Positions 1-64,000 of a DNA stretch of 64,000 nucleotides are shown here, piece by piece. The notes under the pieces are model-generated. The model was not told the DNA's origin. It made no database searches and saw only the letters and a list, made by a program, of their open reading frames with translations. The number at the start of each line of letters is the position of its first letter. Within the stretch, counting starts at the first letter, position 1. The DNA lies in assembly GCA_945861665.1 (NCBI GenBank), contig CAMAVS010000006.1:62001-126000 (forward strand). The letters run 5' to 3'. A program made the position numbers and the translations under genes. The DNA is from Chitinophaga pinensis (GTDB lineage: Bacteria > Bacteroidota > Bacteroidia > UBA4408).

Positions 1-161
1 TGGGAAAGAAACATCTTAATCAAGGTGGTACATTGTATTTTGAAATAAATGAAGCATACGGAAATGAATGCATGCTTTTAATAAAGGAAAAAGGATTTAG
101 AGACATTGAACTTATAAAAGACATTAACGAAAAACACAGAATTATAAAAGCAAGTAATTGA
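1..161 (+). CDS. prmC: PrmC/HemK release-factor glutamine methyltransferase, C-terminal end (partial)
   Basis: Only the last 52 codons are inside the window; the frame is open from base 3 to the TGA at 159-161. The translated end (GGTLYFEINEAYG, then KGFRDIELIKD and a final HRIIKAS) matches the C-terminus of PrmC, which methylates the glutamine of the GGQ motif of peptide release factors RF1 and RF2 using S-adenosylmethionine. The catalytic NPPY motif and SAM site lie upstream, outside the window, so the call rests on the tail alone. The stop is one base before the ligA ATG, so the two are probably cotranscribed. Confidence 0.72.
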   Translation, partial: GKKHLNQGGTLYFEINEAYGNECMLLIKEKGFRDIELIKDINEKHRIIKASN

Positions 162-162
162 A

Positions 163-2202
163 ATGGATTTATTTTCGGAAAAACACAATGATATTGAGTA
201 CAAGATTGATGCTTTGAGCAAGCAAATTGAGCAACACAATTACAATTATTATGTATTGTCTCAGCCAACTATGAGCGATTTTGAATTTGATAAGATGCTG
301 GAAGAATTAATTTTGCTTGAAAAAGAAAATCCTGAGTTCCTAAAACCTGATTCTCCTTCGCAACGTGTAGGAGGACAAGTAACAAAGGAGTTTCAAACAG
401 TAAAACACAAATACCCCATGCTCTCATTGGGCAATACTTATTCGCGCGAAGAACTGAATGATTTTGATGAGCGAGTACACAAAGCCCTTATAGGAGAAGT
501 TGAATACGTATGCGAACTCAAATACGATGGTGTGGCAATTGGGCTAAAGTATATTGATGGTATTTTAGTACAAGCTCTTACACGAGGTGATGGAGCAAAA
601 GGAGATGATGTTACTGCCAATGTAAAAACAATACGTACTATTCCCATTAAACTAAAAGGAACAAACTTCCCCAAAGAATTTGAAATACGGGGAGAAATAT
701 TTTTGCCTCGGAAATCATTCAACAAAATAAACAAAGATCGTGAAGAAATAGATGAGCCCTTATTGGCAAACCCTCGTAATGCTGCATCCGGAACACTTAA
801 AATGCAAGACTCATCAGTGGTTGCGAAGCGCAACCTGGATTGCTTTCTCTATTTTATTTTAGGAGAAGGTTTGCCTTTTAAATCGCATTACGAAAACCTG
901 GAAGCTGCAAAAAGTTGGGGATTCAAGGTTCCTGAAGGAGACAAAATAAAAATATGTTCATCGCTAAACGAAGTGTCGGACTTTATAAATTTGTGGAACA
1001 AAAAGCGTTATGAGCTGGACTTTGATGTTGATGGCATTGTATTAAAAGTAAACCGTTATGACCAGCAAAACTCATTGGGATTTACGGCAAAAACAGCACG
1101 TTGGGCAATTGCATACAAATACAAGGCGGAGCAGGCTTGTACCCGTTTACTCTCCATCTCATATCAAGTAGGTAGAACGGGTGCTATTACACCGGTTGCT
1201 AATTTAGAGCCTGTGTTGCTTGCAGGAACAACCGTTAAACGTTCATCCTTGCACAATGCCGACATCATTGAAAAATTGGATATACGGGTGAATGATTATG
1301 TGTTTGTTGAAAAAGGGGGTGAAATAATTCCCAAAATAATAAGCGTTAACCTCGATAAAAGAGGCAGTGACGTAGGAGATAAAACCAAATACATTCACCT
1401 ATGCCCTGAGTGCGAAACAGTGCTGGCACGAGAGGAAAAAGAAGCAAATCATTTTTGTCCGAACGAAGCCGGGTGCGCCCCTCAAATAAAGGGAAAGATT
1501 GAGCATTTTGTAGGGCGGAAAGCAATGAATATTGACAGTATTGGAGCTGAAACCATTGAGCAATTATTCAATACGGATCTCATAAAAAATATTGCCGACA
1601 TCTATGAATTGAAAAATAAAAAGGAAGAGTTATTGCAAATTGATAGGATGGCAGAAAAGTCTGTAAATAATATATTACAGGGTATTGAAATATCAAAACA
1701 AGTGCCTTTTGAAAGGGTATTGTTTGGACTGGGAATACGGCACGTTGGTGAAACAGTAGCAAAAAAATTGGCGCGTTATTTTAAAAAAATACATCTGCTT
1801 GCTTCTGCTAAACGAGAAGAACTCTTATTGGTGGATGAAATTGGAGATAAGATCGCTGATAGTATCCTCAACTATTTTTCAAACAATGAAAGCATAGAAT
1901 TAGTTGAAAGGTTGAATTTAGCCGGACTCCTTTTAGAAGTAAATGAAACAGAAATAAATGTATTAACAAGCAATAAACTAGAGAGCAAAAGCTTTGTTGT
2001 ATCAGGTGTTTTTGCTCATTTCTCAAGAGAGTCTATTAAAGAGTCCATTGAAATAAATGGCGGTAAAATTGTAAGTGCAATTTCTTCAAAAACAGATTAT
2101 ATATTAGCGGGTGATAAAATGGGACCTGAAAAATTAAAGAAAGCAGAAAAGTTGGGAATTAAAATTATTAGTGAGGAGGAGTATATTGAGATGGTTAAAT
2201 AA
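163..2202 (+). CDS. ligA: NAD-dependent DNA ligase LigA
   Basis: Seals nicks in duplex DNA during replication and repair, using NAD+ to form the ligase-AMP intermediate. At 679 aa it has the family's usual length and all its domains: an N-terminal Ia domain with YNYYVL and DFEFD near residues 27-43, the adenylation motif KYDG with catalytic Lys120, an OB fold, a four-cysteine zinc finger (CPEC then CPNEAGC) near residue 415, helix-hairpin-helix repeats (GLGIRHVGE, VDEIGDKIA), and a C-terminal BRCT domain from about residue 608. No key residue is missing. It starts one base after prmC, which suggests translational coupling. It converges with the next gene across a 191-base spacer. Confidence 0.97.
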   Translation: MDLFSEKHNDIEYKIDALSKQIEQHNYNYYVLSQPTMSDFEFDKMLEELILLEKENPEFLKPDSPSQRVGGQVTKEFQTVKHKYPMLSLGNTYSREELNDFDERVHKALIGEVEYVCELKYDGVAIGLKYIDGILVQALTRGDGAKGDDVTANVKTIRTIPIKLKGTNFPKEFEIRGEIFLPRKSFNKINKDREEIDEPLLANPRNAASGTLKMQDSSVVAKRNLDCFLYFILGEGLPFKSHYENLEAAKSWGFKVPEGDKIKICSSLNEVSDFINLWNKKRYELDFDVDGIVLKVNRYDQQNSLGFTAKTARWAIAYKYKAEQACTRLLSISYQVGRTGAITPVANLEPVLLAGTTVKRSSLHNADIIEKLDIRVNDYVFVEKGGEIIPKIISVNLDKRGSDVGDKTKYIHLCPECETVLAREEKEANHFCPNEAGCAPQIKGKIEHFVGRKAMNIDSIGAETIEQLFNTDLIKNIADIYELKNKKEELLQIDRMAEKSVNNILQGIEISKQVPFERVLFGLGIRHVGETVAKKLARYFKKIHLLASAKREELLLVDEIGDKIADSILNYFSNNESIELVERLNLAGLLLEVNETEINVLTSNKLESKSFVVSGVFAHFSRESIKESIEINGGKIVSAISSKTDYILAGDKMGPEKLKKAEKLGIKIISEEEYIEMVK

Positions 2203-2393
2203 ATAGAAGAATCAAGAGTCAAGATAAAAAAGCCTAAATACAAGACTTGAAAGTTCAGAGTAAATAAATAGTTTAGAACATCATCTGGTGTTATTTTGGT
2301 GTTAATTAGAATGTAATTATTGTGTAAAAAAATGATTTTTTTTCATTCTAGATAGACAAAATTTATTTGAGAAGTCCGTGGGCAGAATTTCCC
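2203..2393. other. Convergent intergenic spacer with weak AT-rich hairpins
   Basis: This spacer lies between the convergent ligA and cytochrome peroxidase genes. It holds a 7-base inverted repeat TAGAATG/CATTCTA (2307-2313 and 2344-2350) enclosing an A-run followed by a T-run, which could act as a weak two-way terminator. A looser repeat of AAGAGTCAAGA and CAAGACTTGA lies around 2215-2252. I see no gene. Confidence 0.35.
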
Positions 2394-3527
2394 CTAAAAA
2401 GGATTTGAAAATTTTGGGTCGCGGATAAACGATTCATCTGTAAAGGTTTTCAAAAAGGCTACCAAAGCTTTTTTCTCGTCCTCCGTTAAATTTAATCGAA
2501 TAGGTACTGCATCTTCTTCACTATCAGTTTCACCAAGTTGCGACAAAAGTGTGCTTAAGTTGGGATGATTCACAACATTGTTGTTGTAGTGTTCAATTAC
2601 ATCCTCCAAGGTTTTAAATCGTCCATCGTGCATATAAGGTGCAGTTAAAGCAATGTTCTTCAAGTTGGGGACTTTAAACAATCCATTTAAAGTAGCATCA
2701 TTCTTCAATGCACCAATTCCATTGTCCTTATATTCCATATCCAAACCTATATTTTCGGAAGGAGGGGAATACCCACCACCTACTCCAAAATCACTAAAAT
2801 TAACCCCTACAATGTGGCAATTTGCACAGGTCGCTTTGCCAAAAAACAATGTAAGACCTTTATTTTCTTGCTCAGTAAAGCCGGATAAATTTTGCCAAAC
2901 ATTACCATTTGCCTTTTTTAACTCAATATCAAATTTTGAATTGTTGGGTAAAAGAACCTCACAAAAAACTGCCAAAGCATCTTGAATACCAGCCAAGGTA
3001 ACTTTAGGGTCACCATAGGCATCAAAAAATAATTTCTTGTAATATTCAATCAAAGCAAGTTTAGAAGGAAGTGCGGTCAAATTCTGCAACATTTCATCGT
3101 GATTTGAAAGTGGGCGAAGTACCAAATCTCTCATTGAAGTACTTCTTCCATCCCAAAACAGTTTGGTTGAATTTCCGGATATCGACAAGGTATTTCTTTT
3201 CAATTCATTTCCGTAAACACCTTTATGAAACTGAACATTATCGGCAAAGCCTAACTGTTGAATGTGGCAAGAACCACAAGAGATTGAATTATTAAAGGAA
3301 AGTGCTTTGTCATAAAAAAGTACTCTACCTAAAGTGGCACGCTCATTAAATTGAAACTGTTGATTCGACTGAGTTGAATCATACTGATAAGTTGGATTAG
3401 GTAGTTTTGGCGTGTTTGTGCCAACTGCAATTACCTGATCAGGTTCTTGTGTTTTTTTACAGCCCCAAACAAAAACGAAACAAACAATTGCAAAACCAAT
3501 AATTTTTAATGATTTCATATTTGCCAT
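2394..3527 (-). CDS. Diheme cytochrome c peroxidase (CcpA/MauG family) lipoprotein
   Basis: Two c-type heme sites are visible: CGSCH in the N-terminal third, followed by QLGFAD, and CANCH near the middle. The later PYMHDGR supplies the Met ligand typical of the high-potential heme of bacterial diheme peroxidases. The family reduces H2O2, or in MauG-like members oxidises partner proteins, in the periplasm. The N-terminus is a lipoprotein signal (hydrophobic stretch ending VWGC followed by KK), so it is probably membrane anchored. The frame also allows a TTG at 3533; I chose the ATG at 3527, while the ATG at 3518 (MKSLK) gives an equally good signal. It begins 2 bases after the stop of the upstream beta-barrel gene, so the two form an operon. 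The physiological substrate is unknown. Confidence 0.88.
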   Translation of the reverse strand: MANMKSLKIIGFAIVCFVFVWGCKKTQEPDQVIAVGTNTPKLPNPTYQYDSTQSNQQFQFNERATLGRVLFYDKALSFNNSISCGSCHIQQLGFADNVQFHKGVYGNELKRNTLSISGNSTKLFWDGRSTSMRDLVLRPLSNHDEMLQNLTALPSKLALIEYYKKLFFDAYGDPKVTLAGIQDALAVFCEVLLPNNSKFDIELKKANGNVWQNLSGFTEQENKGLTLFFGKATCANCHIVGVNFSDFGVGGGYSPPSENIGLDMEYKDNGIGALKNDATLNGLFKVPNLKNIALTAPYMHDGRFKTLEDVIEHYNNNVVNHPNLSTLLSQLGETDSEEDAVPIRLNLTEDEKKALVAFLKTFTDESFIRDPKFSNPF

Positions 3528-3529
3528 TT

Positions 3530-4279
3530 TCAAAACCGTATATATAAAAAGATATTGAGCGGTACTTTTATTTCACTCCTTGTTGTATTTGATTTTGTAG
3601 ACGTTGATTGTGATGTAGTACTAACAACGCCAAAACTATTCGTTTCGGTTCTAGACTCACCAGTTTGCGAAGAAGTTTCTTTATAAAAGTAGTATGAACT
3701 TTCCGTACCGATTGAAAATTTTGGAAGAATAAAATATTGTACGCTTACAAAAGGACCAAAACCAATAGATCCATTGTTAATGTTCAACTTGCTTAACGTT
3801 GTTGTACTTACTCCGGGTGAAAACGAAGTAGACTGTTCTGTTTCAATCTTCGAACTCAATGTTGAGTACACAAAATCAGCACCTGCATTGGCAACAAGTC
3901 TTTTAGCGATACGTTTATAATAGAAAAAACCGCTTCTAAAATCTATGCTACTACTTTTTGTATCCGATGTATTGGTAGGATTGGCTCCAGCGGTACTTGA
4001 ATTGTCGTCTTTGGTACTCGTATTATTCAGTGAGGCATTTATACCATATCGAAAACCTATTTGCTTGTAAACTAAATTACCTGTAAGTAAATAAGGAAGA
4101 TTCGAAACAAAAGTAGAGTTATTAAAACTTAAGTATTGCTTTGCAAACTGACTAAAATTAATACCTTGTTCGTAATAAAACCTCTTGTTTGCAAAAGCAG
4201 AATCCTTCGCAGTCAATATGTATTGAGCATTTAAAGAAAGGGAACTTAAAATAAACAAAAACAAGACTAACTTTTTCAT
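3530..4279 (-). CDS. Putative outer-membrane beta-barrel protein
   Basis: The 249-residue product begins with a clear Sec signal peptide (MKKLVLFLFILSSLSLNAQ). It continues as alternating polar and hydrophobic strands rich in Ser/Thr/Asn loops and ends in a phenylalanine (FLYIRF), as outer-membrane barrels do. I do not recognise a named family beyond the general outer-membrane beta-barrel class. The stop lies 2 bases before the ATG of the diheme peroxidase gene, so the barrel and the peroxidase are probably coexpressed. The role is not known; passage of a substrate or assembly of the peroxidase at the cell surface would be guesses. Confidence 0.7.
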   Translation of the reverse strand: MKKLVLFLFILSSLSLNAQYILTAKDSAFANKRFYYEQGINFSQFAKQYLSFNNSTFVSNLPYLLTGNLVYKQIGFRYGINASLNNTSTKDDNSSTAGANPTNTSDTKSSSIDFRSGFFYYKRIAKRLVANAGADFVYSTLSSKIETEQSTSFSPGVSTTTLSKLNINNGSIGFGPFVSVQYFILPKFSIGTESSYYFYKETSSQTGESRTETNSFGVVSTTSQSTSTKSNTTRSEIKVPLNIFLYIRF

Positions 4280-4356
4280 ATGCTAATTTTAATAAAATTA
4301 AACTTTTTTCTTGTAATAGGCAATTAACGTAAAAATCTATGATTTAGTATTTGAAT

Positions 4357-5076
4357 CTATCTTCTATAAAACACACCATCCATTTGTAATAATCGCCCCA
4401 TTGAGTCAGTTGTGTGGTGAGGAATAAAGTAACAAGGCTCAAAACCAAAACTTTTTACCAATCGAAACATATCTTCAAATGAGCTTTCATTTTCGTACAA
4501 GGGTTTTAATGAAAACTCCAAATGGACACCTTGTAATTTAGGCATAATGTTAGCAGCCCCCAACAACACTTTTTCTTCATAGCCTTGCACATCAATTTTT
4601 AAAAAGGGACGTTGTGCTTTTTCAATAAAAGTTAAAGCCGCCTCTGAAAGAGTTTGCATTTTAACTTTTTCAGAAGAAACATAACGAGTTGCCGGTGCCG
4701 CTTCTTTTACATAATCGGTAAGCGGCAATATAGAACTACTCACAGAATTCTCCGATATATTAATTTCAACATCTCCATTATAATCACCGATAGCAACCTG
4801 TTGAGCAACTATCCAATTAATATTTGACATTGCAGTTTTTTTAAGAACTTCATACTCTTTGCTCATAGGTTCAAATGAAACCACTTTTCCGGTGTACCCT
4901 ATTTTAAACAAATCGGAAGCATACTGACCAATATTAGCGCCAACATCCAACACCATATCCACCTTGTGATTGTTTAATAATTTTAAATAATCAACCGAGG
5001 ATGTTATATCCGTATAAGGATGCTTTACTAAATCCAATCCAACAGAACGAAACATTGATTTTATGACACTTTTCAT
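4357..5076 (-). CDS. FkbM-family methyltransferase
   Basis: A 239-residue SAM-dependent methyltransferase. The binding motif DVGANIGQ is near residue 44, followed by the acidic SFEPM that contacts the ribose, and the later FLKIDVQGYEEKVL is characteristic of FkbM proteins. Members O-methylate sugars in polysaccharides, glycolipids or secondary metabolites. The ATG overlaps the TGA of the cytidylyltransferase by 4 bases (ATGA), so it is the third gene of a coupled cassette with a sugar epimerase and a nucleotidyltransferase. That makes capping or decoration of a surface glycan the likely job. The acceptor cannot be read from sequence. Confidence 0.85.
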   Translation of the reverse strand: MKSVIKSMFRSVGLDLVKHPYTDITSSVDYLKLLNNHKVDMVLDVGANIGQYASDLFKIGYTGKVVSFEPMSKEYEVLKKTAMSNINWIVAQQVAIGDYNGDVEINISENSVSSSILPLTDYVKEAAPATRYVSSEKVKMQTLSEAALTFIEKAQRPFLKIDVQGYEEKVLLGAANIMPKLQGVHLEFSLKPLYENESSFEDMFRLVKSFGFEPCYFIPHHTTDSMGRLLQMDGVFYRR

Positions 5077-5474
5077 TTACAATAACGGTCTATTATGCGC
5101 TTAAGTACAGTCGAAGTTGAATAGCCATGACTGCGGTCGATATAATAAATTTGTATTCCCAAATCGGCACCAGTAATGGGTTTAGTTTTGTAATCATCCC
5201 CTAAAAATCTTATATCAATAGCGGATGATATTAATAATTTTTCTAATTCATCTTCCGAATTATACACCAATACTTCGTCCACATATCTGCAAGCTGCAAT
5301 TATCTGTACTCGATCATCTATTGAATAGATGGGTGGGTTTTTATCTTTCGAAAGATTCTCAGCCTTATTAATAGCAACAATGAGTTTATCACAATTTGCT
5401 TTACAATCCTTTAACATTAATACGTGCCCAAGATGAAACAAATCAAATACTCCACAAGCAAAACCTATTTTCAT
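5073..5474 (-). CDS. TagD-like cytidylyltransferase (adenylyltransferase/cytidyltransferase family)
   Basis: At 133 aa it is the size of glycerol-3-phosphate cytidylyltransferase (TagD). It has the HxGH signature (HLGH, residues 14-17) in the context GVFDLFHLGH, a basic segment, and the C-terminal STSTVLKRI that corresponds to the ISSTxxI motif. The family transfers CMP or AMP from CTP or ATP to an alcohol or sugar phosphate. It sits between an epimerase and an FkbM methyltransferase with 4-base overlaps on both sides, so it probably activates a precursor for a surface glycan. Whether the substrate is glycerol-3-phosphate, a heptose phosphate or another compound is undecided. Confidence 0.82.
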   Translation of the reverse strand: MKIGFACGVFDLFHLGHVLMLKDCKANCDKLIVAINKAENLSKDKNPPIYSIDDRVQIIAACRYVDEVLVYNSEDELEKLLISSAIDIRFLGDDYKTKPITGADLGIQIYYIDRSHGYSTSTVLKRIIDRYCK

Positions 5475-6385
5475 TGTATACTCATTTTTACATATTCCTC
5501 AACTGAATGTTCGGGAAACCATTCTAAAATTTTATTTGCTTTACTAATATCTGCAAATGTAGTATCAGCTTCTCCTTCCCTTTTATCAATAAACTCATAA
5601 TTTGGTGTTATCATTTTAGCCAGATCCAATACACTTATAGTGGTTCCATTACCAATGTTAAAAGCTGCATTGATACGTTCAGGGTGAATAGCCGCTTTGT
5701 AATTAGCTTTCGCTAAATCGTAGACGTGGATAAAATCTCTCTGCTGATTACCATCACCTGTAACCAACAACTTTTCTCCTTGTTTATAACGGTATAAAAA
5801 TATACCCACAACACTGCTGTAAGCATTAAACTTATTATCGGGATTAAAACTTCGCGGGCCATAAGGATTAAAATACCTGAGTGTTACATAATTAATAGGA
5901 TAACGTGTTGCGAGCAGTTCGAGGTATTTTTCTACTTCGTACTTTTGAAAAGCGTAAGGACTTAAACAATCAATTTTTTCAGTTTCTGGTGTTGGAATAA
6001 TTTCAGGAGTACCATAAATAGCGCTTGAACCACTGTATACAAATTTCGGAAAATGATTCTCTTTAATCATCAATTCAATGAGGTGAATGGCTTCGTTCAC
6101 ATTCGCTTTAACATGTTCATTCACAAATTCGAAACTAGGCTGAATACGAGGTAAAGCAGCTAAATGAAACACACAATCGTAATTAAGAAGCGAAGTAACA
6201 TGCGAACATTTTTTTTCAATAAATAAGAAACGTTTATTCTTTAAATATTGTTCAATGTTTTTTTTATTGCCTGTTGAAAAATCATCTACCCCATCAATTT
6301 GCCAATTGGTATTCTCCAACAAATAATCCAAGAGGTTCGACCCAATAAATCCAGCTACACCTGTTATTAAAACATTTTTAATCAT
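5471..6385 (-). CDS. NAD-dependent epimerase/dehydratase (extended SDR, nucleotide-sugar type)
   Basis: A 304-residue extended short-chain dehydrogenase. It has the Rossmann glycine motif TGVAGFIGSNLL at the N-terminus, VDDFSTG at the adenine/ribose site, the active-site serine stretch SGSSAIYG near 118-125, and the catalytic pair Y144xxxK148. Conserved RYFNPYGPR and QQRDFIHVYDLA are typical of UDP-glucose 4-epimerase-like enzymes acting on NDP-sugars. It is the first gene of a three-gene cassette and carries a promoter match (TATATTTG at 6408-6415) about 23 bases upstream of the ATG. The exact sugar is not determinable here. Confidence 0.88.
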   Translation of the reverse strand: MIKNVLITGVAGFIGSNLLDYLLENTNWQIDGVDDFSTGNKKNIEQYLKNKRFLFIEKKCSHVTSLLNYDCVFHLAALPRIQPSFEFVNEHVKANVNEAIHLIELMIKENHFPKFVYSGSSAIYGTPEIIPTPETEKIDCLSPYAFQKYEVEKYLELLATRYPINYVTLRYFNPYGPRSFNPDNKFNAYSSVVGIFLYRYKQGEKLLVTGDGNQQRDFIHVYDLAKANYKAAIHPERINAAFNIGNGTTISVLDLAKMITPNYEFIDKREGEADTTFADISKANKILEWFPEHSVEEYVKMSIQ

Positions 6386-6407
6386 ATTTCATTAATCGAT
6401 ATTTACA

Positions 6408-6415
6408 CAAATATA
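6408..6415 (-). promoter_or_regulatory. Bacteroidota -7 promoter element of the glycan cassette
   Basis: On the minus strand TATATTTG is an exact match to the Bacteroidota TAnnTTTG box. It lies 22 bases from the epimerase ATG at 6385, so transcription would start with a leader of about 16 bases. No good TTTG is visible at -33, only a T-rich stretch. Confidence 0.5.
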
Positions 6416-6481
6416 ATGATAACAATTAAAAGAAAAGACTCCTTAACTAGAATGCTTAAAAACAGAAATGCTTCAGGTAAA

Positions 6482-7045
6482 TTATTTTACCAAAGCAGGT
6501 GCCCTTTGTTGCATCAAATAAAATGCACCAAACAAGATGGCAGAGTATAACAAATCGCCCATAATGCCATAGCCATAAAAAGGAAGAGCGAAACTATAGC
6601 AAGCTATTAAGCCGCTTAAATCTTGTGAATAAATTAAGGGACTGGCTGCAAAAACAGCGAAATTGGTAATTAAAAAAAACAGTGTTGAGGATATGAGTGA
6701 AGCAATTGCCACAGAGCCTACTTTAACATTGTTTTGAATAAACATTCCTAATACAACCACTAAAACAAAAGAGATGTATACCGACAAAGCACTGTATGAA
6801 GTAAAAAAGGCAGACAAAGTGGTGTATTTATAATTAATTAGAAGAACTGTAAGTATATCGCTCAAGAACAAAGCAATTAATGGAACAATAAAAGCAAATT
6901 TTTTGTCCTTCAAATACACACCGCCAAACAAAGCCATAGCCGCAACAGGTGTAAAATTAGGTAAATGCGGAATTAAACGAGTAATAGCTGCCACCAAAAT
7001 GGCAATGATAACAAACAGTAATTTTTGAGATGAGCTATTTTTCAT
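6482..7045 (-). CDS. DUF6580-like small integral membrane protein (putative ECF S component)
   Basis: The 187-residue product is almost wholly hydrophobic, with five or six predicted membrane helices and short loops. It opens with an N-terminal helix (LLFVIIAILVAAITRL) and then TPVAAMALFGGVYL, a pattern I associate with the DUF6580 putative transport family. Its size and topology match vitamin-binding S components of energy-coupling factor transporters, but no ECF ATPase lies nearby. The stop is about 96 bases upstream of the glycan cassette; the gene has its own strong promoter (7071-7100). The substrate is unknown. The family name is from memory and should be checked by profile search. Confidence 0.6.
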   Translation of the reverse strand: MKNSSSQKLLFVIIAILVAAITRLIPHLPNFTPVAAMALFGGVYLKDKKFAFIVPLIALFLSDILTVLLINYKYTTLSAFFTSYSALSVYISFVLVVVLGMFIQNNVKVGSVAIASLISSTLFFLITNFAVFAASPLIYSQDLSGLIACYSFALPFYGYGIMGDLLYSAILFGAFYLMQQRAPALVK

Positions 7046-7070
7046 AATAAGATTTTCTATTTATTAAATG

Positions 7071-7100
7071 CAAAAGTATAAATAAGTAGGTAATTACAAA
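7071..7100 (-). promoter_or_regulatory. Near-consensus Bacteroidota promoter of the small membrane-protein gene
   Basis: The minus strand reads TTTG, 18 bases, then TACTTTTG (7071-7078), a near-ideal -33/-7 pair for the Bacteroidota primary sigma factor. The -33 box overlaps the spacer and lies only 3 bases from the stop of the upstream metalloprotease gene. The leader to the ATG at 7045 would be about 20-25 bases, too short for a riboswitch. Confidence 0.65.
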
Positions 7101-8902
7101 CGAACCGCTTTAAAACTTACGCAAGTATTACTGTTAACAACCTTTACAAAGTAAATACCTGGTTTTACAGATAGCTGAGCGAATTGGAAATCACCTTTTG
7201 TTTCAATGGTTTCATTGGCAAGACACTTCCCTTCCGCATTGTAAATCGATACATTGCTAATACCATTTTCAGGAATAAACAAAGTTATTGGATGCACATC
7301 ATCAAAATAAGGAGCATTCAACATTTTTACTGCATTATTTGCAGCATCCATTTCTGAAATGGAGTTAGCACAACTGGTAACTAAGCCCCTTGTAAATAAT
7401 CGGTAACAAATGGGTGAATAATTTGCACCACCATTTAAAGCACTATCTGCCTGAATAAGTAATTGTGCCGCTGCTCTCATAGACATACCGCTTGAATAAC
7501 CAAACATACTTTCAATAACTAGTTCATCAATTTTTTGCCTACCAATATCGCCCCAAATTCCCATCATTGTTGCAGACCAAATTTCAGCATCTAAATACAA
7601 ATTATTTACAATATTTGAATAATCCTTATTGCTTTTAGTGGTTCTACCGGGCCAAAATTCATTATGCCCATCCCAACTGTAAACATTTTCCCATTTATAG
7701 GAATTTAAATAGCGTGAGTAGGACGAGGCAAAAAAATCACCGTTTGCTTCATCCAATGCTTGTCGTTGAGAACCATTATTTGTCCCAGGAGCAGCGCTAT
7801 ATGAAATAGCGTGACCGTATTCGTGAAGAATTACATCCGGATCTTCAGCATCGTCTACTCCACCCTCACCAAAAAACAATTCGGGAGGGAAATTGGCGGG
7901 TGAAAAAATGGAATTGTCTTGATCGTTTAAAGCATGCGTGTCAATCTTAATTTGATAGTTCATAATGGTGTTAAAACCAAGCGATTTAATATAGTTATGA
8001 AAGGTTGTTATATGATAAAATGTATTTACATCCTCAAACTTACCTACTGAACGTGTAAAATGAAAATTAGGAGTTTGATAAAACCAAGCAGGCGGTGTTG
8101 TATCTGGGGCAGAAAACTGATCAATGATAGCATAAGGACTTTTTAAAGCAAAAGTATCATTGCTGTAATACACTTTCATATTCACACTTACTCGCTGATT
8201 ATTTAATTGGGCAACATCTGAATCTGAATTATCGGCATAGGGAGCACCGTAAACTACTCCTGCACTGGTTATTGGATCAGGTAAAAAAACCGATGCCGAG
8301 ACAGTAGAATCAGGCAATGCGGCATAATAACTGTTTAAATCGTGTATGTATATTAAAGTACCGCTCTCATCTACCAAATGCTCTTTAAATTCAGAATCGG
8401 AAGTTGAAATAGTAATTTTCTGACATTTTATATATTTTTCATTCTTAAAAAAATAAGTTTGGGAACTTTCACTTTTCTTTAGATTATTAATAGAATTAAT
8501 ATACGCTTCAATAGTATTTTGCAATGGAAATATACCCACTATCAAATTGTCAGAAACGGAATAGGTATTATCCAAAATTGATGTAATACTGCCACGGTTA
8601 TTTGTATTTACCTTAACTTGGCCTCGGTAAACAGCAACATTGTTGTAAAACTGCTGAAACAACAGATGACTCCCACCTTTGCTTTCCGTTCTATTTAATA
8701 TTGTAATGTCACAATTCTTAAGATTTGAATTGTTCCTTTTCAAATAATTTGCTATTACGCTGTTCGACACATCACCAATATAAATGGTAGCAAAGGAACA
8801 AACGGCAAGTCGAAGATCAACAGGGTCAGTAGCAGAAACAGTTGATTGCTTTTGTGCAAACAACAAAAAAGGTAAAAAACTTAATATGAGTATCTTTTTC
8901 AC
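7094..8902 (-). CDS. Secreted thermolysin/fungalysin-like metalloprotease with T9SS sorting domain
   Basis: A 602-residue exported zinc protease. It has a signal peptide (MKKILILSFLPFLLFAQ), a propeptide-like region resembling an FTP domain (LLFQQFYNNVAVYRG), and a catalytic domain with HEYGHA near residue 357 and a downstream glutamate in DEANGDF. This fits the gluzincin layout of M4/M36 enzymes, in which two His and one Glu bind zinc. The last ~75 residues (FIPENGISNVSIYNAEG, ending CVSFKAVRL) form a T9SS type-A sorting domain, predicting surface attachment or release. The substrate is unknown, probably extracellular protein. It has its own candidate promoter and is followed after 48 bases by the small membrane-protein gene. 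Confidence 0.85.
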   Translation of the reverse strand: MKKILILSFLPFLLFAQKQSTVSATDPVDLRLAVCSFATIYIGDVSNSVIANYLKRNNSNLKNCDITILNRTESKGGSHLLFQQFYNNVAVYRGQVKVNTNNRGSITSILDNTYSVSDNLIVGIFPLQNTIEAYINSINNLKKSESSQTYFFKNEKYIKCQKITISTSDSEFKEHLVDESGTLIYIHDLNSYYAALPDSTVSASVFLPDPITSAGVVYGAPYADNSDSDVAQLNNQRVSVNMKVYYSNDTFALKSPYAIIDQFSAPDTTPPAWFYQTPNFHFTRSVGKFEDVNTFYHITTFHNYIKSLGFNTIMNYQIKIDTHALNDQDNSIFSPANFPPELFFGEGGVDDAEDPDVILHEYGHAISYSAAPGTNNGSQRQALDEANGDFFASSYSRYLNSYKWENVYSWDGHNEFWPGRTTKSNKDYSNIVNNLYLDAEIWSATMMGIWGDIGRQKIDELVIESMFGYSSGMSMRAAAQLLIQADSALNGGANYSPICYRLFTRGLVTSCANSISEMDAANNAVKMLNAPYFDDVHPITLFIPENGISNVSIYNAEGKCLANETIETKGDFQFAQLSVKPGIYFVKVVNSNTCVSFKAVRL

Positions 8903-8919
8903 GATTAGAATTTGTCTTA

Positions 8920-8951
8920 TAAAGTTACACTAATTTTCACATACTTACAAT
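8920..8951 (-). promoter_or_regulatory. Possible promoter of the metalloprotease gene
   Basis: The minus strand has ATTG, 20 bases, then TAACTTTA, one base off TAnnTTTG, 17 bases before the ATG at 8902. The upstream half lies inside the 3' end of ribD, so the protease gene may be transcribed both from here and by read-through from ribD. Confidence 0.35.
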
Positions 8952-9974
8952 AGTCTTTAATTCATCCGCACCACTATTTTCAGTAGAAATAAGTTTTCCT
9001 GAAATAGGCGGAGCGGCCCTTCCGCTTAGCAATTTGTTTTTAGAAATAAAAATGCGAGCCTCGTCCCATAAATTTTGTTGAATAAAACTACTCAACATGA
9101 TACTGCCTCCCTCAACAATAACTGATTGAATATTTTTTTCATACAACAAGTCCAATATTCCGTTCAAAGTATTCGAAGCAAAATCAAACTTTATGAATTC
9201 TGTGTTCCCTATCACTTCATTTTTTATCTCATTATAAATAATGGTTGGTGTTGAATTGTCCAGCACATTAAAATGAAGTGGGATTTTTAATTGCCTATCA
9301 ATAATAATCCTAATCGGGTTTTTACCTTTAACTAAACGCGTTGTTAAACTTGGGTTGTCCATTACTGCAGTTTTGCTTGCAATCATTATTGCTTGTTCCT
9401 GCGCCCTCCAAGTATGCGATAAAATATGTGACTCCTCACTGCTAATTACTATAGGAGGTATATCCGCACTACGCGACTTATCAATAAATCCATCTAAACT
9501 TTGTGCCCATTTCAATATTACATAAGGTCTTTTTTTGCTATGAAATGTAAAAAAACGCTTATTAAAATCCTTACTTTCATTTTCTAATACACCAACTGTT
9601 ACATCAACACCTTCATTCCTAAGGTATTCAATACCATTGCCATTCACTTCCGAATAGCTATCAACACATCCTACTACAACTTTTGGAATTCCATAGTCTA
9701 CAATTAAAGTAGCGCAAGGAGGTGTTTTACCAAAGTGAGAACAAGGTTCCAAATTAACATAGAGAGTAGCATTTTTTAACATTGACTTATCCTTTACGCA
9801 ATCAATTGCATTTACTTCAGCATGGGCTTGCCCGTATTGTAGATGATATCCCTCCCCAATAATTTCGTTATTACATACAATAACACATCCAACCATAGGA
9901 TTTGGAGCAACATTACCCAATCCTTTTTGAGCAATATCAATACATTTCTGCATATATTTTTGATGTACATCCAC
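8937..9974 (-). CDS. ribD: Bifunctional riboflavin biosynthesis protein RibD
   Basis: Catalyses two consecutive steps of riboflavin synthesis: deamination of the pyrimidine product of GTP cyclohydrolase II and NADPH reduction of its ribosyl side chain. The N-terminal deaminase shows GNVAPNPMVGC, the zinc motif HAEVNAI, and PCSHFGKTPPC. The C-terminal reductase begins with RPYVILKWAQSLDG and has VEGGSIMLSSF near the end. At 345 aa it is of normal length. The frame opens at a GTG (9974), which gives the family-like N-terminus HQKYMQKC; the next ATG (9953) is also possible, because a promoter-like TACTTTTG lies only 4 bases upstream of the GTG. I see no FMN riboswitch: the leader is too short. 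Confidence 0.95.
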   Translation of the reverse strand: MDVHQKYMQKCIDIAQKGLGNVAPNPMVGCVIVCNNEIIGEGYHLQYGQAHAEVNAIDCVKDKSMLKNATLYVNLEPCSHFGKTPPCATLIVDYGIPKVVVGCVDSYSEVNGNGIEYLRNEGVDVTVGVLENESKDFNKRFFTFHSKKRPYVILKWAQSLDGFIDKSRSADIPPIVISSEESHILSHTWRAQEQAIMIASKTAVMDNPSLTTRLVKGKNPIRIIIDRQLKIPLHFNVLDNSTPTIIYNEIKNEVIGNTEFIKFDFASNTLNGILDLLYEKNIQSVIVEGGSIMLSSFIQQNLWDEARIFISKNKLLSGRAAPPISGKLISTENSGADELKTIVSM

Positions 9975-9978
9975 AAAG

Positions 9979-9986
9979 CAAAAGTA
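9979..9986 (-). promoter_or_regulatory. ribD: -7 promoter element of ribD
   Basis: TACTTTTG on the minus strand matches TAnnTTTG exactly. Transcription would start around 9975, making the GTG start almost leaderless and the in-frame ATG at 9953 better placed. There is no convincing -33 box. Confidence 0.45.
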
Positions 9987-10080
9987 ACAAAACAGTGATA
10001 GTTTATATAATTAAGTTTAAGTTAAAGTTAAATAGGACTATTTTTACTCATTTTCAAATTTTACTTCCTACTATTGTAAT

Positions 10081-10836
10081 ATGATATTAATAAGGGGCAT
10101 TTTTTTACACTTCATACTTGTTTTATTTTTTGCTTGCTCACCAAAAAGCAAACTGAGCAAAATAGAACAATCGAATATTGAATTAAACAGTGGCAACAAA
10201 GAAGACAGTAATGTTTTAAAGGTCATAGCACCTTATAAAAACAAGATGAAGAATGAAATGGAAGAAGTGCTTATTATTTCAGAAAGCAGCGCTGTTAAAG
10301 GTGACCCTGAGGGTACACTGGGCAATATTGTTTCGGATATAGTGTTAAAGCAAGGAAATATTAAGTGTGCCGAAGCATACATCGAAAAGGTAGATATTTG
10401 CTTATTAAACAACGGTGGACTAAGGACCCCACTTCCAAAAGGGGCTATTACAACAGGTAAAATTTTTGAACTTATGCCGTTCGAAAACCAGTTGGTAATA
10501 TTAACACTAAGTGGAAAAAAAACACTTTCAATGTTTAATTACATTGCCTTTCAAGGTGGAATGCCTTTGGCCGGTGCAACAATGACAATAAAAAAGGGGA
10601 AAGCCACGAATATTCTTATAAACAATGTTGCGATTGATACATCGCTGACCTACCGAGTTATCACTTCCGATTATTTATCAAATGGTGGTGACAAAATGAA
10701 CTTTTTTTCAAGTCCCCAAAAAACAGAAACACTAAACAATAAAATTAGAGATGCAATTATTAATTATTTAAGAGCAGAAAACAAAAAAGGAAACACCTTA
10801 AAACCTGTATTGGATGGACGAATTAAATTTGAATAA
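10081..10836 (+). CDS. 5'-nucleotidase C-terminal domain lipoprotein
   Basis: A 251-residue protein that corresponds only to the C-terminal, substrate-binding domain of UshA-type 5'-nucleotidases. It shows NNGGLRTPLPKGAIT, then GKIFELMPFENQLVILTLSG, and near the end YRVITSDYLSNGGD. In complete enzymes these parts hold the nucleoside base between aromatic residues. The N-terminus is a lipoprotein signal (ILVLFFAC, then SPKSK), so export is by Sec with lipidation. The catalytic metallophosphoesterase half is the next gene, which overlaps this one by 23 bases. On its own this protein should have no phosphatase centre. Confidence 0.9.
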   Translation: MILIRGIFLHFILVLFFACSPKSKLSKIEQSNIELNSGNKEDSNVLKVIAPYKNKMKNEMEEVLIISESSAVKGDPEGTLGNIVSDIVLKQGNIKCAEAYIEKVDICLLNNGGLRTPLPKGAITTGKIFELMPFENQLVILTLSGKKTLSMFNYIAFQGGMPLAGATMTIKKGKATNILINNVAIDTSLTYRVITSDYLSNGGDKMNFFSSPQKTETLNNKIRDAIINYLRAENKKGNTLKPVLDGRIKFE

Positions 10837-11770
10837 CCGAAGGCAATTTATTAAGCAAAGTATATACGGAAGTATTGGAATTATTGGGTTAAACAGTATT
10901 CCTTTCGATATATTTGCAAAAAATGATTTGGTTAAAATAACAGTACTTCACACAAACGATGTTCACAGCCACATCGATCCATTTCCGGAAAATGACCCAA
11001 AATACCCCGGCCTAGGTGGTGTTGCGCGAAGAGCTACCTTAATAAAAGAAATACGAAGTGTTGAAAAAAATGTATTGTTGTTAGATGCCGGAGATATATA
11101 CCAGGGAACTCCTTACTTTAATAAATACGGAGGTGAACTTGAGTTAAAGTTAATGAGTCAAATGGGTTACGATGCATCCACTATAGGTAATCACGATTTT
11201 GATAATGGTTTAGAAGGTATAGTAAACCAACTACACAATGCGAATTTCCCTTTGTTGTGTGCTAATTATGATTTTTCAGACACCATTATGAATGGAAAAA
11301 CAACAGCCTATAAAATATTCGAAAAAAATGGCGTTAAAATTGGAGTTTTTGGTATTGGAATTGAATTAGATGGCTTAGTAGACAAAAAAACTTATGGTAA
11401 TACTATTTACCAAGACCCTATTGAAAAAGCAGCACAAACTGCTATTTTACTGAAAAAGGAATTAAAATGCGATTTAATTATTTGCCTATCACACTTGGGC
11501 TACAGCTACCAAAATAAAAAAGTGAGTGATTTTGTATTGGCAAAACAATCACGTTATATTGACTTAATTATTGGAGGACATACGCATACCTTTTTAGATA
11601 AACCTGTAAATGTCCGTAATCGTGACGGACAAGAAATCCATATTTGCCAGGTGGGTTGGGCCGGTTTAAAATTAGGACGTGTTGATTTTTATTTTGAACA
11701 AAATGGAAAGAAAAAAAGAGTAGACGGAAGTGCAATGAATGTGGTGAAAGGTATTGAGGAAAGGGGCTAA
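10814..11770 (+). CDS. Metallophosphoesterase, catalytic half of a split 5'-nucleotidase, Tat-exported
   Basis: A 318-residue calcineurin-like phosphoesterase carrying the di-metal motifs of 5'-nucleotidases in order: HTNDVHSH, LLDAGDIYQG, GNHDFDNG, CLSHLGYSY and GGHTHTF. It begins with a twin-arginine signal (NRRQFIK followed by a hydrophobic stretch), so it is probably exported folded by Tat. The UshA C-terminal domain is absent but is encoded just upstream as a separate lipoprotein; the ATG at 10814 lies inside that gene, giving a 23-base overlap in another frame. The two products probably act as one enzyme for scavenging extracellular nucleotides. The gene ends 6 bases from the convergent patatin gene. 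Confidence 0.9.
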   Translation: MDELNLNNRRQFIKQSIYGSIGIIGLNSIPFDIFAKNDLVKITVLHTNDVHSHIDPFPENDPKYPGLGGVARRATLIKEIRSVEKNVLLLDAGDIYQGTPYFNKYGGELELKLMSQMGYDASTIGNHDFDNGLEGIVNQLHNANFPLLCANYDFSDTIMNGKTTAYKIFEKNGVKIGVFGIGIELDGLVDKKTYGNTIYQDPIEKAAQTAILLKKELKCDLIICLSHLGYSYQNKKVSDFVLAKQSRYIDLIIGGHTHTFLDKPVNVRNRDGQEIHICQVGWAGLKLGRVDFYFEQNGKKKRVDGSAMNVVKGIEERG

Positions 11771-11776
11771 TAAAAT

Positions 11777-14086
11777 TTAATCTGTTGATTTTTTATTAAA
11801 TATTATATACCCAAAAGAAAACAATAAACTGTAGTTGAATTGATCAGTGGTATTTTCTTTTAAGTCGTAATAATTGGTACTTATACTTACAGGACCTAAA
11901 AAAGTATGGAAAACTAATGCTGCCGATGCCATAAAATAACGCTTGGCAAAAACATCCCCATATTGCGCCGACAAATTAGGTTTCGCTAGTATTTCTTTAT
12001 ATGCTTGAAATACATATCCCTCCAGGCGAATGTCTAAATTTTTATGAATGCTTATAACATTTTTTGAACCTATAGCGGCAAATGAATAAGCTCTAAATTT
12101 CGGCAAAAATAACGTTTTGCTTTCTGGGATTGGAGTAAAGGTTGGGGCCGATAAAACACTTGATGTATAATTTCCGAAAAAATCTTGGTCTGAAACAACA
12201 ACCTCGGCAAAAACACCTAATCGTAAGCGCCCTTTCCTTTTAAAATAACTGTCGTAAATCATTTTTATTTGCACCCACTGGTGATCGGAAATTGAAACAG
12301 TTTTGTCTATGCTGGTTGACCCTGGAATAGTAGTTTCAATACCATTTACCCATCGCATCTTAAAAGTAAAATAGGTACCGCTATTCGCAAACTGTTTTTT
12401 ATTTTGAGTGTTTTTTTCGTAAGAAATATAGGGAGTAAACATTGATAAATTGGTTCTATCAGTTGTATCAGCAAATAAAAATTGTTTGGTTTGATAATAC
12501 CTATCCGATAGTTGCGCTAAAGTATTACCCAAAATCAATTTACCCTTATTTTTAACCGGCATTGCAATGTTTAAATCGCCATAAAAATCATTCTGTAATA
12601 AAAAGGAAGGCTTTGATTCTTCAAAAAAAGCAGTGCTACTTTTAAAAAAATCCCAACGACTTCGGGTAACAGATGTTTCGATGTAAAATGGATATTTAGA
12701 AGAAAAGTCAAAGCGTAATTTTGCTTGATATGAGCCATATAACTTTCCAAAATAAATATTGGCTGATGGCGTTATAGCAATCCTTCCTAAATAATTGTAT
12801 TGCAAACCTATATACCCTGAATTGATGGGACGTGATGATACATTTCCTCCAAAATAGGCAAATAAATCCTTCTCCTTTTTAATTTTCAAATACATATCGT
12901 ACATTTTCGTTGAATCAGAATATTTTGCCAAAGGATAAATCTGTTTTATTTTATCATCTGCAACCAACCTGAAATATTTTGACTTTAAATCAGAAACGGT
13001 AATGGATGATTTCTTTTTTGAACCCAATAATTTTCTAACATAAGTAGCTTGCTTTTTTTTCAATCCTTCAATAACAATATTGTTAAATAAAAGTGGATGA
13101 CGGTTACTTATAAATTGCTTTCTTTTTTCTGTAAGCGATTCTGCACTTTGTCTTGCATTAACTTCGCCTTTAATAGAATCGATCATTTGAATAGCCGCAT
13201 TATAGCCATAATTAATAATTTTTGAAGAACTGAAAAATTCAAACAGTCCAATATTTACCATTTTGGGTTCAATAACTATTAAGCGTGCATCTACTTTAAC
13301 ATTGGAAGATCTATTTGTAAGCATATTTTTAATTTGACCAATAATATTATCTTCATCGGGCGCTTTAATATTTTCAGAAACATTACTTCCAATGATGATA
13401 TCCGGCTTAAAGTCGTTGAACATTACATCAATAGGGAAATTATTGTACAAACCACCATCAAAAAAAAGTTTACCATCAATCAATAATGGTTTGATATAAA
13501 AAGGATATGACATAGATGCCCTAACGCATTGCCCTAGGTCGCCCTCCTTAAACACTACTTGATTTTTTGAAGTTATATCCGACCCAACACATCTAAAAGG
13601 AACAAATAATCTATCGAATGTATAATTTGCAGCTGCAGATGAGCTGGCAAACAATTCCATCATAGCAAAATCAATGGGAATAGGATTAATAAAATTAGTA
13701 GGGAGTGAAGAAGTTAAAGTTGTGTCTAGCGAAAATTTAAAACTGGTCCAAGAAGCATCGCTTTCTTTGCGCTTAAAATAATACATATACTTTTCTTCTA
13801 TTTCACCTTGTGCCCAGTTTTTAAATTGCTCTGAATTGACAAGCGCTTCCATTTCTGAGGGTGAATAACCCGAAGCATACAATGCACCAATTAAAGCACC
13901 CATAGACGTTCCTGTAATATAATCGATTGGAATATTATTTTCTTCCAACACTTTTAACACTCCAATGTGCGAAATTCCATCGGCTCCGCCACCACTCAAT
14001 ACTACCCCCACCTTCTGCCCATTAACAATCAATATGGAAAGACTAAAAGTTATAAAAAACAAATAAAATAGCCTATTTGACCTCAC
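11777..14086 (-). CDS. Patatin-like phospholipase with POTRA and outer-membrane barrel (PlpD-like)
   Basis: A 769-residue protein with a signal peptide, a patatin domain at about residues 25-230, a POTRA-like linker (VIEGLKKKQATYVRKLL) and a C-terminal beta-barrel of the bacterial surface-antigen type. This is the layout of type Vd autotransporter lipases. The catalytic dyad is visible: nucleophile Ser61 in GTSMG and the Asp of DGGLYNNFP near residue 210. The oxyanion loop reads SGGGADG, with Asp36 where patatins usually have Arg or Lys. The start is a GTG that puts the signal peptide exactly at the N-terminus; no ATG precedes it. It converges on the 5'-nucleotidase pair with only 6 bases between them. 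Confidence 0.88.
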   Translation of the reverse strand: MRSNRLFYLFFITFSLSILIVNGQKVGVVLSGGGADGISHIGVLKVLEENNIPIDYITGTSMGALIGALYASGYSPSEMEALVNSEQFKNWAQGEIEEKYMYYFKRKESDASWTSFKFSLDTTLTSSLPTNFINPIPIDFAMMELFASSSAAANYTFDRLFVPFRCVGSDITSKNQVVFKEGDLGQCVRASMSYPFYIKPLLIDGKLFFDGGLYNNFPIDVMFNDFKPDIIIGSNVSENIKAPDEDNIIGQIKNMLTNRSSNVKVDARLIVIEPKMVNIGLFEFFSSSKIINYGYNAAIQMIDSIKGEVNARQSAESLTEKRKQFISNRHPLLFNNIVIEGLKKKQATYVRKLLGSKKKSSITVSDLKSKYFRLVADDKIKQIYPLAKYSDSTKMYDMYLKIKKEKDLFAYFGGNVSSRPINSGYIGLQYNYLGRIAITPSANIYFGKLYGSYQAKLRFDFSSKYPFYIETSVTRSRWDFFKSSTAFFEESKPSFLLQNDFYGDLNIAMPVKNKGKLILGNTLAQLSDRYYQTKQFLFADTTDRTNLSMFTPYISYEKNTQNKKQFANSGTYFTFKMRWVNGIETTIPGSTSIDKTVSISDHQWVQIKMIYDSYFKRKGRLRLGVFAEVVVSDQDFFGNYTSSVLSAPTFTPIPESKTLFLPKFRAYSFAAIGSKNVISIHKNLDIRLEGYVFQAYKEILAKPNLSAQYGDVFAKRYFMASAALVFHTFLGPVSISTNYYDLKENTTDQFNYSLLFSFGYIIFNKKSTD

Positions 14087-14109
14087 AAAAAAGATAATTA
14101 AGTTTCAAT

Positions 14110-14133
14110 TGACAAAGCTAAAAAAAAAGCTTT
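14110..14133. other. Small hairpin between the patatin and metal-receptor genes
   Basis: CAAAGCT and AGCTTTG form a perfect 7-bp stem around an A-run (T-run on the minus strand). There is no trailing U-tract on the minus strand, so it is not a standard terminator for the upstream gene. It may weakly separate the two transcription units. Confidence 0.3.
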
Positions 14134-14135
14134 GC

Positions 14136-14936
14136 TTACAGTGTATTTAATAAGGATTTTAAATAAGCGGAGGCCACTAACAAACGGGAACCGTACCAAG
14201 AAAACATTTCACCATCTACTATTCGAATGGTAGCATTGGGTAAAACTGACCGGAATTCATTCATATTCTCTTCCTTAAAAGGATGTGGCTCTGAAGACAA
14301 CAAGATTAATTGAGGGTTGTATTTTTTCAAATCGGCAATTTCCATTATCGGATAACGAGAATCACTTTTTTTAAAAATATTTTCCATTCCACAATGCTGT
14401 AACACATCATCGATAAAGGTATTTGAACCTGCACACATATAGGGTGTTTTCCAAATAAAATAAGCTACCGATATTGTTTTGGCTCCATTGTTCACTCTTA
14501 AATCTAAAAAAGCATTTTCAATATTTTGAACCAATTGTTTTGCTTCATCCTCCTTTTGAACTAAGGTTCCAATCTTCGAAATCATTTCCATTGCATCGGG
14601 AAGGGTTTTAATATCACTCATCCAAACTGGATACAGTTTTATTAATTGCTCAATTTGCTCTTGGTCGTTTTCTTCTTTGTTACCAATAATCAAATCGGGA
14701 TTCAAGGTTTTTATTTTTTCAAAATCGCACTTCTTTGTACCGCCTACCCTAACTTTGCTTCGAAACATTTCATCGGGGTGAATACAAAATTTGGTGATGC
14801 CCACTACCTCTTCTTTTAATCCTAAATAAAAAAGCAGTTCAGTTTGTGAAGGCACTAGGGAAACAATCCGTTTTGGAGGCTGTTGAAGGCTTACAATATT
14901 TCCAATTTGGTCAACAAACTCCTTTTTAAGAGTCAT
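14136..14936 (-). CDS. Helical-backbone metal-receptor (BtuF/FhuD-fold) protein lacking a signal peptide
   Basis: The 266-residue product has the fold signature of cobalamin- and siderophore-binding proteins: RIVSLVPSQTELLFYLGL, then VVGITKFCIHP, TLNPDLIIGNKEEN, and a later PYMCAGSNTFIDDVL. Such proteins normally deliver ligand to ABC importers from the periplasm. This one starts directly with MTLKKEFVDQIG and has neither Sec nor lipoprotein signal, so it is probably cytoplasmic or depends on an unrecognised export route. Its start overlaps the end of the TerB/DnaJ gene by 4 bases. No ABC permease or ATPase lies nearby. The ligand is unknown. Confidence 0.75.
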   Translation of the reverse strand: MTLKKEFVDQIGNIVSLQQPPKRIVSLVPSQTELLFYLGLKEEVVGITKFCIHPDEMFRSKVRVGGTKKCDFEKIKTLNPDLIIGNKEENDQEQIEQLIKLYPVWMSDIKTLPDAMEMISKIGTLVQKEDEAKQLVQNIENAFLDLRVNNGAKTISVAYFIWKTPYMCAGSNTFIDDVLQHCGMENIFKKSDSRYPIMEIADLKKYNPQLILLSSEPHPFKEENMNEFRSVLPNATIRIVDGEMFSWYGSRLLVASAYLKSLLNTL

Positions 14937-15658
14937 TTAATGCCTCTTTTTTTCTTAATATTTTCGAATGCCTGTTGTACTTTCTGAAATTTTTCTTTTG
15001 CATCTCTTTGTATGTCCTCTCCTAAATGTGCCACTTTATCGGGATGAAACTTCACGGCCATTTTTCGATATGCTTTTTTCACTTCCTCATCTGCTACATC
15101 GTTTGTTATTTCCAATATCTTATAATCGCTTTCCGAATCGCTGTAAAACATTGCCTTAATGGAATTGTAATCGGGTAAACTAATACCCATCAGTCCGGCA
15201 ATGCGCTCAATAATATTTACTTCATTGGAGTGAATTTGCCCATCTGCCATTGAGAGTCCGAATAAAAAATGAACCAATTGCAAGCGCGAAGCATACTCCA
15301 TACTTCTACGTATTTGTGAACAAACATCAGCAAGCGGAATATCTTTTTTGATAATTTCGCGGAACAATAACATTTGTTCCTGTGTATGTTCAACACCAAA
15401 ATGCTTTATATAAAACTTTTTAACGTACTCCAATTCCGATTTAAGCACAGCTCCATCGGACTTCATTACAGCAGCTGCCAATACCAATAAGCTAGCACTA
15501 AAGTCGCCTGTTTGCGTTGGTATTCGTGTATTGGTAGTTTCTACTACAAATTTCGAATCGTCAACCACAGCACCCAATGCAAAACCAATAACGGCACCAA
15601 TAGGCCCACCTAACGCCCAACCTATTCCGCCTCCTAATATTTTACCAAATGATGCCAT
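14933..15658 (-). CDS. TerB/DjlA-like protein with C-terminal J domain
   Basis: This is an Hsp70 cochaperone-like protein. The N-terminus is a glycine-zipper hydrophobic segment (GKILGGGIGWALGGPIG) likely to sit in or on the inner membrane. A TerB-like helical domain follows at about residues 45-150, and a C-terminal J domain has the HPD tripeptide in KFHPDKVAHLG, which stimulates DnaK. The order matches DjlA. The frame extends to a GTG at 15685, but the ATG at 15658 (MASFGK) starts exactly at the membrane segment and lies a sensible distance below TACATTTG (15705-15712). The stop overlaps the metal-receptor gene start by 4 bases. Confidence 0.85.
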   Translation of the reverse strand: MASFGKILGGGIGWALGGPIGAVIGFALGAVVDDSKFVVETTNTRIPTQTGDFSASLLVLAAAVMKSDGAVLKSELEYVKKFYIKHFGVEHTQEQMLLFREIIKKDIPLADVCSQIRRSMEYASRLQLVHFLFGLSMADGQIHSNEVNIIERIAGLMGISLPDYNSIKAMFYSDSESDYKILEITNDVADEEVKKAYRKMAVKFHPDKVAHLGEDIQRDAKEKFQKVQQAFENIKKKRGIK

Positions 15659-15704
15659 AAAACGCAATTTTATTTTTTTTAGCACAAAGTTTGCCTTTAG
15701 TAAA

Positions 15705-15712
15705 CAAATGTA
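15705..15712 (-). promoter_or_regulatory. -7 promoter element of the TerB/DnaJ gene
   Basis: TACATTTG on the minus strand matches TAnnTTTG exactly. Initiation near 15698 gives a leader of about 40 bases to the ATG at 15658, which supports that start over the upstream GTG at 15685. No clear -33 box. Confidence 0.45.
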
Positions 15713-15750
15713 AAATAAAAGTCGCGGCTTTTTACCACGTATTCCATTCT

Positions 15751-17625
15751 TTAAATCAACTCCAAACTTCGCTTAATAAAGTTCGTTAACTCTTCGCCCT
15801 TAAGCATATTCTGCGATAATAAAGCTAAATCGGTTGTTTGTTTTGCTAATTTGTTCTGTTTACTTGCATCGCCTTCGTTTAGTATTTTACTTATAAGTGG
15901 ATGATTTGAATTTACAGCCAAATTAAAAATTTCTGGCATATTGCCCATAAAACTCATACCGCCTCCACCACCTAAAGCACTCATATCTTTCATTCTGCGC
16001 ATAAACTCGGGTTGAGTTATTATCATTGGGTTATCCGACTCGTTTAAACTTTCAAACACAACTGTAAATTTTTGTTTTGGTAGCACACTTTCAAAAATGG
16101 GTTTCAGTTTATTCTGCTCTTCCTCATTTAATTTTGAAGGTATTACCTCGTCCTTTTTTATCAATTTATCAATTGTATCGGCATCAACACGCACAAAACT
16201 TATATTCTCCAGCTTACTTTCCAAGTGGTTTACAAAATGACTATCAAAAGGTCCGTCCATAAGCAACACATCATAACCTCTTTCGTCTGCAGTACTTATA
16301 AAACTGTGTTGTTCAACAACATTGTTCGTATACAAATACACTACTTTATTATCCTTATCAGTTTGATTTACTTTTATTTTTTCAGCATATTCATCCAAGG
16401 TAAAATACTCTTCCTTGGTATTTTTAAACAAGAAGAATTTTACGGTTTTCTCATAAAACTTCTCTTCAGATAACATACCGTATTTCACAAACAAATTGAT
16501 ATCGTTCCATTTAAGTTCAAATTCCTTTCGATCGTTTTTAAATATCTCCTCCAGTTTATCGGCTACTTTTTTAGTGATGTGATTACTTATCTTTTTAACA
16601 TTGGAATCGCTTTGCAAATAGCTTCTTGAAACATTTAACGGAATGTCCGGTGAATCAATAACACCTTGTAACAGCGTTAAAAAATCGGGGACAATATTCT
16701 CCACCGCATCGGTAACAAAAACCTGATTACTGTACAATTGAATTTTATCTCGATTTACTTCAATGGATTTTTTAAGCTTTGGAAAAAACAAAACACCTGT
16801 TAAATTAAAAGGATAATCCACATTTAAGTGAATATGAAAAAGAGGATCCTCAAAATTCATGGGGTATAGTTCACGATAAAATGATTTGTAATCTTGATTA
16901 CTAAGCTCCGTAGGTTTTTTGGTCCAGGCCGGACTAGGATTATTTATAATATTATCCTTTACAACTTTTGTTTCAACATCGCCTTCCTTTTCAGTACTTT
17001 CAGTCGTACCTGATTTTATATTAATCGGTAAAAATTTGCAATATTTCTTTAAAAGCCCGTCAATTTTATTCTTCTCTAAATAATCCATTGAATCTTCGGC
17101 TATGTGGAGTATTATATCGGTTCCAATTGTATCCTTTTCTATCTCCTCTAAGGTATATTCCGGACTTCCATCGCATTCCCAACGAATTGCTTTTGAGTCC
17201 TTTTTATGCGACAATGATTTTATTTCTACACTTTCAGCTACCATAAATGCTGAATAAAAACCCAATCCAAAATGTCCAATTATAGCATTGTTGGCTTCGG
17301 CTTTGTCCTTGTATTTGTTTACAAATTCCTCAGCACCCGAAAAAGCTATTTGCGCAATGTATTTAACTACATCTTCATCTGTCATACCTATACCGTTATC
17401 ACTAATGGTAATCGTTTTTGCATCCTTGTCCACTATTACTTCTACTAATAAGTTTGACGTATCGGCACTTGACTCACCTAAAGCCGATAATGTTTTCAGC
17501 TTCTGGCAAGCATCAACGGCATTGGAAACCAACTCACGCAAAAATATTTCGTGGTCGGAGTATAAAAATTTTTTAATGATTGGAAAAATATTTTCCGTTT
17601 GTACATTTATCTTGCCGGTCTGCAT
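15751..17625 (-). CDS. htpG: Molecular chaperone HtpG (Hsp90)
   Basis: ATP-dependent cytoplasmic chaperone. Reading from the ATG at 17625 gives 624 aa, starting MQTGKINVQTENIFP. The GHKL ATPase motifs follow in order: FLRELVSNAVDA, ISDNGIGM and GHFGLGFYS. The middle domain has the catalytic loop arginine in LNVSRSYLQ, and the C-terminal dimerisation domain carries MRRMKDMSAL. The frame runs a further 25 codons upstream, but those residues do not look like Hsp90 and overlap the likely promoter, so I reject that start. A sigma-54-like or variant promoter TGGCAC/TTGAA lies about 35-50 bases upstream. It is divergent from the HTH gene at 17825. Confidence 0.97.
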   Translation of the reverse strand: MQTGKINVQTENIFPIIKKFLYSDHEIFLRELVSNAVDACQKLKTLSALGESSADTSNLLVEVIVDKDAKTITISDNGIGMTDEDVVKYIAQIAFSGAEEFVNKYKDKAEANNAIIGHFGLGFYSAFMVAESVEIKSLSHKKDSKAIRWECDGSPEYTLEEIEKDTIGTDIILHIAEDSMDYLEKNKIDGLLKKYCKFLPINIKSGTTESTEKEGDVETKVVKDNIINNPSPAWTKKPTELSNQDYKSFYRELYPMNFEDPLFHIHLNVDYPFNLTGVLFFPKLKKSIEVNRDKIQLYSNQVFVTDAVENIVPDFLTLLQGVIDSPDIPLNVSRSYLQSDSNVKKISNHITKKVADKLEEIFKNDRKEFELKWNDINLFVKYGMLSEEKFYEKTVKFFLFKNTKEEYFTLDEYAEKIKVNQTDKDNKVVYLYTNNVVEQHSFISTADERGYDVLLMDGPFDSHFVNHLESKLENISFVRVDADTIDKLIKKDEVIPSKLNEEEQNKLKPIFESVLPKQKFTVVFESLNESDNPMIITQPEFMRRMKDMSALGGGGGMSFMGNMPEIFNLAVNSNHPLISKILNEGDASKQNKLAKQTTDLALLSQNMLKGEELTNFIKRSLELI

Positions 17626-17658
17626 AACAATTATTTTATTGGTTAATGGCGATTGAAT

Positions 17659-17674
17659 TTCAAAGTTTGTGCCA
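17659..17674 (-). promoter_or_regulatory. Candidate htpG promoter, sigma-54-like
   Basis: On the minus strand TGGCAC is followed after 5 bases by TTGAA, one base from the sigma-54 pattern TGGCAC-N5-TTGCA. The same bases also give AAACTTTG, one mismatch to the housekeeping -7 box, with TTTG 21 bases upstream. Which sigma factor reads it cannot be decided by eye. Confidence 0.4.
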
Positions 17675-17802
17675 GTCACAAAAATGCGACAAATTGGCAA
17701 TAATCCTCTGTTTATTTTTTATTTTCACTTTAAATGGTCTTTAAATTATATAAAATTCAATATACATTACACATTAACCGCTACCATATTTATTAAATTT
17801 AG

Positions 17803-17810
17803 TATTTTTG
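17803..17810 (+). promoter_or_regulatory. -7 promoter element of the HTH (IS630-like) gene
   Basis: TATTTTTG matches TAnnTTTG and lies 14 bases before the ATG at 17825, supporting that start rather than the upstream in-frame ATG at 17669, which lies inside the htpG promoter region. Confidence 0.4.
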
Positions 17811-17824
17811 AAATAAAAAGAATT

Positions 17825-18316
17825 ATGCGTATTTTAAAAACACCTACAAAACATAGCCCAGAAGACCTGAAAGCATTAATGAATACTGCAAAAAGCAGCA
17901 AGGATTTTAAAAAATGGCAAATCTTGTACATTTCTTCCTGTTATAAAGTAACAGCCAATTACCTTTCCGACACAACCGGTTATTCAAAAGCAAGCATCTA
18001 CAGTATTATCAAACACCCCGATATTGACATAAATCACAAAACAAGGGGCGGCAGAAACAGAGAATTATTACCCATTAAAGAAGAGCTTAGGATGATGGAA
18101 AACATGGAAGATACTGCAATAAAAGGACAAATTATATCTTCGAAAGATATGAAAAGTTCAGTAGAAGCAATCGTTGGTAAAGCTGTTTCTGACGATTACA
18201 TTTGGGATCTTTTTAAAAGAAATGGGTGGAAAAAACACAGTCCGGCCCCCAACCAGTACAATAACAGCCAAACAGATTACAAAAAAAAGACCAAAAACCA
18301 TTTGGTTACCCCTTAA
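17825..18316 (+). CDS. Orphan IS630-like transposase N-terminal (HTH) protein
   Basis: A 163-residue protein with a helix-turn-helix (YLSDTTGYSKASIYSIIK) followed by a second winged-helix segment ending DYIWDLFKRNGWKKHSP. This matches the DNA-binding half of IS630-family transposases just before the DDE domain. The protein stops shortly after an A8 tract at 18281-18288, where IS630 elements with split ORFs often frameshift. I translated both other frames after the tract: one ends after about 10 codons and the other after about 20, so no DDE half follows. It is either a decayed element or a retained DNA-binding protein. The longer frame from 17669 overlaps the htpG promoter and is unlikely. 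Confidence 0.6.
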   Translation: MRILKTPTKHSPEDLKALMNTAKSSKDFKKWQILYISSCYKVTANYLSDTTGYSKASIYSIIKHPDIDINHKTRGGRNRELLPIKEELRMMENMEDTAIKGQIISSKDMKSSVEAIVGKAVSDDYIWDLFKRNGWKKHSPAPNQYNNSQTDYKKKTKNHLVTP

Positions 18317-18463
18317 AATAATTCTTAAAAACATGAATAAAATATAACATAATAACATTATTTGATAGCTGTTTATATTTATAAACCTAAAAATATTTTA
18401 TATTTATTTTTTAAAATTAGAAAAATGAATTTAATTTGCATTATAACTAACAAGAACCAGACA

Positions 18464-19615
18464 ATGAAGAAAAATAATCTATCAATAATATTAGGTCTAG
18501 CAACATGCCTTTGTTTATTTATTCAATTTGAACTTTTTGCTCAAGGATGCGTTGCTGTAAGACCAATGAGTTGCTCAGGTGTTGGAAACTCTAATGGATC
18601 GCCATTATTAAATAAAGGTCAATTTCAGGTTTCAACGACCTACCGTTACTTTAAGTCCTATAAACATTTTAAAGGAGATTCAGAACAAAAAGAAAGAGTA
18701 GAATTGGGCACAGAAGTAATAAATATTGCTCATTCAATTGACTTAGGATTAACTTATGCTATTAGTGACCGATTAAACATTTCGATGAACGCTCCCCTGA
18801 TTTATTATTACAGATCTTCATTGTATGAACACTATGGAAATAGAATAAAAGCAAATCCCGAGCAAAAACGATTTGGTACACAGGCAAAAGGGTTAGGAGA
18901 CATCAGAATATCAACAAGTTATTGGTTATTAAAACAAGGCAAAGATTCAAGTGGTAATATTTCTGTTGGCTTAGGCATTAAACTCCCAACTGGTAATTCG
19001 AATGTTCAAGATGATTTTCACCGTTTGACAAACAAAGGCGAGGACTCATTAATTCAAAAAGCGGTTGACCAATCAATTCAACTTGGGGATGGAGGCGTTG
19101 GCTATACTATTGAGACCCAGGGATATAGAAATGTAGGTTCGAAATCTTCTTTTTATTTTAATGGTTTTTATATGTTTAACCCACAAAACTATAATAAAAC
19201 GCTTAACAGGGGAACTTTGGTTGGTGTTGATCCACTTATAGCGTACCACTCAATTGCAGATCAGTATATGATTCGTTTTGGATTAAACTTTAAACCACTT
19301 AGTAAACAAAATTTATTTTTAAATTTAGGTGCAAGATACGAGGGAATTCCAGCAAAGGATTTAATCGGAAAAAGTGAAGGTTGGAGAAGACCAGGATATA
19401 TTGTTTCGGTTGAACCAGGAATTACATATTTAAAAGGTAAAGCCACTTTTGTTTTGAATGTTCCTATTGCTCTTTATAGAAACAGAGTTAAAAACACATA
19501 CGACCTTGCTGACCCTGCTGCTATAAGACACGGTGATGCAGCCTTCGCAGATTACCTAATTAACTTTACATTCTTATATCGATTTGGAAAATTAAATCAT
19601 CATAAAATGGAATAA
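18464..19615 (+). CDS. Putative outer-membrane transporter-like beta-barrel protein
   Basis: From the ATG at 18464 the product has 383 residues, beginning with a signal peptide (a hydrophobic stretch ending ELFAQ). Its mature N-terminus carries two cysteines (GCVAVRPMSCSG). The rest is an amphipathic strand pattern with DLGLTYAISDRLNISMNAPL and a C-terminal strand LINFTFLYRFGK, resembling barrels of the phenol-degradation MetA-like or transporter class. The open frame continues 34 codons upstream, but those codons lack signal-peptide character. I do not know the substrate. The gene stands alone between the IS630-like fragment and the zinc-finger gene. Confidence 0.65.
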   Translation: MKKNNLSIILGLATCLCLFIQFELFAQGCVAVRPMSCSGVGNSNGSPLLNKGQFQVSTTYRYFKSYKHFKGDSEQKERVELGTEVINIAHSIDLGLTYAISDRLNISMNAPLIYYYRSSLYEHYGNRIKANPEQKRFGTQAKGLGDIRISTSYWLLKQGKDSSGNISVGLGIKLPTGNSNVQDDFHRLTNKGEDSLIQKAVDQSIQLGDGGVGYTIETQGYRNVGSKSSFYFNGFYMFNPQNYNKTLNRGTLVGVDPLIAYHSIADQYMIRFGLNFKPLSKQNLFLNLGARYEGIPAKDLIGKSEGWRRPGYIVSVEPGITYLKGKATFVLNVPIALYRNRVKNTYDLADPAAIRHGDAAFADYLINFTFLYRFGKLNHHKME

Positions 19616-19728
19616 AAAGTATGAAGGAGTAGCGTGAGCTAATGCACAAAAAATTACGACACTTTGCGTAGGAACATTTTGATTCGTTATTTAAACCCGC
19701 AATGGCAGACGTTATTCCCTTATTTATT
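19616..19728. other. Convergent spacer, nothing recognised
   Basis: This spacer separates the outer-membrane protein gene from the zinc-finger gene. It contains no tRNA-like fold, no clear terminator, and only a trivial 16-codon frame from 19702. I cannot assign a function. Confidence 0.3.
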
Positions 19729-20079
19729 TTATTGCTTTCTTTTTACCAATAAAAAATAATCGCCTTCAATAGCAAGGTAGCCAAATTCATAACAAAAATA
19801 ATAATTGTCGCCCTTTTTTGTTTTGTACTGATGGGTGTAATACCCAAAATTAAAACCCTTATCCGTTAATTTTTGTTTACTTGCTTTTGCTGTTTCTTCA
19901 GGAATAAGTGATTCCAGTATTTTTCTGTTCTTACGCAAAATACCGTTTATGTTTCGCACATAATTACTGCTTTCACTGTTTACTTTGTTATTATACGCGT
20001 TACGACAGAGGTCGCTACAAAACTTTTTGTCGATGCGTCCTTTAAAGGTATCACCACAGTCTAAACACTTCTTTTCCAT
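19729..20079 (-). CDS. Small treble-clef/zinc-ribbon protein of unknown function
   Basis: A 116-residue protein. The N-terminal CLDCGDTF and FCSDLCRNAYNNK form a four-cysteine zinc site of the kind found in small DNA- or RNA-associated Bacteroidota proteins. It continues with a basic helical segment and an aromatic C-terminus (NYYFCYEFGYLAIEGDYFLL). I do not recognise a named family with certainty. It is divergent from two tandem ssb genes across a 198-base region with two inverted repeats (20110-20168), so it may share regulation with them or act as their regulator; the latter is inference. Confidence 0.6.
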   Translation of the reverse strand: MEKKCLDCGDTFKGRIDKKFCSDLCRNAYNNKVNSESSNYVRNINGILRKNRKILESLIPEETAKASKQKLTDKGFNFGYYTHQYKTKKGDNYYFCYEFGYLAIEGDYFLLVKRKQ

Positions 20080-20109
20080 ATAGTTGTATACGGAACAAAT
20101 ATAGTAATT

Positions 20110-20168
20110 ATCCGTTTACAAACGACTAAAAACGGATATATTCGGATACAAACGTTTAATAACCGAAT
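20110..20168. promoter_or_regulatory. Double inverted repeat between the zinc-finger gene and ssb (candidate operator)
   Basis: Two perfect inverted repeats lie side by side: ATCCGTTT/AAACGGAT (20110-20137) and ATTCGG/CCGAAT (20140-20168). Each contains a direct copy of TACAAACG (20117-20124 and 20147-20154), spaced exactly 30 bases, about three helical turns. The second also contains the palindrome AAACGTTT. The arrangement looks like a pair of binding sites for a dimeric regulator controlling both divergent genes. Confidence 0.5.
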
Positions 20169-20228
20169 CAAATTTTCAAATCGTCACACCTTTGCATCGT
20201 CAAATCAAACAAAAAGCGCTTTAACGAA

Positions 20229-20252
20229 ATGGCACAAAAAATAAACAAGTAA
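20229..20252 (+). other. Seven-codon leader frame upstream of ssb
   Basis: ATG GCA CAA AAA ATA AAC AAG TAA ends 25 bases before the first ssb ATG. It could be a leader peptide, but a frame this short easily arises by chance in AT-rich DNA and there is no Shine-Dalgarno sequence. Confidence 0.15.
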
Positions 20253-20277
20253 AAAAACAATTAATCTTAAAAGTAAC

Positions 20278-20616
20278 ATGAACACACTTAAAAACAATGT
20301 ACAATTAGTAGGCAACTTGGGTATGAACCCGGAAGTTAAACGCCTTGAGAACGGAAAAAAAGTAGCCAAAGTATCGATGGCCACACACGAAAGTTATCGT
20401 AATGCGAAAGGCGAAAAAATCACAAAAACACAATGGCACAACCTTGTAGCTTGGGGTAAAACAGCAAGTATTATTGAAAAATATCTAAAAAAAGGGTCGG
20501 AAATAACGGTTACAGGGAAATTGGTAAGCCGTAATTACATTGATAACGATAATGTTAAACGTAATTTAACCGAAATAAAAGTAAGTGAATTGCTTATAGC
20601 TGGAAACAAAAAATAA
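20278..20616 (+). CDS. ssb: Single-stranded DNA-binding protein, short form (copy 1)
   Basis: A 112-residue OB-fold SSB with VQLVGNLGMNPEVK at the N-terminus and the family core TQWHNLVAWGKTA and YLKKGSEITVTGKL. It binds single-stranded DNA in replication and repair. It ends right after the OB fold (SELLIAGNKK) and lacks the flexible linker and acidic DDIPF-type tip by which most bacterial SSBs recruit partner proteins. It is followed after 43 bases by a second, closely similar ssb gene, so the pair arose by tandem duplication. A double inverted repeat upstream may control it. Confidence 0.93.
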   Translation: MNTLKNNVQLVGNLGMNPEVKRLENGKKVAKVSMATHESYRNAKGEKITKTQWHNLVAWGKTASIIEKYLKKGSEITVTGKLVSRNYIDNDNVKRNLTEIKVSELLIAGNKK

Positions 20617-20659
20617 TTTCAAATAATAAATAAACAATAACAATTAAAAAACAAACAAA

Positions 20660-21004
20660 ATGAACGCATTAAAAAACAAAGTACAATTAATTGGTAATCT
20701 AGGCATGAACCCTGAAGTAAAAACCTTAGATGGTGGTAAAAAACTCGCTAAAATAACGATCGCTACAAACGAGAGTTACAAAAATTCAAAAGGAGAAAAA
20801 ATTACTGATACACAGTGGCACAATCTTATTGCTTGGGGTAAAACTGCCGATATTATTGAGCAATATCTACAAAAAGGGTCAGAAGTAGCTGTTGAAGGCA
20901 AGTTAATTAACCGCAATTACATCGATAAAGAAAATGTAAAACGTTATGTAACCGAAATTCAAATAAATGAATTACTTATATTGGATTCGAAAAAGAATAA
21001 GTAA
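20660..21004 (+). CDS. ssb: Single-stranded DNA-binding protein, short form (copy 2)
   Basis: A 114-residue paralogue of the gene just upstream, alignable without gaps through the OB fold (VQLIGNLGMNPEVK, TQWHNLIAWGKTA, YLQKGSEVAVEGKL). It differs mainly by conservative substitutions and a charged C-terminus (DSKKNK). It too lacks an acidic tip. It is probably cotranscribed with copy 1 (43-base gap, no terminator between) and is followed by a clear hairpin terminator. The residue differences are enough that the two copies could have different partners or expression, but nothing in sequence shows this. Confidence 0.93.
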   Translation: MNALKNKVQLIGNLGMNPEVKTLDGGKKLAKITIATNESYKNSKGEKITDTQWHNLIAWGKTADIIEQYLQKGSEVAVEGKLINRNYIDKENVKRYVTEIQINELLILDSKKNK

Positions 21005-21020
21005 AAATTATTCATTAAAG

Positions 21021-21057
21021 AAAAGCGGGGCGAGATTATACTTTGCTCCGCTTTTTT
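21021..21057. terminator. Bidirectional hairpin terminator after the ssb pair
   Basis: AAAAGCGGGGC pairs with GCTCCGCTTTT (one G-T pair) around a 13-base loop and runs into T6 on the plus strand. It sits between convergent ssb and SpoIIE genes and carries T-rich flanks on both strands, so it could serve both. Confidence 0.8.
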
Positions 21058-21069
21058 ATTTTAGCGAAT

Positions 21070-24000
21070 TTATATACGAACACCAATTATGCAAACATCG
21101 TCTATCTGCTCTAAATCGCCTCTCCAAGCTTCAAAACTATTATCTAAAATTTGTTTCTGTTCATCGCAAGAAAGAGTCGCATTGGTAATTAATATCTCTT
21201 GGAGCTGTTTGTGTTTAAACTTCTTTCCTTTATCACCACCAAATTGATCGGCATAACCATCTGTAAATAGATACAACATATCATTGGGCTCTACATTAAT
21301 TGTGTGTGATGTAAATGGCTTACGGAAGTCAAACTTACCAATAGGTTGTTTATCTGGCTTCCATTCTAAAAGCTCTCCGTTTCGTATTATCCATAAAGGA
21401 TTATTCGCACCCGACCATTGAAGTGTATTAGTCTTTGAATTTAGTTTACAAATGGATATATCCATACCGTCTTTTACTTCACGTTGACTTTTTTCAAAAG
21501 TTTCTTCTACCAATACACTTAACTTATCTAAAATACTTGCAGTCTCTGTAATACCCAATTCTTTTACACAACGGTTAAGTTCATTATGCCCAACTAAACT
21601 CACCATTGCACCCGGCACACCGTGTCCTGTACAATCTACTGCCGCAAAAAATACATCGTCTTGATTTTTTTGCAACCAATAAAAATCACCACTAATAATA
21701 TCTTTAGGTTTATATAATACAAAAGATAGTGGAAGTGTTTTTTTAAACTCCTTTTCGGGAGGTATTATGGCATCTTGAATATTTCGAGCATAGTTTATAC
21801 TATCGGTAATATCTTTGTTTTTTGCCTGCAACATAACATTTGAAACTTGCAACTGCTCTGTGCGTTTGTCAATTTCAGATTCCAAAAAGCGCTGATTTTT
21901 TCTTGAAGACAGTGTTTTTAAATAAAACAATCCCCATATAATGGAAACAATTAAAACAATACTCAACACAACGAACCAAGTTTTTTGCCAGATAGGCGGT
22001 ATAACCTCAAAAGCATATTTTGCAGATACTCCCCAACCTCCTGAACCCATCCTTGACATCACTTGAAACTCATATTTTCCAGGAGGAATATTTGAATAAG
22101 TTACTTCTGTTTGATCAGTAGCAGGGTTCCATTCATTTTCAAAACCATTAAGTTTAAACTTATACAATACATTGTGTTGATAAGGAATATCGATACCAAT
22201 AAAATGAAAGGTAAGGTGATTCATATTGTGATTGAGCTGCAAAGCAGTTGGGTAATTGAACCATTGATTAAAACCACTGTAAAGCACTCCCGAAGGGATT
22301 TCCTTTTTGTTTGCCCAATCGTATTTTTTGAAAAACACATCTATTCCTGATATTTGAGTTGTTGGAGGAATGGTATCAGGAAAATCATATTGCTTTTGAT
22401 ACTTGGTTAAATGTTTGCTGGTACCCCACCAAATATTACCCTTATTATCTTCCATCACAGCATTGGGCGTAGCATCATTACCAGTAAATCCTTCACTGAT
22501 TCCATAATTAACTATGGTTACTTTTTTATCGGGTTGAAAAATAAGTTTATTAATTCCTTTTTCAGAACCTACCCAAATGTTATTATTTCTATCTTCTAAA
22601 ATGGACTCAGTATGATTTGTTGTTAAACCGTCTTTTTCAAAATAATTAATAAACTTTTTACCATCAAAGCAACTAACCCCTTCACCTGTTGCCATCCAAA
22701 TATTACCATTGGCAGCAACAATTATATCCCATATTATTCCATTACACAAACCATTGTTTGTAGAGTATGCTATAAAGTTTTCACCATCGTACTTTATTAA
22801 TCCCGCTCCTTCAGTACCAAACCAATAAATACCATCCTTATCTTGTGCAAAAGAGCGAATAGGACTCTTTAATCCTTTTATTTCTGGATAATGGGTGAAC
22901 TTACCATCTCGAAAAATACTAAAGCCTTTTTGATAATATGCGATAAACAAGTTATCTTGCCTATCTACGAATAAGCGCCATATTTTATTATTTGAGAGTC
23001 CATTTTTTTTATCGTAGTTTGTAAATCTACCATTATTATATACTGACAAACCCTTGTTATATGAGCCAATAAATGTGTTTCCTCTTTTATCATTTTTTAC
23101 TGAAAATATTACATTGTCAGGCAAACCATCATCGGCATTTAAACAGGTAAATGAAGTCCCGTTATATTTACAAACACCACCACCTCTGGTAGCACACCAT
23201 ATATTTCCTTCCAAATCTTCGGAAATACCCATAATGTAATTTTCGCTTAAACCATAACTTTTAGAATAATGTACAAAACGTCTTGTTAGAATGAGATTTG
23301 CACCAGCACCATCAGTACCTAACCATATATTTCCTTTCCCATCCTCTACAAAATCGTGTATTCTTTTATTCTTCAATCCGTCCTCTTCATCAATTAATTC
23401 AATTTCTTTACCATCATAAAGGAATACTCCTTCATCCCAAACGGATACCCATAATTTGTCTTGAACATCTAGAAATAATTTATGAATCTCTTTCCCTTTT
23501 AAAATATCGTAGCGCCTTATTTCTCTGTTCTTAACTTTAAATATGCCGTTATATCCTCCCAGATAAACATCCCCTTTTTTAGATATAACAATAGAATTCA
23601 ATTGTCCCAACTCTTCTTCCTGTGCATATTTATAAATTTCAAACCTTCCGTTAGCCCTTATTACAAGACCTTTTGATGTAGCAAAATAAACAGCACCATC
23701 CGGAGCAACAGCAATATTATATATAGAACTATTTTTTATAAATGGATGCTTTTCCTTCGTTAAAGCGCCATCTTTACTATAATAAAGACCCATTTCAGTC
23801 CCTACCATCATAGTGCCATCCTTGTCTTCAACAAAAGATGTTATTTGAAAATTCTTGATACTATCGTTGTTTGGTTTTTGAAATTTAACACCATCAAAAA
23901 CAACGTAACCGTTTGTATTTGCTATCCATATCTTTCCGCCTTTGTCTTCATACAAACCCAACACAAAATCATCCGGAAGCCCTTGTTCTTTAGTATAAGT

Positions 24001-24282
24001 AGAATATATATTACCATCAAATTTACACAAACCCGCTCCATCCGTACCAAACCACATTAACCCATTTTTATCCTTCAGCATACAATTAATGTAGGATGAA
24101 TTAATTCCTTGTTCTATATCAAACACTTTGATGTTTAAGTGAGCATCGGCTGATATTAATGGGCGGTGAGCTTTGGTAACACGGGGTTGACCGGCAACTA
24201 TTTCGTTGGATGTTTGACCAATACTATAAAGAAAACATAAAAAAAAAGTAGCTAGCAATAAAAGTTTCCTACTCGCTATCAT
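21070..24282 (-). CDS. Two-component-type beta-propeller receptor with SpoIIE-family phosphatase output
   Basis: A 1070-residue transmembrane receptor. A signal peptide is followed by a long series of regulator-propeller repeats (variants of DKDGNIWFGT, about residues 60-660), a Y_Y_Y domain (HLTFHFIGIDIPYQ, YSNIPPGKYEFQV), one membrane helix at about 765-788, a coiled coil, and a C-terminal PP2C/SpoIIE phosphatase (SGDFYWLQ, AVDCTGHGVPGAM, LFTDGYADQFGG). The acidic metal ligands of PP2C are present. In related histidine kinases the propeller and Y_Y_Y domains sense polysaccharides; here the kinase is replaced by a phosphatase that should act on phosphorylated serine or threonine of an anti-sigma antagonist. 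A close relative lies at 61303. Confidence 0.9.
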   Translation of the reverse strand: MIASRKLLLLATFFLCFLYSIGQTSNEIVAGQPRVTKAHRPLISADAHLNIKVFDIEQGINSSYINCMLKDKNGLMWFGTDGAGLCKFDGNIYSTYTKEQGLPDDFVLGLYEDKGGKIWIANTNGYVVFDGVKFQKPNNDSIKNFQITSFVEDKDGTMMVGTEMGLYYSKDGALTKEKHPFIKNSSIYNIAVAPDGAVYFATSKGLVIRANGRFEIYKYAQEEELGQLNSIVISKKGDVYLGGYNGIFKVKNREIRRYDILKGKEIHKLFLDVQDKLWVSVWDEGVFLYDGKEIELIDEEDGLKNKRIHDFVEDGKGNIWLGTDGAGANLILTRRFVHYSKSYGLSENYIMGISEDLEGNIWCATRGGGVCKYNGTSFTCLNADDGLPDNVIFSVKNDKRGNTFIGSYNKGLSVYNNGRFTNYDKKNGLSNNKIWRLFVDRQDNLFIAYYQKGFSIFRDGKFTHYPEIKGLKSPIRSFAQDKDGIYWFGTEGAGLIKYDGENFIAYSTNNGLCNGIIWDIIVAANGNIWMATGEGVSCFDGKKFINYFEKDGLTTNHTESILEDRNNNIWVGSEKGINKLIFQPDKKVTIVNYGISEGFTGNDATPNAVMEDNKGNIWWGTSKHLTKYQKQYDFPDTIPPTTQISGIDVFFKKYDWANKKEIPSGVLYSGFNQWFNYPTALQLNHNMNHLTFHFIGIDIPYQHNVLYKFKLNGFENEWNPATDQTEVTYSNIPPGKYEFQVMSRMGSGGWGVSAKYAFEVIPPIWQKTWFVVLSIVLIVSIIWGLFYLKTLSSRKNQRFLESEIDKRTEQLQVSNVMLQAKNKDITDSINYARNIQDAIIPPEKEFKKTLPLSFVLYKPKDIISGDFYWLQKNQDDVFFAAVDCTGHGVPGAMVSLVGHNELNRCVKELGITETASILDKLSVLVEETFEKSQREVKDGMDISICKLNSKTNTLQWSGANNPLWIIRNGELLEWKPDKQPIGKFDFRKPFTSHTINVEPNDMLYLFTDGYADQFGGDKGKKFKHKQLQEILITNATLSCDEQKQILDNSFEAWRGDLEQIDDVCIIGVRI

Positions 24283-24318
24283 GCTAAATCTGGATTAATA
24301 TTAGAGCACATTTGAATT

Positions 24319-24326
24319 CAAATATA
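24319..24326 (-). promoter_or_regulatory. -7 promoter element of the propeller/SpoIIE gene
   Basis: TATATTTG on the minus strand matches TAnnTTTG exactly; the leader to the ATG at 24282 would be about 30 bases. No clear -33 box. Confidence 0.45.
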
Positions 24327-24404
24327 ATAAAAGTTTAATACTATCCAGTTAAATTCAATAGCTATGAATATAAGTTCTTAAAAAATAGTTATTTAAAACT
24401 GCTT

Positions 24405-27263
24405 TTATTTTACAACTAAAAACTTTATGGTTTGAGTAGCTTCGTCTGTTTTTATAGTAATAAAATAAATACCGCCAACAAAAGATGATGTATTAATATT
24501 AATTTTTTGATTGCTTTTAGTCATCACACTTTTATCCAAATTTAAAACCGTGTTACCCAAAACATCTGTAATAATAATATTTACAGAAGATTCATCGTTG
24601 AAATTAGCCTCAACTACTAATTGATTATTAGTAGGATTCGGATATACTTTAAAACGGAAATTGTTAGATGTTTCTTTGATTCCTATAGGCACCAAAATAT
24701 CATATTTGGCTTGTGCCGAATCGGAATTCAATTGAATATCAGCTAAGTCATCACCAGCCAACAATGCAAAACCAACTTCAATGGTATCGTTCGGTAACAT
24801 TGTATACGGACCTGTACTTACTACCTGCATTACATCGGTTCCCGGAGGTGCTATGCCATTTTGAAAACGATTTGTTGAAAGCGTTGTATACTTTAAATTA
24901 TCGGGATATCCATTTTGCAAATCAACACCACCTGCACCGTTGGCTATGTTATCAATACCATAAGCCAATGCAGGCTTAGCACTGGAAAGAACTCTAACTC
25001 CTGCATAAGCACTGTTTCCTGTACCATAGGTATACCCTAATTTTCTGCTCGCATCAAAATCTGTATTATTATACATTGCATTGGCAATATCCCAATCAGC
25101 ACAAATACCGGCATACAAATTTGAAAGGGTACTTTGCCCTGCATTTACAATGCTGTATTTTACAATAACATATTTTCTGTGGCCAGGTGTACTCCAAGCA
25201 TACGCTGAATGCTCCACATTAATATTCAATTTTGTTGCTCCTGCTCCTGCATCATTGAATTTCCCTTCCAAATCAAATTCTGAGTTTACACTTGGCAAAA
25301 CAATTCTCACTTTGTTCAAGGAAACAAAATCATTGTCCTGATTAGCTACCGAACGCATCATATCGGATACATTTCCGGGTCCGGTACCAACCATTAAACT
25401 GGATTCATACAAAATGGATGTGCCTGAATTGTATAAAAAACCAAGTCCATTTACTTGTTGATCCTGATTGTAGCCTATTCTTCCTTTGCTGGTAATGGTA
25501 GTAGCTACATCGTTAATTTCTACATCAATATAATCGACATTCAATGAAACGGGTATATACTGAACATCGGTAAAAGCTCCATCGGTAAAGTTAAATTTCA
25601 ACAATACGTTTGTATTTAAAGGAGTATTGGCCGCAATTTTAATTTGGTAAGGGTCGCTATTATTATTCACCGTATTAATAGCTGCAACAGCACCAATTGT
25701 TGTTGAATTATCCAAAAATGTAACATAGGGAGAAGAGCAAGAAACAGTCACCGTCATATTTGTTGTTGTTGCTAAATAACTTGTAAAATCGCAACGCATA
25801 CGGATGGTATCACCCGGAATAAAAGTATTGTCGTTATTATCTACCAATGAATCACGTGTAATTCTTACCGAAGGTAAATTTGTAATGGACAATGCCCTAA
25901 ATAAATTTATTCTACCGCGACCCAACAAACCTGCATAAGGAACATTTCCTGCAATTTGGTCTATATTATCGGCTGTAACCCTCAATTGCTCTGCAACTTG
26001 CAAAGGAGAAAATGATGGAAAATGATTTTTTACAATGGCTGCACAACCTGCTGCAACAGGACAAGCCATAGATGTACCACTGGATGGAACATAAGCCCCA
26101 CCTTGCCAACAAGAGTATACATTTTCCCCGGGTGCACATACATCAATATAAGGACCGTAGTTCGATTGTACCCATTTGGTATCGGTATTATTTGTAGCTG
26201 TTACGCTGAATACATTATCAAAGGATGCAGGATAAAACGTAACATTTGTTCCATTGTTTCCGGAAGCTGCAACCACCAATGAGCCTTTGTTGAATGTTGC
26301 ATAGTTTATGATATCTTGTTCGTACTGCCCACCGGAAGTACCACCCCAAGAGCAATTAATTACTTTACAGTTGTGATCGGCAGCATACACAATACCTTCG
26401 TAAGCAACATTTAATGCACCGGCAGCATTCATAATTTTTATGGGCATTATTCTGCACTTAAATCCTGTACCCGCCATTCCAATTCCATTATCATTCATTG
26501 CTCCACAAAGCCCCGAAACGTGCGTACCATGATGACTTGCACCACTTTGCGGATTGTTATCATTTTCACCTAAATCCCAACCAATAAAATTATCAATATA
26601 ACCATCGCCATCATTATCGTTACCATCAACAGGGTCATTATAATTGCGTTTCATATTGGGCAACAAATCAGGATGCACCATATCAATTCCTGTATCGGTT
26701 ACACCAATTACTACAGATGAATCGCCTTTGTCGATATCCCAACCACCAAAGGCATCGATGATAGACAAGAAATAACTGCCCGGTTGCGCAATATCGGGAT
26801 CATTTGGAGTATATACCTCTTTCGGTAAATAATGAGGCTGTGCATATTCCAATATATCCAAGGCATACAAACGGTTTATCACTTTATCCAGTGGGAAATT
26901 TTGCGTGTAGTTGAATTCGTAAACAAGTGACAAGTCAACAAGCTTTTCACCGAATTGATTTTTGGTTTCTTTCGGTGACTCCTTCAACGGGAATTTCTTT
27001 TTAAAATTCTGTGCTCCTATTTGCGTAAAAAAGGCGTTTAATGCTGCTTGATTTTTTATTTCGTTTACAGTACAATCGTTTTTGTACTTCGCTTTTACTT
27101 TTACAATAACTGTTTTTGGAATATAATCTCCTTCCACCAAATGAGCAGCCTTTTGAAAATGATTGCCCTGTGCTTTTTTGTTGATTGCCTTTTGTGCAAA
27201 CAATTGTGTGCTGTATAAATTGATTACAACAGCTATAGCGGTAAAATAAATACTTCTTTTCAT
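24405..27263 (-). CDS. Secreted subtilisin-like (S8) serine protease with T9SS sorting domain
   Basis: Starting at the ATG at 27263 the product has 952 residues: a signal peptide (hydrophobic stretch ending TQLFAQ), an inhibitor-type propeptide with PKTVIVKVKAKYK, and an S8 catalytic domain with Asp in GVTDTGIDMVHPD (about 189), His in HHGTHVSGL (about 245) and Ser in SGTSMACPVAAG (about 397). Beta-sandwich regions follow, then a C-terminal T9SS type-A domain (FKVYPNPTNNQL, ending TQTIKFLVVK). It is an exported, surface-linked protease. The frame extends 13 codons further to 27302, but the shorter start gives a clean signal peptide. Confidence 0.93.
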   Translation of the reverse strand: MKRSIYFTAIAVVINLYSTQLFAQKAINKKAQGNHFQKAAHLVEGDYIPKTVIVKVKAKYKNDCTVNEIKNQAALNAFFTQIGAQNFKKKFPLKESPKETKNQFGEKLVDLSLVYEFNYTQNFPLDKVINRLYALDILEYAQPHYLPKEVYTPNDPDIAQPGSYFLSIIDAFGGWDIDKGDSSVVIGVTDTGIDMVHPDLLPNMKRNYNDPVDGNDNDGDGYIDNFIGWDLGENDNNPQSGASHHGTHVSGLCGAMNDNGIGMAGTGFKCRIMPIKIMNAAGALNVAYEGIVYAADHNCKVINCSWGGTSGGQYEQDIINYATFNKGSLVVAASGNNGTNVTFYPASFDNVFSVTATNNTDTKWVQSNYGPYIDVCAPGENVYSCWQGGAYVPSSGTSMACPVAAGCAAIVKNHFPSFSPLQVAEQLRVTADNIDQIAGNVPYAGLLGRGRINLFRALSITNLPSVRITRDSLVDNNDNTFIPGDTIRMRCDFTSYLATTTNMTVTVSCSSPYVTFLDNSTTIGAVAAINTVNNNSDPYQIKIAANTPLNTNVLLKFNFTDGAFTDVQYIPVSLNVDYIDVEINDVATTITSKGRIGYNQDQQVNGLGFLYNSGTSILYESSLMVGTGPGNVSDMMRSVANQDNDFVSLNKVRIVLPSVNSEFDLEGKFNDAGAGATKLNINVEHSAYAWSTPGHRKYVIVKYSIVNAGQSTLSNLYAGICADWDIANAMYNNTDFDASRKLGYTYGTGNSAYAGVRVLSSAKPALAYGIDNIANGAGGVDLQNGYPDNLKYTTLSTNRFQNGIAPPGTDVMQVVSTGPYTMLPNDTIEVGFALLAGDDLADIQLNSDSAQAKYDILVPIGIKETSNNFRFKVYPNPTNNQLVVEANFNDESSVNIIITDVLGNTVLNLDKSVMTKSNQKININTSSFVGGIYFITIKTDEATQTIKFLVVK

Positions 27264-27461
27264 AGAATAGGTGTTAGAAAAGTAAATGTGTGTTTTGTAC
27301 AACGAATTTAAGAAATAAAAAGGAGAAATGGAATTATTGTGGTTTTGAGCAAAAAATCAAAAAAATATTTATGAATAATGAGAATAGCAATTCACAAATA
27401 AGAATCAGATTATTTATTAATTTCACCATATAAAATAATTGTAAATTTTAGCCGAATTAAA

Positions 27462-27983
27462 ATGAAACGTAAAATAGTTACACTCTTCGTTATATCCATA
27501 TTCACCATTAACCTACTGACAATTCATTCTTGTAAACACGAACCATTAAGCAAAGGAACAGATGAGGAATTATATAATTTTGCAAAAGAAACCAATGGCT
27601 ACAATTGGTTTAAAAACTCTGATAAACAATTAGCCAAAAGTTCGGGCACCGGTCATTCTCAACCATTCTTAAGAACCCGCTACAATACTGTTGCTTCAGC
27701 AAAATTAGACGCTAACGGAAAAATAATAAGCGGCACTAGCTTTCCTGAAGGTTCAGTAATTGTGAAAGAACTGTTCGATAACTCAACAACGATAGGTAGA
27801 TATGCTGTATTATATAAAAACACTACGCACAAAGATGCCGATGCAAAAGGTTGGGTTTGGGGATATATTAATGCTGATGGAAGTGTTGCCGCAAAAGCTT
27901 CCGACAAGGGAGACGCATGTATAAGCTGTCATTCACAAACCGACAACATTGATTATATGCTAATGAATAAGTATTTCCCTTAG
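27462..27983 (+). CDS. Cytochrome P460-like c-heme lipoprotein
   Basis: A 173-residue exported protein with a lipoprotein signal (a hydrophobic stretch ending TIHSC). The C-terminal CISCHSQ is a CxxCH heme attachment site followed by NIDYMLMN and a final YFP. The body (GWVWGYINADGS, ACISCHS) resembles cytochrome P460, whose family includes enzymes oxidising hydroxylamine or reactive nitrogen species, and also proteins of unknown role. Whether the P460 lysine cross-link exists cannot be judged here. It is monocistronic, divergent from the S8 protease; its ATG follows a variant -7 box (TAAATTTT) within 20 bases. Confidence 0.75.
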   Translation: MKRKIVTLFVISIFTINLLTIHSCKHEPLSKGTDEELYNFAKETNGYNWFKNSDKQLAKSSGTGHSQPFLRTRYNTVASAKLDANGKIISGTSFPEGSVIVKELFDNSTTIGRYAVLYKNTTHKDADAKGWVWGYINADGSVAAKASDKGDACISCHSQTDNIDYMLMNKYFP

Positions 27984-28068
27984 TAAGATTGAATTGGTCT
28001 AAATTATTCTTTGTTGTTGTTGTATCCTGAATCTAGAAATTAAAAGGAGAATCGGAATAATTCGGGTT

Positions 28069-29556
28069 TTAAACGTTTTTATACTTTTTAAATTTTATGT
28101 TTAATAAATTTTCGAAAGGTATAACTTCGGCAGTAAAAGGTTCCCATACATTTTCAGGCTCCTTTAATTGCAGCAATAGTGCTTTAATTTTTGGTATTTG
28201 TTGATGGACCAAGAATCCGTTTTTAGATAGCTCAAGAATGATTTTGAAGACCAGAATATCTCTTTCACGAAATTCTTTGTTCACAGAAATACGCTGCATT
28301 TGCTTTTTAATACTTACAACACCTTTGAGAGCAACATCATCCTTACCCAGCAATACATTCAAATAAATTGTAATAATTCTTGTCCAAAAATCCCATCCAA
28401 TAGCATCTTTGGTAATTTCATTTCTTTCCTCTAAAAAAGATAGGGCTTTGGAATAATGCCCCTTTTCTAAGCATAATATTGCATTATAAAATAATAAGGT
28501 ATCACGTTCCAAAACACTTTTGTCATTTTTTTGATACTTATAAATTTCAACTAAAATTTGCTCTGCTTTGGGAATATTTCGTTGGTAAATATTAATCAAC
28601 AATTCTTGGTCAAGCGAAACCCAATAATTCCTTGAACCTGCTTTAAAACATAACTGAGCATTTTTTGACCAAATAATTGCTTGACTATAATTCAATAAAT
28701 AAGCATCGCATTTAGCTAGGTTATCATAAATTATTCCTGCCCTATCAATTCGGTTAATGGATTTATTCTCTTCAACTATTTTTTTTAACTGCAAACACTT
28801 CCTTTTAGCTCCAACATATTTTTTATCCAGGTAGCACAATGATAGCTGATGTTGAAACAAAAAATATTGCACCGTTGGAGATTTTGAAATTTTATATTCG
28901 CTAATTAATATGTTTAAATGCTTCCTTAATAGTTTTCCAAAAGTTTTTTTGTCGTGAACACTTGTTTTAAGTGACTTCATTTTCAAAATATTAAATAACT
29001 CGTTCGCCTTTCTAATCGAATACAGGCAGCTTTCAAAATGTGCAATTTCCTTTTCAAATTCAAAATATGCTGTCTCACCTTCCAACAATGAAGAATGGAA
29101 TTTTTTCAGATATAATTGTTCAATAAGGATGGGATAAAATTCAAACTCAGTTGCTGAAGCAATTATTTCATCCCGTAATGTTCCTATCAAAGTTATTTTA
29201 GATTTTTTTGCAACTAGAAATTGTAACAAAGCCGACTTTTGATGAATTTCAATTTTCGCAATATCTATTTCATCAAATTCTTTTGTTTCCTTTTTAATAA
29301 AATAATTTAGCAATTCAAGAATGTCTGAAACAGCTCTTGTAATGATTCTCTGATAAGCACTTTCAGAGTTTGGTTTCTCTTTCTTATACAAGGCTTTTAA
29401 AACTTGTTCTTTAGTAGGAAGTTCATTTTGGGAAAGCAAAAAAACCACTAAATCATTAAGCATTTTTGCCCTATTGCTTTTTATAATTAATACAAGATTA
29501 TTCCTTTCACAGTCTGTTAAAATCGCAAGTAATTCATAAATTTCTTTGTGTTGCAT
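28069..29556 (-). CDS. Large helical (TPR-like) protein of unknown function
   Basis: The product (495 aa from the ATG at 29556) is cytoplasmic, with no signal peptide or membrane helix. It is almost entirely alpha-helical, rich in Leu, Lys and Glu, with segments such as IYDNLAKCDAYLLNYSQAIIWSKNAQLCFKAG-like helix pairs that read as tetratricopeptide repeats in the C-terminal half. I do not recognise a family or catalytic motif. The frame also opens from a TTG at 29589, and a TACTTTTG promoter element at 29618-29625 fits either start. It is divergent from the small secreted protein at 29693. A scaffold or regulatory role is only a guess. Confidence 0.65.
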   Translation of the reverse strand: MQHKEIYELLAILTDCERNNLVLIIKSNRAKMLNDLVVFLLSQNELPTKEQVLKALYKKEKPNSESAYQRIITRAVSDILELLNYFIKKETKEFDEIDIAKIEIHQKSALLQFLVAKKSKITLIGTLRDEIIASATEFEFYPILIEQLYLKKFHSSLLEGETAYFEFEKEIAHFESCLYSIRKANELFNILKMKSLKTSVHDKKTFGKLLRKHLNILISEYKISKSPTVQYFLFQHQLSLCYLDKKYVGAKRKCLQLKKIVEENKSINRIDRAGIIYDNLAKCDAYLLNYSQAIIWSKNAQLCFKAGSRNYWVSLDQELLINIYQRNIPKAEQILVEIYKYQKNDKSVLERDTLLFYNAILCLEKGHYSKALSFLEERNEITKDAIGWDFWTRIITIYLNVLLGKDDVALKGVVSIKKQMQRISVNKEFRERDILVFKIILELSKNGFLVHQQIPKIKALLLQLKEPENVWEPFTAEVIPFENLLNIKFKKYKNV

Positions 29557-29617
29557 ATAAATTTGATAGAAAACATTCGCATTCGCCAATAAAATTAAGC
29601 CTTTTGGCTACTTGTCG

Positions 29618-29625
29618 CAAAAGTA
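29618..29625 (-). promoter_or_regulatory. -7 promoter element of the helical-protein gene
   Basis: TACTTTTG on the minus strand matches TAnnTTTG. It lies 28 bases from the TTG start and 61 from the ATG start of the helical-protein gene. A small AGCC/GGCT hairpin lies just downstream. Confidence 0.45.
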
Positions 29626-29692
29626 TGCAAAATGTCCCCAAATTACGAATGAAGTTTGTCTCTATTTGTACGGAACCAAACTATATACAAAT

Positions 29693-30022
29693 ATGAAAAC
29701 AAAATCTATCATCAAAATAGGAGTATTCTTCATCTCCCTTTCCTTTCTATCATTTAAACCAATCAATTCCGTTTCAGCACAAAACCAATCGTCAAGTTTA
29801 GCTGAAACAATGTGCCAATTATCAGCGGAAGATGGTTGTTCGATGAATTATGTGCCAGTTGTTTATAGCTATTTAGTCAGCAATGGTTATAATACAACAA
29901 ATATACAAATGCCTGACTGCGATAATGCCTGGGCACAAACAGTTAAAAATTCTGTAAGTTATACCACTCACATTTACTTAACGAGTGGGATAGTTACAGG
30001 ACACGAAGATTTTATGAATTAA
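29693..30022 (+). CDS. Small secreted protein of unknown function
   Basis: A 109-residue protein with a Sec signal peptide (MKTKSIIKIGVFFISLSFL, cleavage after VSAQ), leaving a mature domain of about 79 residues. It has three cysteines (MCQLSAEDGCS and MPDCDNAW) and ends TGHEDFMN. The spacing suggests at least one disulfide in the periplasm or outside the cell. I recognise no family. The frame reaches back to 29612, but that stretch has no signal character. It is followed by a good hairpin terminator and is therefore monocistronic. Confidence 0.6.
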   Translation: MKTKSIIKIGVFFISLSFLSFKPINSVSAQNQSSSLAETMCQLSAEDGCSMNYVPVVYSYLVSNGYNTTNIQMPDCDNAWAQTVKNSVSYTTHIYLTSGIVTGHEDFMN

Positions 30023-30112
30023 ATATTTAATACAATGCATTTGAAACTAAATACTAAAGACCTATATTTGTTAAAGAAAGAGAGGTGCTTGCCATAACTA
30101 ACACCTAACTAA

Positions 30113-30147
30113 CCTTCCTCAAATAGATTTTGAGCAAGGGTTTTTTT
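30113..30147 (+). terminator. Hairpin terminator after the small secreted protein gene
   Basis: CCTT-C-CTCAAA pairs with TTTGAG-C-AAGG around the loop TAGAT, leaving a C-C mismatch, and is followed by G and T7. This is a textbook intrinsic terminator about 90 bases after the stop. Confidence 0.75.
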
Positions 30148-30183
30148 AAAAAAAATCAATATAAACAATTTAACCTTTATTAA

Positions 30184-31167
30184 TTGAATAAATCCTTTTA
30201 CATATCCTTTTTAATTGCCTTTGTAGCTACATCGACTTGTATTGCGCAGCAAAATTTAGTACTCAACCCGAGTTTTGAGGATACAATTTCTTGTCCTTTC
30301 GGACCAGGTGAAGTTATCAAATCTAACAATTGGGCTAGCTATCGAGGCTCTCCTGATTATATGAATAGTTGTAATTCTGATATGGTATCGGTTCCCAATA
30401 ATTGGGGAGGGTATCAACAAGCTGCGAGCGGAAATGCATACGCAGCATTTGCCACTTATGAAACAAAGATCATTAATAATAATGCTAGAGAATTTGTTGG
30501 GGGCAAACTATATTCGCCTTTAACTATTGGAACCAAATACTTCGTTTCGTTTAAAGTGGCTTTAAGTTTAGATGTTGATCTCCAGGCAAATTGTGCTTCC
30601 AGTAAATTAGGTGCGGCTTTCTCAACAGTGCCGCACAATGAGTTTAATCCAGCGCCTATAAACAATGACCCTCAAGTATATACCAACGCAATAATAACTG
30701 ACACATTAAATTGGACTAGAATATTCGGTTCTTTTGTTTCCGATTCTGTTTATCAATATGTAATGATTGGGAATTTTTTTGACGACAACAATACTGATAC
30801 ATTAATTTTAGATGGTGACACATGGTGTAATGCATCTTACTATTTCCTTGATGATATTTGTGTAAGTACAGATTCTTTATATACTGCACAATATAACTAT
30901 GTAGGTGTGGATGTAGGAAGAATAGAAAGTTGTTTCAAAATATACCCTAATCCTGCAAGTTATCTTACCACAATAGAAAACCCCTTCCATGAGCCTTACA
31001 GCTTAAAAGTGATGAATGGACTTGGACAAACCTTATTAGAGATAGCAAAAATTGAAGATCAAAAATTTCAATTGGATATAAGTAGTTTAGAAAATGGATT
31101 ACTGCATTTAGTCATTCAGAACAAAAACAAGCAAATAAATTGTAAACTAATAAAAATAGCTAACTAA
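30184..31167 (+). CDS. Secreted T9SS protein with N-terminal carbohydrate-binding-like domain
   Basis: A 327-residue exported protein. The signal peptide (MNKSFYISFLIAFVATSTC, ending IAQQ) starts exactly at a TTG; no in-frame ATG exists before residue 60, so TTG is the probable start. The mature protein opens NLVLNPSFEDTISCPFGPG, the start of a jelly-roll domain common in Bacteroidota surface proteins, with conserved NNAREFVGGKLY. A C-terminal T9SS domain (FKIYPNPASYLTTIEN, ending NCKLIKIAN) follows. Its function is probably adhesive or ligand binding; the ligand is unknown. The S74 adhesin follows 80-120 bases downstream on the same strand. Confidence 0.75.
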   Translation: MNKSFYISFLIAFVATSTCIAQQNLVLNPSFEDTISCPFGPGEVIKSNNWASYRGSPDYMNSCNSDMVSVPNNWGGYQQAASGNAYAAFATYETKIINNNAREFVGGKLYSPLTIGTKYFVSFKVALSLDVDLQANCASSKLGAAFSTVPHNEFNPAPINNDPQVYTNAIITDTLNWTRIFGSFVSDSVYQYVMIGNFFDDNNTDTLILDGDTWCNASYYFLDDICVSTDSLYTAQYNYVGVDVGRIESCFKIYPNPASYLTTIENPFHEPYSLKVMNGLGQTLLEIAKIEDQKFQLDISSLENGLLHLVIQNKNKQINCKLIKIAN

Positions 31168-31219
31168 AATTTGCTTATTTATTAAGGATTCAGAACAAGG
31201 TATTTTAAAGGATTTATAC

Positions 31220-31249
31220 AATTAGTAAGGTAATTAAACCTCACTAATT
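31220..31249 (+). promoter_or_regulatory. Inverted repeat abutting the likely start of the S74 adhesin
   Basis: AATTAGT-A-AGGT pairs with ACCT-C-ACTAATT around the loop AATTAA, giving 11 bp with one A-C mismatch. The repeat ends at 31249, immediately before the ATA at 31250 from which the signal peptide reads. In RNA it would cover or abut the ribosome landing site. No T-run follows, so it is not a terminator. Confidence 0.45.
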
Positions 31250-33922
31250 ATAAAAAAAATAATTTTATTTACTATCGCATTTTCATTAATGGCGATACTG
31301 AAAACGAATGCTCAATCTTCAACTGCTGGAATAGGAGGAAACAATTATGGCGCTGCAAAATATCTTGGGTATGTAACTGGTTTCCCAGGCAATTTAGATT
31401 TTCACACCGCTAATGCAGGTGGAGCGCCCTTAATGCGCTTGCAAAACTCCAATGGCTTTTTAGGAATTGGTTTAACATCACCTGGTTATCGTTTAGATGT
31501 GCAGGATAACATCAATATAAATCCAAACTCCGGTGTGGCCTACTACCGTATAGGAGGCAACTCTGTTTTGCACGTGTTTGGCACATTGAATACCTGTGTA
31601 GGCGAAAACAATGGTCTTGGATTAAGTACAGGTACATCAAATTCCTTTTTGGGCAACTCGGCTGGTACATCCAATACATCCGGCAGCCAGAATGTTTTTC
31701 TGGGTATGTCGGCAGGCAGCGCAAACATAAGCAATGATGACAATACTTTTGTAGGTACATATGCCGGTCAAAATAGTACTGCCAATGAAAATACTTTTAT
31801 AGGTTCCTATGCAGGCTCTACAAACACAACAGGGAGTAACAATACTTTTACTGGTTTTAAGTCTGGTTGGGTAAATACCACAGGTTACCGCAATTCATTT
31901 TTGGGTAACCAAACAGGTTATTCAAATACTACAGGTCGTCAAAACACCTTTACCGGTTACCAAGCTGGTTATACAAATACAAGTGGAGTTCAAAACACCT
32001 TTACTGGTGATAAATCCGGAGAGCTTAATACTACCGGTAGCTACAATTCATTTTATGGAGACCTATCGGGAAATACAAATACAACCGGGCAACAAAATTC
32101 TTTTGTAGGTCACCACGCAGGTGCAAACAACACAACAGGTTCTTACAATTGTTATATGGGATCCCATACTGCATTTGCAGGAGTTAACAGCACAGGTTGG
32201 CGCAATAACTATATTGGAGCGGAAGCAGGTCCACAAGAAAGAACCGGTAATGATAATCAGTTTATGGGATTTAGGGCAGGTTGGAACAATATAGCTGGCA
32301 GTAGAAATGTATTGATTGGAACAAAAAGTGGTGATACCTTAACCGATGATGATAACGTTTTTATTGGATACAGATCGGGCTTTTACCAGATAACAGGTAA
32401 TTATAACACTTACATTGGTACAAATTGTGCCGATAATAGCAACGTAACAGGATTTACAAATGCGGCTGCCTTTGGTTACAATGCAGTACCCCGCAACAGT
32501 AACCATATGATATTGGGCGATAACAATGTAAATGTTGGTATCGGTTTATCAAATGATGCAACCGGTCCGCGCGATAAATTAGAGATAAAAGGCGCTGCAG
32601 GAACATCCGGTTTACAGTTTACACAAATTAATGCCGGAACTACGCCTACTGCCAATCCGGGAGCAGGGGTACTTGCATTAGATGCCAATGGAAAAGTGAT
32701 TTATGTGCCCGATGTTGCTTCTTCAGGAGCAATCCAAACGTGTAGCACCAATCTTCCAATTGCCAACGACTTGGAAATTGATATGGGTACTACGAGTACT
32801 AAAAATTTTATTTTTAGGGATTACAATTCTAATGCAACCAGTAAAGTAGGAATTGGAATTAACAGTTGCAGTCCATCGGCTAAGTTACACGTATACCAAC
32901 AATCGGGTGCTACAAACACCATTGGTACATTGCTTGAAAACAATGATGCAGCAACTTCATCGAATGATGTTATTGCACTAAAAGTATTGGAATCAGCAAC
33001 TTCCACTTCAGGAAGACGCATTGCAGGGTGGTTTGAAGTAGATAGGGCTGGTGTATGTACTACTCCTAAATTTTCCATTTATGTACCTGATTGCAGCGGA
33101 TACATTTCTTTAGGTTATTCAACGCCCACTGTGGCAGGAAGTAGTTTGCTAAGTGTTAATGGAGACATTACAGCTGCTGGTGTTATGTTTGCAACTGGGT
33201 TCACAGTAGTGTCTGACAACCGTTATAAGAAGAACATAATATCCATTAGAAAAGACAGTGCCTTAGCCAAAGTACGCGCATTAAATGGTGTTTATTATGA
33301 CTGGGATATTGTCAATAACCCTGGTCATAATTTTGAAGCCTCTCACCAAGTTGGATTTATAGCTCAACAAGTAGCATCAATATTGCCTGAAGCTGTCAGA
33401 ATAGATTCAAATGGGTATTATGGTGTAGAATATATGAAGATCATCCCATTGCTTACAAATGCAATAAACCAACTGGATTCTTTGAATACAGTTAAAGATG
33501 CCACCATTTCTAACCTGGAAAACAGACTTACTGCTTTGGAACAAATTGTGAATGGCTGCTGTAATATGAATGGTGGTGAAGGTGGAATGAGGAGTAACCC
33601 AAACAATAATAACTTCAGAGGCAATGTAACGCAAACTGAAATAGAATTGGTAAACACCAATACAATTATACTTAATCAAAATGTTCCAAATCCATTTGAA
33701 GAAAAAACTGTGATTGGTTACTATATACCAGAGAGTGTGAAAGAAGCACAAATATTATTTTACAATGAACTGGGTGTAGTGCTTAAAACAGTTGACATTA
33801 GAGAAAAAGGGAAAGGTCAAGTTACTGTGTATGCAAGTAACCTAAGCAGTGGTATTTATACCTATACACTTCTTGCTGATGGGAAAGTGATAGATACTAA
33901 AAAGATGGTATGCACTAAATAA
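31250..33922 (+). CDS. S74 tail-fibre-like adhesin with T9SS sorting domain
   Basis: The first ATG (31289) gives MAILKTNAQ, only the end of a signal peptide. Reading upstream in frame from the ATA at 31250 gives a complete one (KKIILFTIAFSL before it), but no ATG, GTG or TTG lies between there and the stop at 31235. The body has about a dozen 17-residue repeats of the type NTFTGYQAGYTNTSGVQ (about 31600-32300), a beta-solenoid pattern like trimeric adhesin heads. An S74 intramolecular chaperone domain follows (SDNRYKKNI, GFIAQQVASILPEAV) with the Ser/Lys+5 dyad intact, then a coiled coil and a T9SS domain ending KKMVCTK. It is probably a trimeric surface adhesin. Confidence 0.85.
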   Translation: MKKIILFTIAFSLMAILKTNAQSSTAGIGGNNYGAAKYLGYVTGFPGNLDFHTANAGGAPLMRLQNSNGFLGIGLTSPGYRLDVQDNININPNSGVAYYRIGGNSVLHVFGTLNTCVGENNGLGLSTGTSNSFLGNSAGTSNTSGSQNVFLGMSAGSANISNDDNTFVGTYAGQNSTANENTFIGSYAGSTNTTGSNNTFTGFKSGWVNTTGYRNSFLGNQTGYSNTTGRQNTFTGYQAGYTNTSGVQNTFTGDKSGELNTTGSYNSFYGDLSGNTNTTGQQNSFVGHHAGANNTTGSYNCYMGSHTAFAGVNSTGWRNNYIGAEAGPQERTGNDNQFMGFRAGWNNIAGSRNVLIGTKSGDTLTDDDNVFIGYRSGFYQITGNYNTYIGTNCADNSNVTGFTNAAAFGYNAVPRNSNHMILGDNNVNVGIGLSNDATGPRDKLEIKGAAGTSGLQFTQINAGTTPTANPGAGVLALDANGKVIYVPDVASSGAIQTCSTNLPIANDLEIDMGTTSTKNFIFRDYNSNATSKVGIGINSCSPSAKLHVYQQSGATNTIGTLLENNDAATSSNDVIALKVLESATSTSGRRIAGWFEVDRAGVCTTPKFSIYVPDCSGYISLGYSTPTVAGSSLLSVNGDITAAGVMFATGFTVVSDNRYKKNIISIRKDSALAKVRALNGVYYDWDIVNNPGHNFEASHQVGFIAQQVASILPEAVRIDSNGYYGVEYMKIIPLLTNAINQLDSLNTVKDATISNLENRLTALEQIVNGCCNMNGGEGGMRSNPNNNNFRGNVTQTEIELVNTNTIILNQNVPNPFEEKTVIGYYIPESVKEAQILFYNELGVVLKTVDIREKGKGQVTVYASNLSSGIYTYTLLADGKVIDTKKMVCTK
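31620..32300 (+). repeat. Tandem 51-base repeats coding for the adhesin solenoid
   Basis: Repeated 51-base units encode 17-residue turns with invariant Gly and Asn at fixed spacing (N-[ST]-F-x-G-x-x-[AST]-G-x-x-N-[TI]-[TS]-G). Units are diverged at the DNA level, so they are old repeats rather than recent expansions. Confidence 0.7.
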
Positions 33923-33949
33923 ATTTAATTAGACAATAATTTTGAATTT

Positions 33950-33985
33950 AAAGGAAGGTTAGAAAAATTCGAAGCCTTCCTTTTT
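33950..33985 (+). terminator. Hairpin terminator of the S74 adhesin gene
   Basis: AAAGGAAGG pairs with CCTTCCTTT around a 16-base loop and runs into T-rich sequence, 28 bases after the stop. It is a plausible intrinsic terminator. Confidence 0.65.
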
Positions 33986-34018
33986 ATTTTTTATCATTAC
34001 TTGAATGGTTAAAAAAAG

Positions 34019-34052
34019 ATTGCCACGGGCGAAAAGCCCTCGCAATGACGAT
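34019..34052. repeat. Interspersed palindromic element (TTGCCACGG...GCAATGACG type)
   Basis: The sequence folds as ATTGC/GCAAT plus GGGC/GCCC around the loop GAAAA and ends in AATGACGAT. From memory it resembles the widespread CGTCATTGCGAG...GTGGCAATC repeats seen between genes in many bacterial genomes. It sits between the convergent adhesin and M61 peptidase genes. It is GC-rich compared with its surroundings. Confidence 0.6.
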
Positions 34053-34057
34053 ATCAC

Positions 34058-35785
34058 TTAAAACCTCTTCTTACACCAAGAATAATAATTTGTTTTTTGT
34101 TCTTCAAAAGCCTCCGCAACTTTATGAATACTATATTGTTTGTAGTATAATTCTTTGTTATTTTCAACAAGCAGTGTGCTTTGTATTTTATCTTTTACAA
34201 CGGTTAATTGTATGCTTTTTTCGGCAGCAAAATAGTTGCACCATTCAGCCAAATTATTTATTACCTCAATTCCATTAATGGCTACTACTCTATCGCCTAC
34301 TGCCAAACCTGCTTTATCGGCAACAGAGTTAGGGTAAATAGCAATTACACCCGTTTGGTTATTTTGCTCCAGCACTTTAAAACCAAGATAGGAAGCATTG
34401 TACAAGAGTGTTGGTTTGATGGAGAGTGTAAGTCCAAGGTATGCCAGAGAAGATTTCAATAATTCTTCCAGCGATTTTGTACCGTAAACATAGGAAGCAA
34501 AAAAGTCTTTCCAACTATTGCCTGTAAGGCTTTCAATTATTTGTTGGTAATCGTTATCAGTATAACCTCTTCCTTGCTTCGCAAAATCGAAATATAAGCT
34601 TCGCATCACATCGTCAAGCGATTTTGCATTGTTTGTTTGTTTACGGATAGTAACATCTGTAATAAAGGCAAGCAAACAACCTTCAGTATAAATAGAAACT
34701 TTTCTGTTGGGAACACCCGGTGTGTAGCCGTCCAACCAAGTATCAAAGGAAGAATCGGCAACCGATAAATTAAAACGCCCGAAATTATCAAAGTGCTTTT
34801 GCAATTGCTCATTAAACGTATCGGCATATTCTTGCTCATTAAAAACTCCCGAACGGTACAATAAATAATCACCATAATAGGTGGTTAATCCTTCGCATAC
34901 ATAACCCAAGCGACTGTAATTTTCTTTGCTGAAATCGTAAGGATACATTTCGGCAGGACGAATGGATTTTATATTCCACACGTGAAAAAATTCGTGGCTG
35001 CTTACACCTAATAAATCGAGATAAGCATCACCTTTCATTATATTGTAAGATGGTCCGAGTGCAATAACAGTAGACGTTACGTGCTCCACACCGTGATGAA
35101 ATTTATAGGGCAGTACTTGAAATAGAAAATGGTATTCCGTTGTTGGAAATTCCTTCATCATCATAAACTGCTCGTTTACGAAAATAAAAAAGTCGCGAAT
35201 CAGCTTTGAAAAATCGGGCTTGCATTCACCTTGAAACCAAAGGTTCACTTCTACTCCATCCATCACAAATTTATTTCGCTTCAGTGTATCACTTGCTATG
35301 AAAGGTGTATCGGCAAGCTCATCAAAACTTTTAGTCTGAAAACTGTGCTCTGATATTTTTTTTGCACCAATAGCAAGTTTGTAATTTTCAGGCACATTCA
35401 ATTCAACAACACATTCTTCGTTCATCCTGTTGGGCACATACATAAAGCAATTAACAGGGTTTATGTACAATTGTGTGGTATCTAAATAGGATGAACCGGC
35501 ATTTAATTCGGCTGCATAATAGGTATACTTAATTATTATTTCGGCAGCTTTTGCTGTTTGTATACTCCACGAATCTTTGTTTATTTTTTTAAATACAAGT
35601 GCATTTCCCTTGCCATCAAAGGCTTCCCACTTCTGAATATTCTTTGCAAAATTACCTAGTTCGTATCGGCCGGGACGCCAAGCAGGTAAGTTAACTACTA
35701 CTTGTTCTTCAGTATTGTTTGATATTTTATATTCTATTGCAATAGAATGTCGGTGAGCATCATCGCAGGATACAGTGTATTTCAT
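34058..35785 (-). CDS. M61 glycyl-aminopeptidase-like protease with PDZ domain
   Basis: A 575-residue cytoplasmic protein of the M61 family. It has an N-terminal beta domain (YTVSCDDAHRHSIAIEYKI, LPAWRPGRYELGNFAKN), the zinc motif HEFFH in SSHEFFHVWNIKSIRP, and the downstream glutamate in CEGLTTYYGDYLLY. Near the C-terminus is a PDZ domain (VYPNSVADKAGLAVGDRV-like pattern, GDRVVAING). The family cleaves N-terminal glycine or alanine from peptides. There is no signal peptide. The gene follows carA by 17 bases on the same strand and is probably cotranscribed with it, though no functional link is known. Confidence 0.88.
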   Translation of the reverse strand: MKYTVSCDDAHRHSIAIEYKISNNTEEQVVVNLPAWRPGRYELGNFAKNIQKWEAFDGKGNALVFKKINKDSWSIQTAKAAEIIIKYTYYAAELNAGSSYLDTTQLYINPVNCFMYVPNRMNEECVVELNVPENYKLAIGAKKISEHSFQTKSFDELADTPFIASDTLKRNKFVMDGVEVNLWFQGECKPDFSKLIRDFFIFVNEQFMMMKEFPTTEYHFLFQVLPYKFHHGVEHVTSTVIALGPSYNIMKGDAYLDLLGVSSHEFFHVWNIKSIRPAEMYPYDFSKENYSRLGYVCEGLTTYYGDYLLYRSGVFNEQEYADTFNEQLQKHFDNFGRFNLSVADSSFDTWLDGYTPGVPNRKVSIYTEGCLLAFITDVTIRKQTNNAKSLDDVMRSLYFDFAKQGRGYTDNDYQQIIESLTGNSWKDFFASYVYGTKSLEELLKSSLAYLGLTLSIKPTLLYNASYLGFKVLEQNNQTGVIAIYPNSVADKAGLAVGDRVVAINGIEVINNLAEWCNYFAAEKSIQLTVVKDKIQSTLLVENNKELYYKQYSIHKVAEAFEEQKTNYYSWCKKRF

Positions 35786-35802
35786 AAAACAGAGGAATTT
35801 GT

Positions 35803-36936
35803 TTAGAGCGAATTTACTTTTACGTTCGCTTTTTTATATGTCTTAATCATACTAACAAAGTCATCGAACAAATAACGCGCATCCAATGGTCCCGGTGAAG
35901 CTTCAGGGTGGTATTGTACACAAAAAACAGGTTTGTCTTTTAAGCGCAAACCTTCAATGGTACCATCATTTAAGTTGATGTGTGTTACTTCAATGTTGGC
36001 ATTTAATTTTATTGCCTTTTCATCTACTGCAAAGCCGTGATTTTGCGATGTTATTTCGCATTTACCTGTAATGATATTCTTAACAGGGTGATTGATACCC
36101 CTATGTCCGTTGTGCATTTTATAGGTTGGTATTCCGCAAGTTTCAGCTATGATTTGATGTCCTAAGCAAATACCAAAAACAGGTTTACCGGAGTCCATAA
36201 GTTGCTTTACCGTTTCATTTACAAAAGGCATTGCTGATGGATCGCCCGGACCATTGGAAAGAAAATAACCATCGGGATTAAAACCTTTTAAATCACTGTA
36301 GGAAGCGTTATACGGAAATATTTTTACATAACAGCCTCGCTCAGCCATACAACGCAAAATATTTTTCTTTATGCCAAAGTCTAAAGCCGATACTTTGTGT
36401 TCAGCATCGGGATTACCTACAAAATAAGGTTCCTTGCAAGATACTTTTGAAGAAAGCTCAAGCCCTTCCATTGAAGGCACCTTTGCCAATTCCTTTTTCA
36501 ATTGTTCAATATCCAATATTTCGGATGATACAATGGCATTCATTGCACCTTTGCTGCGTATATGCCTCACAACAGAACGTGTATCCACATCGGATATACC
36601 CACCATATTTTGGCTTAGGAAATAATCATTTAAGGAGCCATCCCCTCTTTTACGTGAAAAGGTATCGCTAAAACTTTTGCAAATCAAACCGGAAATTTTC
36701 ATTCCTTCGCTTTCTACTTCATCTTTGTTCACACCATAATTACCAATGTGCGTGTTCGCCATTACCATTAATTGTCCGTAATAGGATGGGTCGGTAAATA
36801 TTTCCTGGTAGCCGGTCATACCTGTATTAAAACAAATTTCGCCTGTGGCTGTTCCTATTTTACCTACGGCCTTGCCATTAAAAACGGTTCCATCTTGCAA
36901 CAATAATACAGCGGGCTTTCTTTCAGTATATTTCAT
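35803..36936 (-). CDS. carA: Carbamoyl-phosphate synthase small (glutaminase) subunit
   Basis: The 377-residue amidotransferase subunit hydrolyses glutamine and passes ammonia to CarB for carbamoyl phosphate, the precursor of pyrimidines and arginine. The N-terminal CarA domain shows GEICFNTGMTGYQEIFTDPSY. The class I glutaminase domain has the nucleophile Cys in FGICLGHQI and the His/Glu pair in VQYHPEASPGP. Length and motifs are normal. carB is not in the window. The gene lies directly after the ribosomal-operon terminator, and its candidate promoter is inside that terminator's loop (36966-36973). Confidence 0.97.
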   Translation of the reverse strand: MKYTERKPAVLLLQDGTVFNGKAVGKIGTATGEICFNTGMTGYQEIFTDPSYYGQLMVMANTHIGNYGVNKDEVESEGMKISGLICKSFSDTFSRKRGDGSLNDYFLSQNMVGISDVDTRSVVRHIRSKGAMNAIVSSEILDIEQLKKELAKVPSMEGLELSSKVSCKEPYFVGNPDAEHKVSALDFGIKKNILRCMAERGCYVKIFPYNASYSDLKGFNPDGYFLSNGPGDPSAMPFVNETVKQLMDSGKPVFGICLGHQIIAETCGIPTYKMHNGHRGINHPVKNIITGKCEITSQNHGFAVDEKAIKLNANIEVTHINLNDGTIEGLRLKDKPVFCVQYHPEASPGPLDARYLFDDFVSMIKTYKKANVKVNSL

Positions 36937-36951
36937 TTATGTAGGTAAAAT

Positions 36952-36987
36952 AAAAAAGGATAAAGCAAAAATACTTTATCCTTTTTT
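36952..36987 (-). terminator. Strong terminator of the ribosomal supercluster
   Basis: On the minus strand AAAAAAGGATAAAG pairs perfectly with CTTTATCCTTTTTT over 14 bp around an 8-base loop, ending in T6, 27 bases after the rplQ stop. It is the clearest intrinsic terminator in the window. The 8-base loop reads TATTTTTG, a promoter -7 box. Confidence 0.88.
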
Positions 36988-36996
36988 AAAATTAAA
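36966..36996 (-). promoter_or_regulatory. Candidate carA promoter inside the terminator loop
   Basis: The minus strand has TTTA (36993-36996), 19 bases, then TATTTTTG (36966-36973), a good -33/-7 pair with one mismatch. The -7 box is exactly the terminator loop, and transcription would start within the descending arm, about 25 bases before the carA ATG at 36936. Confidence 0.55.
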
Positions 36997-37013
36997 CGTT
37001 GTTTAAAACTTTT

Positions 37014-37568
37014 TTATTCTTCAGTCTTATCATCATCTTTCTTTTTTGCCTTAGGTTTAGCTGAAGCTTTTAGCTTCGCTTCCTTTTTTGTTTTTGTTTC
37101 TTCGACAATAGTAGCATCGGCATCAGCAGGAGTTTCTTTTTTAGCACCTCTTGAACGTCTTGTAGCTTTTTTCTCTTCCGGTTTAGAAGCAACTTCCGAT
37201 GTTAAGAATTCGTTGTAATCAACCAATTCAATAAAACACATTTCGGCATTGTCACCTAAACGGTTACCAGTTTTTAAAATTCTTGTATATCCTCCGGGAC
37301 GCGTTGCAACCTTTACAGCTATATCTCTGAATAATTCAGCAACTGCCTCCTTTTGTTTCAAGTAACTAAACACTATCCTTCTGTTGTGCGTAGAATCGCT
37401 TTTTGATTTAGTAATCAAAGGCTCAACATAAGTACGCAACGATTTTGCTTTTGCAAGAGTAGTTGTGATTTTCTTATGCAATATCAATGAACAAGCCATA
37501 TTCGACAACATCGCTTTTCTGTGCGAAGTTGTTCTGCCTAAGTGATTGAATTTTTTTCCGTGTCTCAT
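37014..37568 (-). CDS. rplQ: 50S ribosomal protein L17 with charged C-terminal extension
   Basis: The first ~120 residues are canonical bL17 ([28 protein letters not shown]), which lies near the peptide exit tunnel. At 184 aa it is about 60 residues longer than the E. coli protein because of a Lys/Glu/Ala-rich tail after [10 protein letters not shown], a Bacteroidota-type extension likely to be disordered. It is the last gene of the ribosomal cluster, followed by a strong terminator. Confidence 0.97.
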
Positions 37569-37589
37569 TTTATTTTATTATTCAGTTGT

Positions 37590-37654
37590 TAGTTTTTAGT
37601 CTTTAGTGATTGGCATAAAAAGCCCACCTACTAACCACTAATAGCTAGAAACTA
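37590..37654. repeat. Imperfect palindrome between rpoA and rplQ
   Basis: A 19-base arm at 37590-37608 and its complement at 37636-37654 match at 15 of 19 positions (both arms share TAGTTT and TTAGTG), with a 27-base loop. It fills the rpoA-rplQ spacer almost completely and may be a decayed repeat element or an RNA processing site. Confidence 0.4.
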
Positions 37655-37655
37655 T

Positions 37656-38648
37656 TTAGTCTTTATCTAATTTATATTTTGCCAAATTCATTCCAAATGT
37701 TAAGCTTTTTGCATGAACAAGGTCCTCTAATTCAGTAAGTGATTTTTTACCGAAATTACGGAACTTCAATAGGTCGTTCTTATTAAAAGAAACCAATTCA
37801 GCCAATGTTTCAACATCTGCAGCTTTCAAGCAATTAAGTGCTCTTACAGAAAGGTCCATATCAGCTAATTTTGTCTTAAGCAATTGACGCATATGCAATG
37901 ATGTTTCATCAAACTCTTCGCTAGCTGCTTTTTCATCGCTATCCAATGTAATTTTCTCATCAGAAAACAACATAAAATGATGAATCAATATTTTAGCCGC
38001 TTCTTTCAACGCATCTTTAGGATGTATAGAACCATCGGTAACGATATCAAATATCAGTTTTTCGTAATCTGTTTTTTGTTCAACGCGATAATTTTCAACG
38101 CTATATTTTACGTTTTTAATTGGCGTATAAATTGCATCAATTGGAATAACACCAACTATTGCGCTGCTTGGCTTATTTTCTTCTGCAGAAACATATCCTC
38201 TACCTTTATCAATAGTTAAATCGATTTTTATTTTTGCAGATTGTTCTAAGTTACAAATCACTAACTCAGGATTTAGAACTTGAAAACCACTGGTTGCTTT
38301 ACCGATATCGCCTGCAGTAAACGTTGTTTTTCCGGTAACAGTAAGTGATAATCTTTCGTTGTGCATACCTTCAATTTGACGCTTAAAGCGAACTTGTTTA
38401 AGATTTAAGATTATCTCAGTTACATCTTCCACAACACCTTTTATGGTTGAAAATTCGTGATCAACACCTTCAATTTTAATTGTATTAATTGCATAACCTT
38501 CAAGAGAGGATAATAAAATTCTTCTCAAAGCGTTGCCTATGGTAATTCCATAACCCGGCTCTAAAGGACGGAACTCAAACTGACCTTCTTTTTCAGTAGA
38601 ATTTACCATTACAACCTTGTCTGGTTTTTGAAATGCTAGTATTGCCAT
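37656..38648 (-). CDS. rpoA: RNA polymerase alpha subunit
   Basis: The 330-residue alpha subunit dimerises to nucleate RNA polymerase assembly and contacts upstream promoter DNA. The N-terminal domain has [26 protein letters not shown] and the C-terminal domain the helix-hairpin-helix [22 protein letters not shown] pattern ([12 protein letters not shown]). Length and order are normal. It lies between rpsD and rplQ as in the standard alpha operon. Confidence 0.98.
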
Positions 38649-38694
38649 TTTATATAATTTATTTAGTTAATTATTTACTTGTTACTCTATTCTA

Positions 38695-39300
38695 CTATCG
38701 TGAATACAATTCGACAATTAGTTGTTCTTTAATATTTTCTGGAACTTGAGAACGCTCAGGAGCTGAAATAAAAGATCCTGACATTGTATCATTATTCCAC
38801 TCTAACCAAGGAAAAGCATTGTAGTTACTTGAAAGTGAACGTGTAATTATTTCCAATGATTTTGATTTTTCACGAATTGCGATTTTGTCACCTGATTTTA
38901 AGTGATATGAAGGAACGTTTACTACTTTTCCGTTTACAGTAATGTGACGGTGAGAAACCAGCTGACGAGCACCACTGCGTTTAGGAGATATACCTAAACG
39001 ATACACTACATTGTCTAAACGAGACTCGATTAATTGAATTAATACTTCACCTGTAACACCGTGAGCACGAGAAGCCCTTTCGAAAGTATTAGCAAATTGT
39101 TTTTCTAAAATACCATATGTGTATTTTGCCTTTTGCTTTTCTTGCAATTGAACTGCATATTCCGATTGTTTCATTCTCTTCTTAGACAAACCGTGTTGTC
39201 CCGGAGGATAATTCTTCTTTTCTAGTACTTTGTCCGGTCCAAAGATTGGTTCTTTAAACTTTCTTGCAATTCTGGATTTTGGTCCTGTATATCTTGCCAT
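38695..39300 (-). CDS. rpsD: 30S ribosomal protein S4
   Basis: The 201-residue uS4 is a primary 16S rRNA binder and, in enterobacteria, the translational repressor of the alpha operon. The start [15 protein letters not shown] and the S4 RNA-binding domain ([24 protein letters not shown]) are intact. It lacks the N-terminal cysteines of zinc-binding S4 forms, so it is the C-minus type. Confidence 0.98.
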
Positions 39301-39341
39301 TTTTTATAAATTATAATGTAATAAAATATTATTTTTAAAAA

Positions 39342-39752
39342 TTAAACACGTCTTCTTTTTGGTGGACGACAACCGTTGTGCGGCATTGGAGTAACATCAA
39401 CAATCTCTGTTACCTCAATTCCTGTAGTTGATAAAGAGCGAATTGAAGAATCACGTCCGGCACCAGGGCCTTTGATGTATACTTTTACTCTTCTTAGTCC
39501 TAAATCAAATGCTACCTTTCCACAATCAGCTGCTGCTAGTTGTGCTGCATAAGGCGTATTTTTTTTAGAGCCTTTGAATCCCATTTTACCAGCAGATGCC
39601 CAAGAAATAACATCGCCATTCATATTGGTTAATGAAATAATGATGTTGTTAAAAGATGCATTGATATGAGCTTCACCGATAGCCTCTACCTTTACTACTC
39701 TTTTTTTGGTTACTTTTGCTTTACCTGCTGGCGCTGTTGCTTGTTTTGCCAT
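39342..39752 (-). CDS. rpsK: 30S ribosomal protein S11
   Basis: The 136-residue uS11 of the 30S platform shows the conserved [31 protein letters not shown] and terminal [13 protein letters not shown]. It has a short Lys/Ala-rich N-terminal extension ([17 protein letters not shown]). Confidence 0.98.
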
Positions 39753-39785
39753 TTTTATTTATTCAGTTTATATAATTTCTATTTA

Positions 39786-40160
39786 CTATTTAGTTGCAAT
39801 CTTTTTGTTTGCAACCGTTTTCTTTTTACCTTTTCTTGTACGGGCATTGTTTTTGGTTGTTTGACCGCGAACAGGCAAACCAACTCTATGTCTTATTCCT
39901 CTGTAAGAACCAATATCCATTAAACGTTTAATACTTAACTGAACCTCAGAACGCAAAGAACCTTCAACCTTCATTTCACTGATAATGTTCCGAATTTTAC
40001 CCAATTGATCATCGTTCCAATCTTGAACTTTAATATTAAAATCAATGTCAGCTTTCAACAATATTTTTTGAGCGGAACTTCTTCCAATACCGAAGATGTA
40101 GGTTAGACCTATTTCTCCTCTTTTGTTTTTTGGTATGTCAATACCTGCAATTCTTGCCAT
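39786..40160 (-). CDS. rpsM: 30S ribosomal protein S13
   Basis: The 124-residue uS13 of the 30S head contacts 5S rRNA/L5 and P-site tRNA. The start [14 protein letters not shown], the helix-two-turn-helix, and the terminal [17 protein letters not shown] are canonical. Confidence 0.98.
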
Positions 40161-40191
40161 TTATTTTTATTTTTATTTTTACAGTAAATAA

Positions 40192-40308
40192 TTACCCTTG
40201 ACGTTGTTTAAACTTAGGGTTCTTTTTGTTTATTACATATAGCCGCCCTTTACGTCTTACAATTTTGCAATCAACACTTCTTTTTTTGATAGATGTTCTT
40301 ACTTTCAT
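40192..40308 (-). CDS. rpmJ: 50S ribosomal protein L36, zinc-less form
   Basis: This 38-residue gene is too short for most ORF scans but lies exactly where expected, between infA and rpsM. It reads [19 protein letters not shown], then [18 protein letters not shown]. Only one cysteine (Cys14) of the four-ligand zinc site of C-plus L36 remains, the usual Bacteroidota state. Confidence 0.95.
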
Positions 40309-40316
40309 TTTACTTT

Positions 40317-40535
40317 TTATTTATATCTGAACGAAATTCTTCCTTTTGTTAAATCATATGGCGACATTTCAACTTTTACCTTATCGCCTGGTAATATTTT
40401 AATATAGTGCATTCTCATTTTTCCGGATATGTGCCCAACAATAACGTGACCATTTTCCAATTCAATTTTAAACATTGCATTGGACAAAGCCTCTAATATT
40501 GTTCCGTCTTGTTCAATTGACGATTGTTTTGGCAT
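40317..40535 (-). CDS. infA: Translation initiation factor IF-1
   Basis: A 72-residue OB-fold factor that occupies the ribosomal A site during initiation. The core [15 protein letters not shown]-like stretch ([15 protein letters not shown]), [16 protein letters not shown] and the end GRISFRYK are canonical. It lies 8 bases upstream of rpmJ. Confidence 0.97.
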
Positions 40536-40546
40536 TTATCTTTCTT

Positions 40547-41338
40547 TTATATTATTTCTAAATTTCTTTCACTTAAAACAGCTTCAATAAAATCAAACGA
40601 TGATAGTATATCTGCCTTATCTTTTTTTATTGCAATGGTGTGCTCAAAATGCGCTGATGGTTTCCCGTCTGCTGTTCGTATTGTCCAACCATCCTTGTCT
40701 TGAATAATTGTTTTTACACCCATATTAATCATTGGCTCAATCGCAATCACTAATCCTTCCTGAACCTTAACTCCACTACCTCTTTTTCCGTAATTAGGTA
40801 CTTCAGGACTTTCATGTAATTTTTTGCCCAATCCGTGACCAACCAACTCTCTTACCACAGAATAACTATTCTTCTCAGCATATTCTTGAACGGCATTGCT
40901 GATATCTCCAATTCTGTTTCCTATGGTAGCCATCTCAATTGCCTTGTATAAACTCTCTTTGGTAACTTTCAACAATTGTTTCGTCTCGGGTTTCACTTCG
41001 CCAACCATAAATGTATAGGCTGAATCACCATGAAAACCATTTTTAAAGACACCGCAATCAACTGAAAGCACATCACCATCCTTTAGTTCATATTCTCCGG
41101 GAAAACCGTGAACAATTACCGAATTAGGCGATATACAAAGACTGTATGGAAAACCGCTGTAACCTTTAAACGAAGGCTTTGCACCATTATCGTTTATAAA
41201 CTCCTCCGCTAATTTATCCAACGTTATCGTTGTAATACCAGGTTTAATAACCTTGGCCACCTCTGCCAATGTTTTTGCAACAAGTAAAGAACTTTCTCTT
41301 ATTAATTCAATCTCCTCATTCGTTTTGTAGTAAATCAT
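40547..41338 (-). CDS. map: Methionine aminopeptidase, type I
   Basis: Removes the initiator methionine from nascent proteins. The 263-residue enzyme has the metal ligands in LSVDCGVFKNGFHGDSAYTF, the histidine in GHGLGKKLHE, the glutamate in IAIEPMINMG and the final ligand in AHFEHTIAI. It sits between secY and infA, directly after secY because adk is absent, as in other Bacteroidota clusters. Confidence 0.97.
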   Translation of the reverse strand: MIYYKTNEEIELIRESSLLVAKTLAEVAKVIKPGITTITLDKLAEEFINDNGAKPSFKGYSGFPYSLCISPNSVIVHGFPGEYELKDGDVLSVDCGVFKNGFHGDSAYTFMVGEVKPETKQLLKVTKESLYKAIEMATIGNRIGDISNAVQEYAEKNSYSVVRELVGHGLGKKLHESPEVPNYGKRGSGVKVQEGLVIAIEPMINMGVKTIIQDKDGWTIRTADGKPSAHFEHTIAIKKDKADILSSFDFIEAVLSERNLEII

Positions 41339-41362
41339 CTAATAAGAAACAATTTACTATTA

Positions 41363-42694
41363 TTAACTAGCCATTGCCGGTGTGCTCGATGTTCTTCCCT
41401 TTATTCTTCCCGACTTCATCAAACCATCATAGTGACGCATTAATAAATGACTTTCAATTTGCTGTAATGTATCTAAAACAACACCCACCAAAATCAACAA
41501 GGATGTTCCACCATAAAAGTGGGAAAACTGTTGATTTATTCCAGCTTTAGATGCAAATGCTGGTAAAATAGCGACAAATGCAAGGAAAATAGAACCGGGT
41601 AGTGTAATCTTTGACATTACTGAATCGATAAACTCTGCTGTTTTTTTACCCGGCTTAATGCCCGGTATAAAACCTCCATTACGTTTCATATCGTCAGCCA
41701 TTTGGTTAGGATTGATAGTAATAGCAGTATAAAAATAAGTAAACACAACAATAAGCATAGCGAATAAAAAATTATGCCAAAAGCCTGTGTAATCACTAAT
41801 AACTGAAACAAAACCACTCAATGATTCCATTTGTGAAAAACCTACTACCGTTAATGGAATAAACATAATTGCTTGGGCAAATATGATTGGCATTACACCC
41901 GCAGCATTTACCTTTAATGGTATGTATTGACGAACACCTCCGTATTGCTTGTTGCCTACAATTTTCTTAGCAAATTGAACCGGAATTCTTCGCGTACCTT
42001 GCACCAACAGTATTGAAACAACGATGATAAGGAACAGTACTACTAACTCAACCAATAGAACAACCAATCCGCCTTGCCCTTCTAATCTTGAAGAGAACTC
42101 CGCAATAAAAGCAAAAGGTAAATTTGCAATAATACCAATCATAATAATTAATGAAATACCATTTCCTAATCCTTTATCAGTTATTTTTTCCCCCAACCAC
42201 ATAATGAACATTGTACCGGCAATTAGCATAATCACTGAGGAAATCCAAAAATATGAACCTGGATTGCTGATAGCTTCTTGCGGAATTTGTGTTGCAATAT
42301 AACCAGGAGCCTGCAACGCAGTAACAACAACGGTTAATATACGTGTATATTGACTAATCTTTTTTCTTCCGCTTTCACCTTCTTTTTGCAAACGTTGAAA
42401 ATGTGGAATTGCCATACCTAATAATTGCATAACAATAGAAGAAGAGATATAAGGCATAATACCCAATGCAAATACAGACGCTCTCGAGAAAGCACCACCT
42501 GCAAAAATATTAATCAATCCTGCTAATCCTGTAGCTTCGCCATTTACCGATTGCAAAACTGTAGAGTCGACACCAGGCAAAACTATGTAAGAGCCTAAAC
42601 GATATATAAGCAAAAATCCAAGGGTATTAAGAATACGGGTTCTTAATTCCTCAATTGCATAAATATTCTTTAATGTATTTATAAAATTCTTCAT
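41363..42694 (-). CDS. secY: Protein translocase subunit SecY
   Basis: The 443-residue channel-forming subunit of the Sec translocon, with ten membrane helices. SecY signatures include LGIMPYISSSIVMQLL near the N-terminal third and NPNQMADDMKRNGGFIPGIKPG in the cytoplasmic loop, followed by TLQQIESHLLMRHYDG. Length and order are normal. It is cotranscribed with rplO, 3 bases upstream. Confidence 0.98.
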   Translation of the reverse strand: MKNFINTLKNIYAIEELRTRILNTLGFLLIYRLGSYIVLPGVDSTVLQSVNGEATGLAGLINIFAGGAFSRASVFALGIMPYISSSIVMQLLGMAIPHFQRLQKEGESGRKKISQYTRILTVVVTALQAPGYIATQIPQEAISNPGSYFWISSVIMLIAGTMFIMWLGEKITDKGLGNGISLIIMIGIIANLPFAFIAEFSSRLEGQGGLVVLLVELVVLFLIIVVSILLVQGTRRIPVQFAKKIVGNKQYGGVRQYIPLKVNAAGVMPIIFAQAIMFIPLTVVGFSQMESLSGFVSVISDYTGFWHNFLFAMLIVVFTYFYTAITINPNQMADDMKRNGGFIPGIKPGKKTAEFIDSVMSKITLPGSIFLAFVAILPAFASKAGINQQFSHFYGGTSLLILVGVVLDTLQQIESHLLMRHYDGLMKSGRIKGRTSSTPAMAS

Positions 42695-42697
42695 TTA

Positions 42698-43147
42698 TTA
42701 CTTTTGTATTTCAGCAACACCACCATTTGCTTCAATAGCAGCTTTAGCGGTAGCCGAAAATGCGTTTACTTTAATATCAACTTTTGCTTTTAGCTCACCT
42801 CTACCTAAAATTTTCACTAAATCATTTTTAGAAGCAAGTCCGTTTTCAACAAGAACAGTTCTATCAATAGTGGTGAACCCTTTTGCTTCAACTAATTTTT
42901 GAATAGCATCCAAGTTTATTCCGTGATATTCAATTCTATTGATATTCTTAAATCCAAACTTAGGAACACGTCTTTGCAAAGGCATTTGACCACCTTCAAA
43001 TCCTTTTTTACTAGAGTAACCGGATCTTGATTGAGCACCTTTGTGTCCACGTGTTGAAGTGCCACCTCTCCCGGAACCTTGTCCTCTACCTATCCTCTTT
43101 CTATTTTTTGTAGAACCTTCAGCGGGTTTTAAATTATGTAATTCCAT
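42698..43147 (-). CDS. rplO: 50S ribosomal protein L15
   Basis: The 149-residue uL15 shows the Gly/Arg-rich N-terminus (RIGRGQGSGRGGTSTRGHKG) that threads into 23S rRNA, then GFEGGQMPLQRRVPKFGF. It is followed 3 bases later by secY. Confidence 0.98.
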   Translation of the reverse strand: MELHNLKPAEGSTKNRKRIGRGQGSGRGGTSTRGHKGAQSRSGYSSKKGFEGGQMPLQRRVPKFGFKNINRIEYHGINLDAIQKLVEAKGFTTIDRTVLVENGLASKNDLVKILGRGELKAKVDIKVNAFSATAKAAIEANGGVAEIQK

Positions 43148-43164
43148 TTTTCTGTTTTAAAATA

Positions 43165-43341
43165 TTATTTAATTACTTCCAATAAATGCTTTACTCTGTT
43201 TATCATTCCAAGCACCTGTGGTGATCCTTCAGCTTCGATAACCTGATTCATCTTAGAAAAACCCAATGCTCTAAGGGTTCTTTTTTGAACCTCAGGCCGA
43301 TCGATACCGCTTTTTATTTGTTTTATTTTTATGATTGCCAT
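43165..43341 (-). CDS. rpmD: 50S ribosomal protein L30
   Basis: This 58-residue gene is found by reading the minus strand between rpsE and rplO. It starts MAIIKIKQIKSGIDRPEVQK and continues with the conserved RTLRALGF, ending VLGMINRVKHLLEVIK. The ferredoxin-like fold and position are those of bacterial uL30. Confidence 0.96.
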   Translation of the reverse strand: MAIIKIKQIKSGIDRPEVQKRTLRALGFSKMNQVIEAEGSPQVLGMINRVKHLLEVIK

Positions 43342-43354
43342 ACTATCTTTATAA

Positions 43355-43873
43355 TTAACCGTTGAATACTTTTTCTAATTTAATTCCTCTGTGATCAGCT
43401 ACAGTTATAGCGTCTCTCATTTGCACAAGTGCGTTTATGGTAGCCTTTACCACGTTGTGAGGATTTGATGAACCTTTTGATTTAGCTAATACATCCGTAA
43501 TTCCAACACTCTCTAACACCGCACGCATCGCACCACCTGCAATAACTCCGGTACCGTGAGCAGCCGGTTTTAAAAACACATGTGAACCACTGTATTTTCC
43601 AAGTTGTTCGTGTGGCACAGTACCTTTTATAATTGGAACTTTAATAAGATTCTTCTTAGCGTCTTCTATTCCTTTTCTAATAGCATCTGTAACCTCTTTT
43701 GCTTTACCTAAACCATAGCCAACTACACCTTTTTCATTTCCAACAACAACAATTGCCGAGAAACTGAAAGTTCTACCACCTTTGGTAACTTTAGTAACAC
43801 GTTGAACACTAACTAACCTGTCTTTTAGTTCAATATCGCTTGACTTAACTCTTTTTGTATTTTCGTTTGACAT
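43355..43873 (-). CDS. rpsE: 30S ribosomal protein S5
   Basis: The 172-residue uS5 affects decoding fidelity. The S5 N-terminal domain ([32 protein letters not shown]) and C-terminal domain ([19 protein letters not shown]) are complete. Confidence 0.98.
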
Positions 43874-43893
43874 CTGTGCCTATTTAATATTAA

Positions 43894-44250
43894 TTAGATT
43901 ACTAAACCACCTTCTCTAATTGCCTCTGCTAATGCTTTTACCCTACCGTGATATAAATAACCGCCACGGTCAAATCTGATTTTTTCAAATCCGGCAGCTT
44001 TTGCCTTTTCGGCAAATGCTTTTCCAACTAGTTTAGCCTTTTCTATCTTATTCACTTTTTGTGAAGCTATTTCAGCTTGTTTTGAGGAAGCCGCCAAAAG
44101 CGTTTTCCCAATAGAATCATCTATAAGTTGTACATAGATTTGAGTATTGCTTCTAAACACGCTCAATCTTGGACCATCTGCTGTTCCGGTAACAATCTTT
44201 CTAATCCTTTTCTTGATTCTTGATCTTCTGTATGCTTTTGTAATAGCCAT
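43894..44250 (-). CDS. rplR: 50S ribosomal protein L18
   Basis: The 118-residue uL18 binds 5S rRNA. It has a basic N-terminus (RRSRIKKRIRKIV), LSVFRSNTQIYVQLI and the terminal FDRGGYLYHGRVKALAEAIREGGL. Confidence 0.97.
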   Translation of the reverse strand: MAITKAYRRSRIKKRIRKIVTGTADGPRLSVFRSNTQIYVQLIDDSIGKTLLAASSKQAEIASQKVNKIEKAKLVGKAFAEKAKAAGFEKIRFDRGGYLYHGRVKALAEAIREGGLVI

Positions 44251-44278
44251 TTTGTATATTATAACCTTATTTTATTTA

Positions 44279-44836
44279 CTATTTTTTACTTGCTGATTTA
44301 CCTGCTTTTCTTCTCAAAATTTCACCTTTGAACTTAATACCTTTTCCTTTGTATGGCTCCGGTGTTCTTAACGAGCGAATTTTTGCCGCAACTTGTCCTA
44401 ATAAAGCTTTATCAACCGATTTAAGAATAATTGTAGGATTCTTTCCTTTCTCTGTTTTTGTTTCTATCTTAATTTCGACAGGCAATTGAATTGCAACGTT
44501 GTGAGAAAAACCCAATGTTAACTCTAGCATTTGACCTTGATTCGCAGCTCTATAACCAACACCCACCAACTCTTGCTCTGTTGAATAACCTATTGATACA
44601 CCTTTTATCATATTCGCAATAAGAGAACGATATAAACCGTGCATAGCTCTATGGCGTTTTTGATCCGTTGCTCTTGCAACGGATACTCTGCTATTATCAA
44701 TTGTTACTGATATAGCAGAATCTAATTGCTGTGTAAGTTCACCTAATTTACCTTTTACTTTTACCTGATTTTTATCAGATACAGTTACCTCAACTCCTTG
44801 TGGTACATCTATTGGTAATTTTCCGATTCTTGACAT
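44279..44836 (-). CDS. rplF: 50S ribosomal protein L6
   Basis: The 185-residue uL6 lies near the factor-binding centre. It starts MSRIGKLPIDVPQGVEV and the C-terminal signature PEPYKGKGIKFKGEILRRKAGK is intact. The gene is preceded by AGGAGG, a consensus Shine-Dalgarno sequence 9 bases from the ATG, which is unusual in this window. Confidence 0.98.
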   Translation of the reverse strand: MSRIGKLPIDVPQGVEVTVSDKNQVKVKGKLGELTQQLDSAISVTIDNSRVSVARATDQKRHRAMHGLYRSLIANMIKGVSIGYSTEQELVGVGYRAANQGQMLELTLGFSHNVAIQLPVEIKIETKTEKGKNPTIILKSVDKALLGQVAAKIRSLRTPEPYKGKGIKFKGEILRRKAGKSASKK

Positions 44837-44845
44837 TTCTAATTT

Positions 44846-44851
44846 CCTCCT
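44846..44851 (-). promoter_or_regulatory. rplF: Consensus Shine-Dalgarno sequence of rplF
   Basis: AGGAGG (AGGAGGAA with flanks) on the minus strand lies 9 bases before the rplF ATG, in the 21-base rpsH-rplF spacer and outside coding sequence. Nearly all other starts in the window lack any such motif. Confidence 0.65.
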
Positions 44852-44857
44852 ATTTTA

Positions 44858-45256
44858 TTAATACACGTAACATAATACTTCACCACCTACATTTTGCTTT
44901 CTGGCTTCTTTATCAGTCATAACTCCGTGAGACGTAGATAAAATTGCTACACCCAAACCATTCAATACTCTTGGTATACCCTCAACACCGGTATACTTTC
45001 TTAAACCCGGAGAACTAATACGTTGAATACTTTTAATGGCAGACATTTTTGAAATAGGGTGGTATTTCAATGCAATTTTAATACTACCTTGAACGCTAGT
45101 CTGCTCAAATTTATAGTTCAAAATATACCCTTTTTCAAAAAGTATTTTTGTGATTTCCTTTTTTAAGTTAGAGGCTGGAATTTCGACTACTCTATGATTT
45201 GCCATAATGGCGTTTCTTACTCTTGTAAGATAATCTGCTATTGGATCTGTATTCAT
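44858..45256 (-). CDS. rpsH: 30S ribosomal protein S8
   Basis: The 132-residue uS8, a central 16S rRNA binder and in enterobacteria the spc-operon repressor. It starts MNTDPIADYLTRVRNAI and ends with the signature LSTSHGVMTDKEARKQNVGGEVLCYVY. Confidence 0.98.
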   Translation of the reverse strand: MNTDPIADYLTRVRNAIMANHRVVEIPASNLKKEITKILFEKGYILNYKFEQTSVQGSIKIALKYHPISKMSAIKSIQRISSPGLRKYTGVEGIPRVLNGLGVAILSTSHGVMTDKEARKQNVGGEVLCYVY

Positions 45257-45320
45257 TTTTTTATATTTTACCCCTCAATTGGGACAATTATACAATTATG
45301 TAATTATTTTTCTTTTGTTC

Positions 45321-45590
45321 TTACCAACTGGCTTTCACAACACCCGGTATTTTTCCATTAAGAGCCATTTCTCTAAAAGTATTTCGAGATATACCAAATT
45401 GACGACTATAACCTCTTGGACGACCGGTTAATTTACAACGGTTTCTAGCTCTTGTTGGACAAGAATTTTTAGGTAATTTCTGTAAACCTACAGAATCACC
45501 AGCCGCTTTCAATTGTTTTCTCTTTTCAGCATACTTGTCAATAAGTTTTTTTCTCTTGACCTCTCTTGCTATCATTGATTCTTTAGCCAT
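45321..45590 (-). CDS. rpsN: 30S ribosomal protein S14, zinc-less form
   Basis: The 89-residue long form of uS14. It has the conserved [23 protein letters not shown] and ends KASW. The N-terminal cysteine knuckle of the 61-residue zinc form is absent. Confidence 0.97.
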
Positions 45591-45612
45591 TCTTTAATTT
45601 GTATTTTATTAT

Positions 45613-46179
45613 TTATTTCTTTACTTGATTTTTAAAAGGTAATCCAAACTCCTTTAATAAAGCAAGTGCTTCAGAATCAGAATTTGCCGATGTTACAAAT
45701 GTAATATCCATACCCATCATTTTATTTACTTTATCAATTACAATCTCAGGAAAAATGATTTGCTCCGTAACACCCAAAGTATAATTACCTTGACCGTCAA
45801 ACCCTTTCTCATTAATTCCTCTAAAATCACGTATACGTGGCAATGCGACAGAAATCAACCTATCTAAAAATTCGTACATCATATCGCCTCTAAGTGTAAC
45901 TCTAACGCCAATTGGAACACCCTTTCGTAATTTAAAGTTAGAGATATCTTTTTTAGACTTGGTGGATACTGCTTTTTGACCTGAAATAGTACTCATTTCT
46001 AAAATTGCCGTATCAATCAATTTTTTATCAGCCACAGCAATACCTACACCTTGGTTAAGGCATATCTTTTTCAAGCGCGGAACTTGCATAGTGCTGCTAT
46101 AATTGAATTCTTTTTTTAAAGCACTAACTATATCTTTACGATATGTGTCTTTTAATCTTGGTGAATATGTTGTTGCCAT
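45613..46179 (-). CDS. rplE: 50S ribosomal protein L5
   Basis: The 188-residue uL5 binds 5S rRNA and contacts P-site t[33 protein letters not shown] and [17 protein letters not shown] are canonical. Its ATG overlaps the rplX stop by one base. The GGAGG 10 bases upstream is part of rplX codons. Confidence 0.98.
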
Positions 46180-46493
46180 TACTTAATTACCTCCCCTGTT
46201 TTTTTTGCGTAACGTACTAATTTATCATTATCTAACTTTCTGCCTACTCGGGTTAGCTTTCCACCAACTACTAACATTAAGTTAGAAATATGGATAGAGC
46301 TTTCCTTTTTAACAATACCACCTTGAGGTGTTGCAGCACTAGGCTTTGTGTGTTTAGATGCTAAGTTAACACCTTCTACTAAAGCTCTGCCTTTTTCTTT
46401 GTCAATAGATAATACTTTACCTTGTTGACCTTTTGAATCTCCGGCAATAACAGCTACTGTATCGCCTTTTTTTATATGTAATTTCTTCTGCAT
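46179..46493 (-). CDS. rplX: 50S ribosomal protein L24
   Basis: The 104-residue uL24 initiates 50S assembly. It has a KOW motif ([20 protein letters not shown]) and [17 protein letters not shown]. It overlaps rplE by one base, suggesting coupled translation. Confidence 0.98.
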
Positions 46494-46511
46494 TTTTTTT
46501 ATAATAAAGCC

Positions 46512-46880
46512 TTAAATAACTTCGGGCGCTAATGAAATTATTTTCATAAATTGTTTTTCTCTTAATTCTCTCGCTACGGGTCCAAAAATACGAGTACCTC
46601 TTAGTTCTTCTCCTTGATTCAACAATACAACGGCATTGTCATCAAATCGAATATAGGATCCATCAGCTCTGCGAATTTCTTTTTTAGTTCGAACAACAAC
46701 TGCCTTAGACACTGCGCCCTTCTTGATATTTCCCGCAGGTAAAGCGTGTTTAACAGTAACTACTATTTTATCTCCAATAGAAGCATATCTCTTTTTTGTA
46801 CCTCCTAACACACGAATACAAAGTACTTCCTTTGCTCCGCTATTGTCTGCAACTATGCATCTTGACTCTTGTTGTATCAT
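46512..46880 (-). CDS. rplN: 50S ribosomal protein L14
   Basis: The 122-residue uL14 lies at the subunit interface. It starts [18 protein letters not shown] and ends [28 protein letters not shown]; both are canonical. Confidence 0.98.
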
Positions 46881-46908
46881 TTTATTTTAATTATTATCTG
46901 TTAAAAAA

Positions 46909-47166
46909 CTATTTAGCACGTTCAACTATTTCAATTAGCCTCCAGCATTTGCTTTTACTCATAGGACGAGTTTCCATAATTTTAACGGTATCGCCAACGT
47001 TACAAGAATTGGTTTCATCGTGTGCAACAAACTTAGTAGTTCTTTTCACAAACTTACCATATTTTGGATGTTTTACCTTACGTTCAACAGATACAACGAT
47101 TGACTTTTGCATCTTGCTACTGGTTACTAAACCTACTTTTTCTTTTCTTAAATTTCTTTCTTCCAT
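46909..47166 (-). CDS. rpsQ: 30S ribosomal protein S17
   Basis: The 85-residue uS17 is an OB-fold 16S rRNA binder. [31 protein letters not shown] and [21 protein letters not shown] are the family core. Confidence 0.97.
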
Positions 47167-47174
47167 TTGATTAT

Positions 47175-47375
47175 TTATTTAGAAGCAAGTATTTCACGCT
47201 TCCTTAATTCTGTTTTAATACGAGCAACTGTTTTACGGTTACTTTTTATTTTCATTGGATTCTCTATAGGTGATACAGAATGCCCCAAAGTAAGCTTTAC
47301 CATAGCGGCACTTTCAACGCCTAATCTTTCTTGTAATTCTTTTAAAGAAAGCTCTTTTATAACTGCTTGTTTCAT
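47175..47375 (-). CDS. rpmC: 50S ribosomal protein L29
   Basis: The 66-residue uL29 is a helical hairpin near the exit tunnel that docks trigger factor and SRP. It has [13 protein letters not shown] and the terminal [16 protein letters not shown]. Confidence 0.95.
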
Positions 47376-47394
47376 TTCTTTTATATAAAATTTA

Positions 47395-47823
47395 TTATGC
47401 CGCTACTTCAGAATAATCTCTTCTAACCATAAACTTTGTAGTTACTGGTAATTTTTGAGAGGCTAAACGCATTGCTTCTTTTGCTGTTTCCAAAGAAACG
47501 CCATCAGCTTCAAAAATAATTCTTCCAGGTTTCACAACTGCTACCCAATATTCCGGAGCTCCTTTACCTTTACCCATACGAACCTCTGCCGGTTTTTTAG
47601 TAATTGGTTTATCGGGAAATACGCGTAACCAAATTTGGCCTTCACGTTTCATAAAACGAGTAACCGCAACACGAGCCGCTTCTAACTGACGAGCAGTAAA
47701 CCAAGCGCCTTGTTCAGCTTTAATAGCAAAAGAACCAAAGGCAATTTGATCGCCACGTTTGGCGTTCCCCTTCATTTTCATTTTATGCTGCTTTCTAAAT
47801 TTTGTTCTCTTTGGCTGTAACAT
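47395..47823 (-). CDS. rplP: 50S ribosomal protein L16
   Basis: The 142-residue uL16 organises the A-site tRNA region. It starts [20 protein letters not shown] and has the signatures [21 protein letters not shown] and [20 protein letters not shown]. Confidence 0.98.
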
Positions 47824-47855
47824 CTTTTGTTATAATTTAAAATCTGTAAATCTTT

Positions 47856-48599
47856 TTACTTATTACCTCTTTTATTTGATTTATTAAATTTAGGATTATG
47901 TTTACCATCTACTCCTCCTTGATTTTTGTTTCCGGTAGAAGCATTCATTCCAATGTTTGGCGACAAGTCTCTTTTACCGTAAATTTCACCTTTACAAATC
48001 CATACTTTTATACCTAATCTTCCATACGTAGTATGAGCTTCTGACAATGAATAATCTATGTCGGCCCTAAAAGTATGAAGAGGTGTTCTTCCTTCTTTGT
48101 ACCCTTCGCTACGTGCCATTTCAGCTCCTGCTAAACGACCTGAAACCAATACCTTTATTCCTTCAGCACCCATTCTCATTGTTGACGCAATTGAAGTTTT
48201 GATAGCTCTTCTAAAAGAGATCCGCCCTTCAATTTGACGAGCAATACTATCGCTCACCAATTGCGCATCCAACTCAGGTCTTTTTATTTCAAAAATATTT
48301 ATTTGAATATCTTTTTTTGTAATTTTCTTTAATTCTTCTTTCAACTTATCAACCTCTTGCCCGCCTTTACCAATAATAATTCCGGGACGAGCAGTATTAA
48401 TGGTTACAGTAATAAGTTTCAATGTTCTTTCAATGATAATTTTTGAAATACTAGCTTTTGCTAAACGAGCTTTTAAGTAAATTCTAATTTTGTGATCCTC
48501 AACTAACTTATCAGCATAGTGTTTTCCACCATACCAATTAGAGTCCCAGCCTCTAATGATTCCTAACCTGTTTCCTATTGGATTTGCTTTTTGTCCCAT
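47856..48599 (-). CDS. rpsC: 30S ribosomal protein S3
   Basis: The 247-residue uS3 at the mRNA entry tunnel has a KH domain with [18 protein letters not shown] and the C-terminal [23 protein letters not shown] short Asn/Lys-rich tail extends past the E. coli end. Confidence 0.98.
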
Positions 48600-48613
48600 T
48601 ATTATTTCAAAAA

Positions 48614-49063
48614 TTATTTAGTAGTTGTTTCTGCAGTCGTTTCTAATTTCGATTTCTTTGTATCCTCAACCTTTTTGGTGTCGAGAATCAATGTAACGTG
48701 ATTGGATCTTTTTCTAACCCTATGCCCTCTTCCTTGCGGTGCAGTTCTTAGCCTTTTTAATTGAATTGCACTGTCTACAAAAACATCTTTCACAACAAGA
48801 TTACTGTCTTCGATTCTTGCTCCTTCATTCTTTGCTTGCCAATTAGCAATAGCCGAACGCAATAATTTACCCAAACGATCAGATGCTTCTTTTGGATTGA
48901 ATTTCAATAAATACAATGCCTTATCAACATTTACTCCTCTAATCATATCAGCCAATAATCTCATCTTTCTCGGTGATGTAGGACAATTCTTCAGGGATGC
49001 AAAATACCTGCTTTTATTTTCCTCTTTTCTTGAGTCTGCCGCTTTTTGTTTTCTAACACCCAT
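48614..49063 (-). CDS. rplV: 50S ribosomal protein L22
   Basis: The 149-residue uL22 lines the exit tunnel with its extended hairpin ([19 protein letters not shown]). A non-conserved Lys/Thr/Glu tail follows [10 protein letters not shown], and the N-terminus is also extended relative to E. coli. Confidence 0.97.
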
Positions 49064-49102
49064 TTTATTTTATAGTTAGCGCTTTTATTAATTCTTAATT
49101 AA

Positions 49103-49378
49103 TTACTTCGGTTTGTTTTTGTTACCTGCGTGTCCTCTAAATACACGAGTTGGAGCAAATTCTCCCAATTTATGACCTACCATATTCTCGGTAACATAAA
49201 CAGGAATGAATTTATTTCCATTATGAACTGCTATAGTTTGACCTACAAAGTCAGGAGGAATCATTGATCTTCTAGCCCAAGTTTTGATAACAGTCTTTTT
49301 ACCTGTTTCAACCAATTTAAGGACTTTTTTCTCCAGTTTATAGTCGATGAAGGGACCTTTTTTTAACGAACGTGCCAT
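49103..49378 (-). CDS. rpsS: 30S ribosomal protein S19
   Basis: The 91-residue uS19 of the 30S head starts [19 protein letters not shown] and has [19 protein letters not shown] and [15 protein letters not shown]. The 57-base spacer to rplB contains a small GC-richer hairpin (CGAG/CTCG). Confidence 0.98.
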
Positions 49379-49435
49379 TTCTTTTTAGTTGTGAATCGCG
49401 AGTGTAACCTCGAGACCATTAAACTTTATATTAAA

Positions 49436-50260
49436 TTATTTTTTTCTTCTTTCTATTATATACTTATTGGATGCCTTTTTAGGATAACGTGTTTTATATC
49501 CTTTTGCAGGTATACCATTTCTTGAACGTGGGTGACCTCCTGTAGCTCTACCTTCACCACCACCCATTGGGTGATCGACAGGGTTCATTACAACCGGACG
49601 TGTACGTGGTCTAATACCTTTCCATCTGCTTCTTCCTGCCTTACCTGAAATTTCTAAGTTATGATCTGAGTTTGAAACGGAACCAATCGTAGCTTTACAA
49701 GTAACCAATATCATTCTAGTTTCTCCTGAAGGCATTTTAATAACAGCATATTTCCCTTCACGAGCACTTAATTGAGCATAAGAACCAGCGCTACGTGCAA
49801 TGTTTGCACCTTGTCCCGGACGTAATTCAATATTGTGAATAATGGTACCCAATGGCACATCACTTAATAACAATGTATTGCCAACCTCAGGTGTAACATC
49901 TTTACCGGATAAAACAGAATGTCCAACTTTTAAACCGTTGGGAGCAATAATGTATCTTTTTTCACCGTCCTTGTAAACTATAAGAGCAATAAAAGCAGTT
50001 CTATTTGGATCATACTCAATACTTGCAACCGTTCCTACAATACCGTCCTTATCTCTTTTAAAATCAATTATTCGGTAACGTTGCTTGTGACCACCACCAA
50101 TATAGCGCATAGTCATTTTACCTGTATTGTTTCTTCCACCAGATCTCTTTTGAGGAGCCAATAAGCTTTTTTCCGGAGTACCGGTTGTAATCTCATCATA
50201 CGTATTCGCAACTTTAAAACGTTGAGAAGGGGTCAGTGGTCTTAATTTTCTTAGTGCCAT
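49436..50260 (-). CDS. rplB: 50S ribosomal protein L2
   Basis: The 274-residue uL2 supports peptidyl transfer and subunit joining. The conserved [21 protein letters not shown] and [19 protein letters not shown], with the key histidine, are intact. Confidence 0.99.
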
Positions 50261-50266
50261 TGTATA

Positions 50267-50557
50267 TTAAATATTGCTATAAAAATCTATTGAATCGCCT
50301 TTTGCAAGTTCAACAATAGCTCTTTTATGTGAATTAGACATTCCGGTAACTACACCCGACTTTGTGTTTCTTGATTTGAATTTCCCTATATAGTTACTAG
50401 TTCTAACATTTGAAACGGTAACACCATACATCTTTTCAATAGCCGATTTAATCTCTATTTTATTTGATGTTTTATTTACTGCAAATGCATAACGGTTAAG
50501 CTTTTCGCTAAGACCGGTCATTTTTTCGGTGATAATTGGCTTTATTAGGATACTCAT
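50267..50557 (-). CDS. rplW: 50S ribosomal protein L23
   Basis: The 96-residue uL23 at the exit of the tunnel is a docking site for trigger factor and SRP. It starts with ILIKPIITEKMTGLSEKLNRYAF-type sequence (KPIITEKMT) and has KIEIKSAIEKMYGVTVSNVRT. Confidence 0.96.
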   Translation of the reverse strand: MSILIKPIITEKMTGLSEKLNRYAFAVNKTSNKIEIKSAIEKMYGVTVSNVRTSNYIGKFKSRNTKSGVVTGMSNSHKRAIVELAKGDSIDFYSNI

Positions 50558-50562
50558 CTTAA

Positions 50563-51192
50563 TTAATTGCTTAATGTTTTTTCAATTTCCTTTATCGAAC
50601 TCTCTACTAACAGTAGGTTATTTGCATTCAGAACATCGTAAGTATTTATTTCTGAAGCCTTTACAACCTTTGCTTTGCTCAAATTTCGGGACGACAAATA
50701 TACATTATTATTTGAATCGGCAATGACTAACAATGTTTTTTTGTCAGAAAGCTTCAAATTATTCAATAATTCAATGTAATTCTTTGTTTTAGCTGTCTCA
50801 AAATTAAAGTCTTCCAACACAATAATATTTTTGTCTTTCGCCTTATAAGTAAGAGCCGATTGACGAGCTACTATTTTAAGTTTTTTATTCAACTTAAAGC
50901 TATAGTCACGCGGTTCAGGTCCAAATGCCCTGCCTCCACCTACTCTGGTTGGAGATTTAGCATTTCCAGCACGTGCGCCACCTGTTCCTTTTTGTTTCTT
51001 CAACTTTTTAGAACTTCCTGCAATCTCAGCTCTTTGCTTTGATTTGTGCGTTCCTTGACGTTTGTTCGCCAAATGCTGTTTTACATCTAAATAAACAGCG
51101 TGATCGTTGGGTTCGATACCAAATATGGCATCATCAAGTTTAACCTTTTTTGAGGTTTCCTTACCCTTTATATTTGTTATTACTAATTCCAT
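50563..51192 (-). CDS. rplD: 50S ribosomal protein L4
   Basis: The uL4 protein (209 aa from the ATG at 51192; the frame also runs to 51204) narrows the exit tunnel with its extended loop, visible as [20 protein letters not shown] and [20 protein letters not shown]. The chosen start ([10 protein letters not shown]) removes the overlap with rplC. Confidence 0.97.
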
Positions 51193-51193
51193 T

Positions 51194-51811
51194 TTATTTC
51201 TCAACTATTACGTATGAACCTTTAGCACCAGGAATAGACCCTTTAACTACTAACACATTTTTTTCTACAATAACTTTTATCACCTCAAGGTTAATCGCTT
51301 TAACACGATCTCCACCCATACGGCCAGCCATACGCATACCTTTGAATACACGAGAAGGCCAAGAAGAAGCTCCCAAAGAACCCGGTGCTCTTAGTCGGTT
51401 ATGCTGACCGTGAGTTTGACCACCTACCCCTTGAAATCCGTGACGTTTAACAACACCTTGAAAACCTTTTCCTTTAGAAGTACCAATCACATCAACGAAA
51501 TCGCCTTCAGAGAATGCGTCAACTGTAACCGATTCACCTAAATTCTTATCGATTTCCAAATCCCTGAACTCAACTAATTTTCTCTTAGGAGTTGTGGATG
51601 ATTTAGCAAAATGACCTTTCATTGCAGCACTTGTGTTCTTCTCCTTCTTTTCATCAAAAGCAAGTTGAACTGCTACATAGCCGTCTTTTTCTAAGGTTTT
51701 TACTTGCGTAATAACGCAAGGACCAGCTTCGATAACTGTGCATGGTATACTTTTACCATTGGCACCAAATATACTGGTCATTCCTACTTTTTTACCTATT
51801 ATTCCAGACAT
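51194..51811 (-). CDS. rplC: 50S ribosomal protein L3
   Basis: The 205-residue uL3 reaches the peptidyl transferase centre. [34 protein letters not shown] and the [18 protein letters not shown] loop, which holds the glutamine methylated in many bacteria, are present. Confidence 0.98.
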
Positions 51812-51850
51812 TTTTTAATTATATAACTATTTAAAAATCAATATTTAAAA

Positions 51851-52159
51851 CTAAGGAACTTTAATTTCAACTTCAACACCACTTGGCAACTCTAATTTCA
51901 TCAAAGCGTCAACTGTTTTAGAGGTTGAACTGTATATATCCAACAATCTTTTGTAAGAAGCCAATTGAAATTGCTCTCTTGCTTTCTTGTTCACGTGCGG
52001 AGAACGCAATACTGTAAAAATTTTCTTGTTAGTAGGCAATGGAATTGGACCATTAACCACAGCACCTGTTGCTTTTACAGTTTTAACGATTTTCTCAGCA
52101 GATTTATCTACTAAATTATAATCGTAAGACTTCAATTTAATTCTAATTTTTTGGCTCAT
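51851..52159 (-). CDS. rpsJ: 30S ribosomal protein S10 (NusE)
   Basis: The 102-residue uS10 also acts as NusE in antitermination. It shows [40 protein letters not shown] and KKAREQF. It directly follows fusA, with no tuf gene between. Confidence 0.98.
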
Positions 52160-52210
52160 TTTGTACTAATTTATTATTTGCAACTATTTAATAATCAATA
52201 ACCTAATGTA

Positions 52211-54325
52211 CTATGCTTTAACTTTACCTTTAACCTTTGAAATTACCTCATCAGCAATTCCTCTTGGCGCTTCAGAGTAGTGTGAAAACTCCATTGTTGA
52301 AGTTGCACGTCCTGAAGTTATGGTGCGCAACTGAGTTACATAACCAAACATTTCAGAAAGCGGAACTTTTGCTTTCACAACCTGAGCATTCCCTTTTGAG
52401 TCCATCCCTTCAATCTGACCTCTTCTTTTATTTAAATCCCCTACAACATCACCCATATTTTGCTCTGGAGTAATTACCTCTATTTTCATAATTGGCTCTA
52501 ACAATACGGGCTTACATTTTGGCAATGACTCACGGAAAGCTGTACGAGCACATATCTCAAAAGACAAGGCATCCGAATCCACATTGTGGTAGGAACCGTC
52601 AATTAAAGTAATTTTCAATGAATCCATAGGGTATCCAGCTAATACACCATTTACAAGTGCCGCACGGAAACCTTTTTCAACCGCAGGTATAAATTCACGC
52701 GGAATATTACCTCCGGTTATCTCGTTTTCAAATTGAAGAGAATCTTTTGCTACATCCCAATCTGCATCAACCGGTGATGCAATAAATTTAATATCAGCAA
52801 ATTTACCACGACCACCTGTTTGCTTTTTATACACTTCTCGGTGTTCAACAGTGCCATTTATAGTCTCTTTATAAGATACTTGTGGCGCTCCTTGATTAAC
52901 CTCCACCTTAAACTCTCTTCTTAAACGGTCAACAATAATTTCTAAATGCAATTCGCCCATACCACTAATAATGGTTTGGCCGCTATCTTCGTCCGTTTTA
53001 ACACGGAACGTAGGATCTTCTTCTGATAATTTATTCAATGCAATGCCCAACTTATCCATATCAGCCTGAGTTTTAGGCTCAACCGCAATACCGATAACCG
53101 GCTCAGGGAAATTCATAGCCTCCAATACTATTGGATGCTTTTCTTCGCACAAAGTGTCTCCGGTTCGTATGTCTTTAAATCCAACTGCTGCTCCAATATC
53201 TCCGGCCTCAATATATTCAATTGCATTTTGTTTGTTAGCGTGCATTTGGAAAATACGGGAAATACGTTCCTTGTTACCTGAACGAGTATTTAACACATAA
53301 GAACCTGCATCTAAGCGACCTGAATATACGCGAAAAAAAGCTAAACGTCCAACAAAAGGGTCGGTGGCAATTTTAAATGCTAATGCCGTGAAAGGCTCAG
53401 AAGCGTCTGGCTTTCTAACTACCTCAAGTTCTGTATCAGGGTTTATTCCAACAATATTATTCTTATCTAAAGGCGATGGCATCAATTCCATTACCAAATC
53501 CAGCATTGTTTGTACTCCTTTATTTTTAAAAGCTGATCCGCAAAGCATAGGAACCACTTTATTGTGGATACACGCTTGGCGCAATGCAACTAAAACCTCA
53601 GCTTCTGTTATTGAATTTGGATCTTCGAAGAATTTCTCCATCAATTTATCGTCAAATTCTGCAATAGCTTCTAATAATTTACCTCTCCACTCCAACACAT
53701 CCTCTTTCATATCATCCGGAATAGGCACTTCTTTAAAAGTCATTCCTTTATCTTCCTCATTCCAAACTATTGCTTTATTATTAATTAAGTCAACAACACC
53801 TATAAAATGTTCCTCAGCTCCAATAGGTAATTGTAATGGTAATGGATTACCTCCCAATACTTCTTTCACTTGTTTCACAACATTTAAGAAGTCGGCACCT
53901 GAGCGATCCATTTTATTCACAAAACCCAAACGGGTTACATTGTAGTTATTAGCTAAACGCCAGTTAGTCTCTGATTGAGGCTCAACACCATCAACAGCAG
54001 AAAACAAGAATACTAATCCATCCAATACACGCAACGAACGATTTACCTCAACTGTAAAGTCAACGTGTCCTGGTGTATCAATAATATTAATTTTATAGTT
54101 ATTACCTCGATAATCCCAAAAACAAGTGGTGGCTGCAGAAGTGATTGTTATACCTCTTTCCTGCTCTTGCACCATCCAGTCCATAGTTGCTGCACCATCA
54201 TGCACCTCGCCTATTTTGTGATTTACGCCTGTATAATATAGAATACGTTCAGTACAGGTAGTTTTACCTGCATCTATATGTGCTGCAATCCCAATATTTC
54301 TTGTATATCTTAAATCTTGTGCCAT
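52211..54325 (-). CDS. fusA: Translation elongation factor G
   Basis: The 704-residue GTPase that drives translocation. G1 [14 protein letters not shown]2 [11 protein letters not shown]3 DTPGHVDFT and G4 NKMD are all visible in domain I. Domains II-V follow, with domain IV around GGRGKFADI and the C-terminal [18 protein letters not shown]. Length and motifs are those of the canonical factor. It is the third gene of the cluster, between rpsG and rpsJ. Confidence 0.99.
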
Positions 54326-54346
54326 TAGTATGGAATATCCTTAAAA

Positions 54347-54823
54347 TTAAAATCTAAAGTGAGAGAATGCTTTGTTCGCCTCAGCCATTCTGTGTGTATC
54401 TTCCTTCTTTTTATGTGCAGCACCTTCTTCTTTAGCAGCTGCTGTAATCTCACCTGCTAATTTCATTGCCATTGACTTCTCATTTCTTCTTCTAGAATAT
54501 TCAATCATCCATTTAATAGCCATTGCTACTTTTCTTTCAGGACGAATTTCTATTGGAATTTGAAAGGTAGCACCACCTACTCTTCTACTTTTAACCTCTA
54601 CTTGCGGTGTTATGTTTGTGAGTGCTTTTTTAAATACATCCAATCCTGAAACACCTGCTTCTTCATTTCTCTTCCCAACTACTTCAATTGCATCATAGAA
54701 AGTATTGTACGCTGTACTTTTCTTTCCATCATACATTAAGTTGTTTACAAAACGGGTAACCAAAACATCATTAAATTTTGGATCCGGAAGTATGATTCGT
54801 TTCTTGGGGGTTGATTTTCTCAT
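54347..54823 (-). CDS. rpsG: 30S ribosomal protein S7
   Basis: The 158-residue uS7 nucleates the 30S head. The signatures [25 protein letters not shown] and [17 protein letters not shown] are intact. Confidence 0.98.
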
Positions 54824-54838
54824 TGTAAATACTGTTTA

Positions 54839-55249
54839 TTATTTCTTCTTTTTAGCTGTTGCTGCTGCTGCTGACCCTGCCTTTGGTTTCTTGGTTCCGT
54901 ATTTTGAACGTCTTTGATTTCTTCCTTCCACACCTGCAGTGTCTAATGTTCCACGAACAATGTGGTAACGAACACCAGGTAAATCTTTCACCCTACCGCC
55001 TCTAATTAAAACAATCGAGTGCTCTTGAAGGTTGTGTCCTTCTCCCGGTATATAGGCGTTCACTTCCTTTGTGTTGGTTAGCCTCACCCTTGCAACCTTA
55101 CGCATAGCGGAATTCGGTTTTTTAGGAGTAGTTGTGTACACACGCGTACACACGCCTCTGCGCTGTGGACAAGAATCCAAGGCAGCCGACTTACTTTTGT
55201 TTGACGCTTTTAAGCGACCTTTACGAACTAATTGTTGTATAGTAGGCAT
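54839..55249 (-). CDS. rpsL: 30S ribosomal protein S12
   Basis: The 136-residue uS12 of the decoding centre is the first gene of the cluster. [18 protein letters not shown] (Lys43, Lys44) and [13 protein letters not shown] (Lys88) carry the lysines whose substitution confers streptomycin resistance, so the predicted state is wild type. A short Ala/Lys-rich tail ([11 protein letters not shown]) extends past the usual end. A promoter pair lies 70-100 bases upstream. Confidence 0.98.
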
Positions 55250-55317
55250 CTAAAACTATTGATTTTATTGATATTTTATGTATATTTTATTATTAAAACT
55301 CCTATTTTTAGGGAGGG

Positions 55318-55347
55318 CAAAGGTAATAAAATTTCCTTAACTACAAT
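55318..55347 (-). promoter_or_regulatory. Promoter of the ribosomal supercluster
   Basis: On the minus strand ATTG is followed after 18 bases by TACCTTTG (55318-55325), an exact TAnnTTTG box. The leader to the rpsL ATG at 55249 would be about 60 bases and contains a short CTCC/GGAG hairpin. I found no equally good promoter within the cluster, which suggests one long transcript. Confidence 0.6.
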
Positions 55348-55468
55348 AAATAGTTCCAAAATATTTTTATTGAACATAAACTATTGAATACCAATCGTAA
55401 AAAAAATGAGGCAAATTTCAAGGGTGGTTAAAATCGTCCTTAATCTCCTTAATTTTTAGTTCTAAAAT

Positions 55469-55476
55469 GTACCTTT
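55469..55476 (+). promoter_or_regulatory. -7 promoter element overlapping the first ATG of the LTA-synthase-like gene
   Basis: TACCTTTG matches TAnnTTTG exactly and overlaps the in-frame ATG at 55467. The same context (box then GCCGAATTAAAA) precedes the ATG of the P460 gene at 27462. It argues that translation begins downstream, at the TTG at 55497. Confidence 0.5.
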
Positions 55477-55496
55477 GCCGAATTAAAAAAAAGCAT

Positions 55497-57392
55497 TTGG
55501 ATACCAAAAAACATTATTCGTATAAAAACATATTGCTTTATGTAGCAAAACTTTTCGTTTTTTTGCTTTTGATTTTTGCTATGAATAGGCTATTATTCTT
55601 GACATACAACATTTCGAGCGTATGGAAAAATGGCCTCGAACAAATTCTTTTGTCTTTTTATAAAGGCTTACGACTTGATATTTCATCGGCATCCTACATT
55701 TTAATTATACCCATTTTTCTATTTTTCATTCAATCGTTAGTGGAATTGAGAGCCATAAATTGGATAAGCAAGTATTATTTTTTTCTGATACTTTTTGTAA
55801 TGTCGGCAATTACATCATTTGAATTAGGGCTTTATGACGATTGGGGTTCCAAATTAAACTACAAAGCCTTATCCTATTTGGCACATCCAAGCGAAGTTAT
55901 AAAAACAGCTTCAGTAAAAATCACAATAATTTCAGTACTTTTTTTCGCAGTTCAGCTCTTTTTGTCACTACTTTTTTACAAACGATATGTGTATACTGAA
56001 TTCATAGGCTTGAAACGAAATTGGTTCTTCCCCTTGCCCTTTCTCATTTTAGGAGAAGGTTTTATGCTTATGGGATTAAGAGGAGGCATCCAACAAATAC
56101 CGGTTAGTTTAGGAGCTGCGTATTATTCAAAAAGCAATGATTTAAACTCAGCATCAATGAATTCCTTTTGGTACTGCATGAACAGTATTTATCAAAATAA
56201 AAAATTCGGAAACAATGTAAATCCTTACAATTACTACAGTCCTTCCGAAGCTAAAGCAACCAGCAAGTATTTACACAGTATTGCAAAAGACACAACTATA
56301 AGTGTTATAAATAGTAGCAGTCCGAATATTGTATTAATTATTTTAGAGAGCTGGACAGATCAGTTAATTGAATCGTTGGGAGGTGAAAAAGGCATTACTC
56401 CTAACTTTGACAGATTAAGCAAAGAAGGCATTGTGTTTAGTAATTTGTATGCTTCGGGCGAACGCTCCAACCAGGGAATGAATTGCATTTTTAGTGGTTT
56501 TCCTGCACAGCCAACAGTTGTATTAATATCCCAATCGGATAAATTCCAGAAACAACCTTTTTTAGTAAACCCTTTTCACGACAAAGGTTATCAAACATCC
56601 TTTAGTTTTGGTGGCGACCTTAACTATGGTAATATAAAAGGCTATTTTATGTACAATAAGTTTGATGAAGTCCAAGACGAAGCTTATTTTTCATCCAAAG
56701 GGTATCCTCAAGGAAAGCTAGGAATACATGATGAGTTTATGTTATCTGAATTAATGGATAAATGCAATTCGAGCAAGGCCCCCTTTTTCAATTGCTTGTT
56801 TACCTTAAGCAGTCATTCGCCCTACGACCAACCATTACAAGGCTCATTAAAAGATAAAATTTTAGCGGAATATCCTTTTTTATGTTCTGCAAACTATACT
56901 GATAAATGCTTAGGCGACTTTTTTCAGAAAGCAAAAAAACAAACTTGGTACAAAAACACGTTGTTTGTTTTAGTTGCTGATCACGGACACATTACTTCCT
57001 TAGATAACGATGCAAAGGGATTGAAAATACACCATTGTCCGATGTTATGGTTAGGCGATGTTATAAAACCCGAATTCAGAGGTTATAAACACGATAAAAT
57101 AGCTTCGCAAAACGACCTTGCCTCTACTCTATTGGCACAGTTAAATATGGACAAGTCGGCATTTAAATGGAGTAAGAATTTGCTTAATCCTTATACAAAA
57201 GAGTTTGCTTATGTAACCAATAGTTTTCCTGATGGTTGGGGTTTTATTACACCCAATAACAGATATATGTACGAATGCCAAAACAACAGTTTTTATTTGA
57301 AAAACTTCGCCTCTGTTGCCGATTCCTTGAAATACTTAAAGGAAGGAAAATGCTATATGCAGCAATCTTTTCAGGAATATTTAGATTACTAA
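55497..57392 (+). CDS. LTA synthase-like membrane sulfatase/phosphoglycerol transferase
   Basis: From the TTG at 55497 the product has 631 residues: five predicted N-terminal membrane helices, then an extracytoplasmic alkaline-phosphatase/sulfatase-type domain beginning SSPNIVLIILESW. The nucleophile region reads YASGERSNQGMNCIFSGFPAQP, with Ser where Gram-positive LtaS has Thr, and the metal site VADHGH is near residue 495. The family transfers phosphoglycerol or phosphoethanolamine to envelope polymers or lipids. The ATG at 55467 lies inside the likely promoter, so the N-terminus MDTKKHYSY is preferred. The substrate in this Gram-negative is unknown. Confidence 0.85.
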   Translation: MDTKKHYSYKNILLYVAKLFVFLLLIFAMNRLLFLTYNISSVWKNGLEQILLSFYKGLRLDISSASYILIIPIFLFFIQSLVELRAINWISKYYFFLILFVMSAITSFELGLYDDWGSKLNYKALSYLAHPSEVIKTASVKITIISVLFFAVQLFLSLLFYKRYVYTEFIGLKRNWFFPLPFLILGEGFMLMGLRGGIQQIPVSLGAAYYSKSNDLNSASMNSFWYCMNSIYQNKKFGNNVNPYNYYSPSEAKATSKYLHSIAKDTTISVINSSSPNIVLIILESWTDQLIESLGGEKGITPNFDRLSKEGIVFSNLYASGERSNQGMNCIFSGFPAQPTVVLISQSDKFQKQPFLVNPFHDKGYQTSFSFGGDLNYGNIKGYFMYNKFDEVQDEAYFSSKGYPQGKLGIHDEFMLSELMDKCNSSKAPFFNCLFTLSSHSPYDQPLQGSLKDKILAEYPFLCSANYTDKCLGDFFQKAKKQTWYKNTLFVLVADHGHITSLDNDAKGLKIHHCPMLWLGDVIKPEFRGYKHDKIASQNDLASTLLAQLNMDKSAFKWSKNLLNPYTKEFAYVTNSFPDGWGFITPNNRYMYECQNNSFYLKNFASVADSLKYLKEGKCYMQQSFQEYLDY

Positions 57393-57425
57393 AAACAGTA
57401 AAGCTTAGTGAATACTACGCTTAGG

Positions 57426-59495
57426 TTATGATACAACCTTAACCGTTGGCTTATTTCTCCAAAACCTAAGCAATAATAACTCTGCAGCTAAAAATAATAA
57501 TACAAGCAATATACATAGCTTCCAAAGTGATTTCCCTTGTCCTGCTTCTTTGAGTGTTGTCGTAATGTCTTTCCCCTTGAATTCCAAGACAGAAAAATTG
57601 GTATAGCCCTCTTTTTCATATTGCCCTTGAAGTTCAGATGCAGTATAACAAGCCAGTTCCGATTCCTTACGATCGTAATTAAAGCCCAATCCCCTTATTG
57701 AATCGGTATTGGAGGACAATAAATAATTACCCGCCAAACTAAGTTGATTGTGCAGCATCATTACCGTATTCGATTCTATTAGCTTTGCTTCGGGTACTAA
57801 ATCGAAAGTGGATGTAAGTGAACGAATATGCAATACATTATCACCTGTAAGTTTCAGATTGGACACTTCAACCGAATTATCCTTGCCAATGGTATAAAAC
57901 AAATTGGATTGCGGGATACTAAAAAGTGCCATTTTATATAAAGTAGGAACAAACACCGCGTGCTTTACCAAGTTACTAAATTCAGTATTCAATGGTATAG
58001 ATGACAGATATACTATTCCTTTTCCGGATGTATATTTTGCCATAAACACATCTCCATTGTGCAATTTAATTAGGTATTCCTCTTTTGAACGGTTGTTTTT
58101 AGTGATGGTATAATGTGAAAAAACAGCCGGTAAATCCATATTCTCGGGAATTTTCGAGAATACATCCGAATACAAAGGATGTTTTAAGTTAATTCCCTCA
58201 GCCTTTGTATTTACTGTATCTATTGCTGTAAAGTAATTAGCACCCAATGAACTTAATAAATTTTGGTATGAATTAATATCGGCTGTTACTGATGGGAAAA
58301 CCAGCAAACTACCTCCATTACTTACATAGCGCTTTAATTCCTGTGCTAAACCACTTGAGATGTTATTGATTTCATTCAGCACTACAAAATTAAACAACGG
58401 TAAAGCCGAATAATCAATGGCCTTTTCACTTATATTGCTGTATTTAAAAAAGGCATCGTTGCCAAACAATGAATTCAAATAGGGACTTTCCTCTTGTCCG
58501 TTTATAGCCAACACCTTTATACTTCCCGCTACATCAAAAGTAAAATAAAATTTATCATCATACACAATAGGATAATCGCTCAACTCAACACTTGCAAAGT
58601 GAATACCCGATTCCTTACAGGTGAAATTTATTTTTGTGGTAATGGTTTCACCGGCTGCAATATTAAAACTAGACACAGCTTTCTGCACATTGTTAATACT
58701 CAGTTTCAAAGGTACATTCTCTATTTCCTTATCGGATGAATTGCGTACACGAACCATTAACTCCTCTACCTTGTTTATTTGTCGTGCAGGGGTTGCAAAC
58801 CAACAAGAGTCAATATACAAGTTTACCTCCTTGTTTACGATACCCGGAACCAAATATACATTTGCCGAAGTATCATTGGAAAGTGTTGAAACATTAGTAA
58901 TGCTCTTTTGAAAATCGGAAACAATAAAAACATCTTTTACTTTACAGTTACTACTTGTAAGCATATCTTGCTGACGAGAAAAGGTTTCCGACACTTTCTT
59001 AACCGCAGGCGAAACCTTAATTTCCTTTACCCTTTCTAGGAACTCTTCTCGGTTTATCCAACGTTGGTGCTTGCCTTCAAAATCGTTTGTGAGAATATTG
59101 AACTTATCCGATGGCTTATAGGCAGCAGCAATGGCAATGGCATTCCTTTTTGCTTCTTCGAGCAAGGTTCCGGTTTTACCTGTTGCATCCATACTAAAGG
59201 AATTATCGATGTAAATACTTACAGCCTTTTGTGTATTGTTTACCGCTTTATTATTCACAGGTAAATAAGGTTGTGCAAAGGCAAATACCAGGAATGATAT
59301 GGCTAGTATGCGCATCAACAATACCAACAAATGTTTTAATTTTGATTGAGATTGGGTATGCTGTTTTACCTCCTTTAAGAACTGAACATTGCTGAAATAA
59401 ACCGTTTTAAACTTTCTGAAATTGAATAAATGAATAAGAATTGGAACAGCAATGGCTGCAAGTGCAAATAAAAACGATGGACTTACGAATTTCAT
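57426..59495 (-). CDS. BatA/VWA-domain membrane protein
   Basis: A 689-residue protein starting MKFVSPSFLFALAAIAVPILIHLFNFRK, the BatA N-terminal signature with its first membrane helix. A second helix (LLVLLMRILAISFLVFAFAQPYL) is followed by a von Willebrand A-like domain (VSIYIDNSFSMD), a middle beta domain, a glutamine-amidotransferase-like fold region, and a C-terminal membrane helix (LCILLVLLFLAAELLLLRFW). VWA proteins of this type are linked to MoxR ATPase chaperone systems in Bacteroidota, but no MoxR gene is in the window. A TACTTTTG box lies 8 bases upstream of the ATG. Confidence 0.85.
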   Translation of the reverse strand: MKFVSPSFLFALAAIAVPILIHLFNFRKFKTVYFSNVQFLKEVKQHTQSQSKLKHLLVLLMRILAISFLVFAFAQPYLPVNNKAVNNTQKAVSIYIDNSFSMDATGKTGTLLEEAKRNAIAIAAAYKPSDKFNILTNDFEGKHQRWINREEFLERVKEIKVSPAVKKVSETFSRQQDMLTSSNCKVKDVFIVSDFQKSITNVSTLSNDTSANVYLVPGIVNKEVNLYIDSCWFATPARQINKVEELMVRVRNSSDKEIENVPLKLSINNVQKAVSSFNIAAGETITTKINFTCKESGIHFASVELSDYPIVYDDKFYFTFDVAGSIKVLAINGQEESPYLNSLFGNDAFFKYSNISEKAIDYSALPLFNFVVLNEINNISSGLAQELKRYVSNGGSLLVFPSVTADINSYQNLLSSLGANYFTAIDTVNTKAEGINLKHPLYSDVFSKIPENMDLPAVFSHYTITKNNRSKEEYLIKLHNGDVFMAKYTSGKGIVYLSSIPLNTEFSNLVKHAVFVPTLYKMALFSIPQSNLFYTIGKDNSVEVSNLKLTGDNVLHIRSLTSTFDLVPEAKLIESNTVMMLHNQLSLAGNYLLSSNTDSIRGLGFNYDRKESELACYTASELQGQYEKEGYTNFSVLEFKGKDITTTLKEAGQGKSLWKLCILLVLLFLAAELLLLRFWRNKPTVKVVS

Positions 59496-59503
59496 AGAAT
59501 GCT

Positions 59504-59511
59504 CAAAAGTA
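59504..59511 (-). promoter_or_regulatory. -7 promoter element of the BatA/VWA gene
   Basis: TACTTTTG on the minus strand matches TAnnTTTG and lies only 8 bases before the ATG at 59495, so the transcript would be nearly leaderless. Confidence 0.4.
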
Positions 59512-59580
59512 GCGTAAAAAAAGAAACGATATTGCTTTAGTAGAAAACAAATTTAAATATCAATTTTCTATCAAACACTA

Positions 59581-61263
59581 CTACTCCTTCACCAATTTGG
59601 ATACCATTTCCTTACCATCAGCAATAAGCCTTACAAAATAAACCCCTGTTTCACTATTTCGAATATCAATAAATTGAACACCATTATCGAAAACTTCATT
59701 TAATACAATTTCTCCCAAGGTATTGCAAATAATTACCTGCGCATTTGTGTTGAGCTCGATAGCAAAATAACCGTTGGAAGGGTTTGGATAAATCCGTATT
59801 GGGCTTAGCTTATTACTTTCTGCAATTCCAACTCCCGATTGGCTCATTTTATAAACAAAGCAATCGTAACTGCCTGCTGAAGTTAATGGAGCTACTCCGC
59901 CCGGATAAAAATCGGAGGTGTTTTGAAAAAAGCCTGAAGTATACACATTTCCCGAAGCGTCAACTGAAATGGAACGCGCTGCATCATCACCTATTCCTCC
60001 CACATTTATTACCCAAGCAAAATTTCCTGTAGCGTCTAGTTTTGATATAAAACCATCTTTTACACCTGCACAGTTTAGATTAACGGTTGCTGCACCAGGG
60101 TCGAAATCAACTGTATAATCATAAAAGCCTGTAAAATAAATACTGTTTGCAACATCAAGTGTGATTGCAAATCCATAAGCAGATGCGCTTCCACCTCCCA
60201 CATTTTTTACCCAAGCAAAATTACCGCTTGCATCCAATTTTAATACAAATGCATCGTACACACCTAGACTGCTAATATTCATTACAGCGGCACCTGGATC
60301 AAAATCAACTGTGCCTTGAAAAGAGCCTGCTATAAATACATTCCCCGAAACATCCAAAGCCATTCCATAGCCATTATCTGCACTCACTCCACCCAAACTT
60401 TTGGCCCATACAAAATTGCCGGAAGCATCTAGTTTTGATATAAATATATCCTCGGCAGCTAAGGAAGTTAAATTGAATGTTCCTGCATTGGGATCGAAAT
60501 CGGATGTGCTTTGAAAAGAGCCGGTGGTATAAACATTACCTGTGGCATCCACCACCATTGACTTTGAACCATCAAAAGCTGTTCCACCCATATTTTTTGC
60601 CCAGACAAAATTGCCCAAAGCATCTAATTTTGAAACAAACACATCATCGCTTCCTGCTGAAGTTAAATTTGTTGTTCCTGCACCCGGATCAAAGTCGCCT
60701 GAACCTTGAAAAGAACCAGCAGAATATACATTACCTGAGGCATCAACTTTAACCGACCAACTATTATCGGAGGCCATTCCACCCAATTGCTTTACCCAAA
60801 CAAAATTGCCCAAAGCATCTAATTTTAAAACAAAAATATCGTCCGAACCATAGGCTGTTAAAGCGTCTATACCGACACCCGGATTAAAATCCACTTGCCC
60901 TTGAAAGGAACCCGTAACATAAACATTAGCTGCAGCATCCACAAAAATGGCATTCCCGAAATCGTTTGAAAAATTGCCTATACTTTTTGCCCAGACAAAA
61001 TTGCCTGAGGCATCCAACTTCGAAATAAAAACATCAAAGCTACCGATGGGTGCTAAATTGCTTGTTCCCGCCCCTGGATCGAAATCGCATACTCCATTAT
61101 AATTCCCTATAGTGTACACATTACCCGATGCATCAATGGCTGAAGCACGTGGAATATCGGCCGATGCCCCACCCATACCTTTTACCCATTGGAACGTGAG
61201 TTGTTGGGCGGTTATGAACCCTATAGATAAAAAGTAAAGAATGAGAGGTATAAGTTTTTTCAT
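59581..61263 (-). CDS. SBBP-repeat T9SS surface protein
   Basis: A 560-residue exported protein with a signal peptide (MKKLIPLILYFLSIGFITAQ). About nine SBBP-type beta-propeller repeats of roughly 50 residues follow, each with variants of DASGNVYTTGSFQ, DFDPGAGT and FVSKLDALGNFVWAK. A C-terminal T9SS type-A domain begins IRIYPNPSNGYFAIE and ends VSKLVKE. Such propellers are probable binding scaffolds at the cell surface; no enzyme motif is visible. It is 39 bases downstream of the propeller/SpoIIE gene on the same strand and could be cotranscribed with it. Confidence 0.85.
   Translation of the reverse strand: MKKLIPLILYFLSIGFITAQQLTFQWVKGMGGASADIPRASAIDASGNVYTIGNYNGVCDFDPGAGTSNLAPIGSFDVFISKLDASGNFVWAKSIGNFSNDFGNAIFVDAAANVYVTGSFQGQVDFNPGVGIDALTAYGSDDIFVLKLDALGNFVWVKQLGGMASDNSWSVKVDASGNVYSAGSFQGSGDFDPGAGTTNLTSAGSDDVFVSKLDALGNFVWAKNMGGTAFDGSKSMVVDATGNVYTTGSFQSTSDFDPNAGTFNLTSLAAEDIFISKLDASGNFVWAKSLGGVSADNGYGMALDVSGNVFIAGSFQGTVDFDPGAAVMNISSLGVYDAFVLKLDASGNFAWVKNVGGGSASAYGFAITLDVANSIYFTGFYDYTVDFDPGAATVNLNCAGVKDGFISKLDATGNFAWVINVGGIGDDAARSISVDASGNVYTSGFFQNTSDFYPGGVAPLTSAGSYDCFVYKMSQSGVGIAESNKLSPIRIYPNPSNGYFAIELNTNAQVIICNTLGEIVLNEVFDNGVQFIDIRNSETGVYFVRLIADGKEMVSKLVKE
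59960..61160 (-). repeat. Tandem ~150-base SBBP coding repeats
   Basis: Successive units of about 150 bases encode the same 50-residue propeller blade. Copies share stretches such as the codons for KLDA.GNFVWAK and GSDDVF almost exactly, which points to fairly recent duplication or gene conversion within the array. Confidence 0.6.
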
Positions 61264-61302
61264 TGATATTATATTTGAAGTATTTTTACCTCAAAATAAT
61301 TT

Positions 61303-64000
61303 TTAAACCCTGATTCCAATTATTAAAATGTCGTCAATTTGCTCTAAATCACCTTTCCAATTATTCAAAGATAATTTTAGGGTTTCATGTTGTTCTTGCA
61401 TTGAAAAAGTTGATATTTTAATAAGTAAATCTTTTAATTGTTTATACATAAATTTCTTTCCATTAGTACCACCAAATTGATCGGGCATTCCATCCGTTAA
61501 TGCATAAACAACATCATTTTTTTGCAAATTGATAATATGTTGAGTAAATGAAATTGTGTCTTTATCGTGTTTACCAATAGGCATTTTATCGGCAGCAAAT
61601 TCCAACATTTTATTCTCTCGAACTATCCAAATTGGATTATTTGCTGCTGCATAAGTGAGAATACTATTTTTGAAATCAAAACTAATTAAACTTGCATCCA
61701 TACCATCCTTACCTCCTTCTTTGCTACCATCCTTTTTTAAGGTTTGAATAATTTTTGTTCTTGTGTGATTTAAAATTTCAGCAGGAGATGTTAATTTTTC
61801 GGATTCAATGGCTTTTTCAATACAAGAAATATTCAAGATACTCATAATTGCCCCAGGCACACCATGCCCTGTGCTATCAGCGGTAACTAAAGCAAAACTT
61901 CCATCGCTTAAATTAGATGCCCAATAAAAATCGCCACTAACTATATCTTTTGGTTGAAAGAAAACAAAATAATCCTTTAGATTTTCATCTAAAATCATTT
62001 TACTGGCTAACAAAGAACGCTGTATTCTTTCTGCATAATTTATACTATCGGTAATTTCTCTGTGCTTTTCTTCCACTAACTCTTTTTGTTTTTCAACAAT
62101 AATATTTTTCTGAACTAATTCTTCGGTTCGTTGTTCAACGGTTTTTTCTAATTTTTCTTTTTCTGCTACTAATTTCTTTTCTCGGCTTTTTATATAGTAC
62201 CAAAAGGAGGTAATAGCTAATAATGCTATAAAAGTTCTGAACCACCAAGTTTTCCACCAAGGCGGACGAATGGTAAAGGTGTAGCAAAATTCACTACTCC
62301 AATAACCCTCACTATTCATGGCTTTTACTTTAAAGGTGTAATTGCCTTGCGGTAAGTTGCCGTAAGGCGCTTCGGTGCGGCTTGTTAGGGCAGACCAATT
62401 TTCATCTAAGCCTTCTAATTTATATTGGTACTTTACCTTTTTTGGTTGCATCATGGTAATGCCAATAAAATTAAAAGTGAGGTAATTGTTGTTGTAGGCC
62501 AAACTCAAATTCTCGGGTAGGCCATACCATTTTGAGATGCCATCAAATTCAAAATCTCCAACAGTAACACCATTTCCTAAAACATAAGAGGTATACTTCG
62601 CAACGTTGCTTTGATCCCTCTCCTTTGGAGAGGGTTGGGGTGAGGTTAAATTTACCCAAGCGATATTTTCATTAAACAATGAAATGCTTGTTAGCTTTAT
62701 GTTTGGTGGTATGGTATCAGGTTCAACGCCACTGGAATGAAAGGCAGTAAGCCTATCGTTTGCTCCTATCCATATGGTACCGTTTTTATCTTGTAAAATA
62801 CTTTTGCCATTACAACCAACGCCATAAAAACCATCATCATAGTTATATTTTTTAAAAAATACATCACGCTCGTTTATACTTCCAGACTTGACTTTGTCAT
62901 TTATTTCAAAAACTTTAGCTTTACTAAGCACACTTAGCCCAAATCGGGTGCCGAACCAAAGGTTTCCGTTCCGATGGCTATCGGAATTGTCTTCTAAGAT
63001 ACTCAAAACAACATTATTGCTGAGCCCTTCTTTTTCTGTAAAATGCGTAAAGGATTGACCGTCATATTTACTGACTCCGCCATACGTGCCGAACCAAAGG
63101 TTTCCGCTTTTGTCTTCTAAGATACTATAAACTTTATTATCGCTGAGCCCTTCTTTTTCTGTAAAATGCGTAAAGGATTTCCCGTCATATTTACTGACTC
63201 CGCCAGACGTGCCGAACCAAAGGTTTCCGCTTTTGTCTTCTAAGATACTACTTACAACATTATTGCTGAGCCCTTGTTTTTCGGTAAAATGCGTAAAGGA
63301 TTGACCGTCATATTTACTGACTCCGCCAGACCTGCCGAACCAAAGGTTTCCCGTTTTATCTTCGATAATACTAAAAACATTATTATTGCTCAGCCCTTGT
63401 TTTTCGGTAAAATGAGTAAAGGATGCTCCATCGTATTTTGATACACCGCCAACTGTACCGAACCAAAGGTTTCCGCTTTTGTCTTCTAATATACTCCAAA
63501 CAGTATTGCTGCTGAGCCCTTCTTTTTCTGTAAAATGCGTAAAGGATTGACCGTCATATTTTGATACACCTCCGCCATCGGTGCCGAACCAAAGGTTTCC
63601 GCTTTTGTCTTCCAACATCGAAAAAACAGTATTATTGCTGAGCCCTTCTTTTTCTGTAAAATGCGTAAAGGATTGACCGTCATATTTTGATACACCTCCG
63701 CCAGACGTGCCGAACCAAAGGTTTCCGCTTTTGTCTTCTAAGATACTACTTACAATATTATTGCTGAGCCCTTCTTTTTCTGTAAAATGCGTAAAGGATT
63801 GACCGTCATATTTTGATACACCTCGGTCATACGTGCCGAACCAAAGGTTTCCGCTTTTGTCTTCTAAGATACTACTTACAACATTATTGCTGAGCCCTTC
63901 TTTTTCTGTAAAATGCGTAAAGGATTGACCGTCATATTTTGATACACCTCCGCCATCCGTGCCGAACCAAAGGTTTCCGCTTTTGTCTTCTAAGATACTA
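61303..64000 (-). CDS. Beta-propeller/Y_Y_Y receptor with SpoIIE-family phosphatase output (partial, start outside)
   Basis: The frame stays open to the window edge (last complete codon at 63999-63997), so the N-terminus is missing. It reads as at least nine nearly identical propeller repeats (SKYDGQSFTHFTEKEGLS, then EDKSGNLWFGT), a Y_Y_Y domain (YLTFNFIGITMMQPKK, GNLPQGNYTFKVKAM), a membrane helix (WWFRTFIALLAITSFWYYI), a coiled coil, and a PP2C/SpoIIE domain (SGDFYWAS, TADSTGHGVPGAIMSIL, ALTDGMPDQFGG). It is a relative of the gene at 21070. Two palindromic elements lie in frame within it, coding SPQPSPKERD and NSDSHRN. The ATG at 63618 is internal to a repeat and is not a real start. Confidence 0.88.
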   Translation of the reverse strand, partial: SILEDKSGNLWFGTDGGGVSKYDGQSFTHFTEKEGLSNNVVSSILEDKSGNLWFGTYDRGVSKYDGQSFTHFTEKEGLSNNIVSSILEDKSGNLWFGTSGGGVSKYDGQSFTHFTEKEGLSNNTVFSMLEDKSGNLWFGTDGGGVSKYDGQSFTHFTEKEGLSSNTVWSILEDKSGNLWFGTVGGVSKYDGASFTHFTEKQGLSNNNVFSIIEDKTGNLWFGRSGGVSKYDGQSFTHFTEKQGLSNNVVSSILEDKSGNLWFGTSGGVSKYDGKSFTHFTEKEGLSDNKVYSILEDKSGNLWFGTYGGVSKYDGQSFTHFTEKEGLSNNVVLSILEDNSDSHRNGNLWFGTRFGLSVLSKAKVFEINDKVKSGSINERDVFFKKYNYDDGFYGVGCNGKSILQDKNGTIWIGANDRLTAFHSSGVEPDTIPPNIKLTSISLFNENIAWVNLTSPQPSPKERDQSNVAKYTSYVLGNGVTVGDFEFDGISKWYGLPENLSLAYNNNYLTFNFIGITMMQPKKVKYQYKLEGLDENWSALTSRTEAPYGNLPQGNYTFKVKAMNSEGYWSSEFCYTFTIRPPWWKTWWFRTFIALLAITSFWYYIKSREKKLVAEKEKLEKTVEQRTEELVQKNIIVEKQKELVEEKHREITDSINYAERIQRSLLASKMILDENLKDYFVFFQPKDIVSGDFYWASNLSDGSFALVTADSTGHGVPGAIMSILNISCIEKAIESEKLTSPAEILNHTRTKIIQTLKKDGSKEGGKDGMDASLISFDFKNSILTYAAANNPIWIVRENKMLEFAADKMPIGKHDKDTISFTQHIINLQKNDVVYALTDGMPDQFGGTNGKKFMYKQLKDLLIKISTFSMQEQHETLKLSLNNWKGDLEQIDDILIIGIRV
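62616..62645. repeat. In-frame palindromic element (CCCTCTCC/GGAGAGGG type)
   Basis: CCCTCTCC-TTT-GGAGAGGG is a perfect 8-bp hairpin followed by TTGGGGTGAGG. From memory this matches a repeat common between genes in many bacteria. Here it is inside the receptor gene, in frame, coding TSPQPSPKERD between the propeller and Y_Y_Y domains. Confidence 0.7.
62953..64000 (-). repeat. Near-identical 123/126-bp tandem repeats in the propeller/SpoIIE gene
   Basis: The anchor GAACCAAAGGTTTCC occurs at 62953, 63091, 63214, 63337, 63460, 63586, 63712, 63838 and 63964. Spacings are 138, then three of 123 and four of 126 bases; the 3-base difference is one Gly codon. The four outermost copies differ at only a few positions, indicating recent expansion. 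The array continues beyond the window. Confidence 0.9.
62969..62986. repeat. In-frame palindrome TTCCGAT-GGCT-ATCGGAA inserted in a propeller repeat
   Basis: A perfect 7-bp inverted repeat with a 4-base loop replaces the GCTTTT-type stretch found at the same place in the other tandem copies, for a net gain of 15 bases. It codes NSDSHRN in frame and explains the single 138-base spacing in the array. Confidence 0.8.

Follow-up and report, generated by a model that had tools for sequence, protein, structure and literature searches.

A conserved two-gene, reversed form of the UshA/CD73-type nucleotidase in Bacteroidota and its probable pairing outside the cytoplasm

The DNA analysed, called here the window, is a stretch of 64,000 nucleotides from a Chitinophaga pinensis contig (CAMAVS010000006.1). 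Two overlapping open reading frames on its forward strand each encode one domain of a nucleotidase. The product of the first (10081..10836, +; 251 residues), the C-half, is a lipoprotein with the substrate-binding 5_nucleotid_C domain only (PF02872, 2.4e-21). The second (10814..11770, +; 318 residues), the M-half, carries the catalytic metallophosphoesterase domain (PF00149, 2.2e-16) and a twin-arginine (RR) signal; PF09587 was also listed for it in the Pfam profile search, under the cut-off. The two frames have 23 bases in common (10814..10836, +), or 8 if the M-half starts at the in-frame TTG at 10829. The signal peptide of the C-half (10081..10137, +) runs through a hydrophobic stretch and ends at Cys19 of a lipobox (VLFFAC19), as in bacterial lipoproteins, and the protein is accordingly predicted to be lipidated. 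The twin-arginine motif of the M-half, R9R10QFIK, lies at 10838..10855 (+). An earlier note on this DNA had described a lipoprotein C-half followed, after a 23-base overlap, by a metallophosphoesterase, in an order reversed relative to UshA, and both statements were borne out. All fused open reading frames in which both domains could be placed read M then C (24/24), and no natural C-M fusion (Rosetta stone) was seen among them. The C-half gene is the single PF02872 match in the complete assembly of 2.49 Mb (completeness 99.8%), so that no fused UshA was found alongside the split pair. A neighbouring gene on the reverse strand (7094-8902, -) encodes a protein with an FTP propeptide motif over the cut-off; its M36 fungalysin and type IX sorting-tail matches are both under the Pfam cut-offs.

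The two halves were compared with E. coli UshA in alignments of 68 C-halves and 67 M-halves, the M-half of the window included. All nine metal and catalytic positions are invariant in the M-halves (9/9 positions, 67/67 sequences). In the window they are the metal ligands Asp49, His51, Asp94, Asn126, His227, His256 and His258 and the catalytic His127/Asp130 (10958..11587, +), whose roles we take to be those of UshA; the position of UshA Gln254 is occupied by His. In the C-halves, the equivalents of UshA Arg410, Phe429 and Asn431 are each kept in 68/68 sequences, as Arg115 (10423..10425, +; presumably a phosphate-binding residue, like Arg410), the base-clamp residue Phe134, and Asn136 (10480..10488, +) in the window. 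The other clamp residue, Phe498 of UshA, is replaced by Tyr in 68/68 (Tyr198), and Asp504 is kept in 60/68 (Asp204; both within 10672..10692, +). The phosphate-binding Arg375/379 of UshA have no clear counterpart, position 73 of the window protein being mostly Lys (60/68). As judged from these alignments, each half retains only its own share of the active site. Separately, Arg223 of the C-half (10747-10749) is invariant in 68/68 split C-halves, is Ala in UshA and is Arg in 3/9 fused relatives; it is a candidate for a second docking or active-site residue.

The M-half thus has the metallophosphoesterase domain of the UshA/CD73 family, and the C-half has the two aromatic clamp residues and the phosphate and ribose binders of a 5_nucleotid_C domain, with Arg375/379 not clearly matched. 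Members of that family are single chains with the catalytic domain before the binding domain, an architecture that is not found here. As the pair consists of two open reading frames in reverse order, we file it as a split variant and not as UshA. The curated UshA model NF007109 scored the halves at 58.7 and 130 bits, below its cut-off of 600 bits, which a single half can hardly attain because the model spans both domains.

Structure models of the two halves (pLDDT 95.9 for the C-half and 90.3 for the M-half) agree with this assignment. The C-half model matched the C domains of 2z1a, CD73 and UshA with Z of about 21-25, and the M-half model matched their N domains with Z of about 32-36. On 2z1a, the M-half fitted residues 28-311 (Z 35.7, rmsd 2.4, 268 aligned) and the C-half residues 290-531 (Z 25.3, rmsd 6.6, 219 aligned); the two models complement each other along the same solved chains. 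Taken by itself, the C domain (model 37-232) superposed on CD73 at 1.6-2.4 A. When the N-terminal part with the interdomain linker helix was included, fits were mostly at 6-10 A, which indicates that the helix is present and that its placing in the lone-chain model is not confirmed. This helix comprises C-half residues 43-60 (model 24-41; 10207..10260, +) and was located by alignment with UshA P351/F352; in CD73, the helix that joins the domains is 318-336 (PMC8677862, in the part available).

In sequence and in structure alike, both halves match 5'-nucleotidases best (2z1a, CD73 and its venom relatives). This argues against the idea that the halves do pair but act on another substrate, such as a 3'-nucleotide, a cyclic dinucleotide, a UDP-sugar or a CDP-alcohol. 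We consider that alternative possible, if on the unlikely side: the UshA, CpdB, NadN and SoxB models all match although their substrates differ, and neither half reached the NCBIfam cut-off of any of these four. It also draws on the Tyr at one base-clamp position, CpdB stacking the base between two Tyr (PMC8071527, in the part available), and on the predominance of Lys near a phosphate-binding Arg of UshA.

To describe the distribution of the pair, a PF02872 profile search was run on 296 genomes of the phylum, 157 of which had a match. Among the matches listed, the open frames fell into two classes, of about 240-383 and at least 490 residues, and 59 stand-alone C-halves were taken from them. 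At all of these first split loci (59/59) the C-half gene is followed on the same strand by an M-half open frame that begins at most 614 bases past the C stop; the distance is 427-614 bases at L049, L069 and L079, where a further gene may be present in between. One locus, L027, in which an M-like frame precedes a PF02872 frame, has the look of a fused gene that was disrupted and is not counted in the 59. A reverse search that started with the M-half confirmed 575 places, of which the best 80 were kept, and a C-half lies just upstream in 78/80 of these, including loci of Flavobacterium, Chryseobacterium, Hymenobacter, Pontibacter and Saprospiraceae. Of the two exceptions, one is at a contig edge and the other is Sinomicrobium oceani, which has its C-half elsewhere in the genome. 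Further loci showed C then M in 124/132 cases, a count that includes the window itself (L171, also numbered L001) and genomes seen before. Among rows set aside, L177 is a fused gene, L191, L217 and L241 have too little downstream contig, and L149 begins at a contig edge. Strong C-half matches listed in a search of 395 class genomes (E<=8e-58) are open frames of 241-389 residues, again with no C-M fusion among them.

Split pairs occur in Flavobacteriaceae, Hymenobacteraceae, Saprospiraceae, Chitinophagaceae and others. The earlier note had called for a survey of gene order in other Bacteroidota, and its outcome is that C then M recurs phylum-wide, beyond chance: the split form is a conserved two-gene variant in many Bacteroidota. 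One genome of the same family as the window (G298, with L177) encodes a fused two-domain protein of 570 residues as well as a split pair. In the M tree as in the C tree, the split sequences lie on one side of a branch (SH-aLRT 97), for which a single origin of the split halves is the simplest reading; these were quick trees of 57 rows (32 split, 25 fused), with long branches and an unsure placement of UshA.

The overlap of the two frames might suggest a pseudogene or an annotation artefact, that is, a single gene broken by a frameshift. We find this hardly conceivable, as each half has its own signal peptide and the arrangement is conserved across the phylum. A frameshifted UshA in particular is ruled out by the reversed gene order, since no frameshift could join the halves into UshA.

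Searching the 395 class genomes with models of both halves found both in 210, the C-half only in 4, the M-half only in 2 and neither in 179; hence 210 of the 216 genomes having either half have both. The threshold for the M-half (1e-50) was set beforehand and that for the C-half (1e-14) was chosen after seeing the data. With a C threshold of 1e-30 the numbers became 206 with both, 1 with C only and 6 with M only, and with 1e-3 they became 210, 26 and 2. The exceptions include two incomplete genomes (G449, 80% complete; G429, 78%), three with weak C matches (G401, G578 and G639) and one, G433 (95% complete, 360 contigs), with an M-half and no C match. In six genomes from about four lineages (three of genus g177, one of family f86, one of f115, and Sinomicrobium) the fetched stretches around each half lack the other. 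All six keep both halves (6/6), with a lipobox on the C-half and RR on the M-half in each. As both genes are kept when they are unlinked, linkage alone does not account for their joint retention.

Contact between the halves was looked for by mean-field direct coupling on paired sequences. Pairs with a C-half below 180 or an M-half below 250 residues were dropped, as were near-identical ones (258, then 242 kept; effective number 202). A single inter-protein outlier emerged, C-half position 53 with M-half position 55 (z 18.8), the next inter-protein pair being at 8.4. For reference, pairs within the two proteins reached z 27.2 and 14.7, and six shuffled pairings did not exceed 8.7. C-half residue 53 sits in the linker helix and M-half residue 55 comes after the first two metal ligands; in the window they are Lys53 (10237..10239, +) and Asp55 (10976..10978, +). 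The residues found were R-D in 91 pairs, R-E in 4, K-D in 49, K-E in 72 and others in 26. The pattern is matched in length: Arg goes with Asp, Lys is found more often with Glu, and Arg-Glu almost never occurs (4/95). A salt bridge of fixed span would be expected to favour these combinations, a long Arg with a short Asp and a short Lys with a long Glu.

Lys and Arg frequencies generally track base composition, close relatives are present in the set, and selection and testing of the pair used one data set, so that codon or composition bias, or phylogeny, might be thought to produce such a pattern with no contact between the residues. Independent pairs were compared on a tree built without columns 53 and 55. 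Among 21 such pairs differing in R/K, 12.5 changed as expected, 0.2 in the opposite sense and 8.3 showed no difference. The sign test gave a median p of 0.0005 (range 0.00006-0.02), a value that is uncorrected for the 1,776 pairs and descriptive, because the pair was chosen and tested on the same data. The rank is the better guide: on this tree, 53 x 55 came first of the 1,776 two-state inter-protein column pairs, with 12.5, well ahead of the next (7.5). Composition alone gives, moreover, no account of Arg avoiding Glu while Lys takes both. Bias or phylogeny as the source of the signal thus appears quite improbable.

The other inter-protein signals seem weak. C49 x M54 gave contrasts of 5.2 to 0 (median p 0.06), and positions 43-60 take part in 6 of the 25 top pairs (P 0.006, the helix having been chosen after the list was seen). 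Outside the fit, the six unlinked genomes carry K-E in three cases (one genus), R-D in two and H-D in one, with no R-E; Bacteroides finegoldii, also outside the fit and kin of two included rows of family f12, has K and E. The corresponding residues are Gln/Trp in UshA, and no charge pair was found at these positions in nine fused Bacteroidota relatives. These cases, together with the 26/242 pairs that are not K/R with D/E, indicate that the fold does not depend on such a bridge.

The earlier note also held that the halves leave the cytoplasm by different routes. Two types of signal are indeed present; the routes, Sec for the C-half and Tat for the M-half, are predicted from motifs, and one lineage departs from them. 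The strict lipobox pattern occurs in 123/138 C-halves, the window included. Most of the 15 others show a lipobox by eye, one (L087) being cut; L068 and L129 apparently lack the lipobox cysteine. The M-half signal contains an exact RR in 113/138 sequences, the window again included, RK/KR in 21/138 and neither in 4/138. The window M-half has the features of a Tat substrate, namely an RR motif and a hydrophobic stretch, with a TatC gene in its own genome (2.1e-67). It was not listed by TIGR01409, the NCBI twin-arginine model, at E<=0.5 or E<=1; in the latter search, where the window row began at R9, the model listed 37/67 M-halves. TatC was present in 59/59 split genomes searched, so the presence of Tat is uninformative as a reason for RR versus RK. 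An ordinary Sec-type signal without RR is found on the M-halves of family f12 (L048, L072) and of Bacteroides finegoldii (L309), and both f12 genomes (G238, G230) have TatC despite it. If the M-half tree is rooted on the fused rows, f12 is the earliest-branching of the split M-halves. This Sec-type lineage indicates that the pair can persist without different export routes; as far as the signals tell, the combination of lipoprotein and Tat protein is common and not obligatory.

Retention of the pair across genomes, together with the matched residues of the two partners, suggests a docking that rebuilds one active site. We therefore propose, with a probability of about 0.77, that the two halves are separate subunits of a UshA/CD73-type nucleotidase which pair outside the cytoplasm. 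The product would correspond to an enzyme that is otherwise made as a single two-part chain, its probable function being to remove phosphate from nucleotides outside the cytoplasm. The C-half, which carries the nucleotide clamp and the former interdomain linker helix, would leave by Sec, receive its lipid and stay tethered to the membrane on the periplasmic side. The M-half would fold with its metals and, in this organism, is predicted to leave by Tat. With both halves past the inner membrane, the C-half would dock through its linker helix on the M-half loop that follows the first metal ligands, the two being held in part by the putative 53-55 salt bridge. We infer that the complex would then work as UshA does, the C-half binding the nucleotide, presumably a 5'-mononucleotide, and a rotation of the domains bringing the phosphate to the site with the two metals. 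What is a covalent linker helix in fused enzymes would thus have become the docking element of a heterodimer. The view in the earlier note that the halves assemble outside the cytoplasm finds support in the conserved pairing, the co-retention when unlinked and the covarying residues between the two proteins.

Alternatively, the two could be independent proteins, the M-half a broad periplasmic phosphohydrolase and the C-half a nucleotide-binding lipoprotein for scavenging or delivery, which share an operon only because each handles nucleotides. Each half is predicted to fold well by itself, and the solved N domains of YfkN and CpdB are chains of about 335 residues. The isolated N domains of UshA and CpdB remain active on some substrates: that of UshA is reported to cleave ATP, ADP and pNPP but not AMP (Krug 2013, as cited in the available part of PMC8475336), and CpdB without its C domain has largely kept its bis-pNPP activity, its 3'-AMP hydrolysis being nearly abolished (PMC7922932, in the part available). 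The isolated C domain of CpdB is inactive (same source and extent). Independence is nevertheless improbable in our view, given the near-perfect co-occurrence, which extends to the unlinked genomes, the joint switching of the residue pair on independent branches, and the fact that the C pocket of UshA serves the metal site of the N domain.

By analogy with the partly active UshA N domain, the M-half may act on some substrates without its partner, and such activity would not refute pairing. A more tentative extension of the proposed pairing, and a doubtful one, is an enzyme with two modes, in which the free M-half would act broadly on ATP, ADP and diesters, and docking on the linker helix of the membrane-tethered C-half would fix it in place and turn it to nucleoside monophosphates, the ratio of the two proteins setting the substrate range. 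A domain rotation of 96 degrees is classic for the UshA-type enzyme. Were the two-mode reading true, the hinge of this rotation would be a joint between two proteins that is held non-covalently and co-evolves. The pair is in any case a natural setting in which to ask whether the family's large domain rotation depends on a covalent hinge, and positions 53 and 55 give specific residues to mutate.

Naming and survey rules bear on how such pairs are seen. In the one RefSeq record considered, NZ_OY725905.1 of Bacteroides finegoldii, the two proteins are called '5'-nucleotidase' and 'metallophosphatase'. The first name is given to the C-half (L309:2147-2932), which has no catalytic domain, and a name of this kind, as in that record, will mislead functional surveys. 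A 2023 survey of ushA-like genes counted only matches with an alignment score >150 and a query coverage >70% and, in the part of the article available, marks Flavobacteriia, Cytophagia, Chitinophagia, Sphingobacteriia and Saprospiria as '-' (PMC10454023). The split form probably failed these rules; its occurrence in groups so marked means that nucleotide salvage in a large group may be overlooked. Literature searches, with most subscription journals outside their reach, found no paper describing the split pair as a system. The domains and their fold are familiar; their natural occurrence as two genes in reversed order, with separate export, seems to be unrecognised as a system.

Among known enzymes, CpdB, a 3'-nucleotidase, is alike in architecture, whereas the best sequence matches of the halves are 5'-nucleotidases. 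Domains of CpdB and UshA have been separated in the laboratory by cutting between the same two domains; those constructs are truncations of a fused enzyme, whereas the split described here is natural, and the available parts of PMC7922932 and PMC8475336 contain no report of mixing the separated parts. Of the solved structures, CD73 and the Thermus 5'-nucleotidase (2z1a), each a single chain, rank among the nearest to both halves. In the alignments CD73 carries Glu at the M55 position and Arg at the C53 position; unlike the split pair, it is reported to be GPI-anchored. UshA, the periplasmic 5'-nucleotidase/UDP-sugar hydrolase of E. coli, shares with the pair the same two domains, the metal and catalytic residues, Arg410, Phe429 and Asn431, and its fold matches at Z 33-34 for the M-half and about 22-23 for the C-half. 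UshA, however, is one chain that reads M then C, whereas the split pair is two chains encoded C then M, a lipoprotein and a protein with an RR signal, with Tyr in place of Phe498.
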